From Leucogyrophana mollusca (lineage: Eukaryota > Basidiomycota > Agaricomycetes > Boletales): a stretch of 64,000 bases of DNA. The stretch spans positions 186,001 to 250,000 of the forward strand of contig MU266336.1 of NCBI GenBank assembly GCA_021014945.1. Reading direction: 5' to 3'. Both the position numbers and the translations under genes were made by a program. The stretch's first letter is position 1. Each line of letters opens with the position of its first letter. Shown here one piece after another: positions 1-64,000 of this stretch. The notes beneath the pieces are model-generated. The model saw only the letters and a program-made list of their open reading frames with translations. It was not told the DNA's origin and ran no database searches.

Positions 1-645
1 AAGAAACCATATATAAAGGACGAAGTCGAGGTGGACCGGCAGAAGCCTCTGAACAGCATTGTGCAAGAATAGCAGCACAGAGGCACGCGTTCTTATCGGG
101 TTCTGCAAGTTCCGTATGTTAGAGTCAAGGGTCGCTATCGTACACGGGACAGGTACTTGATGAACCAGAGATCTGATCTTGACGCACGTTCAAAAATGGA
201 TACGCCGAGGGCGTTACATCAAGTATTCTGCTCGGGGAACACTTGCTGTAGAAAAAAGTTATTGTGAGGAAAATGGAAGGGCCATCTGATCTACGGGTGG
301 GGGGAGCGCCATCGGTGACCCCACAGGGAAGGAGTACTTCTAGATTTCCACAGACAATGTAATGTTAGGCTCACGGACAGCGTCATAGATGCTAGGAACA
401 TGCACGCGAAAGATTGAATACTAAGCCGACACCAATAAGTCGCGGATAAACGCGCACCCATGTAGTCAGCTACTCCGATACCCCTGTTGGAACGTTGCGC
501 GAGACCGTGGGTCCATATATTACCCTATGTATCCGGCACGCAGCCTTACGAGAGGGAACGAGCCACAGTAGAATCAGTGGCGCACAGCTACTCAGAACAC
601 TTTATAAAGGGCTTACCTTTGACTATCAAGGAAGCAGCGATTTCA
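1..645. other. No gene recognised at left edge
   Basis: I see no exon set or family match in this stretch. The reading frame of the next gene is open back to about 487 but has no similarity signal before the ATG at 646. The region presumably holds the promoter of that gene. Confidence 0.4.
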
Positions 646-1470
646 ATGCCCGTCAATCAGGACTCCCAGAAGTTCGACACCGAGGATGCACGGCGCAAGA
701 AAAAGAAAAAGATGCAAGCGGAGTACAGGCGTAAAAAGCGGGGGCTCCTCGATCAGCTTAGGAAAAGAATCGCGAGGCCGTCCAATAGCGATTCTCAAAT
801 ACTAGAGCGGAGTAAGCAGTGTCTTTGACGGGGGTGATCGTGCATAGTGTCACTGATATGCGCCACAGGTATTGATCTCATTGATAAACAAAGGAACGAG
901 ATCGAAACCCTGGACTCGCTCCTGCGAAACGAGAATATCAACACCAGTGGGAACTTCAACAATCAGGGGGGTATCGAGACAACCGTGTTGAGTCGTGTTA
1001 CCGCAAAAGATGCTCCAAGCCGAGCCAGCTTCAGCCCGGATGGTTACTACATTGGCAGGTCAGTGATGATGGACAGTGTGGGCGCTAATGATGAACTGAT
1101 TGACACACCTCGACAGCCAAGGTCATGGTGAGTGCATAACGGATTAATACCAAGTGCCTTGAAAAGGACGTCGTCGGATGCAGATGCTATCCCGAATTAC
1201 GCTGGTGATTGGTGGGGGTTCTGTATGCCAGGTAAGTGAAATAGCAGAAGCAAGGGTGCAGTCATGGGCTGATACCGCCCGATAGGCGGCTCGAATGCAG
1301 AGCATATCATGAGAGATACCTGCCAGTCATCGGAAAGCTACCGGCAGATAGGGTTCGCAAGCAATGATAATACGACTCAGAACTTTCACGCCGACGTAAG
1401 CCATGGCATATACGACGCTATCGTGCCGGTAGGCGTCCGATGCCCCGACCAGGTAATCCACCAACTCTAA
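646..1470 (+). CDS. Small helix-loop-helix-like protein (224 aa)
   Basis: Exons read as 646-811, 869-1127, 1167-1231 and 1286-1470, which sum to 225 codons. Residues about 15-75 have a very basic start (RRKKKKKMQAEYRRKKRG), a first helix ending LLDQLRKRI, a short loop and a second helix made across the first intron (QILERS then IDLIDKQRNEIETL). This is the layout of a basic helix-loop-helix domain with a coiled-coil extension, so a DNA-binding, dimerising nuclear protein is inferred. The remaining 150 residues are low in recognisable motifs. The intron at 1128-1166 is only 39 bases, so the third exon is the least certain; reading on from exon 2 instead gives a stop at 1131. A similar protein is encoded at 62034-62861. 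No orthologue is recognised by name. Confidence 0.55.
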
Positions 1471-1860
1471 ACCCTACACGCTCCTAGCTGACACACTAGA
1501 CTGGATTTACAGCCATATTACCTACCCAGTGGAGTCACAGAAACGGAGATGTATGCGCTGTGACTGCGCCGCACGTCCATGGCACGTAGCATCGTAGATG
1601 ACATATCGTACTGTTTTCTGTAAGTTCAATGTCGACTATTTGTTAGGGACGAGGCCGAAAGACTGCGGTGGGGTTGAGCAGATTTCATAATGAGTGTCAT
1701 CCGAATCTCAATAATCCGCGCACCTGCTTAGAACCAGGCATGCTCCATTGAGCAACAGTTGTTGGAGTGATCGTTGACGATGCTGCGCCTTCATCCGTCG
1801 CAATTACCCAGGAATAGTCTTACATTATCGCAGTCAAAACCTACATCATCATCACCCAGG
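1471..1860. other. Convergent intergenic region
   Basis: This lies between the ends of two genes transcribed towards each other. Nothing further is recognised in it. Confidence 0.4.
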
Positions 1861-4208
1861 TCAATTTTCTTCCTTATACTTCCCGAGCGCGGCGTCTACG
1901 ACCTCTGTCATCGCGATCACCGCTTCTTCTTCGAGAGTACGTCCTATGAGTTGCAGCGCAACTGGCAATCCAGGAAAGAGATCCGGATGGTCTATGTAAA
2001 GAGGTTTGGTTTCCAATTCAGAATATTTTCGGGTACATGCGTAAGGTTGAGGAAGACGCACAGAGCTTATAGAAGGCTTCATCCTCGTGGTTGTGGAACT
2101 CGTGAGGGGGTTGAGGGACATCTAGAGCTGGGTCGACAAATGTTACAGGAAACACGGAGCATGCGTAATCCATTGCATTGCCCAACGTCGTGTAGAACGA
2201 ATCACTGAAGGAGGCAATGAGTAGCCCTTCACAGCAAGACGAAAGATGACCCACTAGTTGAGCCCATGGGGAACTGCGGTATAGGCTACGGCGGGAGAAA
2301 TGATAGCATCCACGGGCCGACCAGTACCCGTCCGACTCTTCGTTGCGTTCCAATGGTCAAGGTATGCCTTACGCAAAGCGCGCTTCTCCTTGTGCAGCTG
2401 CCATAGCTATCGGACATCCGGTTGGACGCGGGTTGTGACGAGGATGAAGATACAAGGGGAACACACCTCATAGGCACTCCTCCCTCTAGGAGGACCAACA
2501 AGAGTCTTAACTAGCGTCACCTCAAGGTCGATTGGGTGCGGATCAACGTCAGGGCTCATCGACGTAATGAGCGGTTCACCAGACGCCGCACAATCTTTGC
2601 GATAGTCCTCCCCTCCATCTGCGACAAGGATCGTTTGCTGGAAATTAGTCGTTAGAAGTTTATCCCCCGCAAACAATATCAGCATACAGCGTTCCTATAA
2701 ATATCCAAGTGGTTGAGCGGCTCCCAGTCAATGACTTTTCGCGGGAGACAGGGCCCGGAGGGTTAAGCCAAAGCAGCAATTTCACCGAGCAAGTCAGATC
2801 CGCACCTCGGTGGCCCGCGTGCTCCAATGCGTGTTTCACCATCTCCATGGCCCTCTTCAACGGGGGATGTGGCTTGACGACCTTGTTGTCCCATAATATT
2901 GCAAAGCACATGTCTTTTCCTCCTCCGTGGTCCACCAATCCGTATTCTTGGTCATTCCACGGTTTGCGGATGACGAGGGGATCTCGTTCCCAAGGACGCG
3001 CGTCCACAAGTGCCTTGGTGAACAACTTCAGCGAAGACAAAGAAGTGGACATCGGGCCGAGAACGGAAGAGATGGATTCTTGGCCCGTGAGTGCGTTCGC
3101 GGCGCCATGGTATGGCAGGCGCTCATACGATGGACGCAGAGTGTACAGACCACAAAAGGCACTTGGGATACGAAGAGAGCTGCAAGATCCGAGTTGTGAG
3201 AGCCCGATTGTAGAGATCACATAAACGTACGAACCCGTCAATGTCCGTGCCGACTCCGAGGGGACTGCCCCTCATCGCAAGTAGCGCGCCTTCGCCTCCG
3301 GACGACCCACCCGGCGTAAGCTTGCGGTTGTATGGGTTTGTGGTGCGACCAAACACGTTATTGTGCGTTTCTCCCCACTGTTCAAGGTGATCAGCTACGA
3401 GATGCGTCAAATATTACTATACTGAACACGGTGACGGTGGTGCACCTGAACATTGGCAGATGGGAAAGCACGCACCATGAGTGTTTGCGGAACATTTGTT
3501 CGGACGAAAGGCACTGCGCCAAGCTCATAGAGCATTTCAACGAGCACACAGTCCTCTTCTGCGAATTTGCCTATATTGCAAGCGTATCCTGCTGAAGTGT
3601 AAGTTTCCCAACTAAGAACAAAAGCATGGCACACACCCATGATAGTCTCCAGGCCCTTCATGGTGAACTGGTCCTTCAGAGAGACCTGGAAGCGATGTAA
3701 GTAATCCTAGAGCACCTAAATTCCACTGGTGGTGAGTCCTACTGGAAGGCCATGAAGTGCCCCCATAGGCTTCCCATGCAGTTCGAAATATTCATCCACA
3801 TCCCTTGCTCGCTGCAAGGCTCGATCCACGAATATTTCTGTAAGGCAATTAGTCTATCAAGATCGTGCCAGATCAATCCTGGATCCACACTATTCATTAC
3901 AGTAGGCTCACCATCTGGTGTGCAATCACGGCACTCTTCGCATAGGCTGTGGTGGCCTCTATGCTGGTACACTTCCGCGTTGCAAGCATTCCAACCAGTA
4001 AGCTTACATCTCGAGTACCGATCTCGATCAACTCCAGTTCACGTGCGGAGAGTAACCCGCATGTCTCTGGAACCAACAGTACGTTGAGTTGAGATTCTTG
4101 GGGTGGTTCGATCACCCATGCTGGCGGAATCGAGTCGGCCTGCGCGGCCTTCCGCCTCGCACAAAGTGTCTGCCAGTCCTCAAGGAGGGTGGCCGGAGGC
4201 TGTACCAT
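1861..4208 (-). CDS. Amidase-signature family amidase (about 576 aa)
   Basis: This is a fungal acetamidase / fatty-acid-amide-hydrolase type enzyme that hydrolyses amide bonds to carboxylate and ammonia. Eleven exons on the minus strand: 4208-3912, 3853-3743, 3685-3637, 3588-3476, 3377-3235, 3179-2806, 2734-2688, 2637-2467, 2406-2255, 2204-2062 and 1991-1861, totalling 577 codons with the stop. The Lys-Ser-Ser catalytic triad can be read: Lys in VSLKDQF, the cis-Ser in PGGSSGGEG, and the nucleophile Ser in GTDIDGSLRIP, which is joined across an intron. C-terminal family blocks such as FPVTFVDPALDV and LIGRTLEEEAVIAMTE are intact. Another in-frame ATG at 4271 would add 21 residues; 4208 is preferred because the MVQPPATL start resembles the family N-terminus. 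The substrate cannot be told. The third Gly of the usual GGS signature is Asp here. Confidence 0.93.
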
Positions 4209-4271
4209 GCTGCGGTTGACCAGACTCGAATGTTGACTCGGCTGAACGGGGTTCGCGGTCTCAGAAACCAT

Positions 4272-4690
4272 CGGTGGAACTTGAAGCCTTGAGGCTTGCC
4301 AGCTTGAAAACTATGGCGTGGTGGGGGAGACTCGATAAGTTAGGAAAGAAAATCAATGGAGCTGACAGCGCGAGGTGGTCGTATGTTACTGTGTTTCTAT
4401 CGTCTTCGGGTTCTTCTTATGCCGATGCAGACGTCAGACTTTCGCGATCCTTGACTGGGACGAACATGGACGGAAAGGACGCCACTAAACTGACAACAAG
4501 CGCACGTGGTCACTCGTCACCATCACGGTATTCCAGATTGCCAGCGTGCCGCATCCATCTTCGCACCTGCCACGATCTAGGCGATACAAAAAGCAAAATG
4601 GATACAACGGTAGATAATAATACTGTGGTGAGAAGATAATGGACCCCTATGCATGAAATGGTGCAATACATATGTTTCTTCAGACCCTCA
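4272..4690. other. Intergenic region upstream of amidase
   Basis: It holds the promoter of the amidase and the 3' flank of the condensin gene. No specific element is recognised. Confidence 0.35.
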
Positions 4691-7600
4691 TTATTCGTCT
4701 GGTGCAAGGATATCATCCACTTCTTCTTCCTCGTCCTCGTCCTCCTCGTCGATTATGGAATCGAAAGGTTCCTCGCCGTCAAGTATGTCATTGACAGTGG
4801 TGTTCAATTGGGCTTGAGCTTGCCTTGTTCTCGATTCTCTGGCAGTAGGAGAGTTTGTTAGCAAGGGTATTTCTGAGAGACGAAGGTTGGCCCACTTGAT
4901 CGAGGGGATGGGTTTCCGTCGGGGAGGCTCAGGAGATTCCTCCTCATCTTCCTCCTCCTCGTCATCGCTAATTTTCTGTATGAGAGCGGGTTTCTTCGCG
5001 GACCTGTGAATGAGCGGTAAGAGGACAGATCAACATATATAAACATAGCTTACGCTGCTCTCTTCGGAAGAACTCTCGACGGCTTAGGAGTAGCTTGGTC
5101 TTCCGGTAGGTCATCGTCTGAGGATTCGTCGTCGGAGCCTGAGATACGTCTCCTTCTACGCATGCACTGCCATCAGCAATATCATAGAAGCCAGAGTGCC
5201 ATCACTCACTTCGACCGCTTAGCCTTCCCTTTCCCCTTCGCTAGCGACGAGGCAGCCGACGTGGCTGGGCTGCCTTCTTCAGGAGCGCTGCTCGTTGTCT
5301 CGGTTGCAATACTCTCCGACCGCCTACATGCACATCGGCTTCAGCATTGATATCAAACACATGAAGCGACGTATCACGTACCGCTTCCGGCCCCTCGTTT
5401 TGGGGAGCTCGATTTCCTCGCCATCATCCTCCGGGATAATCTCATCCAGGAATTCAAAGAGATCCTTCAGATACTCAAGTTGCCTATACTCTTCCTCGTT
5501 GAAATCTTCGAGCTGCTTGGCGAACTTTTTTGAGATTAAGGCGTCGAATTTCGTGAATGCATTTCTGGCGGTAGTATCTCGGATAGGGCGGCGCTGCATG
5601 TGTGGTAAATATTTGGCTAGGGAAGGGAGGGAGTAGACCTACAGAGCGTAAGTTGTGCACGAGCAGTTTGAGAGTCCGGATTTTGTCGTCATCCACCGTG
5701 TCAGGGATATGTAACCGCCCTAGCATCTGACACAAGACTTTTTTATCATCCTCTGCATAGTATTTATCAGATCACTCCATGAGCCTGAACTCACATCACT
5801 CACTTTCTAGATCCTTGTTGTACAGCGCCTTCACTACGTCACTCGCCAGGTCGATGTGGACCGTTTCATCTGGAGCCTGGCCCTGTACCTCGCTGAGGAA
5901 CCAAATCAATCAGCCCCGGCTTACATAGGGGGACCTACATAACTCACATTGCCTTCTGAGGATCCGTCCAGTCGACGAACATGCCCGCAATCTGAGCGGG
6001 GCTGACCATCTCCTGATCCTCCTCGAGCTCTCGCGACGCCTCCGCAAGCTGCTCGAACATCGGTATGAAAATCTTCCCAACAGAGCCAGAGTTGTCAGAT
6101 ATCTCCATAGTTCCAGCGAACAGGGTTCATACCTGCTTCATTCGCCTCTGGTTGACAGCTGAAGAATAGCAGTAGACTGGGAAGAAGTACGAGAGACACT
6201 GTCTCAGCTCTTGGTTGTCAGCCGTGTCGGGTGATAAGTAAGCGACCACTAGACTCTTCAGTACCTGTTCAACAAGGCGGATGTGAGGGAAATTCGCAAC
6301 ATGGTGAGCAAACGCATACCCTCTCATCGGAAATCATTCCTGCTAATACCAACTTTGCGATACCGATACAAAGCAGCGCCTGGACCCTGTCCGAGTCTTC
6401 GTTACTTAGGATGTGGAGCAGAAACTCGACGATACGTTCGCCCTGCACAAATGGTCACGTTCGTCGTTGTATTTTTCGAGACACTAAAAGAAAAAACCCA
6501 CCCCCACGCTTCCCTTCCCCAAAAAGTCGCCTTCGTGTACCATCAAGATATCAAACACAATTTGAAGGACACGAATCTTGAGGACCTCAGGTGCAGATTG
6601 AATCTGACCAAGGAACAACTGGAATGAATTCAAGGCCATACGCTGTTCGAGACCATTATCAGCATCGTAGTTCCCGAAAACGACGGGCATGACTCACGCG
6701 TGCGATCAAACAACACAATCCGAGGCAGACGAGGCCCTTTTCCCTTAGTGCCAGCTCCTTCCTCTTGACTGCGGGAATGATTAGTTCGCCCAGAATGCCC
6801 TCCAGCGTTGAGTTCTCTTCAAATGTCTAATCAACCTATCATAAGTAAGTACCTCGAGCCACGAAAGCGATACTTACCCCATTAACGCGCTCCAACATGC
6901 CGATACAGAGTGACAAGCATCTCAGATCGGTAGCGTCGGCGCGTGCACGTTCGTCGGGGGTCAGTTCTACCGCGGGCTTTGGTTCTACCCGTGCTGCAGC
7001 CCTTGCTGCCACGGGTGTCCCACCGAAGTTCGTCTCTGCGTCGTCTGCAGATTCTTTCTGGATGTGGAGAAATGTTATTAGCTACCTTCAGACTTCAGAT
7101 GGAATAAAAAGAACAGACTTACCACAGCCTCTTCCTCGCCATCTGCGGGATCTGGATCTCTCAGCTCATGCACGACTTCAACTACCACCCTAATTAAGTC
7201 GCGCTCGTTCGGCGACAGCATCCTCAGCACGTCCAAGCAGCGTGAGACCAGCGACTCCGGCAACGCATCCTGTGAGATCATATCCCCTGCGCAACCTATC
7301 AGCTAATATCATTCACAGATCAAATGCGCGTACGTACGAACGAGCTGGAACATCTTCCTTCTCCCAATTTCGTCAGAATAGTCGAGATTTACAGAGAGCT
7401 TTAGCATCTCCCCAATAGTGAACTCGCGATCCATCTTATCCTCCTCTTTCTTGGCTTCATCTTCAGCATCTTCGCCGCGCAGAAGCCGTTCCTGTTCTGC
7501 AGCCTCGACAGAATCTTGGTATTCGTTATACGCGTTCTGAATCCGGTATGCGAGTTCAGTCACGACAGGTAAAACCGTATCAAGTTTTGTATCATCCTTA

Positions 7601-8966
7601 GTTGTGATACAGTGCTCGACAAGAACGCGGGCGAGGAACGCTCGCTCCGGGGACAGATTCGACCAGAAGGGCTCTGTGACGTAAAGCATTAGTGGTTGTT
7701 CGTAACAATTAAAGCACACAAACCTCCAAACTCGAGATGGTCGAGTACGTCAGGGCGCGTCGCAAACACGCTAAGCAGCGCATCTTCTGCAACTGTGCTC
7801 TCTTGCAAATCGAAAAGCTTGAGGAATACCACTACATCCTCGTCGGCTCCTTTCCCCTCCTCGACTTTCGGCGCGTCAACCCAGGTCCCAACAAGAGACC
7901 CCGCTGCGCTCCTCACTGCGGGTTCGCGGTCCCCAAGCCCATTGCGAACTATGAGTTCGCGCTGCGCGATGGTCAGAGCGCGTGGGTGAACAACACCCAT
8001 GCCACCTTCGGGGTCATGACAGTGGGCCTCAAAAATGGCAGAATAGACAAGCTTCCGCATGACAGTGTCGGTGTCACGTGTGCGGGCGAGCACGGCACCG
8101 AGCGTCATAGGGGAGAGTGGAATGTTGAGAAGCGTGGCGCGGCGAACCTCGCTGCTAATGTTATAGAAATACAGTAAGGGAGACCAGGGGATGAACTTAC
8201 GCGGCGGGATCACAGCTGAGCGTCTCCAAGAGGACTTCGATGACAGTCGGCTCGCCGTCTTCAACATCCGTGGGGTCTTCTGACCCACATAATTTCGAAA
8301 GAGCAACTACTGCTTGTACACGGACAAACGTTTCTTTGTCGTGCACGCGCTCGATTAGAGCTGCCCGCAGTCTGATGTAATCATCCTCGCTGTGGGAGGT
8401 GAATACGAGCCAGAGTCGACTTGTTATGTACACGTACTCAATTTCGCCAAGGTGGGCAACCATTTCAGCGAGGATGTGTACACAACGATAACGCGCTACT
8501 TTGTCCTTCGCGACAAAGCCTTTTATGAGGAATTTGAGCAACCTTGCGACAAAGCGTGATGCAGTAGAATCATCGTCCTCATCGTCCTCTTCCCTCTTGA
8601 TCTCAGCCGCTGGAAAAGGGTGAATGACAGACGGGCTGATAACACAAGGCTCGCACCCTTCTCATTGATGAATTTCGTGTATGACCCCACGAACTTAACG
8701 ATTCGATCTCCTTGTGACGTCCCTTTCTTCACCAACACCGTTCTGCATAGCATGTCGACGAAAATATCCTCGAACAACCGCTCGCCGGTGAGTTTTATGC
8801 TTTTGCCATCGTGAATTGATTCCGTGTAGCTGGCAGCTTCTGAATGTATTTTGTAAAGAGCGACAAGGTTCTTTTGATGATTCGCGGTCGAGTTCTGGGC
8901 CTGGTCAAATATCTTTGGGACATTTGTCGCCAAAGATTCCTGTACGGTGTTCGTACGCGCCGGCAT
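4691..8966 (-). CDS. YCG1: Condensin complex subunit 3 (CAP-G / Ycg1)
   Basis: This is a non-SMC HEAT-repeat subunit of condensin. With its kleisin and Smc2-Smc4 it compacts mitotic chromosomes; Ycg1 forms part of the DNA-binding safety belt. The start is the ATG at 8966 (MPARTNTVQESLA). A strongly conserved block after the second exon junction (LLKFLIKGFVAKDKVARY, then LIERVHDKETFVRVQAV) is typical of the family. Later blocks include EIGRRKMFQLVR, PNERDLIRVVVEVVHELRD and the C-terminal condensin segment around 5930-6300. The tail, about 5320-4691, is acidic and disordered, ending IIDEEDEDEEEEVDDILAPD before the stop at 4691-4693. There are several introns of about 50 bases; the first runs from 8656 to about 8611. 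I did not fix every inner junction. It is divergent from the RING gene across a 572-base promoter. Confidence 0.92.
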
Positions 8967-9538
8967 CGTGGTCAAAGAGCTCAGGTGCTCGTTGGTTCCA
9001 CCGACACGGGTTTGGAGGTCACGTGTGGCGCGTTGATTATGTCATGGTTCCATAAGTAGCAAGCACAGTGTTCGCGTCGGGGTCAGCTCCGAAGTTGTCC
9101 GGACTGGTGAAAGGGCAAGGTCAGAGGGAACTGCTTGGAATGGCGCTGGCGTCTGTCAGCACACCCCCTTTACCCCCCGCAGCTCCAATTTCCGAGCCCA
9201 AAGGCCTGGGTTGACAGCGGCGCACCGTCGGAGCGAGAGCTATGCAACACGTTCACGCATGCTCTGCCATGAAGTCGTAGAACGTTCCATAAGCACGTAT
9301 CTACAATCTCGGTAGTACATGGCACAGCAAGGAGCTAGATTTCGAGTACATTCTGCGAGGAAACACTGATTGTGTATTTCGGTTAGAGCCTTTCCTTTTT
9401 TATAAAAAGACAAATACCCCAAAACACCCCTGGCCCACGTTCACCAAACGTGCAGGTAAAGGCGTGTCGCAGTGCGTCTTCACTCTTGTCTGCCACCTTC
9501 AGCATCATTGGTCTCCTACAGCTGCGCTGCACTGCACT
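8967..9538. promoter_or_regulatory. Divergent promoter, condensin CAP-G / RING gene
   Basis: This is the shared upstream region of two divergent genes. On the condensin side it has CACGTG at 9020-9025, 53 bases before the ATG. Next to it is GCGCGT at 9028-9033, and TCGCGT (ACGCGA on the other strand) lies at 9072-9077. Each is one mismatch from ACGCGT, the MluI cell-cycle box. These resemble, but do not fully match, the module found before separase and condensin CAP-D2. Confidence 0.4.
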
Positions 9539-12458
9539 ATGGCCCCAAGCAGACGGACTTCCGACGCAGCTCCGTATCTTACTCACGACGTTACTCACCT
9601 CGGTCGCCATACTCTTATCCCTGCAGAAAATAATGGGCGTACTCGCAAGCCTACTAAAACGAAGACGAAGAAGGCTGAGAGGGAAGAAGAGATGCGCCTT
9701 AACCTAGGTTACCCGTATAGAAATGCGCGCTCCGGTGCTCAGTCGACGCCTAACCGAGGACAGGGTCCCTCTGGGTCAGGTAGGGACGACGGAGGTGAGA
9801 TTATGTCTTCGCATCGCCTTTATTGACTCGATCCCTTACTTCGTCATCTAGAAACGTGTGATTACCCACCGCCTCCCTCGTATGAAGCGACGGCGGCAGC
9901 TTCTGCGTCTGTTTCGGCTTTACATCTCCCCTTACAGCAGGTGATAACTGCTCCGGCACCACCTCGCGAGGAACTTTTGGCATCTGTTGAACGAATCCAT
10001 GCTGATCCGGGTCCATCATACGCGGCTTCTATACGCTTACGCAGCTATACGCCGCCTCTTCCAGAGCCTACCCAAACAGACTCCGACGAGTCTAGTATCG
10101 AAATCGTTGACTTGGAACCGTCCACGCGGTGGGAGATCGACCGTCAAGACGGTATTCCTTTTAAGCAGCGTGCAGACTTGGAATTCAAAAGGCATCAACA
10201 AAGAGCCACAGCGCCAAACTCCCCGTCCATGTCTGTGTCCCCCCGTCGGAACCAATCCTTTCATCGCCCCACTCCGCACAGTCCAACTCCATCCTCCCGC
10301 TTCCTGGGATCTCAGCTATCTCTCCGGATTCCAGGCGATCAATTCGATGATGATGACCGCGGAGTCGACGCTTCTGACGGATCCACACCAACGACTCCTC
10401 GGCGCAAGAATTCGTCTCGCTTATTTCATGTTCGCTCGCATTCCCCGCAGCCATCAGCATCTGTGATTTCACTTCTTCGGAATCCAAGCCCGTTCTTCAA
10501 GAGCACGCCTACGCTTTGCAGTCCGTCTCCCGCATCGGCACATCACGCCGGCGGGGACCACTCACTTTCACGCAAGTTATTCCATCTGCCCTTCAAATCG
10601 AAGGAGCGTTTCGATGACTGGGAAGTCTTGGATACTACGGACTCCTATCAATCTATGACCGCTGATTTACCCCCTCCATCCGCTTATCCTGGGAGCAACA
10701 GAGTGGGCGGTACGGGCACAGCTAATCGGCCTGTTTCCCCCGTTGCGTCAGAAGCCGACTCGTATCGATCGGCTGATTCCTATCAGTCCTACGACGACGA
10801 CGAAGGGACTCACAATTATGAGTCGCCCTACCATCATTCCCGAACCTCTTCGCGGCCTGCGTCTCCCCCCTTTGTTAGCCGGCACGTGCGTCGCTTCACT
10901 TCCTCCAGCCATCACGGGCCCTCCAGCGCACCTGTATCCCCGGTTTCTTCGTCATCTGCATCTGTATTCAGCTCGTCTACGTTGTCGTTGTCCCAGGCAA
11001 CAATTTCTGACACGCGTGCACGAACTACCCCTCCACCAGACCATCACTATGTCTACCGTGCGGGTCCGTCACCTCCCGCCTCGCCCACCAGTACCATAAC
11101 TGGTGATAGCCCCGTCGATGAAGAACTTCGAGGCGGGGCTAGGACTCCCACTACGCCAACAGTAACATACGTCGACTACAACGTCTCACCTGTCACTCCC
11201 ACCACAGCCCACGGACCCTCCCCCCCTCTGCCCGCGAATCCAGTGACTCCGCCTCGAGGTCACGCCTTATCGCACCACGAAAGCCTTCAAGGCCGCGGAA
11301 GGTCACTGTCAAGAGAGCTAGGAAGCCGCAGTGCCCCCGCGTACAGTAGCATCTTCCCTTCTACCACGAAATTTCCGTTCTCCAACGAGAAACCCACTAT
11401 TCCTGTCCCACCAACACATGCTCAACCACGTGTAGAATCCCCATCTCCTCGGCGCCATTACGCTGGCCGTCCACTTCCGCGGACACCGCCCATGTCTCCC
11501 TCTCTCACGTGGATTGTGGATCGCGCCGAGCCTCTGACTCCTGAACTCACACAACTTGATAGTCCTATCGCTGGACACTCTCAAGAGAACGGGACCCCAA
11601 CCCGGCGCCAAACACCGCCTGTACCCACCGTTCCCGAAGGTGATCTAATCGACCTAAGTGACGAGTATGACCACTTGAGACCCGGGGCCGCGGAACGTAG
11701 GCGCACTCGCATTGCATCTCTTCCTCCCGATCTTTTCGACGTCGAGGAAGACTCGCTTAGTGACAGCGGGCCTGTCAGCCCCACTGAACCCGTCACCCCA
11801 ACAAACGGACAGGCATCCTCTTCGAGTGTGACCCTGGCTTCCCCTGCCAGCTTCGCCCCCTCCTCCGAACCAATTCCCTTCGCAGGATTCTCTGCCGACG
11901 CCACCGACATCCATGGATTGGTGTCACGCCTAGGCGATGGTGCGCATCAAGACGGCTCTGATTACGACGTGAGTCTTCGGGATGATGATATGGAGATACC
12001 GTGCTTCCTGAAACCGACCTGCTCAGGCCCTCCTCCTCATCGCAGACTTCATCGGGCCAGCCAGCCCTCGTCTCAGCCCTAATATCAATTCAGCTTCGGG
12101 GGCGGGAGCTATACAGCTTGCAGATGTGTTCTCATCGTGTCTCGTTGGAAAAGTGGAGGTGGAAAGAAGACGGGTGACGAAGGACGGCCGCGTAAAACTC
12201 AAACTCTCGTTGCTTGGGTTAGGCGTGGATAAGTGTGCTATTTGTTTGTCGCAGTTCAGGGATAAAGAGAGTGGAGTGTTGGGTGCCAAATGTCAACATG
12301 CGTGAGTTTATATTATCTTTTACCCCTGTCGAAGAGCGGGTGATTGAGATACTGGGCGGTTTCCTTTTCACAGATTCCACGAAAAGTGTCTGAGGGGCTG
12401 GCTGGCCAGAAACCAGACTTGTCCACTGTGTAGGGAGCGTTTGGACGCTTGCGATTGA
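9539..12458 (+). CDS. RING-H2 finger protein, probable E3 ubiquitin ligase (910 aa)
   Basis: Exons 9539-9794, 9852-11968, 12027-12301 and 12374-12458 sum to 911 codons with the stop. The C-terminus (about residues 861-906) is a C3H2C3 RING-H2 finger. It opens CAICLSQF, has CQHAFHEKC formed across the last intron, and closes CPLCRERL. This fold recruits ubiquitin-loaded E2 enzymes. The first 790 residues are Ser/Pro/Thr-rich and look disordered. They include a PPxY motif (PPSY, about residues 93-96), the ligand of WW domains such as those of Rsp5/Nedd4 ligases. Many S/T-P sites suggest proline-directed phosphorylation. No membrane segment is seen. The substrate is unknown. The second intron (GTGAGT to CTCAG, 58 bases) was chosen because it keeps phase 0. 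Confidence 0.85.
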
Positions 12459-12694
12459 ACGTTGAACGTTTATGACGCTGAATATGCTGTCTCGGCTTCA
12501 GCTTTCTTGTATCTTCTCTGGATTTCATGTGTTGTTTCCTCATCCGTGTAACTCGATGCAGCCTATATCCCCGCCATTTTGTACGACCGCTGTACTATGC
12601 ACAGCCAACAACCAAAATAATATACATCGAGATCCATGCATGATATGTTATAAGAGTACAATCCAAGGCCCTAGGCCAGTCGCCCACGGGAACC
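12459..12694. other. Short convergent intergenic region
   Basis: It separates the 3' ends of the RING and MYND genes. Nothing further is seen. Confidence 0.35.
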
Positions 12695-13616
12695 CTAACA
12701 GCAAGAACATTTGTCGGTCTTGTGTACTGGAGGCACGGACCGAGGTCTCCGCCCGCTTTCCACCAAATCGATTAGCACCGTCCTCCAATCTGCACAGTAC
12801 GGACCAGATGTGTTGCACGGCCGCATGGAACAGAAGGGGACGTATTGAGTGGCCAGAGGAGGGCAGTCGATAGCCATCATGATGACGGAACCTCGCCCAG
12901 ACTCCTCACTACTCTCTCGCATCCTTCGGAGTTCATCTATTGATGCACCCCAGGGTGGCGGAAGCCTCATCGCGTCGTTGATGGATAGCACTTCAACATC
13001 CTTGATGCGGAAGAACTTGGCTGAAGAGTTGCCATGATCCGTACGAATTGTCAGGTGCGAGCGGACAAGGTGTGTGGCACCGCGTTTGAAACCGGCACCC
13101 AAATCGAGTGCGTGGACGGAAGCTTCCAACATCGCTGGCGTGTGGAACTTGACCCACTTTTCCAAGCGCTCGTCAAGACCAGCCAGAGTCAGGCCATCGG
13201 GAAGTGGTGCCATCAAAGCCGCAGGATTGAACATGGTAGCTTGCAGTGCAAGCAATTGATCATCGAGGACGACGCACAACCTTTTGTGGTTCTATGGATG
13301 TCCCGCGCGTCATTGTTATTGGACGTGAGTATAAATGTCAGTGGGGAACATACCCTCCAGTCCGCTGTTTGACACTTTTTTGAGCAGTATCTGGGAAGGG
13401 CCAGGCTAAGTCTGCGATAATGTACGATGGCCCGGACTGGCCACCAACCTGGCTCTCTTGCATTTCGAACATGCGAATAATTTCACGTCGGAAGCCTTAG
13501 CATTACAGTGATAGCACCTGCGGCTTGCATGAGCAGTTGGCCATGGCCGGTCTGGCGAATCTGGAGATGTTGCGGTTCGACCCCAGCTTGAGGCTGGCCT
13601 AGGTGCTACGAAAGGC
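12695..13616 (-). CDS. MYND zinc-finger protein, 5' end uncertain
   Basis: Three exons are clear. The first encodes the start of the finger (CYHCNAKASDVKLFACSKC, about 13517-13460). The second, about 13390-13350, gives YCSKKCQTADW. The third begins NHKRLC and runs to the stop at 12695. Together they form a MYND finger, a zinc module that binds Pro-rich peptides. The rest, about 190 residues, has a PLPDGLTLAGLDERLEKW block and an AKFFRIKDVEVL block that also occur in the gene at 41376-42221, so the two are paralogues. The frame upstream of the finger is Pro/Ser-rich and open to about 13616 but has no ATG, so a further 5' exon is likely. The function is not known. Confidence 0.72.
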
Positions 13617-14569
13617 TGCTGGGCACTGGGTGGAGGTTAATGTTGAGGTGCAGGCTAGTTGCTGCTTAGCTATGGTCTGTGCGTCGGGACGTGATGAGCT
13701 TTGGAAAATGGGGTGGGTCCCCCATGCTGAAAGGACTTCGCGGTGCGTGGCTCAGGGCCGTCGCAGTGGACTAACGTCGTTTGCACCAACCCTTCGGGGC
13801 TTGTTGGAACCATCTTCGAGTGATTTGTCTCTTTGAGATCTCGTGATGTCGAAGCTCAACACAAGCTCAACACACACCATCGTGCCCTCCATGGCTCCAG
13901 CTCGTCGATAGCTGTAAAAGACTTGGAAACGAATATATCGACTGTCATACATCACATAAGGTCAGCTACTGGAGACGTGACTGAAAGACGAGATACAAGG
14001 TCCATCCCCAGACAGCCCCAGACGGGGCTCCATGCCAGGCAGGTGCTGACAGCGGGTTTCCTTGGTCAAGTTTCAAATTTCAACCCGCTTGCAGTTTATC
14101 ACTATCATTTTTCTGTCGTCTGTTGAAATGATTGCAGTTGACAGGTGCAGCCGCTATTTAACAACTGTAACAGTCACGAGCGCTCAGTCCCGATCGGCAG
14201 GTTGAGTGGAGCGACATTCAGGAGCATTCAGGCCGCAGCGCCCCGAAGAGTAGCACAGTCCTATCCTTCGAATGTGGTGAGGACCGGCTTAAAGGTTTGA
14301 CGATACTTCAATACGATTGGGTCGGTTGCCGGGTCACCGCGATGACGCTTGGTTTCACTGGGACACTGTGAAGGCTTTCTCTGTCGGTAACCCTGGCCCA
14401 CAGGTGACCGACTGTCATTTGTCGGCATCTTGGGGTCGGGGCATTTAGAGTTTAGCGAGATCTATGTGTTAGGATTCCGGACTCCCGTCTGCCCGCTGGA
14501 GCACTTCCTGCCTTATAGTTGTCCTTCCGACATGAAACCCCACCCATCTCACTTTCCCTACGACTCACA
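13617..14569. other. Intergenic region before first P450
   Basis: About 950 bases with no supported gene. It should hold the P450 promoter and the 5' end of the MYND gene. No consensus site is claimed. Confidence 0.35.
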
Positions 14570-16831
14570 ATGACAACGAACACCAGCATGTCGCTTGCAG
14601 CTGTCGCCGCCATTTTCGCAGTGGCGCTGGTCATTGTCAATCACAACAAAAAGGGGGAAAGGCCTCCATTGCCTCCCGGACCACCCCCTTTGCCAATTGT
14701 TGGGAATGTGAGCGGCATCGACCTAGGAGCCCCATGGCTTTCTTACGCCAAATGGGGGAGGCTCTACGGTAAATATTAGGAACTCTTTTGGCCTTCTCAT
14801 GTCTTTTCATCTTTGTTTACAGGAGACCTGGTTTACACTCGCTTCTTCTCCCAGGTGATCATCATCGTCAACTCAGAGAAGGTCGCCAAGGATCTTTTGG
14901 ATCGACGCTCCCATAACTACTCCGATAGGCCATTTTTACCGACTATAGCGCCGTAAGCCTGGTCTCCTTTCCACAAAGCGTCGATCCTCACATCTTTACC
15001 TCAGCTTTGGGCTGGGTTTCAATACCGTTCTATTTCGCTATGGTCCACTATGGCGTTTCCACAGGTCTGGTCTATCTCTCGCTTAGCTACGAGGCGTTCA
15101 TCCTTAAAGCGAATATCTGCAGGAGATTATTCCATCAAGCTCTCAGGCCGCAAGCAGCTCTGGCATACCGGCCCATGCAAATGCAGAAGGGCTTCCAGCT
15201 GTTGAAAGGCATACTCGAAACCCCAGAAAACTATGTGGACCATCTTCACCTTCATTCCGGTTCTATCATCATGTCTGCCGTGTACAACTACGAGGCTGAG
15301 GACGGAGACGACCCTTTCCTCCGGTTGATCCAAAGGGCAGTAGACATCGTTATAGAAGACGTGAGGCCGGAGCTGTCCTCTATACTCGGGGCATTCCCCA
15401 TACGTATGTGTAGTTTTCTCTCCGTATCGAACTATGCTCAACAAGCCTCAGTGCTAAACGTATTCAATCTCCCTTCCTGGGTTCCTGGGATTAGGCTCAA
15501 TAAACGGGCTGCGGAGTCAAGGGAATGCGTAAGGCAATGGGTTGAGAAACCCTTTCAATATACGGAGGAAACTATGGTATGTTCTTTTTCACACTCACTG
15601 ACCGACAGCACATGTCTGATTCTGCACTCCATAGGCTGCAGGCACCGCGACACCATCATTGGTCTCTAATGCCCTGCGAAAAATCGAAGGTGAAGATCAG
15701 TCAGGAGAAGTTCGCCAGGTAATCAAGGACGTTGCTGCCACTGCATTCGCAGGTAAATTGCTTGCCTTTCCATCCATTTCGTTGGCTTGTACTCATACAA
15801 GGAACTACAGCTGGAGCGGAGACTGTGAGTCTTGTACTTGTGTTCGCTTCTCGCCCTTACACATCAGCAGACCAATAGCACTCTACGCGCCTTCATCTTA
15901 GCGATGGTGCTCTACCCTGAAGTACAGGAGCGTGCTCAGAAGCTTATCGATTCAGTGGTAGGAAGCGAAAGGCTCCCGAACTTCGATGATAGGTCGTCTA
16001 TGCCCTACCTCGAAGCTATCCTTCGCGAGACTCTCAGATGGCACCCGACGTTCCCTCTGAGTAAATTTGACTCTTTCGGCTCAAAATAAAATCTCGTGAT
16101 TTATCTCTCGTTTACAGGCCTGCCGCATGCTCCGGTGGATGATGATATTTACAATGGATACCTTATACCTAAAGGTGTTTTGGTTGTTTTGAGCGCCTTT
16201 TCTTGTTAACCTTTTCGCAGGGGCAATGATTATTCCCAATGTATGGTAAGCGGTCGGCCTTCCCCCCGACATAACAAGGGAATGACCTTTTCGTTGCAGG
16301 GCAATGTCCCACGACGAAAGCGTGTACCCCAACTCGCATGAGTTCATCCCGGAGAGGTTCCTCGACAGCAACGGCGATCTCACTGACGACACCGCCCAAT
16401 ACGCATTTGGTTTCGGGCGAAGGGTACGTCCTTGCAGTACATTTTTATAGCTTCTTTGATGCGATCTCGACATTTAGAACTGTGTCGGTTAGATTTCCAC
16501 TTAACCGTTTGGTGTGTTCACACTGAATACCGAGCAATCCATCCATAGGTCGATATGTAGCTGACGCGTCGCTCTGGTCGGCAATCGCTCTCATGCTGGC
16601 CACCTTCAAATTCGCAAAGGTAAAGGACAACGATGGCAATGATATCAACTTCGAAGTCAAGTGGTCCGCTGGTATAACTTCGTGAGTTACTATTCGTATG
16701 GTAGTGGGCGATTGTGGTTAACTCAACTTCGCTTCAATAGACACCCTCTGCCTTTCCCGTTGACCATCACTCCGAGGGTGCCGGGAATGGATGCAACAAT
16801 GCTTGATCAACTGATCTCGGCGAGTGTGTGA
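14570..16831 (+). CDS. Cytochrome P450 monooxygenase, copy 1 (518 aa)
   Basis: This is a membrane-anchored fungal P450 of the O-methylsterigmatocystin-oxidoreductase-like kind. Fourteen exons: 14570-14768, 14823-14952, 15005-15064, 15123-15403, 15452-15576, 15635-15752, 15811-15824, 15871-16060, 16118-16174, 16221-16245, 16300-16423, 16478-16487, 16549-16681 and 16741-16831; 519 codons with the stop. An N-terminal hydrophobic anchor is followed by the Pro-rich hinge PPLPPGPPPLPIVGN. The I-helix motif AGAETT, the K-helix ExxR (ILRETLRW), the PERF motif and the haem loop FGFGRRNCVGR with its Cys ligand are all present, so it should be active. The I-helix motif comes from a 14-base exon and the Cys from a 10-base exon. 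The substrate is unknown. The start ATG at 14570 lies in a good context (ACAATGA). Confidence 0.95.
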
Positions 16832-17411
16832 TGCCAACAGCACTTGATTGTGTCCGCGGCTGATGGCTACACAGCCAACTGCCAGATATAAATTATGTAA
16901 AAACAGTATTTAATTAAATCTACTGGTCGTATATTGGCTACCAAATAATATGTACCAAAGTCTGGTGATACCTATTTCCATGGCTCATGAATATATCAAA
17001 TTCGTCCGTGCGATACAGTGAGATAACCATCGATACGAATGATTGGAAGGTATTTCTATTTTCTGATATCCGTTGGATACTTTCAGTAGTTGGCCGTGTA
17101 CAGACTGCAGCTGATAACAGTTGATAACGTCCAGTATGTACGACAGTGTTACATAACCGCTTAACCAGATGGTGTTGCGGAGTCTATACTCACTCAACTT
17201 GTTTACGACACCACTGAAGACCGTGGGTTTGTTTTGGGTTCGCTTTATATCTAACGCTATCATGGATGTCGTTCGCCATGCGAATTCCGTTCGCTTTTGC
17301 ACACGACTCGACTACCACCACGTAGGTACAAAGTAGCACCACAGGTGCGAGGCGCTGACGACCAGCCTCAGGCTTCAAGAACCCCCAACCAACTTACCAT
17401 AGGTGTTGGAC
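16832..17411. other. Intergenic region
   Basis: About 580 bases between a P450 and the F-box gene. No gene or repeat is recognised. Confidence 0.35.
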
Positions 17412-18860
17412 ATGGCACAGGACTTTGCCACGACTACATTGCAGCTCACTCAACTGAGAATCGATCTTCGCACGGCCGAGGAAAACGAGATTAGACTGAG
17501 GCGTCGCCTTGCTGAAACGCAGGAATCCATATGCAACATGCGTATCCGGGCCAAGGAACTGGAGGAGATGTTGAAAACGGCATACATCTCTCGTTTGCCA
17601 CACGAGGTTATTTCAGAGATATTCGTCGGCGTTTGCGCCAATATTTCGACGCCCCCCGACTCGGTTGCAGAAAACCTACGTGACATCAGGCGGAGCCCTG
17701 AGCTCGTCGTGTCACAGGTATCACGTCGTTGGAGAGCCGTCGCGATTGGAACCCGTTCGCTGTGGGCGAACATTCGTCTGTACTCCGGCCAATCCCAGGA
17801 TTTGCTGGCGATGTACCATGAGCGGTGCGGTCAGCATCTCCTCCGTATACAGTGTGTCCATCCGCTCGGGCACGAGCAAGCCGAATCTACTCGAATCAGC
17901 AAATTTATCGTTGCCGCGATAAACCAGTGTCGCTCTCTAAACGTCTGGTTCCCTCCCAACACTTGCCAATTCCTGTTCCCCCAGATCCGCGACCTCCGCG
18001 CACCTTTCCTACAAGAATTGACCTTGGTGGATCGGCATTTTGGTGTTAGCCAATTGCCTCTGTTTACCAAGGGTCTGCCATCGCTCCTTTCCGCGGAACT
18101 TCAAGGTGTAGACCCGACGTCCCTTCAATCTCCATCTGGTCTTAGTCTCGTCAGATCGTTAAATCTATCCCAGACGACTCTTCGGGACATGGAGGCTGCC
18201 GCCTTTGTGGGTTTCCTCCAGAGTTTACCATCGCTCTCATCACTTACCCTTGACGGCGACCCTGTGAACTTTCAAAACGGCAGCACCCCTTTTGACGTCA
18301 TCACCCTTCCATCTCTTCAGTCCTTACATATCATCACTTGCTTCTCCGACTCATTGTATGCTATGACCAGCAATTTCCGGACACCCTCTCTGAAACATCT
18401 AACGATTGATTGGACGCGGGCGGACTACCCAGGTCACCGATCTGACTGGGTGCTAGAGTTTCGCGCCAATGTCGCCGCTTTCAGCCCTTGGAACCGCCAG
18501 ATAGAATCGCTGGCTGTGTACGATAACTTCCAGTCCTACGGGGACATCCTCCTCGGCCTTTCGCTTGTCTTCCCGAACATCACTCGCCTCACGTTATCCA
18601 GTAATGCCGACAGAGCGATGGAGGAGCTGATGGTGAGACACTTTAGAGAGAAAGGCGGCGAAGAGAGCTGGTCGTCATGGGAAAAATTAAAAACATTGGT
18701 TTTGAACGACTCAGCATTCAGTCGGGACATACTACTGAATTTGCTGCGCTCGCGGAAGTCCTCTGGTTGCCCCATTGGAAAAGTCATATTTCCAGGCTCC
18801 ACCAGGGCGGAATGGGGCAGCCATTCTGTGAATTGCTCAGTGTGCGCTGTCACATCTTAG
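17412..18860 (+). CDS. F-box / leucine-rich-repeat protein (482 aa)
   Basis: This is an intronless gene, unusual among its neighbours. Residues about 1-55 form a coiled coil rich in Glu, Arg and Leu. An F-box follows (SRLPHEVISEIFVGVC ... VSQVSRRWRAVAIGTRSLW). The rest carries irregular leucine-rich repeats (for example FLQSLPSLSSLTLDG). F-box proteins of this type, very numerous in Agaricomycetes, are substrate receptors of SCF ubiquitin ligases through Skp1; that role is family knowledge, and no substrate can be inferred. The first ATG of the frame is at 17412. It sits between two P450 copies on the same strand. Confidence 0.85.
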   Translation: MAQDFATTTLQLTQLRIDLRTAEENEIRLRRRLAETQESICNMRIRAKELEEMLKTAYISRLPHEVISEIFVGVCANISTPPDSVAENLRDIRRSPELVVSQVSRRWRAVAIGTRSLWANIRLYSGQSQDLLAMYHERCGQHLLRIQCVHPLGHEQAESTRISKFIVAAINQCRSLNVWFPPNTCQFLFPQIRDLRAPFLQELTLVDRHFGVSQLPLFTKGLPSLLSAELQGVDPTSLQSPSGLSLVRSLNLSQTTLRDMEAAAFVGFLQSLPSLSSLTLDGDPVNFQNGSTPFDVITLPSLQSLHIITCFSDSLYAMTSNFRTPSLKHLTIDWTRADYPGHRSDWVLEFRANVAAFSPWNRQIESLAVYDNFQSYGDILLGLSLVFPNITRLTLSSNADRAMEELMVRHFREKGGEESWSSWEKLKTLVLNDSAFSRDILLNLLRSRKSSGCPIGKVIFPGSTRAEWGSHSVNCSVCAVTS

Positions 18861-19707
18861 GTTTGGTAGGCTGTCTATCTGGAGCTATTGAAATGCGCTT
18901 GCTGAGCCTTTCCTTCTCCGCAGAGTCCCGGCACCACTAGAGATACGCCGCCGCACTGAAGGACAACAGTGTCAGCGGCCCGGCTCCTCCCCGTCAGCGG
19001 GGTCATCACATGTGAATTATTGGATTCTGAACGATAGGTCGAGATGCCTGCAATCTTGGAGCTGAAATCCTTTCGATCTGCATACGCACCGCCGACGAGC
19101 TGTAGTCGTGGTTGGTTTTTTGTGTATCATCCTCACACACCTTACTTCTGCCTCTGACAACATGACCTCGTCCGGGCTCCGTATACCACTCCAGATAAGG
19201 TGCCTTGTGTGCCCTTTCTGAATTTTTGCCCTATTGCTGGGCACCACATTCACTATCAGTACCTCCGTTTCTAAATCTTCGTTACGCAAAGGGAAAGTTG
19301 CTTGGAACATCAAATTGGGACAAGTGCATGATGGCCACGGAGGTTGAGTTCAGCATTTTTGAACAGGCGTTCAATATATCCACTCACTGACTAAATGACG
19401 ACAGTTCCATCGCGTATTTCGGTGGCATGTACCCACAAAAGTCCGGATGTCAGCTTGAGGGATATGCGAGGTTCCGTAGTGGTTCCGTCTGGTTCCGAAC
19501 TCCTCTATCGATCTTCGGCGTCACGATAGGTGGGCTCGCCAGCCGCGGGACCCACATTTACCGTGATCGGTGGATGTCAATGGCACCACACCGCGAGGTG
19601 CGAATCAAAGTAGCAAGTATGAGATCAATATGAGGATCCACTGGTATCCGAAGCGAAGGTTATCTTCAGTATAACAGACCAACAGCCTTCCAATTCCCCC
19701 CTTTGCA
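18861..19707. other. Intergenic region before second P450
   Basis: About 850 bases with no supported gene. By eye I could not find a copy of the sequence upstream of the first P450 here. Confidence 0.35.
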
Positions 19708-21990
19708 ATGGTCACTCCAAGTTTCATGGCAGGGGTTACCAGTATGCCAGCCATGGCCTTCGTCGCCATAGGCGCCGTCATGTTGATAATTGGTCAGCGC
19801 AAGAAGAGGGACTCCCCCCCATTGCCACCGGGACCACCTCCATTCCCGATTGTCGGGAACGTGAGCGGCGTCGATTTGGCAGCCCCTTGGCTATCCTATG
19901 CCAGGTGGGGAAAGCTCTACGGTAACTTCTATCAGTAATACAACTTCTGTCTCGTCTTATTGGTTTCATGATAGGGGATATTGTTTATACTCGATTCTTC
20001 TCACAGGTCATGATTATCGTCAACTCAGAGAGGGCCGCAAAGGTGCTCTTGGATCAGCGCTCTCACATCTACTCCGATAGGCCCGAAATCCCAACCACAG
20101 GACCGTAAGTTAGACAGCTTCTGGAAGTATTGTGCACCTTATTGAACACTAGTATTCACCTCAGGTTTGGGCTCGCATGGAATTCCGTTATCTTCCGCTA
20201 TGGTCCGAAATGGCGTTTACATAGGTTTGATTCTATCTCTTGGAAAGATTCTTGGAACTAATGTCAAATAACGGATCTGCAGGAGAATCTTTCACCAAGC
20301 GGTCAGGCCGGATGCTGCATTGGCATTCCGTCCCATGCAGATGCAGAAAGGGTACCAGCTCTTGAAGGCAATGCTTGAAGCACCAGAGGACTACCAAGAC
20401 CATTTTCACCATCACTCCGGTGCCATTATCATGTCCGCCGTGTATAACTACGACACCGCCCCCCACAACGACCCCTTCGTCAAGTTAATCGAGCGGTCAA
20501 TCGAACTTCTTCTGAAGGACCTAAGGCCGGAGGTGTCCTCAATATTCGCTGCTTTTCCCATTTGTACGCCGACCTAGCTCATTGCGCCGCTTTAAGCTCA
20601 CTCGATCACAGTGGAAAAATTGCTCTACTTACCGACTTGGGTTCCTGGAATCACACTCAATAAGAGGGCTGCTCTATCAAGAGAGTATACGACGCAATGG
20701 CTCGAAGCACCCTTTCAGTACACTGAGGAGACCATAGTATGTCTGCTCCCAAGCCGGCTAACCTGCAATCTTTCTGATCCGTTTGTACTATACAGGCCGC
20801 AGGAACAGCGACGCCGTCCTTGGTCACTGACGCATTGCGGAAAATAGAGGGCAAGGATGAATCAGGCGAAATGCGACAGGCCATCAAGGAAGTTGCTGCC
20901 ACGGCATTCGCAGGTAAACTGACAATGTTTTTTGACCACGTAACATATTTAACCCGATTTCGACAGCTGGAGCAGAGACTGTAAGCGCCGTGTTGTCTCC
21001 ATTCACTCCTGATCCTCACTAGCGAATAGACCAACAACACTTTGCGCGCCTTCGTACTGGCCATGGTGCTCTATCCTGAAGTGCAACAACGTGCTCAGAT
21101 GCTCATCGACTCAGTAGTGGGAAGCGACAGGCTCCCAAACTTCGATGACAGGTCGTCCATGCCCTACGTTGACGCCATACTTCGTGAAACTCTAAGGTGG
21201 AATCCGACGTTCCCCTTAGGTAAGCCATCTTGTCCGAGTTCATTAGGAAACAGCGCTGACCCACATTTTATACGTGCAGGTTTGCCCCATGCGTTGATGG
21301 AAGATGATGTCTACGATGGATACCTCATTCCTAAAGGTAGTCAATTTGATTTCCGCACCCTTTCCTTTTAACATTTCCATAGGGGCATGGCTTATTCCCA
21401 ATGCATGGTAAGCTGCTGCAGGGTTCACCCCACTGGTGCAAAGTGCTGACCGTTGTTGGTTGCAGGGCAATGTCGCATGACGAAAGCGTGTATCCTAACT
21501 CGCATGAGTTCATCCCCGAGAGGTTCCTCGATAGCAATGGAGACCTCACGGATGACACCGTCCAACATGTATTCGGGTTCGGGAGAAGAGTACGTTCTTT
21601 GAGAAATCTGTAATTTCTCTGACCTGACTTTGATGTTCTAGATCTGCGTCGGTGAGATTTATCCACGGCGACTTGCAGTCCTATCAAAGTTGACTGTTAT
21701 GCAAACTGCGGTTAGGTCGATATATGGCCGACGCGTCGCTGTGGTCAGCGATGGCTCTTATGCTTGCCACCTTCAAATTCGCAAAAGCAAAGGATAGCAA
21801 TGGCAATGATATTGACTTCGAAGTCAAATGGACCGCTGGTGTGACCACGTGAGTGCTTCCTGATGTTGGTGTTCCAACACTCAACTCCACAACGATCAGA
21901 CATCCCATGCCTTTCCCGTGCACCATCACTCCAAGGGTGCCAGGTATGAATGCAGAAATGCTGGAACAGCTCATCTCTGGGAGCGCGTGA
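19708..21990 (+). CDS. Cytochrome P450 monooxygenase, copy 2 (523 aa)
   Basis: This is a close paralogue of the P450 at 14570-16831 with the same 14-exon structure: 19708-19921, 19975-20104, 20165-20224, 20283-20563, 20612-20736, 20796-20913, 20967-20980, 21030-21219, 21280-21336, 21383-21407, 21466-21589, 21642-21651, 21716-21848 and 21900-21990; 524 codons with the stop. Exons 2-14 have the same lengths in the two copies; only exon 1 differs. All P450 hallmarks are intact: hinge PPLPPGPPPFPIVGN, AGAETT, ILRETLRW, PERF and the haem loop FGFGRRICVGR. Differences are scattered through the sequence, and the N-terminal anchor and the region after exon 4 differ most, so the copies may have different substrates. 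Both copies look functional. Confidence 0.95.
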
Positions 21991-22410
21991 TAGGAGAAGG
22001 TACAATAGTGTAAGATCTTGTTTGCCTTGATCGCCATGCTTGGAGGTTCACATAATGTCTGGCAGCACGCAGAACAAAGGTGATGAATCGAATCTGAGAT
22101 GACACGCATATTTGTATGCCTAGATAGATAATAATCTATTGTGTTGATGACCTATCGCAGGGGAAGAACATGCTGGAAAGAAAAGGGAAGAAACGAGCGT
22201 GAAGGCGTCCCTAGCAAAGCTGAACCGCAGTGGAGGAAGAAACAGTCGAAAGGAGTGTGTGAGTGGCAGACAGATAGCAGCAGGCCCGAAAGAGAATAAA
22301 GATTAAGATGAAGAATGAGGTATAATTGCTTCAGAATAATACAATGCAACTTGTCCGTGGATGAATCTCCTCGAAAAATGAAGCAAGGGACGAAAGAACA
22401 GTGTATCTAC
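21991..22410. other. Convergent intergenic region
   Basis: It lies between the 3' ends of the second P450 and the PIP5-kinase gene. It is AT-richer and purine-rich, consistent with 3' untranslated sequence. Confidence 0.35.
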
Positions 22411-25061
22411 CTACTCTGATTTAAAACGGGCTCCACCGCCCCCGCCACGCATGATAGCTTTCATGAAGCTGAAGAACCGATCGCCGTACTCCGCGGGTGC
22501 GACGGGGCTGATTTTGTGCTATATATCATGCATGCATCAGACATTGGATGAAGACGTCGGTAGTTGAGGTAAACTCACTCGATCAGCCGACAGACCCTTC
22601 CAAAAGTGCTCGATCTTCTTGACGCCAGAATAGGGCGTCAGAATGTCGATGACTCCGAGATAGTATATCGTGTCGGCGGGCCTGTTGGACTCGTCGGTGG
22701 CTTGGAGCCCGCCTTCGTCCTGGTAGAATATGAACTGCTGACGATCGCCGGTATCTTCTTCAGGGAGATCAAGCGTGCCTGCGCCTAGCCGCTTGGGATC
22801 AGATTCGCGCATGGCTCGCCGCATCGCGATAGCTTCTGGCGATCGACCTCCCTTTATCTGAGTATTCTTGCGGCGGATAGCAGGCACAGAAGGCTAGTCA
22901 CATAAAGGTCATTCAGATGGGGTGTAGCAAAATAGGCAGCGATTACTCACAGAGAAGACTTTGAGGGTGTTACTCCGCAGATTGTCCCGATTGCCCCGCC
23001 GCACGTTATGGATCCCCACAAGTAAACTATAATCCATGACGCGCACTGTCTTCAGCAATTCTGAGTCTCTGCGCAGTTGCTCCGTCAGCAGAGCTCTCTT
23101 TTCCGGCCCCAACTCCAGCATCTTTTCGCGGTTGATCCAGTTCAAGTCCTTGAGGACGGCACGCGGGTTGTTCGCTGCTTTCTCCTCAGGATATTCCCGA
23201 CCGACCGTACTACCCTTCAAGTCAAAGGTCTCGTGAATATCCTTGTGAGACGGGAACAGGTTATTCATGATCACAAAGTGGATCTTCCGCCCGCGAGGAA
23301 GTTTCACACGATGCAGACCGTAGAAACGCGATAGAAGGGTGTGCGGATTAGACTTCACATGTGCATGATAGTCTTTCAAGATGGACAAGAGGAACTTGTG
23401 CTCGGAATGGCGGATGGTTTTTATGATGAAGCGATAGTCACGCGAGAAGTAGAAAAAGGACCCGGATTTTCCGGGTGACCCAAGCTCTGAGAGGATGTAC
23501 TTGGCGGTAAGTGAGAGCAAATAATCAGCGGGATCGAGCTGGAAGCAGTCTTCCCGGAGTTCGCGGAAAACGTTCGGGGCATAGTCCTTGAACTTGAAGT
23601 CGTACTTTGCTGAAGGGGTAAGTTCGTTGCCGACACTAATCCGAGAATTAGGAATGATATATGATTTAGGAGGACAAAATACTTACATGTCAAAAGAATA
23701 CTTGTGTCGGGCAGAGAAGTCATCATCCGTAAGGGGTCGTTTGATCTTCGCTTGACATCTAGAAACCTGCAGAAAAAGTCAGTACACGATGTTGCGCTGC
23801 AGTTAGCACATCAACTCACAGCAATGCGAATACCCGTGAGCATATTGTACATAAGTACGTAGTTGACATGGTCCTCGCCTATAAGGTTTCCTATGAGCAC
23901 CCTGTTGTCGTCATCCTTTGAACTCGACTGCCGATTTTGCATCGAGACAGTACGCGTGAGTGCAGCTTCGGCCTCTTGCTGTGCCTTTGCTCGTTTCCGC
24001 TCCCGGCGAATCTGATCCGCCTGCATCTGAATGTCGTCCTCGATGTCGACGTCCTCGTACGAGAACGCATACCCTTGGTTAGGCATCGATCGTCCAGCAT
24101 GGACGTTCGACCCAGTAGTGTTGCGGCGGGTGGGACGATGGGACGACACAGGGGGTGGTTGGAGGTATCCGTCGGCGGAAAGATGCGACATGTTCGCTGC
24201 TTTGGATGGCTGTGAGCCTGACGCCTCTGTGTAAGGAGTGTCACTCGTCAGGGCGCTTGCATCAGACATGCGTGAGGCACGTGGCAGCGCAGAGACTCCT
24301 GTACGAGAGCTCAGGGTGGATAGCTTTGTCTCGGTGGAAGCGCGGTGTAGGGAGTCATGTGATACACCGCCTCCTCGAGAGAACGCAGACGGTGGGGAGC
24401 GGGGGAAAGGGCGAAGACCGTCCGGGGAGTCAACAGTTGACTCCCGTTCCTTGTATTCTCCAAAGTCTTTACTTCTGTCAATGACTGGCTCCTCGAAGAC
24501 CAAGGGCCGCGGGGTGGGCTCAGATTTGGAGATCCTCATAGGCACAGCTCGATCTGGGAAGTCTTCATCGCCGTGGTCAATACTAGCAGGAGGTGAAGGT
24601 GGCGGTGGTCCAAAGGTGTCGACGGGCGAGCTGAACCTATCGCTCACGTACTCGCTTGGGACGACGTGCATGACAGACTTTCCAACTTTTTGAAACAAAG
24701 AGTCTGGGACCGGCCCGGCTTCTAGCTGAACTCTGTCCCCAGTGACTTTGACGATGTGTACCTCCTGCGAGTGGATGTTCTGGCCTCCCTGGCGGCCAAA
24801 GGCATGCAGGGGGTTGATGTTTTCCGCGTCGTGGCCAGGGCTTGGATTTGGACCCAGAGTCTGTGTGGATGACGAGCGAGATGAAGCCGACAAAGAATTG
24901 TGGGAAGCTGGAGTCAAGGGCGCTGTCCTAGCAGTCATGTAAGACGCTCCCGAGGAAGAAACAAGGCTCTGCCTCTGAGAACTGGAGAACGGTGGGGAGT
25001 CGGAACGGGTTGCTGTTATGATGGGAGGTGGTTGAGCCAGTACCGTAGTAGCGCTGGCCAT
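22411..25061 (-). CDS. MSS4: Phosphatidylinositol-4-phosphate 5-kinase
   Basis: This enzyme makes PI(4,5)P2 at the plasma membrane and acts in actin organisation and endocytosis. Exon 1 (25061-23820) encodes about 414 residues, mostly Ser/Pro-rich and disordered. The lipid-kinase core begins in the following exons with [18 protein letters not shown]. The Gly-rich [12 protein letters not shown] block and the catalytic Lys ([10 protein letters not shown]) follow, then [22 protein letters not shown] and the metal-binding IDILTPY. A C-terminal block ([10 protein letters not shown], then [12 protein letters not shown]) is present, and the stop is at 22411-22413. The frame leaves exon 1 at GTGAGT (23819) and resumes at 23766. 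The PIP5K specificity loop lies in the last part. It ends about 330 bases upstream of the ATG-distal end of separase, on the same strand. Confidence 0.93.
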
Positions 25062-25393
25062 GAAAGTGAAGTTCCAGGTTGTAGACGTTGTGGAAAGTTT
25101 GGACTTTGATTGGAAAAGAGAGAAAAGATATCGCAGAGAAGGATGAAGGATGTTATGTATAAAATAAAGCGGGAAACGATAATCAAAGCAAAGGCTTTAA
25201 AGCTTTGAGGGATGGGGCTCTTCGTCGTCAAACAGAGTCTGCCTTATCCGGTGGCTGTGCTCCCGGCTGGTCTCAAACGGGCGTCTCGGTAAATTCTCAC
25301 CCTTCCATCCTCGTGCAGGCTCGTGAGTTCAGGCGGGATATATAGCAGTGTATGGATGCACTGGAGATGCGTAGACCCAGCGCGCATCTTCAT
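25062..25393. other. Intergenic region, PIP5-kinase promoter
   Basis: This short region between two minus-strand genes should carry the PIP5-kinase promoter. No specific site is recognised. Confidence 0.35.
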
Positions 25394-28300
25394 TTACAAG
25401 TAGAACGGTATCCCATAAACCACCGGGGCAGCACCCGTCAAGTACTTCAGCTTGCACGTCTGCCGCGATTGTGCCACCGCCGCAACCAGTGACGTCCCGA
25501 GATCACCACCATCCACCCGAGACCGCCCCACACCCTCTGCGGTCAGTCTCAGCTTATCGAAAACCGCCTGGGAGAACTTGTCGATGTCTCGGTCAGTCAC
25601 ATCCCATAGATTTGCCACTAATGTCGGACTGAGAACACACCGTCAGCGTCTCGGAAGTCACCATTGGCTGCGGACCCAAAATAAAGCAACGTACCATCCC
25701 GCAAGCATGTAATTATAGGGTGTTCCCACACGATCAAATTCTCCCATGTCTTTTAGTGCTCCTGAAGAACACCCCCAAAGCATGGTAGCTGCACACCGAG
25801 GGAGATGACGGATTTTGTGCGACCGCACGTATTGTTCCCCTCCACCATGCCCGAAATATCTGCAAAGCTATTTTTGAGCAAGGTGTTCTGCAAATATTCG
25901 GCATCACTTACACCACAAGGTCTTTGCGTGCCAAGGCGTCGAGGAATTGCTGTTCGCTGGGAGGGCGTCCAATGACACCTTCCCAGCCCACCTCGTGCAT
26001 ATCCTTCAACCAAGGCGCAAATCGACCTTCTGTGCCTTTGAGATCGCCGCTAGGATTGAGGACGTAAAACGTCTTCCGAGGATTGACAATAGCCCGATCG
26101 ACCCGCGTATCTGCGGCATTTGCGCGATCGCCTGAACCCCTTTGCAGTTCCGCGAGCTGTAGCCTATCGAGCAAGAACTCCATGCTTGGGATCCGACTGA
26201 CGCTTCTCCCCCGCAAAACCGGCAGAGACTCCCACGGGATGCCCTGCACGTTCTTATCAAGAACCAAGAACAGATGACTGTCTTCCTCAGGCACGACCTT
26301 GCCCCTCCTCTTCAGTGCATGCTCTTCCAGTGCTGCACGCAGATCCACAGTGACCTGGTCCACATCCACCTCGGAGATTACCACGGGCACACCATGGAAC
26401 TGGTACAAGTCGAGGATGAAATAGACCAGGTCTTCGAGTTCTTCATCTCTGCATTTCGGCGACAGCGAGGAGAAGCACTCGAGGATGGAATCGTCAAGAC
26501 GGGTTTTCGATTTTTGCTTTTTGTCTTGTGGCGGAAGGCTGCGTTTGAAGACTTTGTCGAGTCGGGTTCGCAGATCTGTGATTATCTCTGTTGGAGTCGT
26601 CACCGGTTGACTGAGGATCGTCTGTGTAGCGTAGACTGTCAATAAATCATTGGTTTCAGACCAACCGAGATAGTACCTTGAAAGCGCCCAGCCAGCAGAA
26701 CTCGATATTCTCAAGTAGCTCCTGCATCCGTTTGTCAAGGGCAATCCTGTCCGCCCACCACGCCGTACGAGCCTGAGGGTCATCATTCTTAACATGAACT
26801 GCTTGCCTCGTCCCCTGATCGCTCAGTCTGATGATCTCCCCCAACTCATTCAGAGCATCTTCGAAAGCCAGATGCTCGTCATCTTCCGTCTCCCGCCTGC
26901 CCTTGAGCGGCACACAGAACACAAGCGGTTCGGACTGTACGCGCTGCCGGCAGACGAACATCGTGCTCTTGTCCTCCGTGAGACTGATATTAACGACTGT
27001 CCAGTTGGTGGGGAGCGCTGCGGGGCGCGGGGCGGATAGGGTGGTCGCGTCGAGGGTGTGGGATTCGTACTTTGCGCGGATGGTCTCCCAGTAGGACTTC
27101 AGAGATCTGTCAGTGGAGGAGTCATCACCTTCAGAGTCGTCTTCAGAGTCAGGGGGACTGCGGTTGAATCGCGTTTGGGCGCGAGGCTTCGGCCGGGGGA
27201 GGGGAGAGCCGCTCAGGGTCATCAGCGGCCACTGCAGGTCGTCCAAGTCCTGTACCTCTAAGAACTTGTGCTGGATAGCCTCCAAGAGTTCTCGTTGGAG
27301 GGTAATCGCGGTCGAGGAATCTGTAAAGAGGGTAGATTGTCAGACGAGGTTGGTGGGTGAGGGGGTGGTACAGACCAAGTAACCGAGCAGCGAGGACAGG
27401 CCCCTCTTTTCCTGCTCTGCCGAGGGACGTCTGCAGAGCCCGGATCATCGCGAGCGAAACCGCCGCTTCGCGGACATGCGGGACGTTCCCCCGACGAGAC
27501 GTTAGGACCAGATCCGCCCAGAATAGCTTCTCTGCGTCGTCCAATGCACCAAGGATATCCGTGGCAGGAGCGAGGGCGGTGGTCTTGCTGCTGGACATGC
27601 CCATGGGGATAGCAATAGCTGTGAGGCTACGTGTAAACGCTGGGTCGGGGTTGGATGTTGTGCAGAGGCTACGTACTGGATTCTGCAAGAGAACTGAGGA
27701 ACATGTCTGCGCGGAACTGCTCGTAGACACCGTGGAGTGTGAGCTTCCCCATAAGCGCGTTCTCTTCACCCTAACGCGGCGTAAGAAGAGACAATAGAGT
27801 GAACAGATGACTCAGCGCACCTTTATCTCAGGTGAAGCAGGCAGGGCCTGAAGGCGATCTAGCAAGTTCTTGAAAGCATCATCAGCGTTGTCGCGAAGAA
27901 GCCAAACTACGAGGGTTCAATCAGCGACGTCCCGGCAGGGCCATTTGCGGCTTACTATGTCGGCGAAGGATAGCTGAAAGCAGCGCCGGAACGACGGTCC
28001 CTTGACTTGGCTCAGGAAGGGAAGACCGAGGTGGGACGCCCAGGCTGGACTTCCGTCGCCTTTAACATCCAATTAGTCACATTGTCGACAAGACGAAAGC
28101 CACACGAACCCTCCATCCAGACCCGCAAACATCCTCTCCAACTCCTCCAGCATCGCCGTAGCCTCCTCATAAAGTCCCCTCGCGTCTCCGTCCTCCCCAC
28201 TAAAATCTGCCCGCAGACGACGTACATCAGCAGCCTCCGTCCCTGGTATGTCTTCTAGCAGCTCCGCCGCGCGCCGGACGCTCTCGTGTCCCGCCTCGAG

Positions 28301-31300
28301 GTGACCCTGCAGGAGCTGGATCTCGGCTTTGCGCGTCAGCGCACGTGCGGCCATCGCCGGCGCACCGACGGATTCTGCGAGGTCGAGTGCCTGCTGGGCG
28401 AAGTATTCTGCTTCTCGGGAGGAGCCACGGGCGAAGTAGGCCTGGGTCAGTGCGAGGAGCGTGCCGAGGAGGCCCTCGATCATACGCCATTCCATACCGT
28501 CCATGATATTCCTCCGGGCCGGGGCCTTTTGCGCAGTAAGCTGCTCGGAACTCTGGCCATCCTCTCCATCTGCGCCCTGCTTTCCAGAGACCTCGAAAGG
28601 ATTCGAATCCTCAGCGTCTGGGACGGTCTTGTTACCTGAGTTCGTCGGGGGGTTCAAACGCGCCAGTGCGTCCACCGCGCGGTTCCACAGCCGTAGGGCC
28701 TGCATCATGTTCTTGAGGGCGTCCACGACATTGTTCTACACACATGCCACATACATGTCAGCTAGTTACGAGGGTAGGTAGCGGTGGGTGGCGCACGAAC
28801 CTTAGAGTATTGGATCACTGCGAAGACATGTGCAGCCATCGCAGCGCGCTCGAGGCGCCCCACGCGTGCCCGTATCCGCTGCGCACTCGTCATGCTCTTC
28901 TCTTCAACGGTAGCCACCTCCGCCAGCGCCATGGCCTCGCAATAAGAGCTTGCGCTGGGAGCCGCCAGTCAGGGGGGGAAGAAACGTGTGAATCGATGTC
29001 AGGGCGCACCTGAGGGGGACATTGTCCGCCAACGCGAGCGCCTCGGCGTATCGCAGCAGATACCTCACGCGGACGTCGTCGGATACGTCGCCCGATTCGA
29101 TGATGCTAAGGCTTCTGGCGAACATCGCGCCGGCGCGCTTCGTCTTCCCCAGTTTCAAGTACTCGTACGTGAGGTCGACCGCAGCTGTCATGTACGCTGG
29201 CGTAACATCAATCAGCTCTACTATCACAAGTGGGTGGCAGACGACGGTGTGTCATACCATCTTTGGAGCTGAGGGGTTGTTGTTCGCAGAGGCGTTTAGT
29301 AATCTCGAGGAGTTTGACTTTCAGGAGAACCAGCCCGAGCAACCCCAGCAGGTGTGCATTCATTTCTAGAACATCGTGTCACCACATCTTAGCTTGGTCA
29401 TCATGGGATGTTGTGGAACCAAAGTCACTCACGAAGCAGCCCCAGCAGGCCCTCGAAATTCTCAATCACAGCCACCGCCTTGTTTACCTCCCCATCAGCC
29501 CTAGGCGGGCTGGCTTGAGCGACATTGATCGAAACACTCTGCAGAACTAGCGGTGGGGGCATCACGTCAGCGACCCACACTCTATCCCATACAATCATAC
29601 AATGAACACACGCACCTTTCCTCACGCGAGGTGTGACAGGGGCCTTAGTGGCGGCGACTCCCTTCTTCGTCTGCCGCACGCTCACAGTCCGCTTCGACGC
29701 GGCGATCTGCTTGGGCTTCGGTGACTTCTTCGCTGGCCGAGCGGCCATTGGCGACGTCTTCACTTGCCGAGCAGCCTTGGGCGACTTCCCTGGTTTGGGG
29801 CTCACAGCCTCATTGGCGGACGCATGGGCGATGCTCCTCAAGACCCTGCACCCCTCCTCTGCGTGGTACGCTACCCCCGAGGTCTCCTGCCTGCGATACG
29901 CAAACAAAGCAAGCCAGAAATGTGCGGCGGCTATGTATTGCGGGACGAATGCCGCTAGGGGGGCATCGTGCCCGAGGTCCTTTGGTGGGCTGCGTCAGCG
30001 GGGGCCACGAGATGGGAATAGAAGGAGGAGAAGGGAAGGTGAAGGGAAGGGAAGGAAGAAAAGGAGGATATCACAACACACCTCACTAGCAAGGACACTC
30101 AACGCCTCCCTTCCCAGCTCCTCCCCATCCCACGCCCCACCTTCCCCTCCTCCCGCATCCCTTGCTCCCGCATCTCCTGTTCCCACATCTGCTCCCCCAC
30201 CCCCACCCCTCCACACAAACTCCACACACCTCAACAGCATCCTCGCGCGCCCCACCGGCGTCCCGTGCGCTTCGTAGAACCGCAACGCGTCCGCGAGGAG
30301 GCGCACCACCACCGCGCGCACGCCGTCTTTGCGCATGTGCGCCTCGAGGGCGGAGAGCTGGCGCTCGAGGAGGTGGGCGAGGATGGGTGGTGCGGGCGGG
30401 AGGGGCTGTGATTGCGATGGTTGCGATTGCGCTGATTGGAGTGGCTGCGATTGCGGTGGTGGTGGTTGAAGTGGCCGCGATTGTGGCGATTGAGCGACCG
30501 CCTGGAAACACCCCCGCAGCGAGACTTCATCGGGGCCGAGGAAGAGCTCGCACGCGCCGATGTAGGTGAGCCGGTCGACGATGCCCCCCAGCTGCTTCAG
30601 CCCCGGGGTCGCGTCGAGCGCCTGAGTGTGTGAATGCGTTTGTGAATGTGGGTGTGAACTGACCCCGACCCCCGGGAGCGCATACGGAAACGACTTGACG
30701 CTCTCGCGGAACGCTTCGTACGCGGGCTGTGTTTGCGGAGTCGGCCATTGATCGGGGATGTTGCGGATCGAGGAGCCAGTCATCGGAATAGTAGGAGAAG
30801 GGAGAAGGGAATCAGTCATCAGTGGGCCACCAGAGCGAGAACATGAAACGCGAAACACCACGTACCCTCCTGTCCCCGATCTTCGCGTAACACACGCCGA
30901 GGAGCTCCCATCGCCTGTACAACTGCTCCTCAAGCTGCCGCCAGCCCTCTTTCTCCCTCTCGTCTTCGGGTCCCTTGCCCTCCTCTCTCTCTCCCTCCTT
31001 CCCTTCCCTCCCCCCGTCTCCTTCCTTCCCGTCTTGCTCCTTCCCTGCGTCTCCTTCCACTCCCGCCCCAACCCCCGCCCGCACCGCCGCCGCCCACCCC
31101 CCCAGCACGCACCCCGCGCGCGCAAACGGCACCGCGGCACCGTACCGCCCCGCGTGGTACAGCCCCCCCGCGAGGTTATGGTGCGCGCCCGAAATGCAGC
31201 GGAGGTAGTTCGCGTGGGCGGCGGCGGGGAGGCGGTGGGGCGCGTGCGTTTGGGTTCGAGGTAGGGCGGAGGATGGGGCTGGGACAGAGGTGGCAGGCGC

Positions 31301-33524
31301 GGAGGTGGTGGTGGAGAAGGACGGCGGGAGAGGCCCGCCAACGAGGCTCGTAGCCCGCGCGAGGAAGCGCAGCGCCGCATCGGGCGCGTCCGTCCCCGCC
31401 CGCCGCGCGAGCACGAAATACGCGTCCAGCGCGGAGGTGATGAGGTCCGTCGTCGGTGCATCGGTGAGGAGGTCGGTGTTTGGGCTCTGGGTCCGTCTCC
31501 GTCAGCAAACAGGCAAAAGAGGGAAGAGTGAGAAAGAAATCGCACACGCGCACATACCTCGGTCACACACCGCCCGAGTGCGTCCGCGATGCCTTCCAGC
31601 AGGGCCGTGATGTGCCCGAGCGACGAATTTGGCGATGATGGCGAGGGCTGTGGTGCTGGCGACGATGAGGACGACCCTCCATCCAGCACCCGTATAGCAG
31701 CGCGCCTGAGCCGCTCCAGCGCGCGATCGAGCTTCCCCGCCGCACGTCGGAGATCGTCCCCATCGTCGCCATTATCTGTGTTGCTAGCATTCGTGTCGAC
31801 GCCAGTCTTGCTCGCATTCGTACATATGCGCAAAGCCACGTACCGGGGCAACGCCGCGTGCGCCTCGGAGACGCGCTTTGCGAGGTCGGAGACGTCTGGG
31901 GAGATCGAAATTGGCGGAACGGGGCAGGGGTGCAAGTGCAAGTGGGGATGTAGGTGGAGTGCATGGGGAGAGGCGGAATACGCGATTGGTGAGATGAGCG
32001 GGATGGCGGGAACGAGGATGGAAATGGTGGTGCAATTAGCAGTGATGGGGATGGGGGTGTGAGCGTAGAGAGCAGAATGAGCCGAGTAAATAGAGACGGA
32101 GCTGGGGTACGTACCTGTGCTTGCACCTTCGCTGCCCGCATCAGTTCCTGCGCGCCCCTCGATGCTCGTAGTCGCTTTCACGAACGTCGCGCACACAGCT
32201 GCGCTCTCACGGAAGACAGTGTCCCTAGTGTGGTGGTCGCCACTGGAAGAGGCGGCGGTGGCTGATGAGATTGTGAGCCCTTGTACGTGCTCCGTCAGGG
32301 CATCAACGGATGTGCCCTGCGAATTCGGGGGCGTGGATTGCATGAGGTCCGTTATGCGGTCCAGAACGCGCATATCTCGTCCCTGTTCCACCATAGTATA
32401 CATGAGCAAATAACCAAAGCCAGCCCGAGCAGCGCACTCACCCGCTTAGCGAACCCCATCCAGAACTCGCACAAGCCCACGAATGACGTGCACTGCAGAA
32501 ATTCAGGCGGCGCGGCGCGCACGAGGGCCTCTATGCATCCCGAGACGAGCCCGGCTGCGTCTGTTTCTGTTTCTGTCTTGCTCGGCACGCGCACGAAGAG
32601 CGTCGAGAATTTCTGGGCTTGGTCCCAGAAGGTGGTGGGCTGCACGGTGCCAGGGCTCGTGCAGAGGAGGCAGCGCAGGCTGTACATGCGGATCAGCAAT
32701 ATGGAGCATGGTGAGTGGGCCGCGTCCGGGGTTGCGCAGGCCTTGGTCAGTACGGTGTAGGCGCGGGTGAGGAGGGCGTCTGTGTGTTTCTCGGGGAGGC
32801 ATGCGAAGTGGGGCATCCACGTGACGAGGGTGGGCGCAGTGGAGAGTGCATCGGAGAGTGTGTCGATGTGGTTGTGTGCGGCGAGTGTGAGTGCGTGGAG
32901 GAGATAGGTCGAGATCAGCGTTAGTGCGGTCGTGTTCGGGGCAGAACGGGGCAGGGGAAGGGAGACGGGCAGGGTGTTCTCGGGTGGTGCTCCTGTTAGT
33001 GCGACTAGTCGCGGACGCATTGCCGCCAGCATTGCCAGCGCAGATTCATACTGGTGCACAGTCAGTGACGTCCCTTGTAAGAAAAACACACGCACCACCC
33101 CAAGAGTGATAAGCTTCCCTACGATACTCGACGCAGCGCGCTCTACGTCCAAGTCGTCCGGACATATCTCACGCAAGTCCTCCAGAGCCCTGTTCGCAGC
33201 AGACACCGCCGCCGAGACACTCGTCAGTGTAGCCGATTTCTTCTTTGGCTGCTCAGACGACGCTTTCCACCCAGATTGCACGACTGAGGACAAGCTGTGC
33301 GACGCTTTATTTACGTTCCGCATCGCAGACAGCCTCGTTTTCTCTGGAGACATCGACTCTGCCGGAATCGCTTTCTGCTTGCCCTTTGTCGTGCTCGTGA
33401 TGGCGAGGTTAGCCTCGAGGTTGGCTGCGAGAGCATCCACGGCAGACTTCGCTCTCGACGTCGTCGTCGTGCGCGTCGAGGTCGTTGTGCGCTTCAAATT
33501 CGAGGGCTGCGTTGATTTTGGCAT
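25394..33524 (-). CDS. ESP1: Separase (Esp1-type peptidase C50)
   Basis: This caspase-clan cysteine protease cleaves the cohesin kleisin at anaphase onset and is held inactive by securin. The gene spans 8.1 kb with many short introns, the size expected for a fungal separase of about 2,000 residues or more. The ATG is at 33524 (MPKSTQPSNLKRTT), followed by a basic disordered N-terminus. Helical repeat exons run from about 33,330 to 27,000. The C50 domain starts near 26,300 with SHLFLVLDKNVQGIPWESLP. The catalytic dyad is intact: His in YFGHGGGEQY (codon 25849-25847, formed just after an intron) and Cys in TMLWGCSSGAL (codon 25771-25769). The C-terminus includes VANLWDVTDRDIDKFS and the stop is at 25394. 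A low-complexity insert lies in the middle. Two ACGCGT boxes lie upstream. Not all inner junctions were fixed. Confidence 0.94.
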
Positions 33525-33566
33525 GATTATTTCTAACGAGGAGTTGGTAGTGGTGAGAGGATTCGA

Positions 33567-33602
33567 ACGCGTCGTGTCATGAAGTGCACGTGATTGACGC
33601 GT
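33567..33602 (-). promoter_or_regulatory. ACGCGT-CACGTG-ACGCGT module before separase
   Basis: Three six-base palindromes lie in 36 bases: ACGCGT at 33567-33572, CACGTG at 33587-33592 and ACGCGT at 33597-33602. The nearest is 42 bases from the separase ATG. ACGCGT is the MluI cell-cycle box bound by MBF-type factors in yeasts; CACGTG is the E-box core of bHLH factors. That these are used in this organism is inference. Confidence 0.5.
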
Positions 33603-35407
33603 CGAGTCGGCTATCTCCGTATCTCTCTTCCCTCCACCACCAAGGCGATCCCCCAACCACTGGCCAGTGCAAAACTGCACCAGGCTATGCAGTAGACGTT
33701 CCGCATTTAATGTATTCCGCACAGTACGCCCATTTCGCAGATGTGGAATCCCGTCCTGGGCAGTGAAATGAAAGAGCAGGCTTTCATTCGAAGCACGACC
33801 GTTTCCTTCTCCCCTGCCACTGCCGCTTCCAATACCCAACTAACGCCTACAGAACCGCAACGCAACAGCTAGGTACACCGCTCTGCTTCCCCCCCGTCCA
33901 CAATTTTCCGTGTTTGATTACCGGCTGAACGACGTAAAACATAAAATAAAACATATACCCTTCAGACCTGATCAGCTGATAGTATTAGATGTGAGGGAGG
34001 TGATGGACACCCCACAACAAACACGACGAACGCGGACATCATCCCACATCATCCCGCTGATATCAGCCCAAGCCGGCAAGCTAAATGGTCACCGAGGACG
34101 GCGCCCCCAACGCGGGCTGGGCTCAAAGACAGCCAACGGCTTGTCATCAGGGGGAAGCTCGGTCCGGCTGTGATGAAAGACGACAACAGCCCCCTCACAT
34201 ATACACGCTACCGTAAACCAGCAACGTCCATCTAATGAGACGCCAGACACGTCACAACGGCGTCTGGTGACACATATGGACCATACTTACCACTAAACTG
34301 ACCCCACCGATTTTGGGCCTGCATCAAGATCTAGTCAAGACGATGACGCCGGTGCTAGTCTTTAGAAAGAGCCCGGCCCTTCTCCCGTGACCCCACTTGT
34401 GCAGACCTGGAAGGAGCGAACAACAGATCCGTCGAGCTGAAACACGACTCCCAAGATCCAGCCTCCTACTCTGCGGACCAACGAAAAAGCGGTTTCAAAT
34501 GAGCGACAAGCGCTCAATATGGCCAGAATCTTGTTCCAGGAGAGAAACCAATACGCAAAACGGATAGTCACTGCTAACTCAGCCACCAACGCAGGCACGG
34601 CGTTCCACCGGCGGCCTGCGCGGACGTAAGCAGCGGAACCTTCGCGGTCCAACAGATCAGCGGGCTGGCAAGATATGACAACATCCGGGCGATGCCGCGT
34701 CCTGAAATGACCGGACGTGGCAGGGGCCTTGCTGCTTATGCAACAGTAATATTGCAAGATCTCGCATTACTTACCAGAGATGGCGCGGGCCCAAAGGCAG
34801 GCATTCTTTCGCAGCGCCTCCTGTCCCCGTCGGCGGTTCGCACTTTGTGGGGCAAACTGGCTTGCATAACGTACAGCTTGAACATGATTGTAAGTATTCG
34901 GGTCAACCCACCAGTGAGTGTCGACTTTCGTATGAGGTGGGAGCCACGACAAATCAGAAAACGAGAATATCGCTGCCTAAAAGTAGCCCAGAAAGTTTTA
35001 GGAATCCGACAAACGCCAGTGGGTGCTTGTCGAGGTTTCGGTGAAGACAAGAGGGCGTGTGACGACTTCGAACGCCGTGACATCGCAAATGTGACGCTGT
35101 GAATTGCGTCACGTCTCGGGCTGATCCACGCAAGTTCCACCAACCACTGGACTCGAATTCAAAACCGGGCAATCCAGTTCCGCTGCAAGCATCCAAGTTG
35201 CTAGATGGGCTGGAGCGCGAATCTAAACCGGGTCGCATGCCGTGAACGTCGACTTTTTCTCGCGTCTTGTTGTCATTATGGCCGCCATGCACTAAGATCC
35301 CCTGATGCCGGCCGTGCTTAACTAGCACGGCCTTACGTCCTGAGTTCAATTTATGGAAGCCTCACATCTGGCTTCGCAGATTGCCCGGTCATCCTTTTTG
35401 GAGGGGG
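33603..35407. other. Long intergenic region with no supported gene
   Basis: About 1.8 kb between divergent separase and dehydrogenase genes. Open frames on the minus strand (34362-34757 and 34736-35143) give no family match and have no splice logic I could join. The stretch may be degenerate coding sequence or simply spacer. Confidence 0.35.
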
Positions 35408-35413
35408 TATAAA
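35408..35413 (+). promoter_or_regulatory. TATA box of the dehydrogenase gene
   Basis: TATAAA lies 51 bases before the ATG at 35465, in a GC-rich setting. This is a typical position for a core promoter in fungi with short leaders. Confidence 0.5.
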
Positions 35414-35464
35414 GGTGCTGCTCATGTGGGGCCCTATCGCCCGCCCAGCCACAAACCCACCGTC

Positions 35465-36414
35465 ATGTCATCGTCTACCTGGCTTGTTACTGGGTAAGTA
35501 CGTTGGTGTGCATTTTGGCGTGGTGTGCTCACTGGGGTTCTGAAAGAGCTTCGCGGGGGATAGGCCTCGAGCTTGTCCGGCAGCTGCTCGCGTCGCCCGA
35601 CCGCATCGTATTCGCCACCTGCCGGACGCCCCACTCGGCCGACGGACTCCACGCACTCGCCGACGCGCTCGAGACGCGCGGCACCCTCCACATCGTGCAG
35701 ATGGACGTCACCGACGAGGCGTCCATCGCGAGCGCGCAGGAAGAGGTCGAGGACATCCTCGGCGGGATGGGCCTCGACTTCCTGATCAACAACGCCGGTG
35801 TGGTGTGTGGTGTTCAGTCCCGACGTAGCCCCTGCGGAGCTCACTCTCCTTTTGAATAAATCTTTCCCTTCTAGTCCGTCCGGAATGACAGTCCGAATAC
35901 GCTCACATCGAAGGACCTCACGACGACGATCCTCGCCAACGTCGTCGGGCCCGCGCTCGTGACGCGCGCTTTCATCCCGCTTATTGAACAGAGCAGGAAG
36001 AAAGTCATCGCGAACATATCCACCGCCCTCGCCAGCATCGGGATCGACTACGGCGGCCAGCACTCGAGCTACAGCATCAGCAAGGCTGCATTGAATATGC
36101 TGGTGCGTGTTCCCAGAATCATAGCTATACCTCTATGCGCTTGCTCACGGTTGCACGCAGACATACAAGCAGGCAAAAGAGCGACCTGATCTTATCCCGT
36201 TCGTCATTGACCCTGGGTGGGTCAAGACAGGTATGATGCTAGATCCATCGGATGGCTTCGTCGGCGTGCTCATTGTGTTACAGATATGGGGGGTAACAAT
36301 GCCGCGCTTGAGCCCTACGAGAGTGCGGCCGGTATACTCAATGTTGTTGCCAGCGCGACACCCCAGGACGCTGGGAGGTTCATTGACTACAAGGGCGAGA
36401 TTGTACCTTGGTAG
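35465..36414 (+). CDS. Short-chain dehydrogenase/reductase (237 aa)
   Basis: Exons 35465-35493, 35547-35802, 35875-36102, 36161-36230 and 36284-36414 give 238 codons with the stop. The Rossmann cofactor loop TGASRGIGLE is assembled across the first intron. The NNAG motif (FLINNAGV), the catalytic Ser region (VIANIST) and the YxxxK pair (SSYSISKAALN) are all present, so this is a classical SDR that should oxidise or reduce a carbonyl or alcohol with NAD(P). The shape is that of the C-factor / sniffer-like group. The C-terminus DPGWVKTDMGG is a common SDR ending. The cytosol is likely, as no signal or membrane segment is seen. The substrate is unknown. Confidence 0.93.
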
Positions 36415-36728
36415 GAGAGAAGAGGCTTTTCCATTTCTTGTTTTCAGTTTTGGATTCTCGCCTGTTTTATTGTATCCTATGACCCGTTGTTGTATTGTAA
36501 AGATCGGCTTACTGCGCCTCAATGAAACTCATCCCGGCTGAGATGGCGGATTATCCGTTCGTCGACTATCGTTCACCTCGCGAGCTAGCTACAGTAACAT
36601 ACCTCCATGCACCCTGTTGTTTAGAAGAAGCGGCTTTCTGCCATCTATGTATATGGAGACTACAGGGAGAGTAATTGGTTCTGTGTGACTGCAAAATATT
36701 CCATGTCTATCTTTGTTTCCCTTCCGCT
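36415..36728. other. Convergent intergenic region
   Basis: It lies between the ends of the dehydrogenase and permease genes. Nothing further is seen. Confidence 0.35.
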
Positions 36729-39536
36729 TCAAGCCATCTCGGCGTCAACGCTCAAATCATCTTTCTCGCCCTCCTGATCCCCTTTCACCTTCTCCTCGTC
36801 AGCTGGCCCAAATGTTCCATACACATCTACCTCGTCTATCTCTCCAACTCCCCGTGGGGGCCATATCGTATTGAGGGCCATCCACGCTGATGCGCCGAGA
36901 CAGAAGGACAGTGGCCACGAGAGGTAGTATACGTGACTAGGGGTCGTCTCAGTCTGTAGGAATCCGGACTGCAGTGAATGGGAAAATGGCTTACATCCAG
37001 GTATCGTTAACCAGGACGGTAGCTGGGGTCACCGACGCACAGAAGCCGGGAAGACTTGGCCAGACCGCCTGTTGCGCAGAGCTGTAAGCGGCCGAGGATC
37101 CCGGGAGGCAGAAACACTTACCAGAAGCCACGCAAGAGGCGCACGCCAGTTGAGACCGTGCCAGAACCTCCGTATCGATTTAGTACTACGCTCTCGATAT
37201 TGTTGATAGGTCCACACACCAGTAATCGCTTCCGGAATCGGCCAAGAAAAGATGCGAAAGCTTGATACGGCGCCGCCTAAGGAGGTGGTAATCGGCCTTG
37301 CGGGGTCCGTTCATTTCTATTTCTGTAGTCATCATTCGTAGCAGAACACTCACTAGCATTATCCCGGTCAGTGGACCCAGGAACACCGCATATCCAGATA
37401 TCGCTGAGATGAACGAGTTCGCGGTCTAAGATTTCATCCGATGAGTGTCTCGCATGCGAAGAATTTCCGACTTACATTGAGGATTTTCCAGGGATTGATG
37501 CATATCCCGATGATGGCAACGATAAAGGTTCCACGGCGGATATTAAGGTACCTTCCGGAGGAATCGCACCTGAGCAATATTCGAGCGACGGCGCGGAGCC
37601 TCACCTTGGAAAGAGTGCAGCAAGGTCCATCCCTCCGACAACTCCGCATGCGACAATCTGGGAAGGTATTTGAAAAGCATTTCGAGCTCCGTGCTGAGCA
37701 CACATACATTTACACACAACTGAGACAGAAGAAACGAGAACGCAGCGAAGAAGACTGCAGCTCGCGCAGCCGGGCCTTCGTTCATTTGTATTGCCTCGAG
37801 CAAATCGTACAGTTTCCTGTGTAGCTTGAGGTCGGTATCACGTCGCCGTCATAGATGATCAATGGATACGTACCATAACAAAGGCTCGTTAGGGTAAAAT
37901 CCACGAGCACATGACGTTGTGACGATGCCAAGGATATTCGATCCGAGGAGACATAACGGGATGACCAGAATTTGACCATAAACCTGGTCCCCGGGATGGA
38001 CAGCATAGCGAGAGAAGTCTGGACGGGCGTCACGAGTCAGTTACATATCATCTCTTCACGATGGTTGAGCACGAACCGCTTTGATAAAGGATCTATGCGT
38101 AACAAGGCTGGAGTCAGAATCAATTGCGCAAGAACTCGGGATCTACTGACACCTCCGGCCCACCCGCCAATCCCGCTGTTGATGCATCTTACCATCACCC
38201 ACGCAAGCTGCACGCCGTGAAGGCCACCTCCCCCGTATACGGCCCTGTGTGTGATAATTGGTGAACAAGATGTGACGTGACTTTGCACAACGCACTCTGG
38301 ATTAGAAAATAGTGGCCCTCCATTCCCCTGCTTGACAAGTGCCCAGATAAACAGTGCGATGGCAGTGACTGAGACGATGACCGAAGAGGTTATGGCAGGA
38401 ATGCGATAGCTACGAGTTGCATTCGAGTTGCATTCAAGATTTGTATAGAAGAGTGTTAGCGAGAAAGGAATCAACCTACGATTCAGGACGTAGATAAAAG
38501 AACGGAAGCGATATCACCCAGAATATGATAAAGGCGACTGTAACGATATATGTAAATCAAAACCAATGGAGTAATCGAATAACCATTCACCGAATTCATT
38601 GGTCTGCATCGCAGTTGCAGGACTAAATGAGTTCTTCATGTTGTAGAAACTCGCTGGGCAAGTTGAACATATGTCAGACCGGGAGGAAACGCAGAGACTC
38701 CTGACTCACGCCAAATGGCGCCTATCATGACTTTTGTGATTTGGCCGCCGTACCAGCCTTGAACTCCATACCAGCAACATGACAACAAGACCCGATTTAA
38801 CAGGGGAAACCAGGATCCGCGTCTAGGTGAATGCCATCCGGGTTTGCATCGTACGCTCCAATGATATAATTTTACTTACAATCCCCATCCCGTGCGGTTT
38901 AAGACAGCCTGGACTTTCGTCACGACTTTCGCAGCAGAATGACAGTCGAAGCGCACGCACAAAGGGAACATGCCATTTTCCGCCACCGAATCCGCTGATC
39001 ACGAGGGCCACAGTGATACTGTGGCAGTATTAGCAGTTTTCAAGAGGTACAGCTTCAGCTTTGCTCACATTACCGTGCTTACAACATTCGCTGCGGATAT
39101 TGATCGGAAGTCATTCAACAGTCTGCAAGAAACTCACCGATGATGGCCTGTGGAACAGTTAAACCCAAGCCCACTGGTATCATATCATGATATCAGTCAA
39201 AACACCCAAATGTGACTCATACGATCCTCACAAGAAGCGGATGCGCCTGACCACTCTGCAATATTAATGGCTGGAGATGTCCAAGAATCAGATACGTTGA
39301 TGTCGGCTCAAATTGAGCTGCACACCTGTCGCAAACCAGAAGAACACGAAGACTCGTTTCGACCATGTACGCCGAGATGGAGGTAACGGCAAGATATCAT
39401 CGTTGATGTAAGGAGTAGCGTGCCCAGGCACCTGCACACACAAGGACCCGACTGGTCAGCCCGAGGAACGAATAGGGACTGAGCAGGGAAGCGAAGCCAC
39501 CTCAAGGAGATGCTTGATGCTGTCTCCACTCGACAT
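36729..39536 (-). CDS. NCS1-family permease (uracil/allantoin type)
   Basis: This is a twelve-helix proton or sodium symporter of the nucleobase-cation-symporter-1 family, expected in the plasma membrane. It is split into many small exons. The start is the ATG at 39536 (MSSGDSIKHLLE). Family blocks in order are INDDILPLPPSRRTW, EWSGASAS joined to LGLGLTVPQAII, GFGGGKWHVPFAVLNRTGWG joined to RGSWFPLLNRVLLSC, then WYGVQGWYGGQ, then TSSVIVSVTAIALFIWALVK. Further on come QVYGQILVIPLCLLGSNI, ICINPWKIL, YAVFLGPLTGIML and LNWRAPLAWLL. The C-terminal tail is acidic (IDEVDVYGTFGPADEEK) and ends at 36729. The exact substrate (uracil, uridine, allantoin or another) cannot be decided. Exon joins were checked only at the blocks quoted. 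Confidence 0.87.
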
Positions 39537-39971
39537 CCCCCGCAGTCTCGTGAGATTTTCACGGCGAAACGGGATGCTGACTGGACGCGAGGAATCGTGA
39601 CGGCGCTATTGGCTTCCTCGGCTGGACTTCTCGAGTCGCCCCCATAGAATTTTCATCACGACAGCTTTCTAAATTTGGACTCCCAAAGTCATTCCAGCGT
39701 CTCTTGATCTCTGCGTCGTCGTGCACACCCGCAACCAGCTACAGCACAGTGCCAATGAAACACACGGACTTGATTAGCCTCCGTGATAGCTGCTCCTTCT
39801 GCCCCGTGTTTTCCACCTAGGATATGTTCGATAATTCCTAAGTTCCTCTGGGCACGGAGCGCTATCTCGACTTCCGGGTCACCCGGATAGCCCAGGTGTC
39901 TTTTCGTAATCAGCTCCGACTTCTGATAAGGACCATCCCCCACCAAAGGAGTCCCATCACACCCGCTCGAC
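39537..39971. promoter_or_regulatory. Divergent promoter, permease / membrane protein
   Basis: A 435-base gap between divergent starts that must carry both promoters. No consensus element is claimed. Confidence 0.4.
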
Positions 39972-41210
39972 ATGGACATCCCGATAACTGTCGCAGACAT
40001 CGCTGGGTTCTTTGTTGAGAGCGTCGCCTTTGGCATCTACTTAGTGAGCCTTGGTTACTGCTCTGCTTCGCTGTTCCATTCTGGCGCACGATTCAAACGA
40101 GCAGCCGAATTAAACTGGCCGATGGTCATCGCGTCACTTGCTATGTTCGTTGTTTCAACTTTGGATCTTGCTATGGGTCTCTACCGCATTCTGCTCGCCT
40201 TTGTCCAATACACTGGACCGGGTGGTGCGGAACAAATCCTTACCGACATATCGAAATGGTTCAATGTAGGGAAGGTATTTAACTTCCATTATCCTATCAT
40301 GTTGTTCAACTGAGCTGGGCTTCTCAGACCGCATGTGTCCTGTTGCAATCAACCATCGGAGATACTATGCTGGTAAGCCTACAAACCGAGCGGCTCGCCA
40401 ACAGGCATTCCTCATTGCAGTCAGATATATCGCTGCTGGGTGGTGTACAATCGATCTTACAAAGCAATCGCCTTCCCAGCCCTGGTATGGCTAGGCGGTA
40501 CGGCAAGCTACATTTACGCTATGCATATCATGGGCAACCTCCACGAAGTGCATTCAAGCGTTAGCGAAAGCCATATCGAGCCGTATATCACCGCCTTTTT
40601 TGGTTTGACGATTGTGCAAAGCATTACGTCCACAGGTGCGTTCGCTCTCTTCAGGGTTTTATTTACTCGGCCTCTACAAATCACAACAATAATGCTCTCT
40701 TTCCACTGATATCACCAGGTCTACTTGTTTGGCGGATTTGGCGCGTTGATCGCCAGAGGGATTTGCTTGCCACATACTCTAGTCATCGTCCACCCAGCAG
40801 CTTGCGACGGGTGATGCGAAGCATAATCGAATCAGGTGTTCTCTACACCGTTTTCACTCTTATCACGTTTATCACGTACACCGCGCGGAGCAATTCATCG
40901 TATATTGCGAGTGCTGCGGTGCGTCTCAGTGATTCTTGTTTCGCAGGGTATCCTGTACTAGCCCTTGCAGGAGTTGCAAGTCGTTGGAATTGCTTTCAAC
41001 CTTATTATCATTCGAGCTGCCAGGCACAAAGACGAAGAGGATGCCATAGGGTCGACTACACGCGTCCAATCATGCCCCTTGCGGTTCATATCTCCATCTC
41101 AAACTCAATTTACTGTGCCACCGCGTCCTTCAGTCCAAGAGTCTACTTCACATGAAGTCGATATCGAAATCAATGGAGGCTGTGTTCAATTGGATAAAGG
41201 CCCTACGTGA
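39972..41210 (+). CDS. Multi-pass membrane protein of unknown function (329 aa)
   Basis: Exons 39972-40265, 40328-40372, 40425-40635, 40719-40918 and 40971-41210 give 330 codons with the stop. About seven hydrophobic helices are seen (for example MVIASLAMFVVSTLDLAMG and FPALVWLGGTASYIYAMHI). The motif IYRCWVVYNRSYKAI follows the third helix and GIAFNLIIIRAARHK ends the last. This layout is common to a large, uncharacterised Agaricomycete family. The C-terminal tail, about 60 residues, is polar and probably cytoplasmic. I recognise the family shape but know of no assigned role, so transport or sensing would be speculation. Confidence 0.82.
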
Positions 41211-41375
41211 TGGACAATCAGTTGAACTGTGGGTATGACAAGGTAGCGGGATTATGCCGTAATGCTGGAATTATGATACAGGTCGATGTAAAGTACCCTA
41301 CACTGGCGGACATTCGTGCGGGTAGTTCCTTAGATAGTACAGATATATGAAACATCTGCGCTTGGTCGTGGTCAG

Positions 41376-42221
41376 CTAGCGTCCAAAGCGTCCGTACTTC
41401 TTCCCATTCTCCACATCCTTGATCAGGACCTCCTTCCATTGTGGCACCTTCGGCAGCAAGCTCAGGTCCGTCAGCGATCCAAATGGAACCATCTGGACTC
41501 CCAGCGGGGGACACACGACACCCATTGCAGCAACGGTGCCACGTCCCATCGCCTCGCTCTCCTCTCGCATTTTCTGGAAATCCTCAAGGCTTTCTCTCCA
41601 CGGATCCCTGAGTTTCTTGGCTTCCTCTATAGGAATGGCCTCGACTTCACGGATGCGAAAGAACTTAGCAGGGGAGCCGCCGTGGTCGGTGCGGATTGCA
41701 AGTTGAGTGCGCACGACGTGCGTAGACGCGCGGCTGAGGTCGCGAGGGAGACCAAGAGCGTGAATAGTAGCTCCCATGAGTGTTGGGGAGTGGAACTTGA
41801 TCCACTTTTCTAGGCGCTGGTCCAGCTGCGACAGCGTCAAGCCGTCAGGGAGCGGAATGAGATTCATTGGGTTGAATACAGATTTCAGTGCCTCTGCATG
41901 TTCGACAGTTTTGTTGCACTGTTCCTTGTGGCTCTAGGATGCGTGCTCAAGCAAGAAACATATAAGCAGCAACGTCAAGTACAACGTACTGCCCAGTCCG
42001 CTTTCTGGCACTCCTTTGAACAATACCTGGATGTTAGTGAGAAAGTGTCAATATCGAGTTGACAAAGAAACTGAATAGACGCACTTTGCAGCCTTACACC
42101 TTGAGCACGCCGATAACTTTACTTCGGTACCCCTGCGGTAGCAATGGTTGCACTTGGCCATCTCTTTGCTTTTGAAGTGTCCGATATTCTCGGAACTATG
42201 GTCAGCGGTGGTAGGGTTCAT
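41376..42221 (-). CDS. MYND zinc-finger protein, second copy
   Basis: This is a paralogue of the gene at 12695-13616. The MYND finger is built over three exons: CNHCYRRGTEVKLSACSRC, then YCSKECQKADWA, then SHKEQCNKTVEH. The body follows with NPMNLIPLPDGLTLSQLDQR, AKFFRIREVEAIP and a C-terminus WKEVLIKDVENGKKYG. The first intron leaves at 42085-42080 (GTGCGT), and the second starts at GTACGT after DWA. Two in-frame ATGs are possible, 42221 and 42161; the first is used here. Zinc-binding Cys/His spacing looks complete. A protein-interaction role is inferred from the domain only. It is divergent from Polo kinase across about 360 bases. Confidence 0.8.
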
Positions 42222-42581
42222 GATTGGTGGATGCGCAAGGCGATTGGGTTCGAGGATCAAGTAGCTGGTTTGACGCTTACCACCAGAGGGCTTCTACGGC
42301 GAAGCATGAGGGTTACATTAGGTTACATTCAACCTTCCAAGGCGAACAGCAAAACGTGCCCGGGTATTTCCGGGCTTGATCGGTAGGAAAATCCGGACCA
42401 TAAATTGAGGTTAGGGCTTGGCACGTGCTGTGATGTTGATTTTGCATGTGACTGATTATCTAATGAACACGCCAACACGCGGTTACCACGCCTTTGAAGT
42501 TGGTTGTCAGCCTCTGTAATCTCTTCATCAACCACTTCTCACTTTTTTTTTTATCCAGCCATTCAAGGCGTTAGGCCTGAA
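42222..42581. promoter_or_regulatory. Divergent promoter, MYND gene / Polo kinase
   Basis: On the Polo side it holds CACGTG at 42422-42427 and ACGCGG at 42477-42482, one mismatch from the MluI cell-cycle box. A T-rich tract follows at 42544-42553 close to the Polo ATG. Confidence 0.4.
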
Positions 42582-45345
42582 ATGTCTGCTTATCCTTACA
42601 GCCGCATGCCTTCTGCTCCAGCCCCCGCTCCGACTGCGCGACGTCATCCGTTCGCCAACGCTCTCAATAACCAACAGCTTCCTCAAGCGCCCTCTCCCAA
42701 GCCGCAGGAGAAGGTTAAGCAAACTCACCAAGATCCGCCTCTGCCTAGGCAGAATAGCAAGACTACTCCACCTTCGCCTCCCAAGATCATAACCGACAAG
42801 AATCGACTGCTAGAGTTCCATCGTGTTGGTTTCTTGGGAGAGGTATGCCACATGCGGCTTTCAATCTTTAGCTCTACCGTACCCAACCGTTCAACTACAG
42901 GGAGGATTCGCGCGCGTGTACGAGGTTAAAGACGTCCGTGGAACGCGCCTGGCGTGCAAAGTTGTCACTAAGAGCTCTTTGAAAACCAAGAAGGCCAAGA
43001 CCAAGGTTGGTTCGGATTGAAACGAGTGGACTTAAGTCGGACGCTCACCTATCCACAGCTTTACGCTGAGATCAAGATTCATCGCTCTCTTTCCCACCCG
43101 AACATAGTTCGCTTCCAGGATTGTTTCGAGGATGACAGCAACGTTTACATGACTCTCGAGCTTTGCCATAGCGGGTCTCTCATGGATATGCTCCGACGCC
43201 GCCGCCGATTCTCCGAGTGCGAGGCACGATTCTTTATTGTTCAGCTTATTGGCGCATGCCACTACATGCACACTCATCAAGTTATTCACCGAGACCTCAA
43301 GCTCGGTAACCTATTCCTGGATTCCAGCATGAATATCAAGGTTGGCGACTTTGGTCTGGCTGCCCTCATCGAGAACCCTGGTGAAAGGAAGAAGACTATT
43401 TGCGGCACGCCAAACTATATCGCACCCGAAGTGTTGTTCGACACAGCGAACGGACATAGTTTCGAGGTGGATACTTGGTCCATTGGTGTCATCCTGTACA
43501 CCCTCGTCATCGGGCGTCCTCCTTTCCAAACCAAGGATGTCAAGGATATTTACACGTAAGCCTTACGACCTTTTATGTTTCCTGTATTCTTACTCTATCC
43601 CAGGAGGATCCGAGACAACGTATATGAATTTCCGGCTGAACGATATATTTCGTCCGATTGTCGCGACGCTATCCAGCGTATTCTGACTTCTGACCCCCAG
43701 CAGCGTCCGACGTTGCTCGAGATCATTGCCTCGCCTTTTATTGACCTCGGCATCATCCCTGGATTCATCCCACTTTCCGCTCATGACGCTGCCCCTGACT
43801 TCCGCTACATCACACGCGCCATGTCCGTAGTCAACCTCGCGAAAATCAAGAAGGCTGCTTTACTCGATGACGACCAAGTAACTAGCATAGCCGTGCCAAG
43901 CGCTCCACCACAAGATGCTATGATGAATGACTTGACGAGCAAGGCCAAGAACCCCATTACATCGAGCATCGCTCAGCAGGAGAAGGAGTTCCAGAAGGCC
44001 GTTCAGCCTGGAAGTCCTATATCTGCGCTTCTCAGCTCGGCAAGGCAGCCCCTCCTAATGTCGACCAACGGAACGAAGGACTCGCCTCTGTTCAGGAAAC
44101 TACAGGCGGCGAAGGATACGAAGTCTCCGTTACGCAATGTCAGGACGATGCGAGGGCTTCAGGACATCGAAGAAGAGGACGCTGATGCGCAGAAGGGGCA
44201 ACGAGAGAAGAACGAGGACCACCAGAGGCAGAAGGAGCTTGAATCGCAGAAGGCGAGGATTGTTGCCCAGATGGCCCCAACAAGTGTCACCCATATCCCA
44301 GATGAAGATCAAGAGAACCTTCCGCCACTTAGGAGAGAGCCAAAAGGAAAAGAGAAGGCGAGGGAGGTTCGCAAGGAGGTGCCCGTTGTTGACGTGCAAA
44401 TGGGTTCTCCACCGCCCAAACTCAATGGTTTCGAGGCGGCTGCCCACACACTCACTCTTGCTTTTGACGCTAAGTCGTTGGGCAGGTTGTTCAGAGATCC
44501 TCGTGAAGATGTCACCCTTCCAGATGAGAAGGTTTTCATTGTATCGTGGGTGGACTACTGTAACAAGTACGGTATGGGCTATGCTCTCACGGATGGCTCA
44601 GTCGGTGTCCACTTCAACGATAGCACGACTCTGATCTTATCGGCCGATAAGCAGTACGTAATCTCACTCAAGATCTTCGTTAGTAGCTCACACCAGACGT
44701 CTTCAGTCATTTCGACTATATTTCTTCTCGAAGGCATGGAACGGTCTACGTTAGGAAGAACCACTCCGTTTCCGATTTCCCGGAGGACCTCAAGAACAAA
44801 GTTTACCTCCTGAAGCATTTCGAACGGTACATTATGGACCGTCTGTATGGCGACTATGAGTATACCTTCGAAGACATCAACCGCAGCAAAGGAATGGACT
44901 TCGTCCAGAAATATCTTCGCATGAAACACGTTATCGTGTTTAAGATGAGTCACGATGTCTTACAGGTCTGTACATTCCTCTGCATCGTTAAGCCTCTGAT
45001 TACTGACAGCCACCAAAGTTCAATTTCTACGATCACTCAAAAGTTATCCTTTCATCCCAGGGGCTGCTCGTGACCCACATTGACAAGAACTACAAGATTT
45101 CCCGGTATTCACTGAGCGAGATTATGGCGCAGGCCCTGAAACCGCCCGTGGCCGACCCCGACCAGGCAAAATTCAACCAGCGACTGGTCGACAAACTCAA
45201 GTACTGCAAGGAGGTGCTGACGTCCATCAAGAACGCCAGTGCAACTCAGGGATCAAGCGTAGCGGGGAGCGATGAAGATGCTGGCGCCATGGGTATGGGC
45301 ATGGGCCTCATTAGTGCGAGGACATCGAAGGCTTCTCTACGGTAA
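42582..45345 (+). CDS. CDC5: Polo-like kinase (Cdc5/Plk1 type, 832 aa)
   Basis: This Ser/Thr kinase drives mitotic entry, cohesin removal, condensin activation and mitotic exit. Exons 42582-42842, 42901-43005, 43059-43555, 43604-44653, 44707-44965 and 45019-45345 give 833 codons with the stop. A disordered N-terminus of about 75 residues precedes the kinase domain. The Gly loop ([12 protein letters not shown]) is joined across intron 1. [10 protein letters not shown] carries the catalytic Asp (about residue 201), then DFG. The activation loop is the Polo-type [16 protein letters not shown] with the target Thr near 235. Two polo boxes follow a charged linker: the first opens [18 protein letters not shown] and the second covers [18 protein letters not shown]. 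It appears fully intact. Confidence 0.97.
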
Positions 45346-46419
45346 ATCCGATGTTCGTAAACGCCCCTACGCGATGGTGGTGATAGGCCACCGCAGATTT
45401 TCATCTGATTCTTACCTCGTTTCTTCTATGCTTATGTTGTCATCACGCAGCATATCATGGTCATGCATCGCTTTTCTCCTAGCAGTTACTCTGGTTTCCG
45501 ATATTAGCATGGGGCGACGCCAGGGGCAGCCTCTTACTTACATTTGCATCTTGTTTTCTCGTCTCTCCATCCTACGTTCCTATGATCTGTATTGCAATCC
45601 GAGTTCAGCAAGTCAAGTCTACGATTCTACAACCGATGAAATACGTGTTCAAGGATGGCTCAATGATTGCCGTGTCGAAGATGATTCAAATACTCTTCGC
45701 CCGTCAAGCTGTTGTTTGTTGCGGGGCCTTGTCTTCGTGCTAGCGCAACTTGAGCGTCTTTATCGTTCAACTTTATCGTCAACTTATGGCTATGAACCCA
45801 TTTTCGGACCTCGGGCTCACTGAAAACTCACGTGCAATCAACTCTCTCGCGCAGTTCGTCATGAGACTTAAGTAACAGCTTGCGGGACCGCCTGCAGAGT
45901 TCTCGTCGAATTGATGGTTACCGCAGTGTCTGAATTAGCTCGAGATATACATAAATGGCGAGTATTCGCCTCGGGATAGGGAGCACCACGAAAGGGCCCG
46001 CTCAAGGTGTGGTGTGTAGCTCAAAAACATACAAAAATTATAAATAGGTAATATTGAACTCACTCCACATGCTTCGTGATGAAGGAGCCCTTCGCAAGCA
46101 CTGCCCGCGCATATCTGGTGACTCCTATTGAACTTTGATTTAGGTGGCCGCCGCGGGATCTTCATCCGGTGGGACATCCCATTCCCAGATCGTCTCGCCA
46201 TCACATCTTCTCTATCGATTAAATCCGACTTTGGGGAGTGCCCCCCGCGTTATTTGTGGACGATGGGGTCAACTAAGGCTTCATTCTGATGGTTGCGATA
46301 CCTCAAGGCCCGCGCTGTGACATGGGATCTTCACACACATTGTTGGTTAAGTAGAGGGCTAAAATGCCCCCTCTACCCTCCGACATACCAGTGGCCACTC
46401 TCCTGCGTGTCCACCCGCG
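45346..46419. other. Intergenic region
   Basis: About 1.1 kb following Polo kinase. The open frame 45272-45823 overlaps the Polo end in another frame and is not supported as a gene. Nothing else is recognised. Confidence 0.35.
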
Positions 46420-48232
46420 ATGGCGCCCCTCGTGATGACCATTATGCAAGGACCGCTGTGCGGCACTCTTGCGACGATGTTTCTCTATGGTGTGATATGC
46501 ATGCAGGCATTCTACTACCTACAGAATTACGCGAAGGACAGGCGGAGCATAAAAGTCTTGGTTCGTCGGCCATCTGAAAATCCATACCTGTTACCTATCA
46601 TTTTACTCATTTATCTGCACAAGGTCTGGGGCATCTGGTTCGTGTGCCGGGAGCACAAATGCCCGTTCGCATTTAATGATGCATACATGTAGGATTCTTG
46701 AGACGGCGCACACAGCACTGTCGGTCCACTTCGTAGAATACTACCTGATCCTAAACTTCACCGATATGACGACTCTGGAGTATGCCGTGTGGTGCGTAGA
46801 TTTTATGCTCGAGTTGATCTCCTAGATAACCGCGGAATCGGGCTTAGGAGTATGGGAGTAAGTGTGCCCGCACATGTGTAAAGAGCTAGCATTGATCAAT
46901 GACTTTTCCTCAGACGGCTTACTTTGTCGGCGTAAGTCTTTGGCCAATTACCATGTGCGTAACACTGAGCTTCAGCACGTCTAGTTCTTTATTGCATATG
47001 CTGTAAACCTGTGAGCTTCGCCTCGTGATCGCGTTCTCTTCAGGAAGGTTCACAATTCTACACCTAGGTGCTTCATCTGGCGCATCTGGCTGCGTGAGTA
47101 CGGTGCTGAACTCGTACTTCTGGTTCTCATGCCCATCAAATTTGCAGTGAGTAAAAAATTATGGATCGCAATCTGTCTGGTACGCCCCCTCATTTTCTTG
47201 CATGAGGCGACTCGAGCAGTCCTGATATTTCACGCATCCTTGGACCCCTAGAGTATACTCGCAACCGTCCGATTAGGTTGGCAGGCTGCTCCACTCTGTT
47301 TCTTTGTGACCACTGCTGACTTAGACTAGGTTTCGGGCTGGGAAACGCCTCTATAGGGTTGGCGAATTCCTTTTAATTCCTAATACATATATGATCTGAC
47401 AAAACTGATTTTAGTTTCCACTATACCGCCTGGGTTGTTTTTCGGGCACACGTCTTTGTGAGTCGCGCGCTGCCGTGTTCCCCGCAGTTTATTCATGTAG
47501 GATGTGACTTGAAGGCAACAATGGTCGTGGGCTGGGTTCTATCGGCGCTCGTGGACATAACGATTGCGTGCACTTTGTGCTATTATCTGCATCGACGTCG
47601 GACGGGTATGCGGCGGTGAGCTTTGCGTTTTGTTGGGTCGGTGGGAGATACTAAGTGAGAGTGCTTTGTGATATATTATCAGAACGGACAGCATCATCAA
47701 TCGTTTGCTCCTTTATAGCATCAACACTGGGGCAGTTACTTCGTACGTCTCGGGCTTATTTATCCTTCATACTCCTAGTTTATAGCGCTCCTTGCAGCTT
47801 CTTTGCTGTTCTAGTGGTCGTCACGGTGCGTGGTCTGTGTAAGCCAGGACAAATTGCTGAATAGTTGACGAACAGTTCCTTACGTTACCTGGTGCTGCTT
47901 ACGCCGCATTCGTAGGAGTGCAAAGCAAGTGTAAGTTGCGGTTTAGGTATTCACACAAAGCGCCCGATCTGACGTTTCCTCCTGCAGTATACGCTGTGTC
48001 CCTCCTTGCGACGTATGTTTTTTTGCCTATCAGATCCTTGCCACCTGACTGGGTCATATTTACCAGGCTCAACGGCCGCAAAACAACTGTTAAGAAATCA
48101 AGGATGGCTGTACCGACGGTCGATAATGTAGCCTTGTCCTTTATTCCGAGCTCGCCCAAAGTAGGCCAGTCTATGTCTTCGTATCACAAGGCCCTGGTGG
48201 GTGGTTCGGGTATTTTGCGCCGATTCTGCTAG
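46420..48232 (+). CDS. DUF6534-like multi-pass membrane protein
   Basis: A start exon (46420-46560) gives GPLCGTLATMFLYGVICMQ, the usual first helix of this Agaricomycete family. A 14-base exon (46624-46637, VWGIW) follows, then 46693-46791 (ILETAHTALSVHFVEYYLIL). A 10-base exon (GAGTATGGGA, near 46847) and short exons for TAYFVG and FFIAYAVNL come next, then CFIWRIWLLSKKLWIAICL. The family C-terminal block is present: WVLSALVDITIACTLCYYL, TDSIINRLLLYSINTGAVTS, then YAVSLLATLNGRK. The cytoplasmic tail ends at 48232. The frame can be followed through all joins I tested, so it looks intact, but inner exons between 47100 and 47520 are approximate. The function of the family is unknown. Confidence 0.75.
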
Positions 48233-49131
<899 letters not shown>

Positions 49132-49291
49132 CGTCGAGGTCGAGGTGGAAGCGGATGAGTTTTGTCAGCTGGCAGCGGCTTCAGGGCTTTTTGGATAAGT
49201 GGTTAGTTATTTTATTTGGATAATAAAAATTTAGAAACAACAATATTACGCGTGTCCTTTCACGTGCACATACGCGACGCGTTCTTTGTTC
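49132..49291. promoter_or_regulatory. Bidirectional promoter, RPB10 / condensin CAP-D2
   Basis: The two divergent ATGs are separated by 160 bases. The region is AT-rich in the middle (49205-49245) and carries ACGCGT at 49248-49253, CACGTG at 49261-49266 and ACGCGT at 49277-49282, with an overlapping ACGCGA at 49272-49277. The cluster lies next to the condensin start, so it may regulate that gene more than RPB10. Confidence 0.55.
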
Positions 49292-52200
49292 ATGACCACG
49301 ATGACGGCTAAATTCGAACTGCAAGACGAGCTGGAGGGGCTGGCCGACCTCGGCAGCTACGAAATACCAAACGAACAGGACTGCAGTGACCCAGGCTCAC
49401 TCCTTCAAGGTAGATTTATCGCTCCTCAGTCGTATCTGCCAACTGACGTCCTAATAGATGCAGTGGGCGCGGTCACAAACTCTTCCGACGCGATAACGGA
49501 CCCCGCCACATTCGACGTATTTCGCTCGCTCCTGAAACATGCAGATGCAGTCCCAGGGATATATATGTCCAAACTCATCGATGCTCTCTCCTCCGCATTC
49601 CTCGCGCAGATCGACGCTACGACGCGCGATGAAGAAGACCAGGAGTCGTTCATGGCGCATAAGGCGCCGCTCGAAATGTACGCGTTTTTAATACACTGGT
49701 TCGTCATTGCCGCCGACAAGGTGAGGCCGGCCGGCGACGACGAGCCCCCGCCGCCGACCAGGGCTAGGAGAGGCCGGGGCGGGAAGGCTGCTGGTGCAAG
49801 GACTGCGGCTGCTACACGCAAGACCGCCGAAAGCTGGAATTGGATCGAACAAATACCTGGTACACTCGGACTCATCAGCAAAGCACTTCGCCTGAAAACA
49901 CACCGCATATGGGTGACGACTCCTGAACGTGATGCTTTCATCTCGTGAGTACCACACCGTAAAGTGAGATGACTAAACTTAGCCCACGCGCAGGTGTCTC
50001 ACTCGTCCGGCCTATCATATCGCCGAAAACGAACTATACATGAAATCGCAAGCCATCAAAATGGCCGTCTACAAGGTCATCTGTTTCGCCGTGAAACACC
50101 ACGGACACGCCCTCGCCGCGCAGATCACAATCGTCCAGTCGCTCCAGTACTATGAGCACCTCTCTGAGCCGATGGCAGAGTGCCTCGCCGTCCTCGCAAA
50201 GGAGTTCGACCACGCACAGCTCGGGGACGAGATCCTCCGTGAGATCGCCGGAAAGTCGTTTAGTGCACAGGACACGAAAGGGCCCCGCGCGTTCTCAAAG
50301 TTTCTCATTAAATTCAGCGAGGAGGCACCAAGGTCGGTGCTGAAACAGATCAGCTTACTGATTATACATCTAGATTCTGAGGTATGTCCACTTGCTTTAG
50401 TTCCAGGCTTCGCTCATAACTCCCGCAGTCCTATCCTATGCGCATGGCGCTCGTTGAAGTGCTCGGATGCCTCATCCGTGAGCTCGCCATGTCCGAAGAA
50501 CTAACCCCGCAAATCCACAATCAGCTTACGGGGCTGTACGACCTGCTCATCTCACGCACACTCGACCTCTCATCGTACGTCCGCGCCAAAGTTCTATCCA
50601 CCCTTGCAAAGCTCTGCGACCTCCCCGTGCGGTTCCCGAAGCAGCGACTGAGAATCACGCGGGCGGCGGTGCTGATGCTGGAGGACAAGGCAGCGAGTGT
50701 GCGGAAAGGTGCGGTGGCGATGTTGGTGAGGCTAGTAGTGACTCACCCGTATGGATTGATGCATGGGGGCTTGTTGGGCCTTGGGGAGTGGGAGGACAGG
50801 TATGCCGGGGTTAAGAAAGAGCTGGAGAAGATGGAAGGCGCAGTAGGAATGGGTGTGGGCAGAGATGCGGAGGAGGGCGAAGATGAGGAGGGCGAAGATG
50901 CAGAGACAGAAGAGGGCGAAGCGAGGCCATCGAAGAAGGAGAGGAGTGACGATGATATGCAAGTAGACGATGAGTCTCAGGCTGAGGGTGACGACGACGA
51001 CGAATCCATGTCCGGCGCCGACGGCGACGGCTCAATCACCAAAAAGAAACCACGCAAATCCAATCTCAATATGGCGGCCCTTACCACTTCCCAGGAAGCT
51101 CTCCTAGCGCTTCAAACCAACGAGCTGCTCGCCCTCCGCCTGAAGAAGAAGTACTACTCCGAGGCTTTGAACTTCATCCGGATGCTCGAGGGCGCAGTGG
51201 ACGTCGTGGCGCAGTTGTTGGGCAGCACAAATAAGGCTGAGGTGCTCGAGGCGATGGAGTTTTTTAGGGTTTGTTGGGAGTATCGGTTCGATGGAGCTGA
51301 GGTGGGTCTCCTCACCTGTCGGAGTCGTGTGTGCTATCGGTGGATGGTGTGGTGGTGGAGAATATCATGCTAACGAGGGCTTGAAGGTCGGCATCAAGCG
51401 CATGCTTCACCTTGTCTGGTCGAAAGACAACAACTCGACGTCGGAAGACGGGAAGGAACTCAAGGGGGTGAGGGCGCGGTTGCTGGAGTGCTATAGGAGC
51501 TTGTATTTCGAGGCGTTGCCTGATATGGAGCCGAAGCAGCAAGTAAACAGGATCGCGAAGAATATGATCGAGTGAGTCACTGCGTGCTTTTTGACGCCCA
51601 TTGGTCCTCCATCCCCCCGTGTTCTTCTATCTTCCTCCCTGCTCTTCCCCTTGTGACATTCGCCCGCTGTTCACTGACATCATGTGTTATGTGGATATAA
51701 AGGCTTACGTATGACGCGACCCTCGCAGAGCTGACAAGTCTGGAGGAGATGATGCGGTCGATGATGGATGATGGGCAGATCCATGGGGATGTCATCGCGA
51801 AACTTTGGCAGGTTTACAGTGCGTACCGTTCCTGTTCCTTATTCCTTTCATCCTTCTCCGCCCATGCTCTGTCGTAATCCTTCCTACTTCCGACTCATCA
51901 CGTCCTGTCACCCAGGTTCGCCAAAACAAATTCCGCGCTCTCAGCGCCGCGGTGCTATCATCATTCTCGGGATGCTAGCCCTTGCGAAACGGAGCGTGGT
52001 TACAGATAAGGTGGATACGTTGCTTCGCGTTGGGCTTGGGCCGTTTGGAAAGGTGGGCTTCCTTTCTTGGTGGTCTCACCTATTTGTTTGCGCTGAAGGG
52101 CTTACATGGATTGGGTCTGGCGCAGGCTGATTTGACGCTGGCGAGGTATACATGTCTTGCCCTCCAACGACTCAATGGCAGTGCAAAGAAAGTCAAAGGT

Positions 52201-54390
52201 AAGTCCGGAAGCGCTTCCAGGCTCCATTTCACTCTCAACATCCAACCGAACATTACTAATACTCAATCACAGGGTCTCTCCTGGACAAGACCCTCCGTAT
52301 CGAGATGGACAATCCGATCTTCCGAAAACTCCAAGAAGCAATAGAGCACCCATGCAGGTCAAAAGACTGGTTTGGGATGGCAGAGCAGGCGGTGAATACG
52401 ATATATGCACTTGGGGAGCATCCGGACGAGCTGTGTAATAAGGTAATTAAGAACTTGACGCGGAGGGCCTTTGCGAGGCGACCGTGGGGTAGGGAGCTCT
52501 CTCTGGAGAAGGATGTGGACGCAGGGGGTGAGGGGGAGGGTGGAGAGGAAGCGGAGAAGGATGATGAGATGGAGGAGGACCCTACACCTGTGTCCGCACT
52601 GGCGTCGTCCGCCCCTGGGCCGTCGAGTCAACCAGGCGCCCCTGTGGGGGAGGCGAAGGACCTCGGGGACGTGTTTCATTTGAGCCAGCTGCTATTCGTC
52701 GTTGGCCACGTCGCCATCAAGCATATCGTCTTTTTGGAACTCGTGGAACGGGAGTGGAAACGCCAAAAGGATGAGAAGCAGCTAGGTGCATGCTTTTCTT
52801 TCCGTGTTATCTCATTCCTGTGCTAATGGATGAATGGAATGAATGCTCGCAGCCGAGAAGCTCGCCGCAGGCAACAACACCCCTACGAAGTCAAAGGACG
52901 CTGAGGAGCTGGACCAGGTCGCGGGTAATGCAGAGGATGAAATCGGGGAACGGATTGCTGGAGTAAGGGAAACTGAGCTTCTTTATGGGCCTGAGTCACT
53001 GCTGGCACTCTATGGCCCCCTGATAGTCCACGTGTGTGGAAGCCCTCACAAGTTCAAGGTAAATATGTTGTGCAACCACGCGTTGTTCTTCATTATTCCG
53101 GTCACTTACTCTATTTCCCATCACAGAACCGCACGCTGCGCGCTGCGGCTACGCTATCTTTTAGCAAATTCCTCTGCGTTAGCTCCCAGTTCTGCGATCA
53201 ACATCACCATCTCCTCTTCAAAATCCTCGAAACATCCAAAGACCCTAACCTCCGGAGTAACATCGTCATCGCGCTCGGGGATGTCGCCGTGTCCTTTAGT
53301 AACATCATTGATGAGAACAGCAATGAGCTGTACAAGGGGCTTTCGGACGAGGATTTAGTTGTGAAGAAGAATACGCTAATGGTGCTGACGCATTTGATTC
53401 TGAATGGGATGATCAAGGTGAAGGGTCAGCTGGGCGAGATGGCGAAATGTTTGGAGGACGAGGAGCCGAGGATTGCGGACTTAGCGAAGTTGTTCTTTAC
53501 GGAGTTGTCGACGAAGGAGAATGCGATTTATAACAACTTGCCAGATGGTATGTGTTTTTTTCGTTTGGCTTCCTTGTTAAATGTGCGAATGGTTGATGCA
53601 TCTTATCATAGTTATAAGCCATCTATCGAGTGGGGAACATGCAGTTGACGAGGAGACCTTCCAGAGTACTATGAAGTATATCTTCTCGTTCGTCGAAAAG
53701 GTCAGCAGTCCCGAGGATACGATCCTTGTCCTGCGATTGGTATGAATCGTTTCCATAGGAAAAACAAGCCGAAAACATTGTCGACAAGCTCTGTCAGCGA
53801 TTCCGCCTTTCTGAAGACCCACGGCAGTGGCGCGATATTGCCTACTGCCTGTCTTTGCTTCCTTTCAAATCGGAACGGTCGGTGAAGAAACTTATTGAAG
53901 GACTACAATTTTATCGCGATAAACTCCATGAACCGATTGTTTTTGATCGATTTACGGAGATTCTCGCAAAGGTGGGTATTACCCCTTCGTTTACTGGCGT
54001 TAGCTGACTCTTATTTGCAGGCCCGTTCTAATAAATCAGCGAATAAACCCGATTCCGAGCTTAACGAGTTCGAAGGGGTGAGCCCGCTATTTTATCCGAC
54101 CTTCGGAGGTGCAAGCTGAATTTTGAACGTGTGCAGATCCTCGAAGAGCATAAACAACAGGGTGAAGAGGACCAGGCGCTAGAAAAGAGAGTGGAAGGCA
54201 AGAAAGCTGCTGCCAAGAAGAAAGCCACCCGCCGATGTAAATACACAGTCACTCTATTTCCGCTACTACCCAGTGCTCATACCGTTTCATGCTTACAGCG
54301 GGACGCAAGAAAAACCAGCAACCTGAGCCTGAGCCTGAGCCCGAACCGCAGCTAGCGGCGGATGACGACGACGACGATATGTATGTGTAA
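49292..54390 (+). CDS. YCS4: Condensin complex subunit 1 (CAP-D2 / Ycs4)
   Basis: This is the second HEAT-repeat condensin subunit, which works with CAP-G in loading and loop extrusion. The ATG is at 49292 (MTTMTAKFELQDELEGL). The first exons are 49292-49944, 49994-50381, 50429-51301, 51387-51571 and 51703-51818, with more to the stop at 54388-54390. Recognisable blocks include SYVRAKVLSTLAKLCDLPVR, MLEDKAASVRKGAVAMLVRL, NPIFRKLQEAIEHP and DWFGMAEQAVNTIYALGEHP. The conserved C-terminal block DPNLRSNIVIALGDVAVSF is followed by DLVVKKNTLMVLTHLILNG. An acidic disordered insert (50860-51030) is usual for the family. The tail has Lys- and Asp-rich runs (AADDDDDDMYV end). Its partner subunit CAP-G is at the other end of the cluster. 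Confidence 0.95.
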
Positions 54391-55126
54391 ATGAGATCTT
54401 TTCATCAATCTTGGACGTAGCGTATTCTCTTATCTTCTCTGTCCCCGCAATCCTTGTGATACGGTCGTCTGGTCAGCTATTATTGTCCTTTGCACTCATG
54501 ATCATCAAAGTTGCTCGGACTAACCTTTGAAGGATCATGGCCCCTAAATGCATGAAGCTAACGGCCTTTAATCGCGGGGCCGGCCCTATAACACTCTGTC
54601 TTTGTGAGCATAGGTTCAAGCTGCGCCTCGATTCTCCATTACACACGGGTAAAGCAAGTTAGTGCGGTATTTTCCAGTCTTTTCTTGGACGGTTGACGCT
54701 TTACAAGTCATGATGATCAAAGTCTCGCGGGGGTCTCGGTGGCATCCTAGGCCCGCAGATGCGGGAAGCCTGATGGCGTCTCAATCACGGGACCTTCTCG
54801 TAGCTCTTTCTTCCCTAGAACACAGGTCGTACCTTGATTGGATCAATGTTCACGGATGGGACGGACGGGGGAGGTAAGCCGGCTGGTCTTTTCTTAGAAC
54901 TCTGCCGCATCCCGGGGCTAGCTAAGACACCCATTCCACCAGGTGCTATCTCTCCTGGAGACACTGATGGGTTTTGTTCCTAGGAATCGTATCGCTCCTC
55001 ATGGAGCTGTCATTTGAAAATTCCCAAGGCATTCACAAGAGACCGAAAAAAACTACATAAGAGTAAGTCGATTGACGCTTGAGTTACCCCAAGTCTCAAT
55101 TCACCCTAGTCCATCTTGTGCTAGCA
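54391..55126. other. Intergenic region
   Basis: About 740 bases between condensin CAP-D2 and the thaumatin-like gene. No gene is recognised. Confidence 0.35.
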
Positions 55127-56440
55127 ATGAAGTTCACTTACGCTGCTTCGTCTTTAGTACTTGCCTCGGGTGCACTCGCTCAACGCACTATCACGGTTTA
55201 CAATGCCTGCCCCTTCACGATCTGGTAGGTTGAGTGGCACAGTATTGGGATCCCTCAGTTATTGACTACGGACAGGCCTGCTGTAACTCACTTCGTTGCA
55301 CAATGCACTCCGAGCTGAGATCTAACAGTCGGTTTAGATGTTCACAGGTTCTGGCACTCTCCCAGACTACACAACCGGGTCAGTTATCTACTTTTTCATC
55401 TCTTGCGGCTAGTCTGATTGTGCTTGGAGAATATAGGTGGGAAGCAGCCGAATACACAGCAGTGACGTTCACGGTAGGAAACTTCCCTTCCACATGTGCT
55501 ACCGTCGACTTAGATGTCGCATAGGTTCCAAGTGATTGGACGGCGGGAAGAATTTGGGTATGTCCATCGTCAACCCCGTTTGTGGCAATCTTTGAACCAT
55601 ATTTTTTTTCTTTAGGGGCGCCGCGACTGCGATTTCAGCACGAACCCAGGACCCAATTCCTGTCTTGATGGAGGTTGCAACGGCGGCTTAGTGTGCGATA
55701 CTGCTACCGGCACTGTAAGTGTCTCAACCCCGTTGGTGGTGCTACCATCCAAATAGCTGTGATCTTCAGGGTGTCCCTCCTGCAAGTCTCGCCGAGTTCA
55801 CACTAGGTGCTGGCGGCGTAGATTATTACGACGGTTCGTCACATACGGCCTAGCTTGACATCGCCCTCCTAAAGTTCTTGCAGTGTCTCTTGTGGACGGT
55901 TACAACCTGCCCGTCAGCATCACCAACAATGTCGGCTGTGGTGAAGCGGATTGTGCTGTGGACCTCGGTCCAGACTGTTCGTGTCTTATATGTTTGACCT
56001 GCATTGCTTCTACTGACAGCCGCGGTCAACCCGAAGGCCCGGCTGCGCTTCAAGGACCTTACGACTCAACGGGTTTCCCCGTCGGATGCAAGAGTGCCTG
56101 CGAGGCCAACCTTGATGGTGACCCAAGTGAGCCATTCAGACTAGAACACTGGTGTCAAAGCTAATAAGCGCCATGGCCCAGCTAACTCGGCCAACTGCTG
56201 CACCGGGCAATACGATACCGCTGCTACCTGCCCCTCGTCGGGGGTGGCGTATTACAGCTATTTTAGTGAGGATCGGCTATCATTGACTACGAACCCCAGA
56301 GCACTGATAAAGCCTGTGCAGAGGACAACTGCCCCAACTCGTATTGCTACGCCTACGACGAATCCAGTGGAACGGCTCTTTGGACCTGCGATTCTAGCCT
56401 CAACGCCGTGTATACCATCACCTTCTGTCCTCCTGCGTAA
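55127..56440 (+). CDS. Secreted thaumatin-like protein (261 aa)
   Basis: Eleven exons: 55127-55224, 55276-55282, 55338-55378, 55437-55473, 55525-55557, 55616-55714, 55770-55833, 55884-55980, 56020-56126, 56182-56265 and 56322-56440; 262 codons with the stop. A signal peptide (MKFTYAASSLVLASGALAQ) is followed by CPFTIWPAMFTG, GRIWGRRDCDF, the acidic-cleft block DYYDVSLVDGYNLPVSI, and the Cys-rich end GCKSACEANLDGD ... NSANCCTGQY ... FKDNCPNSYCYAYDE. Fungal thaumatin-like proteins are apoplastic, and many bind or cut beta-1,3-glucan, with roles proposed in cell-wall turnover and fruiting-body tissue. The many Cys fit the eight-disulfide fold. The second exon is only 7 bases. Confidence 0.95.
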
Positions 56441-59012
56441 TTCCCTGTGTTTGGTTGGTTGGGTTTTTTTTCATTCGGGAAGTCATAAGACATGTTGTTG
56501 TTCTGTATTGGGTTTTGGAAGAGATTTTGTGGATGTTGTGCTTTCAAGACGTCGATGCTCGAGTGATTCATGGCTCCAGCCACGGTTCCTTTCCGATTGA
56601 GTCCTGGGATTCGATTAAGCCACAAGCTCTGATGGAGGGTTTGCTATATTATCTATGGGGCACGACTATCTTCCTTCCACATGGTCTGCCTGCGAGAGAC
56701 TAGGTTTACTAGGTTCTGGTAGGAGCCTGCATCTGCCCCTCCCACAGAGATGGTATCCACAGAGCGTAAATTTCGACCCGTCTTGAGGGCACTGCCCGCC
56801 GATGCGGACTCAAGCCACTGGAGCGAGCAGCCCCCTTGTCGTCGATGCTTTCATAGCAGTGGTGAAAACGTTCATTCAATTACACACAGGTTATGGATAC
56901 TACGAGGAAAATCAAAGAGCGCAGTTCTAGATCCTCGCCATCGGAAACGTCACCTATATCTGTGGATATTCCCATGATTACTCCGCCAATACATAGCTCT
57001 GAATAGCGAGGCTTGATCGTTGCGTGAACGGCTGAGGGAAGCATCATTTACCCTTGCATACAGCGCCCCCACAATGCTGGAAGTCGTCGGGCAAAGGACA
57101 ATGGGTGCGAAAGGGTGTGCAGCGTTGGGTTTCAATGAGTGGAGGACAATGTCGAATGAAGCCGACCCCAAAGGAACGCAGCGTAAGCTTGTTCGCGGGA
57201 TCGTGGAACATTGCAATTACGATCGCGAAAGTCAATTTCCAGTTAGACTTGAACAAACACTCACGGCTGCTGTTGCATCCTGTAGCGTAGTACGGCGCAC
57301 ATGCTCATGTAACCTGTGGTGTAAGCTCTAGGGCGGCATATTTGTCGATTCGCACCAGCCGTTGTCAGAGCGCGTTCGTGATACCACACATAACACAAAT
57401 GTTTGAGAATTGTGTCATGCAAGGAGGTGTTCTGGCTGGCTGAATTGGGGACGTCGGTCAGCCTTCTGCGGATCGGGGCTGGTGCCACTGCCTGATACCT
57501 ACCAGAACACCACGGTTCAGCTTGTATGCTTACAGGATATAGACCGCGAGGCCTTGTACAGTTGCTTGAAGTGGGCACGCCCGAAGACCTCGAGAAACGC
57601 GACTTGGTTAGCGTTGATTCACTGCACTGACGGGGGGCTGCGAGCCGTGGTGTACATGCCCTGAGGGAGCCGCCCTTCATACAAAAGTGCGACGACACCG
57701 GGGTATTGGATGAGATTGAGCCTGTCAGTTATGGGTTGGACGATGGGGCGTTGGGTCGCGAAGATATCACTGTGGGGGTCCGTTTTCCATTGAAAGCGTC
57801 GTTCGGAAGTGAAAATGAGGATGGATGGATAGGCAGCTGCAATCTCAGTTTTGGAGAGGGAGGTCGCCCGGCGACCGCCAAGGAGAATGTGCTCTGACGC
57901 TGAAGAGTATCTGGAGAGTATTGAGGGTCGACTGGTTGTGTCTCTTGCCAGCCGCACTGTTGGGAGTCTAGAACCAACCTCGGTGCCATCTGTCTGCCCG
58001 TAGTGACCAAACCTCCGTACGGACGACCCCCATCTGACTGGGGCCCCTTGAGATGGGGTATTTTTCAGTTCCTAGTTCTTTCCGTCAGGCTTCAGTATGG
58101 GATGGGTACAACCCTCTGGTGGCATACGCATCCTGTTCTGGCGTCTGAGTCCCACGACCGTCCGGGCCGATAACAATGAAGCATTCCGAGCAGATTCCGA
58201 GCCTTTCTCACTCGCACCACACCCTCAAAAGTCCTGCCCAACGCCAGGACTCGGATATTCTAGAATTTCGCGCAGTGCTTAGCCCAGTTCCAGGCAGTGA
58301 CATACTTTCTGCTGTGGTTGCCGTAGCTAACGAGGGAAACTGCGTGGGATTTCTACGTATTGATTCTTCAGCGCTGGTCCAGTAGCGCCCAAGATCCCGA
58401 GGACGTGAGCTCACGCTTCGACATCAAGTTGCGGTGGGGCCGTGACGACGACCGAGAGGCCCGAGACTTACACAGGAAATTGTCTGTGGCCTGGCAATAT
58501 AGCGCAGTAATTAACTGGCCTACGCCTTGCAAGACTTCGAAAAGATTCTTTGCAACCATTGGACCATCGTGTCGGCATTCTGGCCGCCCACCGGATGGGC
58601 GCATCAAACCTTCGCTTTAATGACTCGCCGACTCCTTGCGAACTCATTGCACACGACCCGGAGTGCTCCCCGAAGACACGCCTGGACCATACTCTAGCAA
58701 TCATATACACACAAGAATAATTTAGATCGTACGCGCATCTGTGATGCTCTCTGCTTGTCGCTCAGTTATTTTTGCGCCTCCGTCATTCGTTCGAAAACGA
58801 GACGTACTACTTCGGGCCTTTCCGCTGCCTGTGCAACATCATGATTGCACATCACTGGTTTCGAGGCATCGCTGCCATCGATGAGAGGCGTGGGCACGGT
58901 TCTCTGGGGTGTTCTGATGATTGTGATTCTAGCTGACAGATTGTTGGTTCAAAAGCTGCAGAGAACACTGCGTATGTCATTTCATACCCTCTCCTTTTCC
59001 GAGTGATCCCGC
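56441..59012. other. Gene-poor stretch of 2.6 kb
   Basis: I find no supported gene, domain or transposon in this stretch between the thaumatin-like gene and the STE3 receptor. The open frames present have no family signal. It could hold decayed sequence or a short spliced gene I missed. Confidence 0.35.
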
Positions 59013-60280
59013 ATGCAGGTTTCCTCAAACCATGTTTTTTCCGGCTTGTCATTCACTGGATTCTTCCTGGTTGCCTTGCCGTTCTCATGGCATTTTCGAA
59101 GTGAGCATATCTTCAGGCTATGTAACAATGTCAATAAACTAAAGCAATGCAGCCTGGAATATCAGCACGTGTGCATTCGTATTGTGGACGAGTCTAGGAT
59201 GTCTTCTTCAGTTCGTTAACTCAGTGGTGTGGGATAAGAATGTCAACAACTGGGCCCCAGTTTGGTGCGATCTATGTGCGAATCCTTACAGTCCAAATTC
59301 AACAGTCAAGCCATGCTGATTCGGATTGAGTAGGCTGTCGCTTCTTCACTGCAGTTGATGTGGCCTTACCTGCCACGTCCTTGTGCATAAATCGGCGACT
59401 TTTTCTTATCGCCACCCAGAGTCCGTCCAGATATAAGGTACGTAAGAAAACCCTTGCTGGCCCGTTAAATCTTGCGTTTACACTGCTTCGTCCCAGAGAA
59501 ATTTCAATGCGGTCGTGGATTTCTCCCTTGTACTGGTGTTTCCAGTTGTGACAACCGCCTTACGTATGTCCTATGGCCAACCTCTGACGCAGCTTGAGTG
59601 TAATCCGGCTGACTATCGCGCAGAATATGTGGTCCAGGAGTATCGCTTCATTATATTTGAAGATATTGGCTGCTTGCCAGCAACCGCGAATGTTGATCTC
59701 GCGTATCCATTGGTTCATGTAGTGCCGGTTCTTGTCGGGATAGGGTCGTCTATATACGCTGGTGCGGACGCAGCATTTCCGAGGCCAACCATCTACTCAA
59801 CTGATCCTAGTTTTAATCGTCACCGTCATTTCCCGGCGAAAGCAATCGCATCAATGCCCACAAGATAGCGAATTCTTGACTGATAGCTGGTACTGGCGTA
59901 TGGTTTGCTTCTGTGTCGTCTCCAGCGCTTTTTCGGTTGTACCGACGTCCATCTCCCTTGCGATGTATGCTCTTGAACAATCACCTATACCTTGGCCGGG
60001 GTGGGCTACTGTTCATGCGGAAGAGTCTCTCATCGTAGAGATGGTTACAGACGTTTGGCAATCAAACAATCGACTGGCTGTATTAGTTCAGCTTAGGCGG
60101 TGGACCTTGGTGCCGTTGGCGCTGATTGCTTTCGTGTTCTTTGTGTCTGCGACGGACACAAAGATGGATTGCCAGCGTGCGATGCGCTTCATCACTCGTG
60201 GCTTTGGACGTTCTACGTCCTCAGCCAAATTAGACCACGGTGGGTGTGCTCTGCTAGTACTGAAATATAGTAGGGGCTAA
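59013..60280 (+). CDS. STE3: STE3-type mating pheromone receptor
   Basis: This is a seven-helix GPCR that binds farnesylated peptide pheromone and signals through a G protein and the mating MAP-kinase path. Exons 59013-59100, 59153-59275, 59334-59437, 59497-59563, 59624-59761 and 59811-60280 give 330 codons. Family blocks: first helix GLSFTGFFLVALPFSWHFR, then CAFVLWTSLGCLLQFVNSVV joined to WAPVWCDL, then VALPATSLCINRRLFLIA. Next are YVVQEYRFIIFEDIGC, the sixth-helix region SYWYWRM-like block (DSWYWRMVCFCVVSS) and the last helix RRWTLVPLALIAFVFFVS. The C-terminal tail is short here; a GT at 60240 could splice it into a different tail, so the end is uncertain. It may be a mating-type B receptor or one of the non-mating-specific STE3-like receptors; no pheromone gene is securely seen nearby. 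Confidence 0.9.
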
Positions 60281-62033
60281 ACCAGGTGCCAGATGGTTTT
60301 CGGTCCGAATCGAACGACCCAAATTACTATGGAGATGGTAACGGCGCACACATCAGTGAGTCCAGTCAGAGTCATTGCGTTAATTCGTGCAAACTTATGG
60401 GGATATGGAAGTTATACTTCATGCACTCGAATCTGCGTCCAGTCCTCTTAACAGCGCCACCCACCCGGGGCCCTGATACTACGAATTTGAGTCGAGGAGA
60501 GAGGCCGGTGCACAGTTATCTCTAAGTTTTGCTGTCAGCTCCATTTGTAAGACCGTATCAGTCACGTGACCTGGAGTTTCGTTGTACACATGCTATGTTC
60601 TCGTCGCACCTTCATTGCACAATGCACACGTTCTCTGCCGCTGCCAACCTCTGCCAATGACGAATTGCATGATGCATTTAAACCTATAAAGCTTCGAGCC
60701 TTCGTCAGATCAACCGACAGTTTTATAGATAATCCTTGTCTCATGGTTCATTCTTTCTCTTCCCCTCAACAGCTGGCGAACGCCTTTAGGATGAGAAGCC
60801 ACACAGTCATGCTTGTTCTTTCCACCATTGGTGCTCAAATAATCACTCAAATATCATCGTTTATCTGGCGACATGTGGCTTAGTTCCCGATGCGACCTGG
60901 AGCCGGCGCTTGAGGCCTTGAGGTATGGACTCACTGCCTAGGCGTGATGTTCGCAGTTCTGAGTAGCGGCATGGAGGACCACACAGCACCTAAGCGAGAT
61001 GGGTGCCTAATAGCGCCTATTTACGCAGTCAGGCGTTAAATATGGCCTTCCTGCGTACACGAGGGCCTGTCTGGTGCGTCTAATCTCAAAGACGCGCGTT
61101 TTCTTTTCTTACACAATAACCCACCAGACCTACGTCCCGTCTCCAGGAGCCAAATGTATGCGTTCCTTACGTCTTATACCTGCAGATGAGACCTCTCCAC
61201 CCATAAGAGTACTTGGTTCTAAGCTGGCCTCATGACCAAAAGACGGAAGACCTGGTGCTTCGCCCTTGAAACACCTGACGCCTGTGTGGCCGCCACATCG
61301 TGTTTGTACGGCAGTTCAGTCGCTTCCCAAAGTCTTCGGCTGTGTTCTTTCGGAGAGCTTGAACCTTTTGCAGGACGAGTTGGCCGCACCTGATCCCTTA
61401 TCGTAGTGTGTTCCATCGATGCCACCATCCTGCGTCCTATGAAGACCCTTGACTTCAACACAAAACTGCCCTCAGCATCTTGAAAAGGCTGGCCACAGCG
61501 CTACTATTCTTGCAGAGAGCTATTGGAGGGCTACGTGAAATCAACAGCTGCTTTACTTCGACCTTCCAGGCCCGTGACGTGGCCTACTACTGGTATGTCA
61601 TCGTGTATTCTGCTCGACAATACAGGATGGGGACGCTTCCAAATGTTATCGGGCTATGGTGTTGCGGCTACTTACCCTTGACTCAGGATTCAAGGTAGCT
61701 TCGCGGCTCCCGTGAAGCACGGAATGTGCGCTAGGTGGCAAATGCTTCTTTTGAGCGCTGCCCTGAGTTATTTATTAGACAGGTATTCCTATTGACCAGG
61801 CAGCATAAATGGCATCCACCCTACGTCTTCTCTGTTCTTCTGGTACAGGGACAATGACAGGAGGAAGCTTGCCCAAGAACTTAGGAGTCAGCCAAGGCCG
61901 CCGATGTGTAAGGTTCGTTTCTCTCGATGATATTGAAGTAGTGGTCATATATTCACTCAACCGTCCAGCCTCGCTCTAGATCTACTCTTCCTCCAGTGCT
62001 TCGTGTGCGGTTTCGAATTACACCTGTGGATAT
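60281..62033. other. Intergenic region right of the receptor
   Basis: There is no supported gene in about 1.7 kb. It may contain the receptor tail exons (60286-60350). A minus-strand frame at 61775-61948 encodes a 57-residue peptide with a basic run EEQRRRRVDAIY, which is not recognised and is not called as a gene. Confidence 0.35.
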
Positions 62034-62861
62034 TCATCCATTGTAAGTCCCTGATCTTCCATTGAAGGGGTAGAATGAGCTGAAGTTAGCCGGTTGAGTA
62101 GTGGAAGGGGGAAAGGTCTCAGTAGAAGTGGCAATGGCCTGCCTCTGCCAACGGTTATCCGCAAGATTGGAGTCTTCGTGCGAGCCAGTGCATGTGACAG
62201 CATGTGGGTTCTGAAACATGCCCTGGCTTGCGTGAGCGCCCGTCTGGCGGATGGCTCGGGGGACCCCTCCACCAGCCGATGGAAGGGGCCAGCGGCCTTG
62301 AGGAATGCTGTACGTTTGATCTGATTCCCGCGGTGTCGCATCGTACTGTATGAGGCCATTCTGCGCGACAAAGGCGGCAGTGTACGGGGACATCGTTGAC
62401 TCTGATACGAAAACTAAGATTCATGAGCAGAGCAATCGAGTCAGCGCAACTCACGTGTCATCCGACTGTGGTCTACGTCGAGAACGAAGCCATTATGAGA
62501 GGTAACCGACTCTCTATCGCTATGATATTGCAATTCAGCTGACTCAAGTATCTTCCTCAGGCCGGCAATATCTCTCATGAGTGCCGAATTATTCTCGCAC
62601 AATTCTCTGATCATCCGTTCTCCTGCGTACCATTGTTAGCAGTGAAAATCCTAACCCCGACGGTATATATTTACCTTCGCGTAAAATTTCGTGCCTCTTA
62701 ACTCCGTGTAGCTCGTCGCCCTTGGCAAATTGGAGTGTTTCCCGGAGTTTGCTGAAGAGTTTCTCCTCTTCTTCCCTATACGCCCTCTGCTTCATCGTCT
62801 TTGTCTTTGGCAGGGATCCCGTAATTCCTTCAGACCCCCAACTGGCTCCAGATTCTGGCAT
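62034..62861 (-). CDS. Small helix-loop-helix-like protein, second copy (240 aa)
   Basis: Exons 62861-62675, 62622-62455 and 62401-62034 sum to 241 codons with the stop. Residues about 22-80 form a basic-helix-like start (TMKQRAYREEEEKLFSKLRE), a loop, then a second helix (KRHEILREG joined to ERMIRELCENN) running into a short coiled coil (LMRDIAGLRKILES). This matches the general bHLH layout and resembles the protein at 646-1470 in order and spacing, though the basic part here is more acidic (REEEE), so DNA binding is doubtful. The C-terminal 130 residues are polar and probably disordered. No orthologue is recognised by name. Confidence 0.6.
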
Positions 62862-64000
62862 AAGTGTGGTTGGTGGTGTGATGTAGAAAGCAATTTCTAA
62901 AGCTGAGGTTTGTCGTGGACTTAAAGGTCTGGTTTATTTATCTCGTCTTCACACTTCAAAACATTGTAGAATCCTGTGGGTCCCGTGTTTTCCGGTGTAT
63001 GGATCGACTGAACAAAGTTCTGTGACAGAGTTCTGGCCACAAAAGCGGTGAGCCTTCCATGTCGAAAGGTCTATTTGCCGGCGCCCCTGCGGGCCATTCT
63101 CTGAGCGCCCGGTGCCCCAGGCAACGCTGCGACAAACACTGCCCAGGAGATACTCCGTGTGTTCGCTCCTCCAACGCGATATCAGAGCAGGACGCTATGA
63201 AGAGACTTTCGAGCCACATCTTGGATCTGCTGAGACGTCCTACAGATTCTAGAAACAACCCTGGTATCTTCGCGATGGTGAGCCGAATTCCAATTTTACA
63301 TCTCACTCTTGTATAAAACATGTACGCATGCACTGACCTCGCGACTTTTATCTGTACCGCCTTGCTATATTCCCAGACGTCACCATCGCTCGATATGGAT
63401 TCTGATTCTTTTGGACCTCTTGGTGGCAAACTACTCTCCGTTTCTCCGGATCTGATGGGCAATCAGCTTGGACCTTAGAAGATAGTGGTCGGTACGTGTT
63501 CAAAGTAGCCTTCTTGCCCTCTGAGTCTCTGATGGCGTCGGCCGCCTTGAGCCCAGCTTTGTACGAGACATCCTTTATACGTGAGGCTCATGGTTCCCTT
63601 ACAGACTCGATACACGACCACTGCGATGGAAACACCCAGTGTTGCTATCAACTGCCTCCCCGCCTCCCCTGAGACCCTTGATTCATAAAGATAACGCCGA
63701 CCGAGGATCTAGAAATCTTTGATTCCAGAAGCTATCAAGACGCCCTCACTTCCGTAATTAGGAGATGGGGCAGGACCATAAACCACTTACATATGTACTT
63801 CACAACGCTGCATCTGATGTTGGGCTCCGGCTGCGAATGCCGGCGATATCTATTCGGCTGGTTATCGCCTACATTCCTCGTGGATTGTCCTGAAAGGCTC
63901 GGGTTTATTCAGCGGTCGGAAACCACATGATATCGCAAGGCGCTCGACGCCTCGAGGCAAGCACGCTTAGGCTCTCCTAGGGAAGAGCATGGATCACCCT
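62862..64000. other. Right edge, nothing identified
   Basis: The last 1.1 kb holds a minus-strand open frame (63462-62956) without an ATG and with no family signal. Part of it could be an exon of a gene running off or through this edge. Confidence 0.3.

Follow-up and report, generated by a model that had tools for sequence, protein, structure and literature searches.

A CACGTG/ACGCGT pair with a preferred spacing upstream of separase and other cell-division genes in Leucogyrophana mollusca

In the 32.3-Mb genome of Leucogyrophana mollusca (Boletales), the E-box word CACGTG and the MluI cell-cycle box (MCB) ACGCGT occur together with a sharply preferred gap of 4 to 6 bases, and pairs of this form lie upstream of separase and of several other chromosome and cell-division genes. 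The MCB is the site of MBF, which is Mbp1-Swi6, Cdc10-Res in fission yeast and Mbs1 in Cryptococcus. We consider it rather probable that the functional unit is the bipartite element CACGTG-N4-6-ACGCGT, hereafter the core, and that an APSES factor of the MBF type reads it together with an E-box factor. The starting point was a window of 64,000 nucleotides (the whole stretch of DNA that was analysed, C10:186001–250000), for which a first-pass annotation had described ACGCGT, CACGTG and ACGCGT in this order before separase and before the condensin gene CAP-D2. Direct reading of the window placed all six hexamers within the claimed intervals, starting at 33567, 33587 and 33597 before separase and at 49248, 49261 and 49277 before CAP-D2, and the spacers claimed towards each ATG were exact (4 and 14 bases on the minus strand for separase, 7 and 10 for CAP-D2). 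The features of the two loci are as follows.

25908–33524, minus strand: separase gene; Peptidase_C50 C-terminal at 25908–27222, ATG at 33524, 5′ part putative
33567–33602, minus strand: separase promoter triplet ACGCGT / CACGTG / ACGCGT, from hexamer positions and shuffle count
33567–33572, no strand assigned: second separase MCB, gap 14 to the E-box, 42 bases before the ATG
33587–33602, plus strand: separase bipartite core CACGTGATTGACGCGT, strict words, gap 4, E-box to MCB
49248–49282, plus strand: CAP-D2 promoter triplet ACGCGT / CACGTG / ACGCGT, strict gaps 7 and 10
49261–49276, plus strand: CAP-D2 relaxed bipartite core CACGTGCACATACGCG, with ACGCG (5 bases) as its MCB and a gap of 5
49292–49948, plus strand: first coding exon of condensin subunit CAP-D2, Cnd1_N (Pfam) 3e-30

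The gene identities given earlier were borne out by Pfam, through Cnd1_N for CAP-D2 and through two minus-strand Peptidase_C50 matches for separase (7.4e-63 in the frame 25908–26795 and 3.3e-25 in the frame 26656–27222). The 5′ open reading frame at 32352–33524, which had no Pfam match, presumably forms part of the separase gene. The separase core reads from E-box to MCB on the plus strand, so that, of the two MCBs, it includes the one farther from the separase ATG. The claim that one composite is common to both genes held in part: separase carries the strict core, and CAP-D2 falls outside the strict spacing peak and shows a gap of 5 only if the 5-base ACGCG at 49272–49276, which abuts the ACGCGT at 49277, is accepted; its order is then E-box to MCB towards the gene. 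As 9 bases separate the nearest ACGCGT from the first ATG of CAP-D2, either translation truly begins at a later codon or transcription begins at the box itself. The functional flanks sought for the E-box were CACGTGAC or CACGTGAT; separase has such a flank, CACGTGATT on the plus strand, and CAP-D2 has CACGTGCA on the plus strand and CACGTGAA on the minus strand. A relaxed pair with gap 5 was also seen within the separase coding sequence at 28332–28347, which shows the background level of that form. Between the two genes lies a polo-like kinase gene (42582–44813, plus strand) with protein kinase and POLO_box matches, so that three mitotic genes are found in about 24 kb. Its promoter was without the spaced core, the CACGTG at 42422 and the ACGCG at 42477 being 49 bases apart.

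The single words occurred in the window near chance density (ACGCGT 17 against 13.9 expected, CACGTG 19 against 17.1), and the ordered triplet with gaps of 2–20 was found twice, against none in 100 window shuffles. When the genome was searched, the triplet was found in 5 places and its reversed-word control in 4; it is thus rare, yet not clearly above control, and we rejected the three-part layout of the first-pass annotation as a functional unit. Five uniformly spread sites would give 0.0099 triplets per 64 kb, and the presence of two of the five in the window is an unpredicted coincidence. Among the other three, the triplet on C273 lies inside a VTT-domain coding region, that on C2 had no clear gene nearby, and for that on C31 the closest annotated protein, BV22DRAFT_227851 (100% over 88% of the query), starts about 950 bases downstream, which leaves the gene belonging to this triplet unclear. 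The surplus of ACGCGT pairs (154 against 108) was likewise weak as evidence.

The simpler pair behaved differently from the triplet at the level of spacing. CACGTG and ACGCGT with gaps of 2–20 formed 207 pairs genome-wide, and at least 87 of them had a gap of 4–6, against 32.7 expected if the distribution were flat (P 2e-19). For 100 listed of the 101 sites at gaps 3–7, the counts were 6, 21, 26, 40 and 7 for gaps 3, 4, 5, 6 and 7, respectively, with gaps 3 and 7 dropping to background, and the remaining 106 pairs were scattered across 14 other gaps. The peak was also seen among the first 100 listed of the 207 pairs (47 at gap 4–6) and after identical strings were merged (76 of 89 distinct strings at gaps 3–7 had gap 4–6). 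The two control pairs gave no peak. The reversed words had 46 of 166 pairs in gaps 3–7 against 43.7 expected (Fisher P 2.4e-5 for the target, 101 of 207, against this control), and CACGTG with TCGCGA had 12 of 83 pairs in gaps 4–6 against 13.1 expected. The preferred spacing of the core therefore stands above controls genome-wide, and the question of whether the composite occurs at a random rate is answered against the triplet and in favour of the pair. The total number of pairs was rejected as evidence, because target and reversed control were both about threefold over the density estimate (207 against 59 and 166 against 53, respectively); as raw totals separate the two poorly, the argument rests on spacing. 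With the relaxed MCB ACGCG[ACG], the total was not above control (269 sites against 283) and the peak was weaker, with 30 at gap 4–6 among 100 listed of the 269 sites, where 15.8 were expected.

The base composition next to the E-box and the surroundings of the sites were also compared. Among 76 distinct strings with gap 4–6, 33 had AC or AT directly after CACGTG, against 15 of 96 in background; this CACGTGA[CT] flank was just as frequent outside that range (22 of 53). A blastn comparison of the flanks of 35 sites led us to reject a dispersed repeat or transposon origin for most of them, as only two paralogue groups were recovered (L033/L035/L054/L057 and L044/L058) and the other matches were 18–22 bases long.

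The form CACGTGA[CT] with gap 4–6 accounts for 42 of the 87 sites, and the genes next to the cores were surveyed at 35 of these 42 (33 fetched and two others). Cores were found upstream of RAD51, a linker histone (H1) and HOP2 (Pfam, with the loci assigned by reading translations), and of an H2A gene (Pfam), which we take to be H2A.Z. Others lie upstream of a kinesin whose nearest named homologue is KIF22 (L058), of a haspin-like kinase (5 of 15 homologues named haspin), of a homeodomain gene (E 0.0024) and of a WD40 protein scoring below every family cut-off. For the chromosome and cell-cycle genes, the core ends 35–308 bases upstream of the inferred ATG. Unrelated genes carry it as well, namely PEX12, an aspartyl protease and an FAD monooxygenase, and a mitochondrial carrier shares one core site with HOP2, from which it is divergent. 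At the other surveyed sites, Pfam and homologue searches gave no identified gene, and any assignment was at most a guess by eye. The earlier idea of an E-box/MCB composite common to cell-division genes is thus supported genome-wide for the pair and not for the three-part layout. In a comparison of gene classes, 5 of 10 identified genes at cores (RAD51, HOP2, H1, H2A and the KIF22-like kinesin) fell in the class, against 1 of 19 at random loci (INCENP; Fisher P 0.01), a result that is only indicative, since the groupings were our own, the thresholds were unequal and 25 of the 67 random-list families were listed. The non-class genes among the ten were PEX12, the protease, the FAD monooxygenase, the mitochondrial carrier and the homeodomain gene; when haspin and other groupings were used, P was 0.003–0.004. 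The random-loci scan covered 101 of the 120 longest out of 1017 fragments of at least 70 residues.

Several further loci came to light in this survey. The four fetched members of a paralogous family without an assigned function (L033, L035, L054 and L057), whose proteins start like MSFHLD, have a common promoter with a gap-6 core, and three sites with identical strings (C96, C261 and C295) may belong to the same family. The loci L044 and L058 are duplicate KIF22-like kinesin loci, about 78% alike in DNA and with a core at each; the motor match of L044 is partial with a stop inside. At L051, the core precedes an open frame that has no Pfam match and contains the peptide EKENLHP, which resembles a KEN-box degron.

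Three gene families were then approached from the gene side. Of 12 kinesin loci, 4 (C19, C41, C62 and C376, the last two being paralogues) have a core no more than 2 kb before their first motor match, at distances of 79–1384 bases, against 0.075 loci expected (P 1.2e-6). The excess persisted when the two loci already met by site sampling were removed (2 of 10, P 0.002) and when all 25 kinesin, MCM and SMC loci were pooled (P 2e-5). At C19 and C41 the core ends 63 and 127 bases, respectively, before the first methionine of the open reading frame, and a fifth kinesin, on C9, shows the two words at gap 14; we take C19, C41 and C9 to be kinesin-14, kinesin-6 and kinesin-8, respectively. The search for cores was negative for MCM genes, with the composite in none of 7 loci within 3 kb upstream, and for SMC genes, with the core upstream of none of 6 loci grouped by family matches. 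Thus, the core does not mark S-phase or chromosome genes in general; the unrelated genes that carry it and the polo-like kinase gene that lacks it also speak against reading it simply as a cell-cycle box. The MCM locus on C22 has a pair of ACGCGT boxes upstream and no composite. The order E-box, MCB, gene was observed in all eight genes counted (RAD51, H1, HOP2, the homeodomain gene, the haspin-like gene and the kinesins on C62, C19 and C41). This count took in only identified chromosome, cell-cycle and regulator genes with both sides visible, and the later 13 fetches, which were longer on the MCB side, were left out. The opposite order was seen at PEX12 and separase.

ACGCGT is enriched in the promoters of S-phase genes in the basidiomycete C. 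neoformans, according to an excerpt of the published account (PMC5137879). In the L. mollusca genome, KilA-N was found in 2 places over the Pfam cut-off and HLH in 9 places. Because ACGCGT is the MBF site and is enriched at S-phase genes in Cryptococcus, and because domains of both kinds are encoded here, joint binding by an APSES and an E-box factor is proposed. An MBF-like APSES (KilA-N) factor would sit on ACGCG(T), and CACGTG would be occupied by an E-box factor, probably of the bHLH type. The centres of the two words are 10–12 bp apart, about one helical turn, which would put the two proteins on the same helical face, where they might contact each other or a common partner. Both triplets of the window would then be instances of the bipartite element in which a further MluI box lies beyond the E-box, and a single MBF-like regulator at separase and CAP-D2 is plausible. 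The element would lead to co-ordinated expression of part of the cell-division and chromosome set, including separase, CAP-D2, some mitotic kinesins, RAD51, HOP2, histones and haspin; it is present at other genes as well, and replication and SMC genes would mostly not use it. Binding, the identity of the factors, their co-operation and cell-cycle expression are what we infer from the sequence in proposing this scheme.

The same observations could be read in other ways. MBF might act alone at ACGCGT, with CACGTG serving as a Cbf1-like promoter-opening element in the same nucleosome-free stretch and without joint binding, which we regard as unlikely. It would agree with the preference of E-boxes near MCBs for CACGTGA[CT] at every gap and with the MCM locus that has an upstream ACGCGT pair and lacks the composite, and the excerpted text of a study in Fusarium describes CACGTGA and CGCGnC as separately conserved promoter motifs (PMC2853525). 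Mere co-location, however, predicts a broad distribution of gaps and not a peak at 4–6 with edges at 3 and 7. The narrowness of that range and the preferred order towards the gene would also suit a single protein, or a pre-formed complex, that reads the entire CACGTG-N4-6-ACGCGT as one extended sequence, in which the two words would not be independent sites for MBF and bHLH factors; we hold this to be quite improbable, as the use of three gaps (at least 21, 26 and 40 sites) suggests some flexibility and CACGTG and ACGCGT are the known sites of two separate factor families.

The two triplets of the window might, finally, be a chance coincidence without function. The near-equality of the triplet and control counts, the presence of at least one triplet copy inside coding sequence and the position of CAP-D2 outside the strict peak all point in that direction. 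Against this, both triplets stand directly before the ATGs of chromosome-segregation genes and at separase the strict words have the preferred spacing, a combination in strong excess across the genome, and we give chance very little credence.

Cell-cycle transcription in mushroom-forming fungi is, to our knowledge, barely mapped. A sharply spaced and oriented composite would offer a handle, from sequence only, on membership of the mitotic programme; it names a candidate partner of MBF, the E-box factor, and it would explain how one MCB-binding factor serves replication and mitotic genes differently. A paired control site before segregation, mitotic-motor, histone and recombination genes suggests that two regulators act jointly on cell division. 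More tentatively, it is possible that the Boletales, or the Agaricomycetes more widely, have a dedicated bHLH-APSES complex on E-box and MCB, whose helical phasing and orientation would set off a mitosis and chromosome regulon (separase, condensin, mitotic kinesins, haspin, and genes of recombination and histones) from replication genes under MBF alone. Each half of the element is already known; no oriented pairing of E-box and MCB at a fixed spacing was seen in the open-licence literature that was searched.

Among known systems, the element resembles the MBF/MluI box in the position of ACGCGT (or ACGCG) close upstream of chromosome and cell-cycle genes and in the presence of KilA-N domains in the genome. 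It differs from that system in the CACGTG held at a near-fixed 4–6 bp, and in that MCM genes, which are classic MBF targets, are here without the composite. Homeodomain and histone genes, at which the element is present here, are described as MBF targets in fission yeast (PMC2726434). The likeness to the Cbf1/Pho4-type CACGTG element lies in the AC or AT that follows CACGTG in part of the gap 4–6 strings and in the HLH domains of the genome; unlike that element, the E-box is here paired with an MCB and found at cell-division genes, not at phosphate, methionine or ribosomal genes. The bipartite CDE-CHR cell-cycle element of animals also pairs two words at a short, fixed distance in the promoters of late cell-cycle genes; its words and factors are different, and the likeness is one of analogy only.
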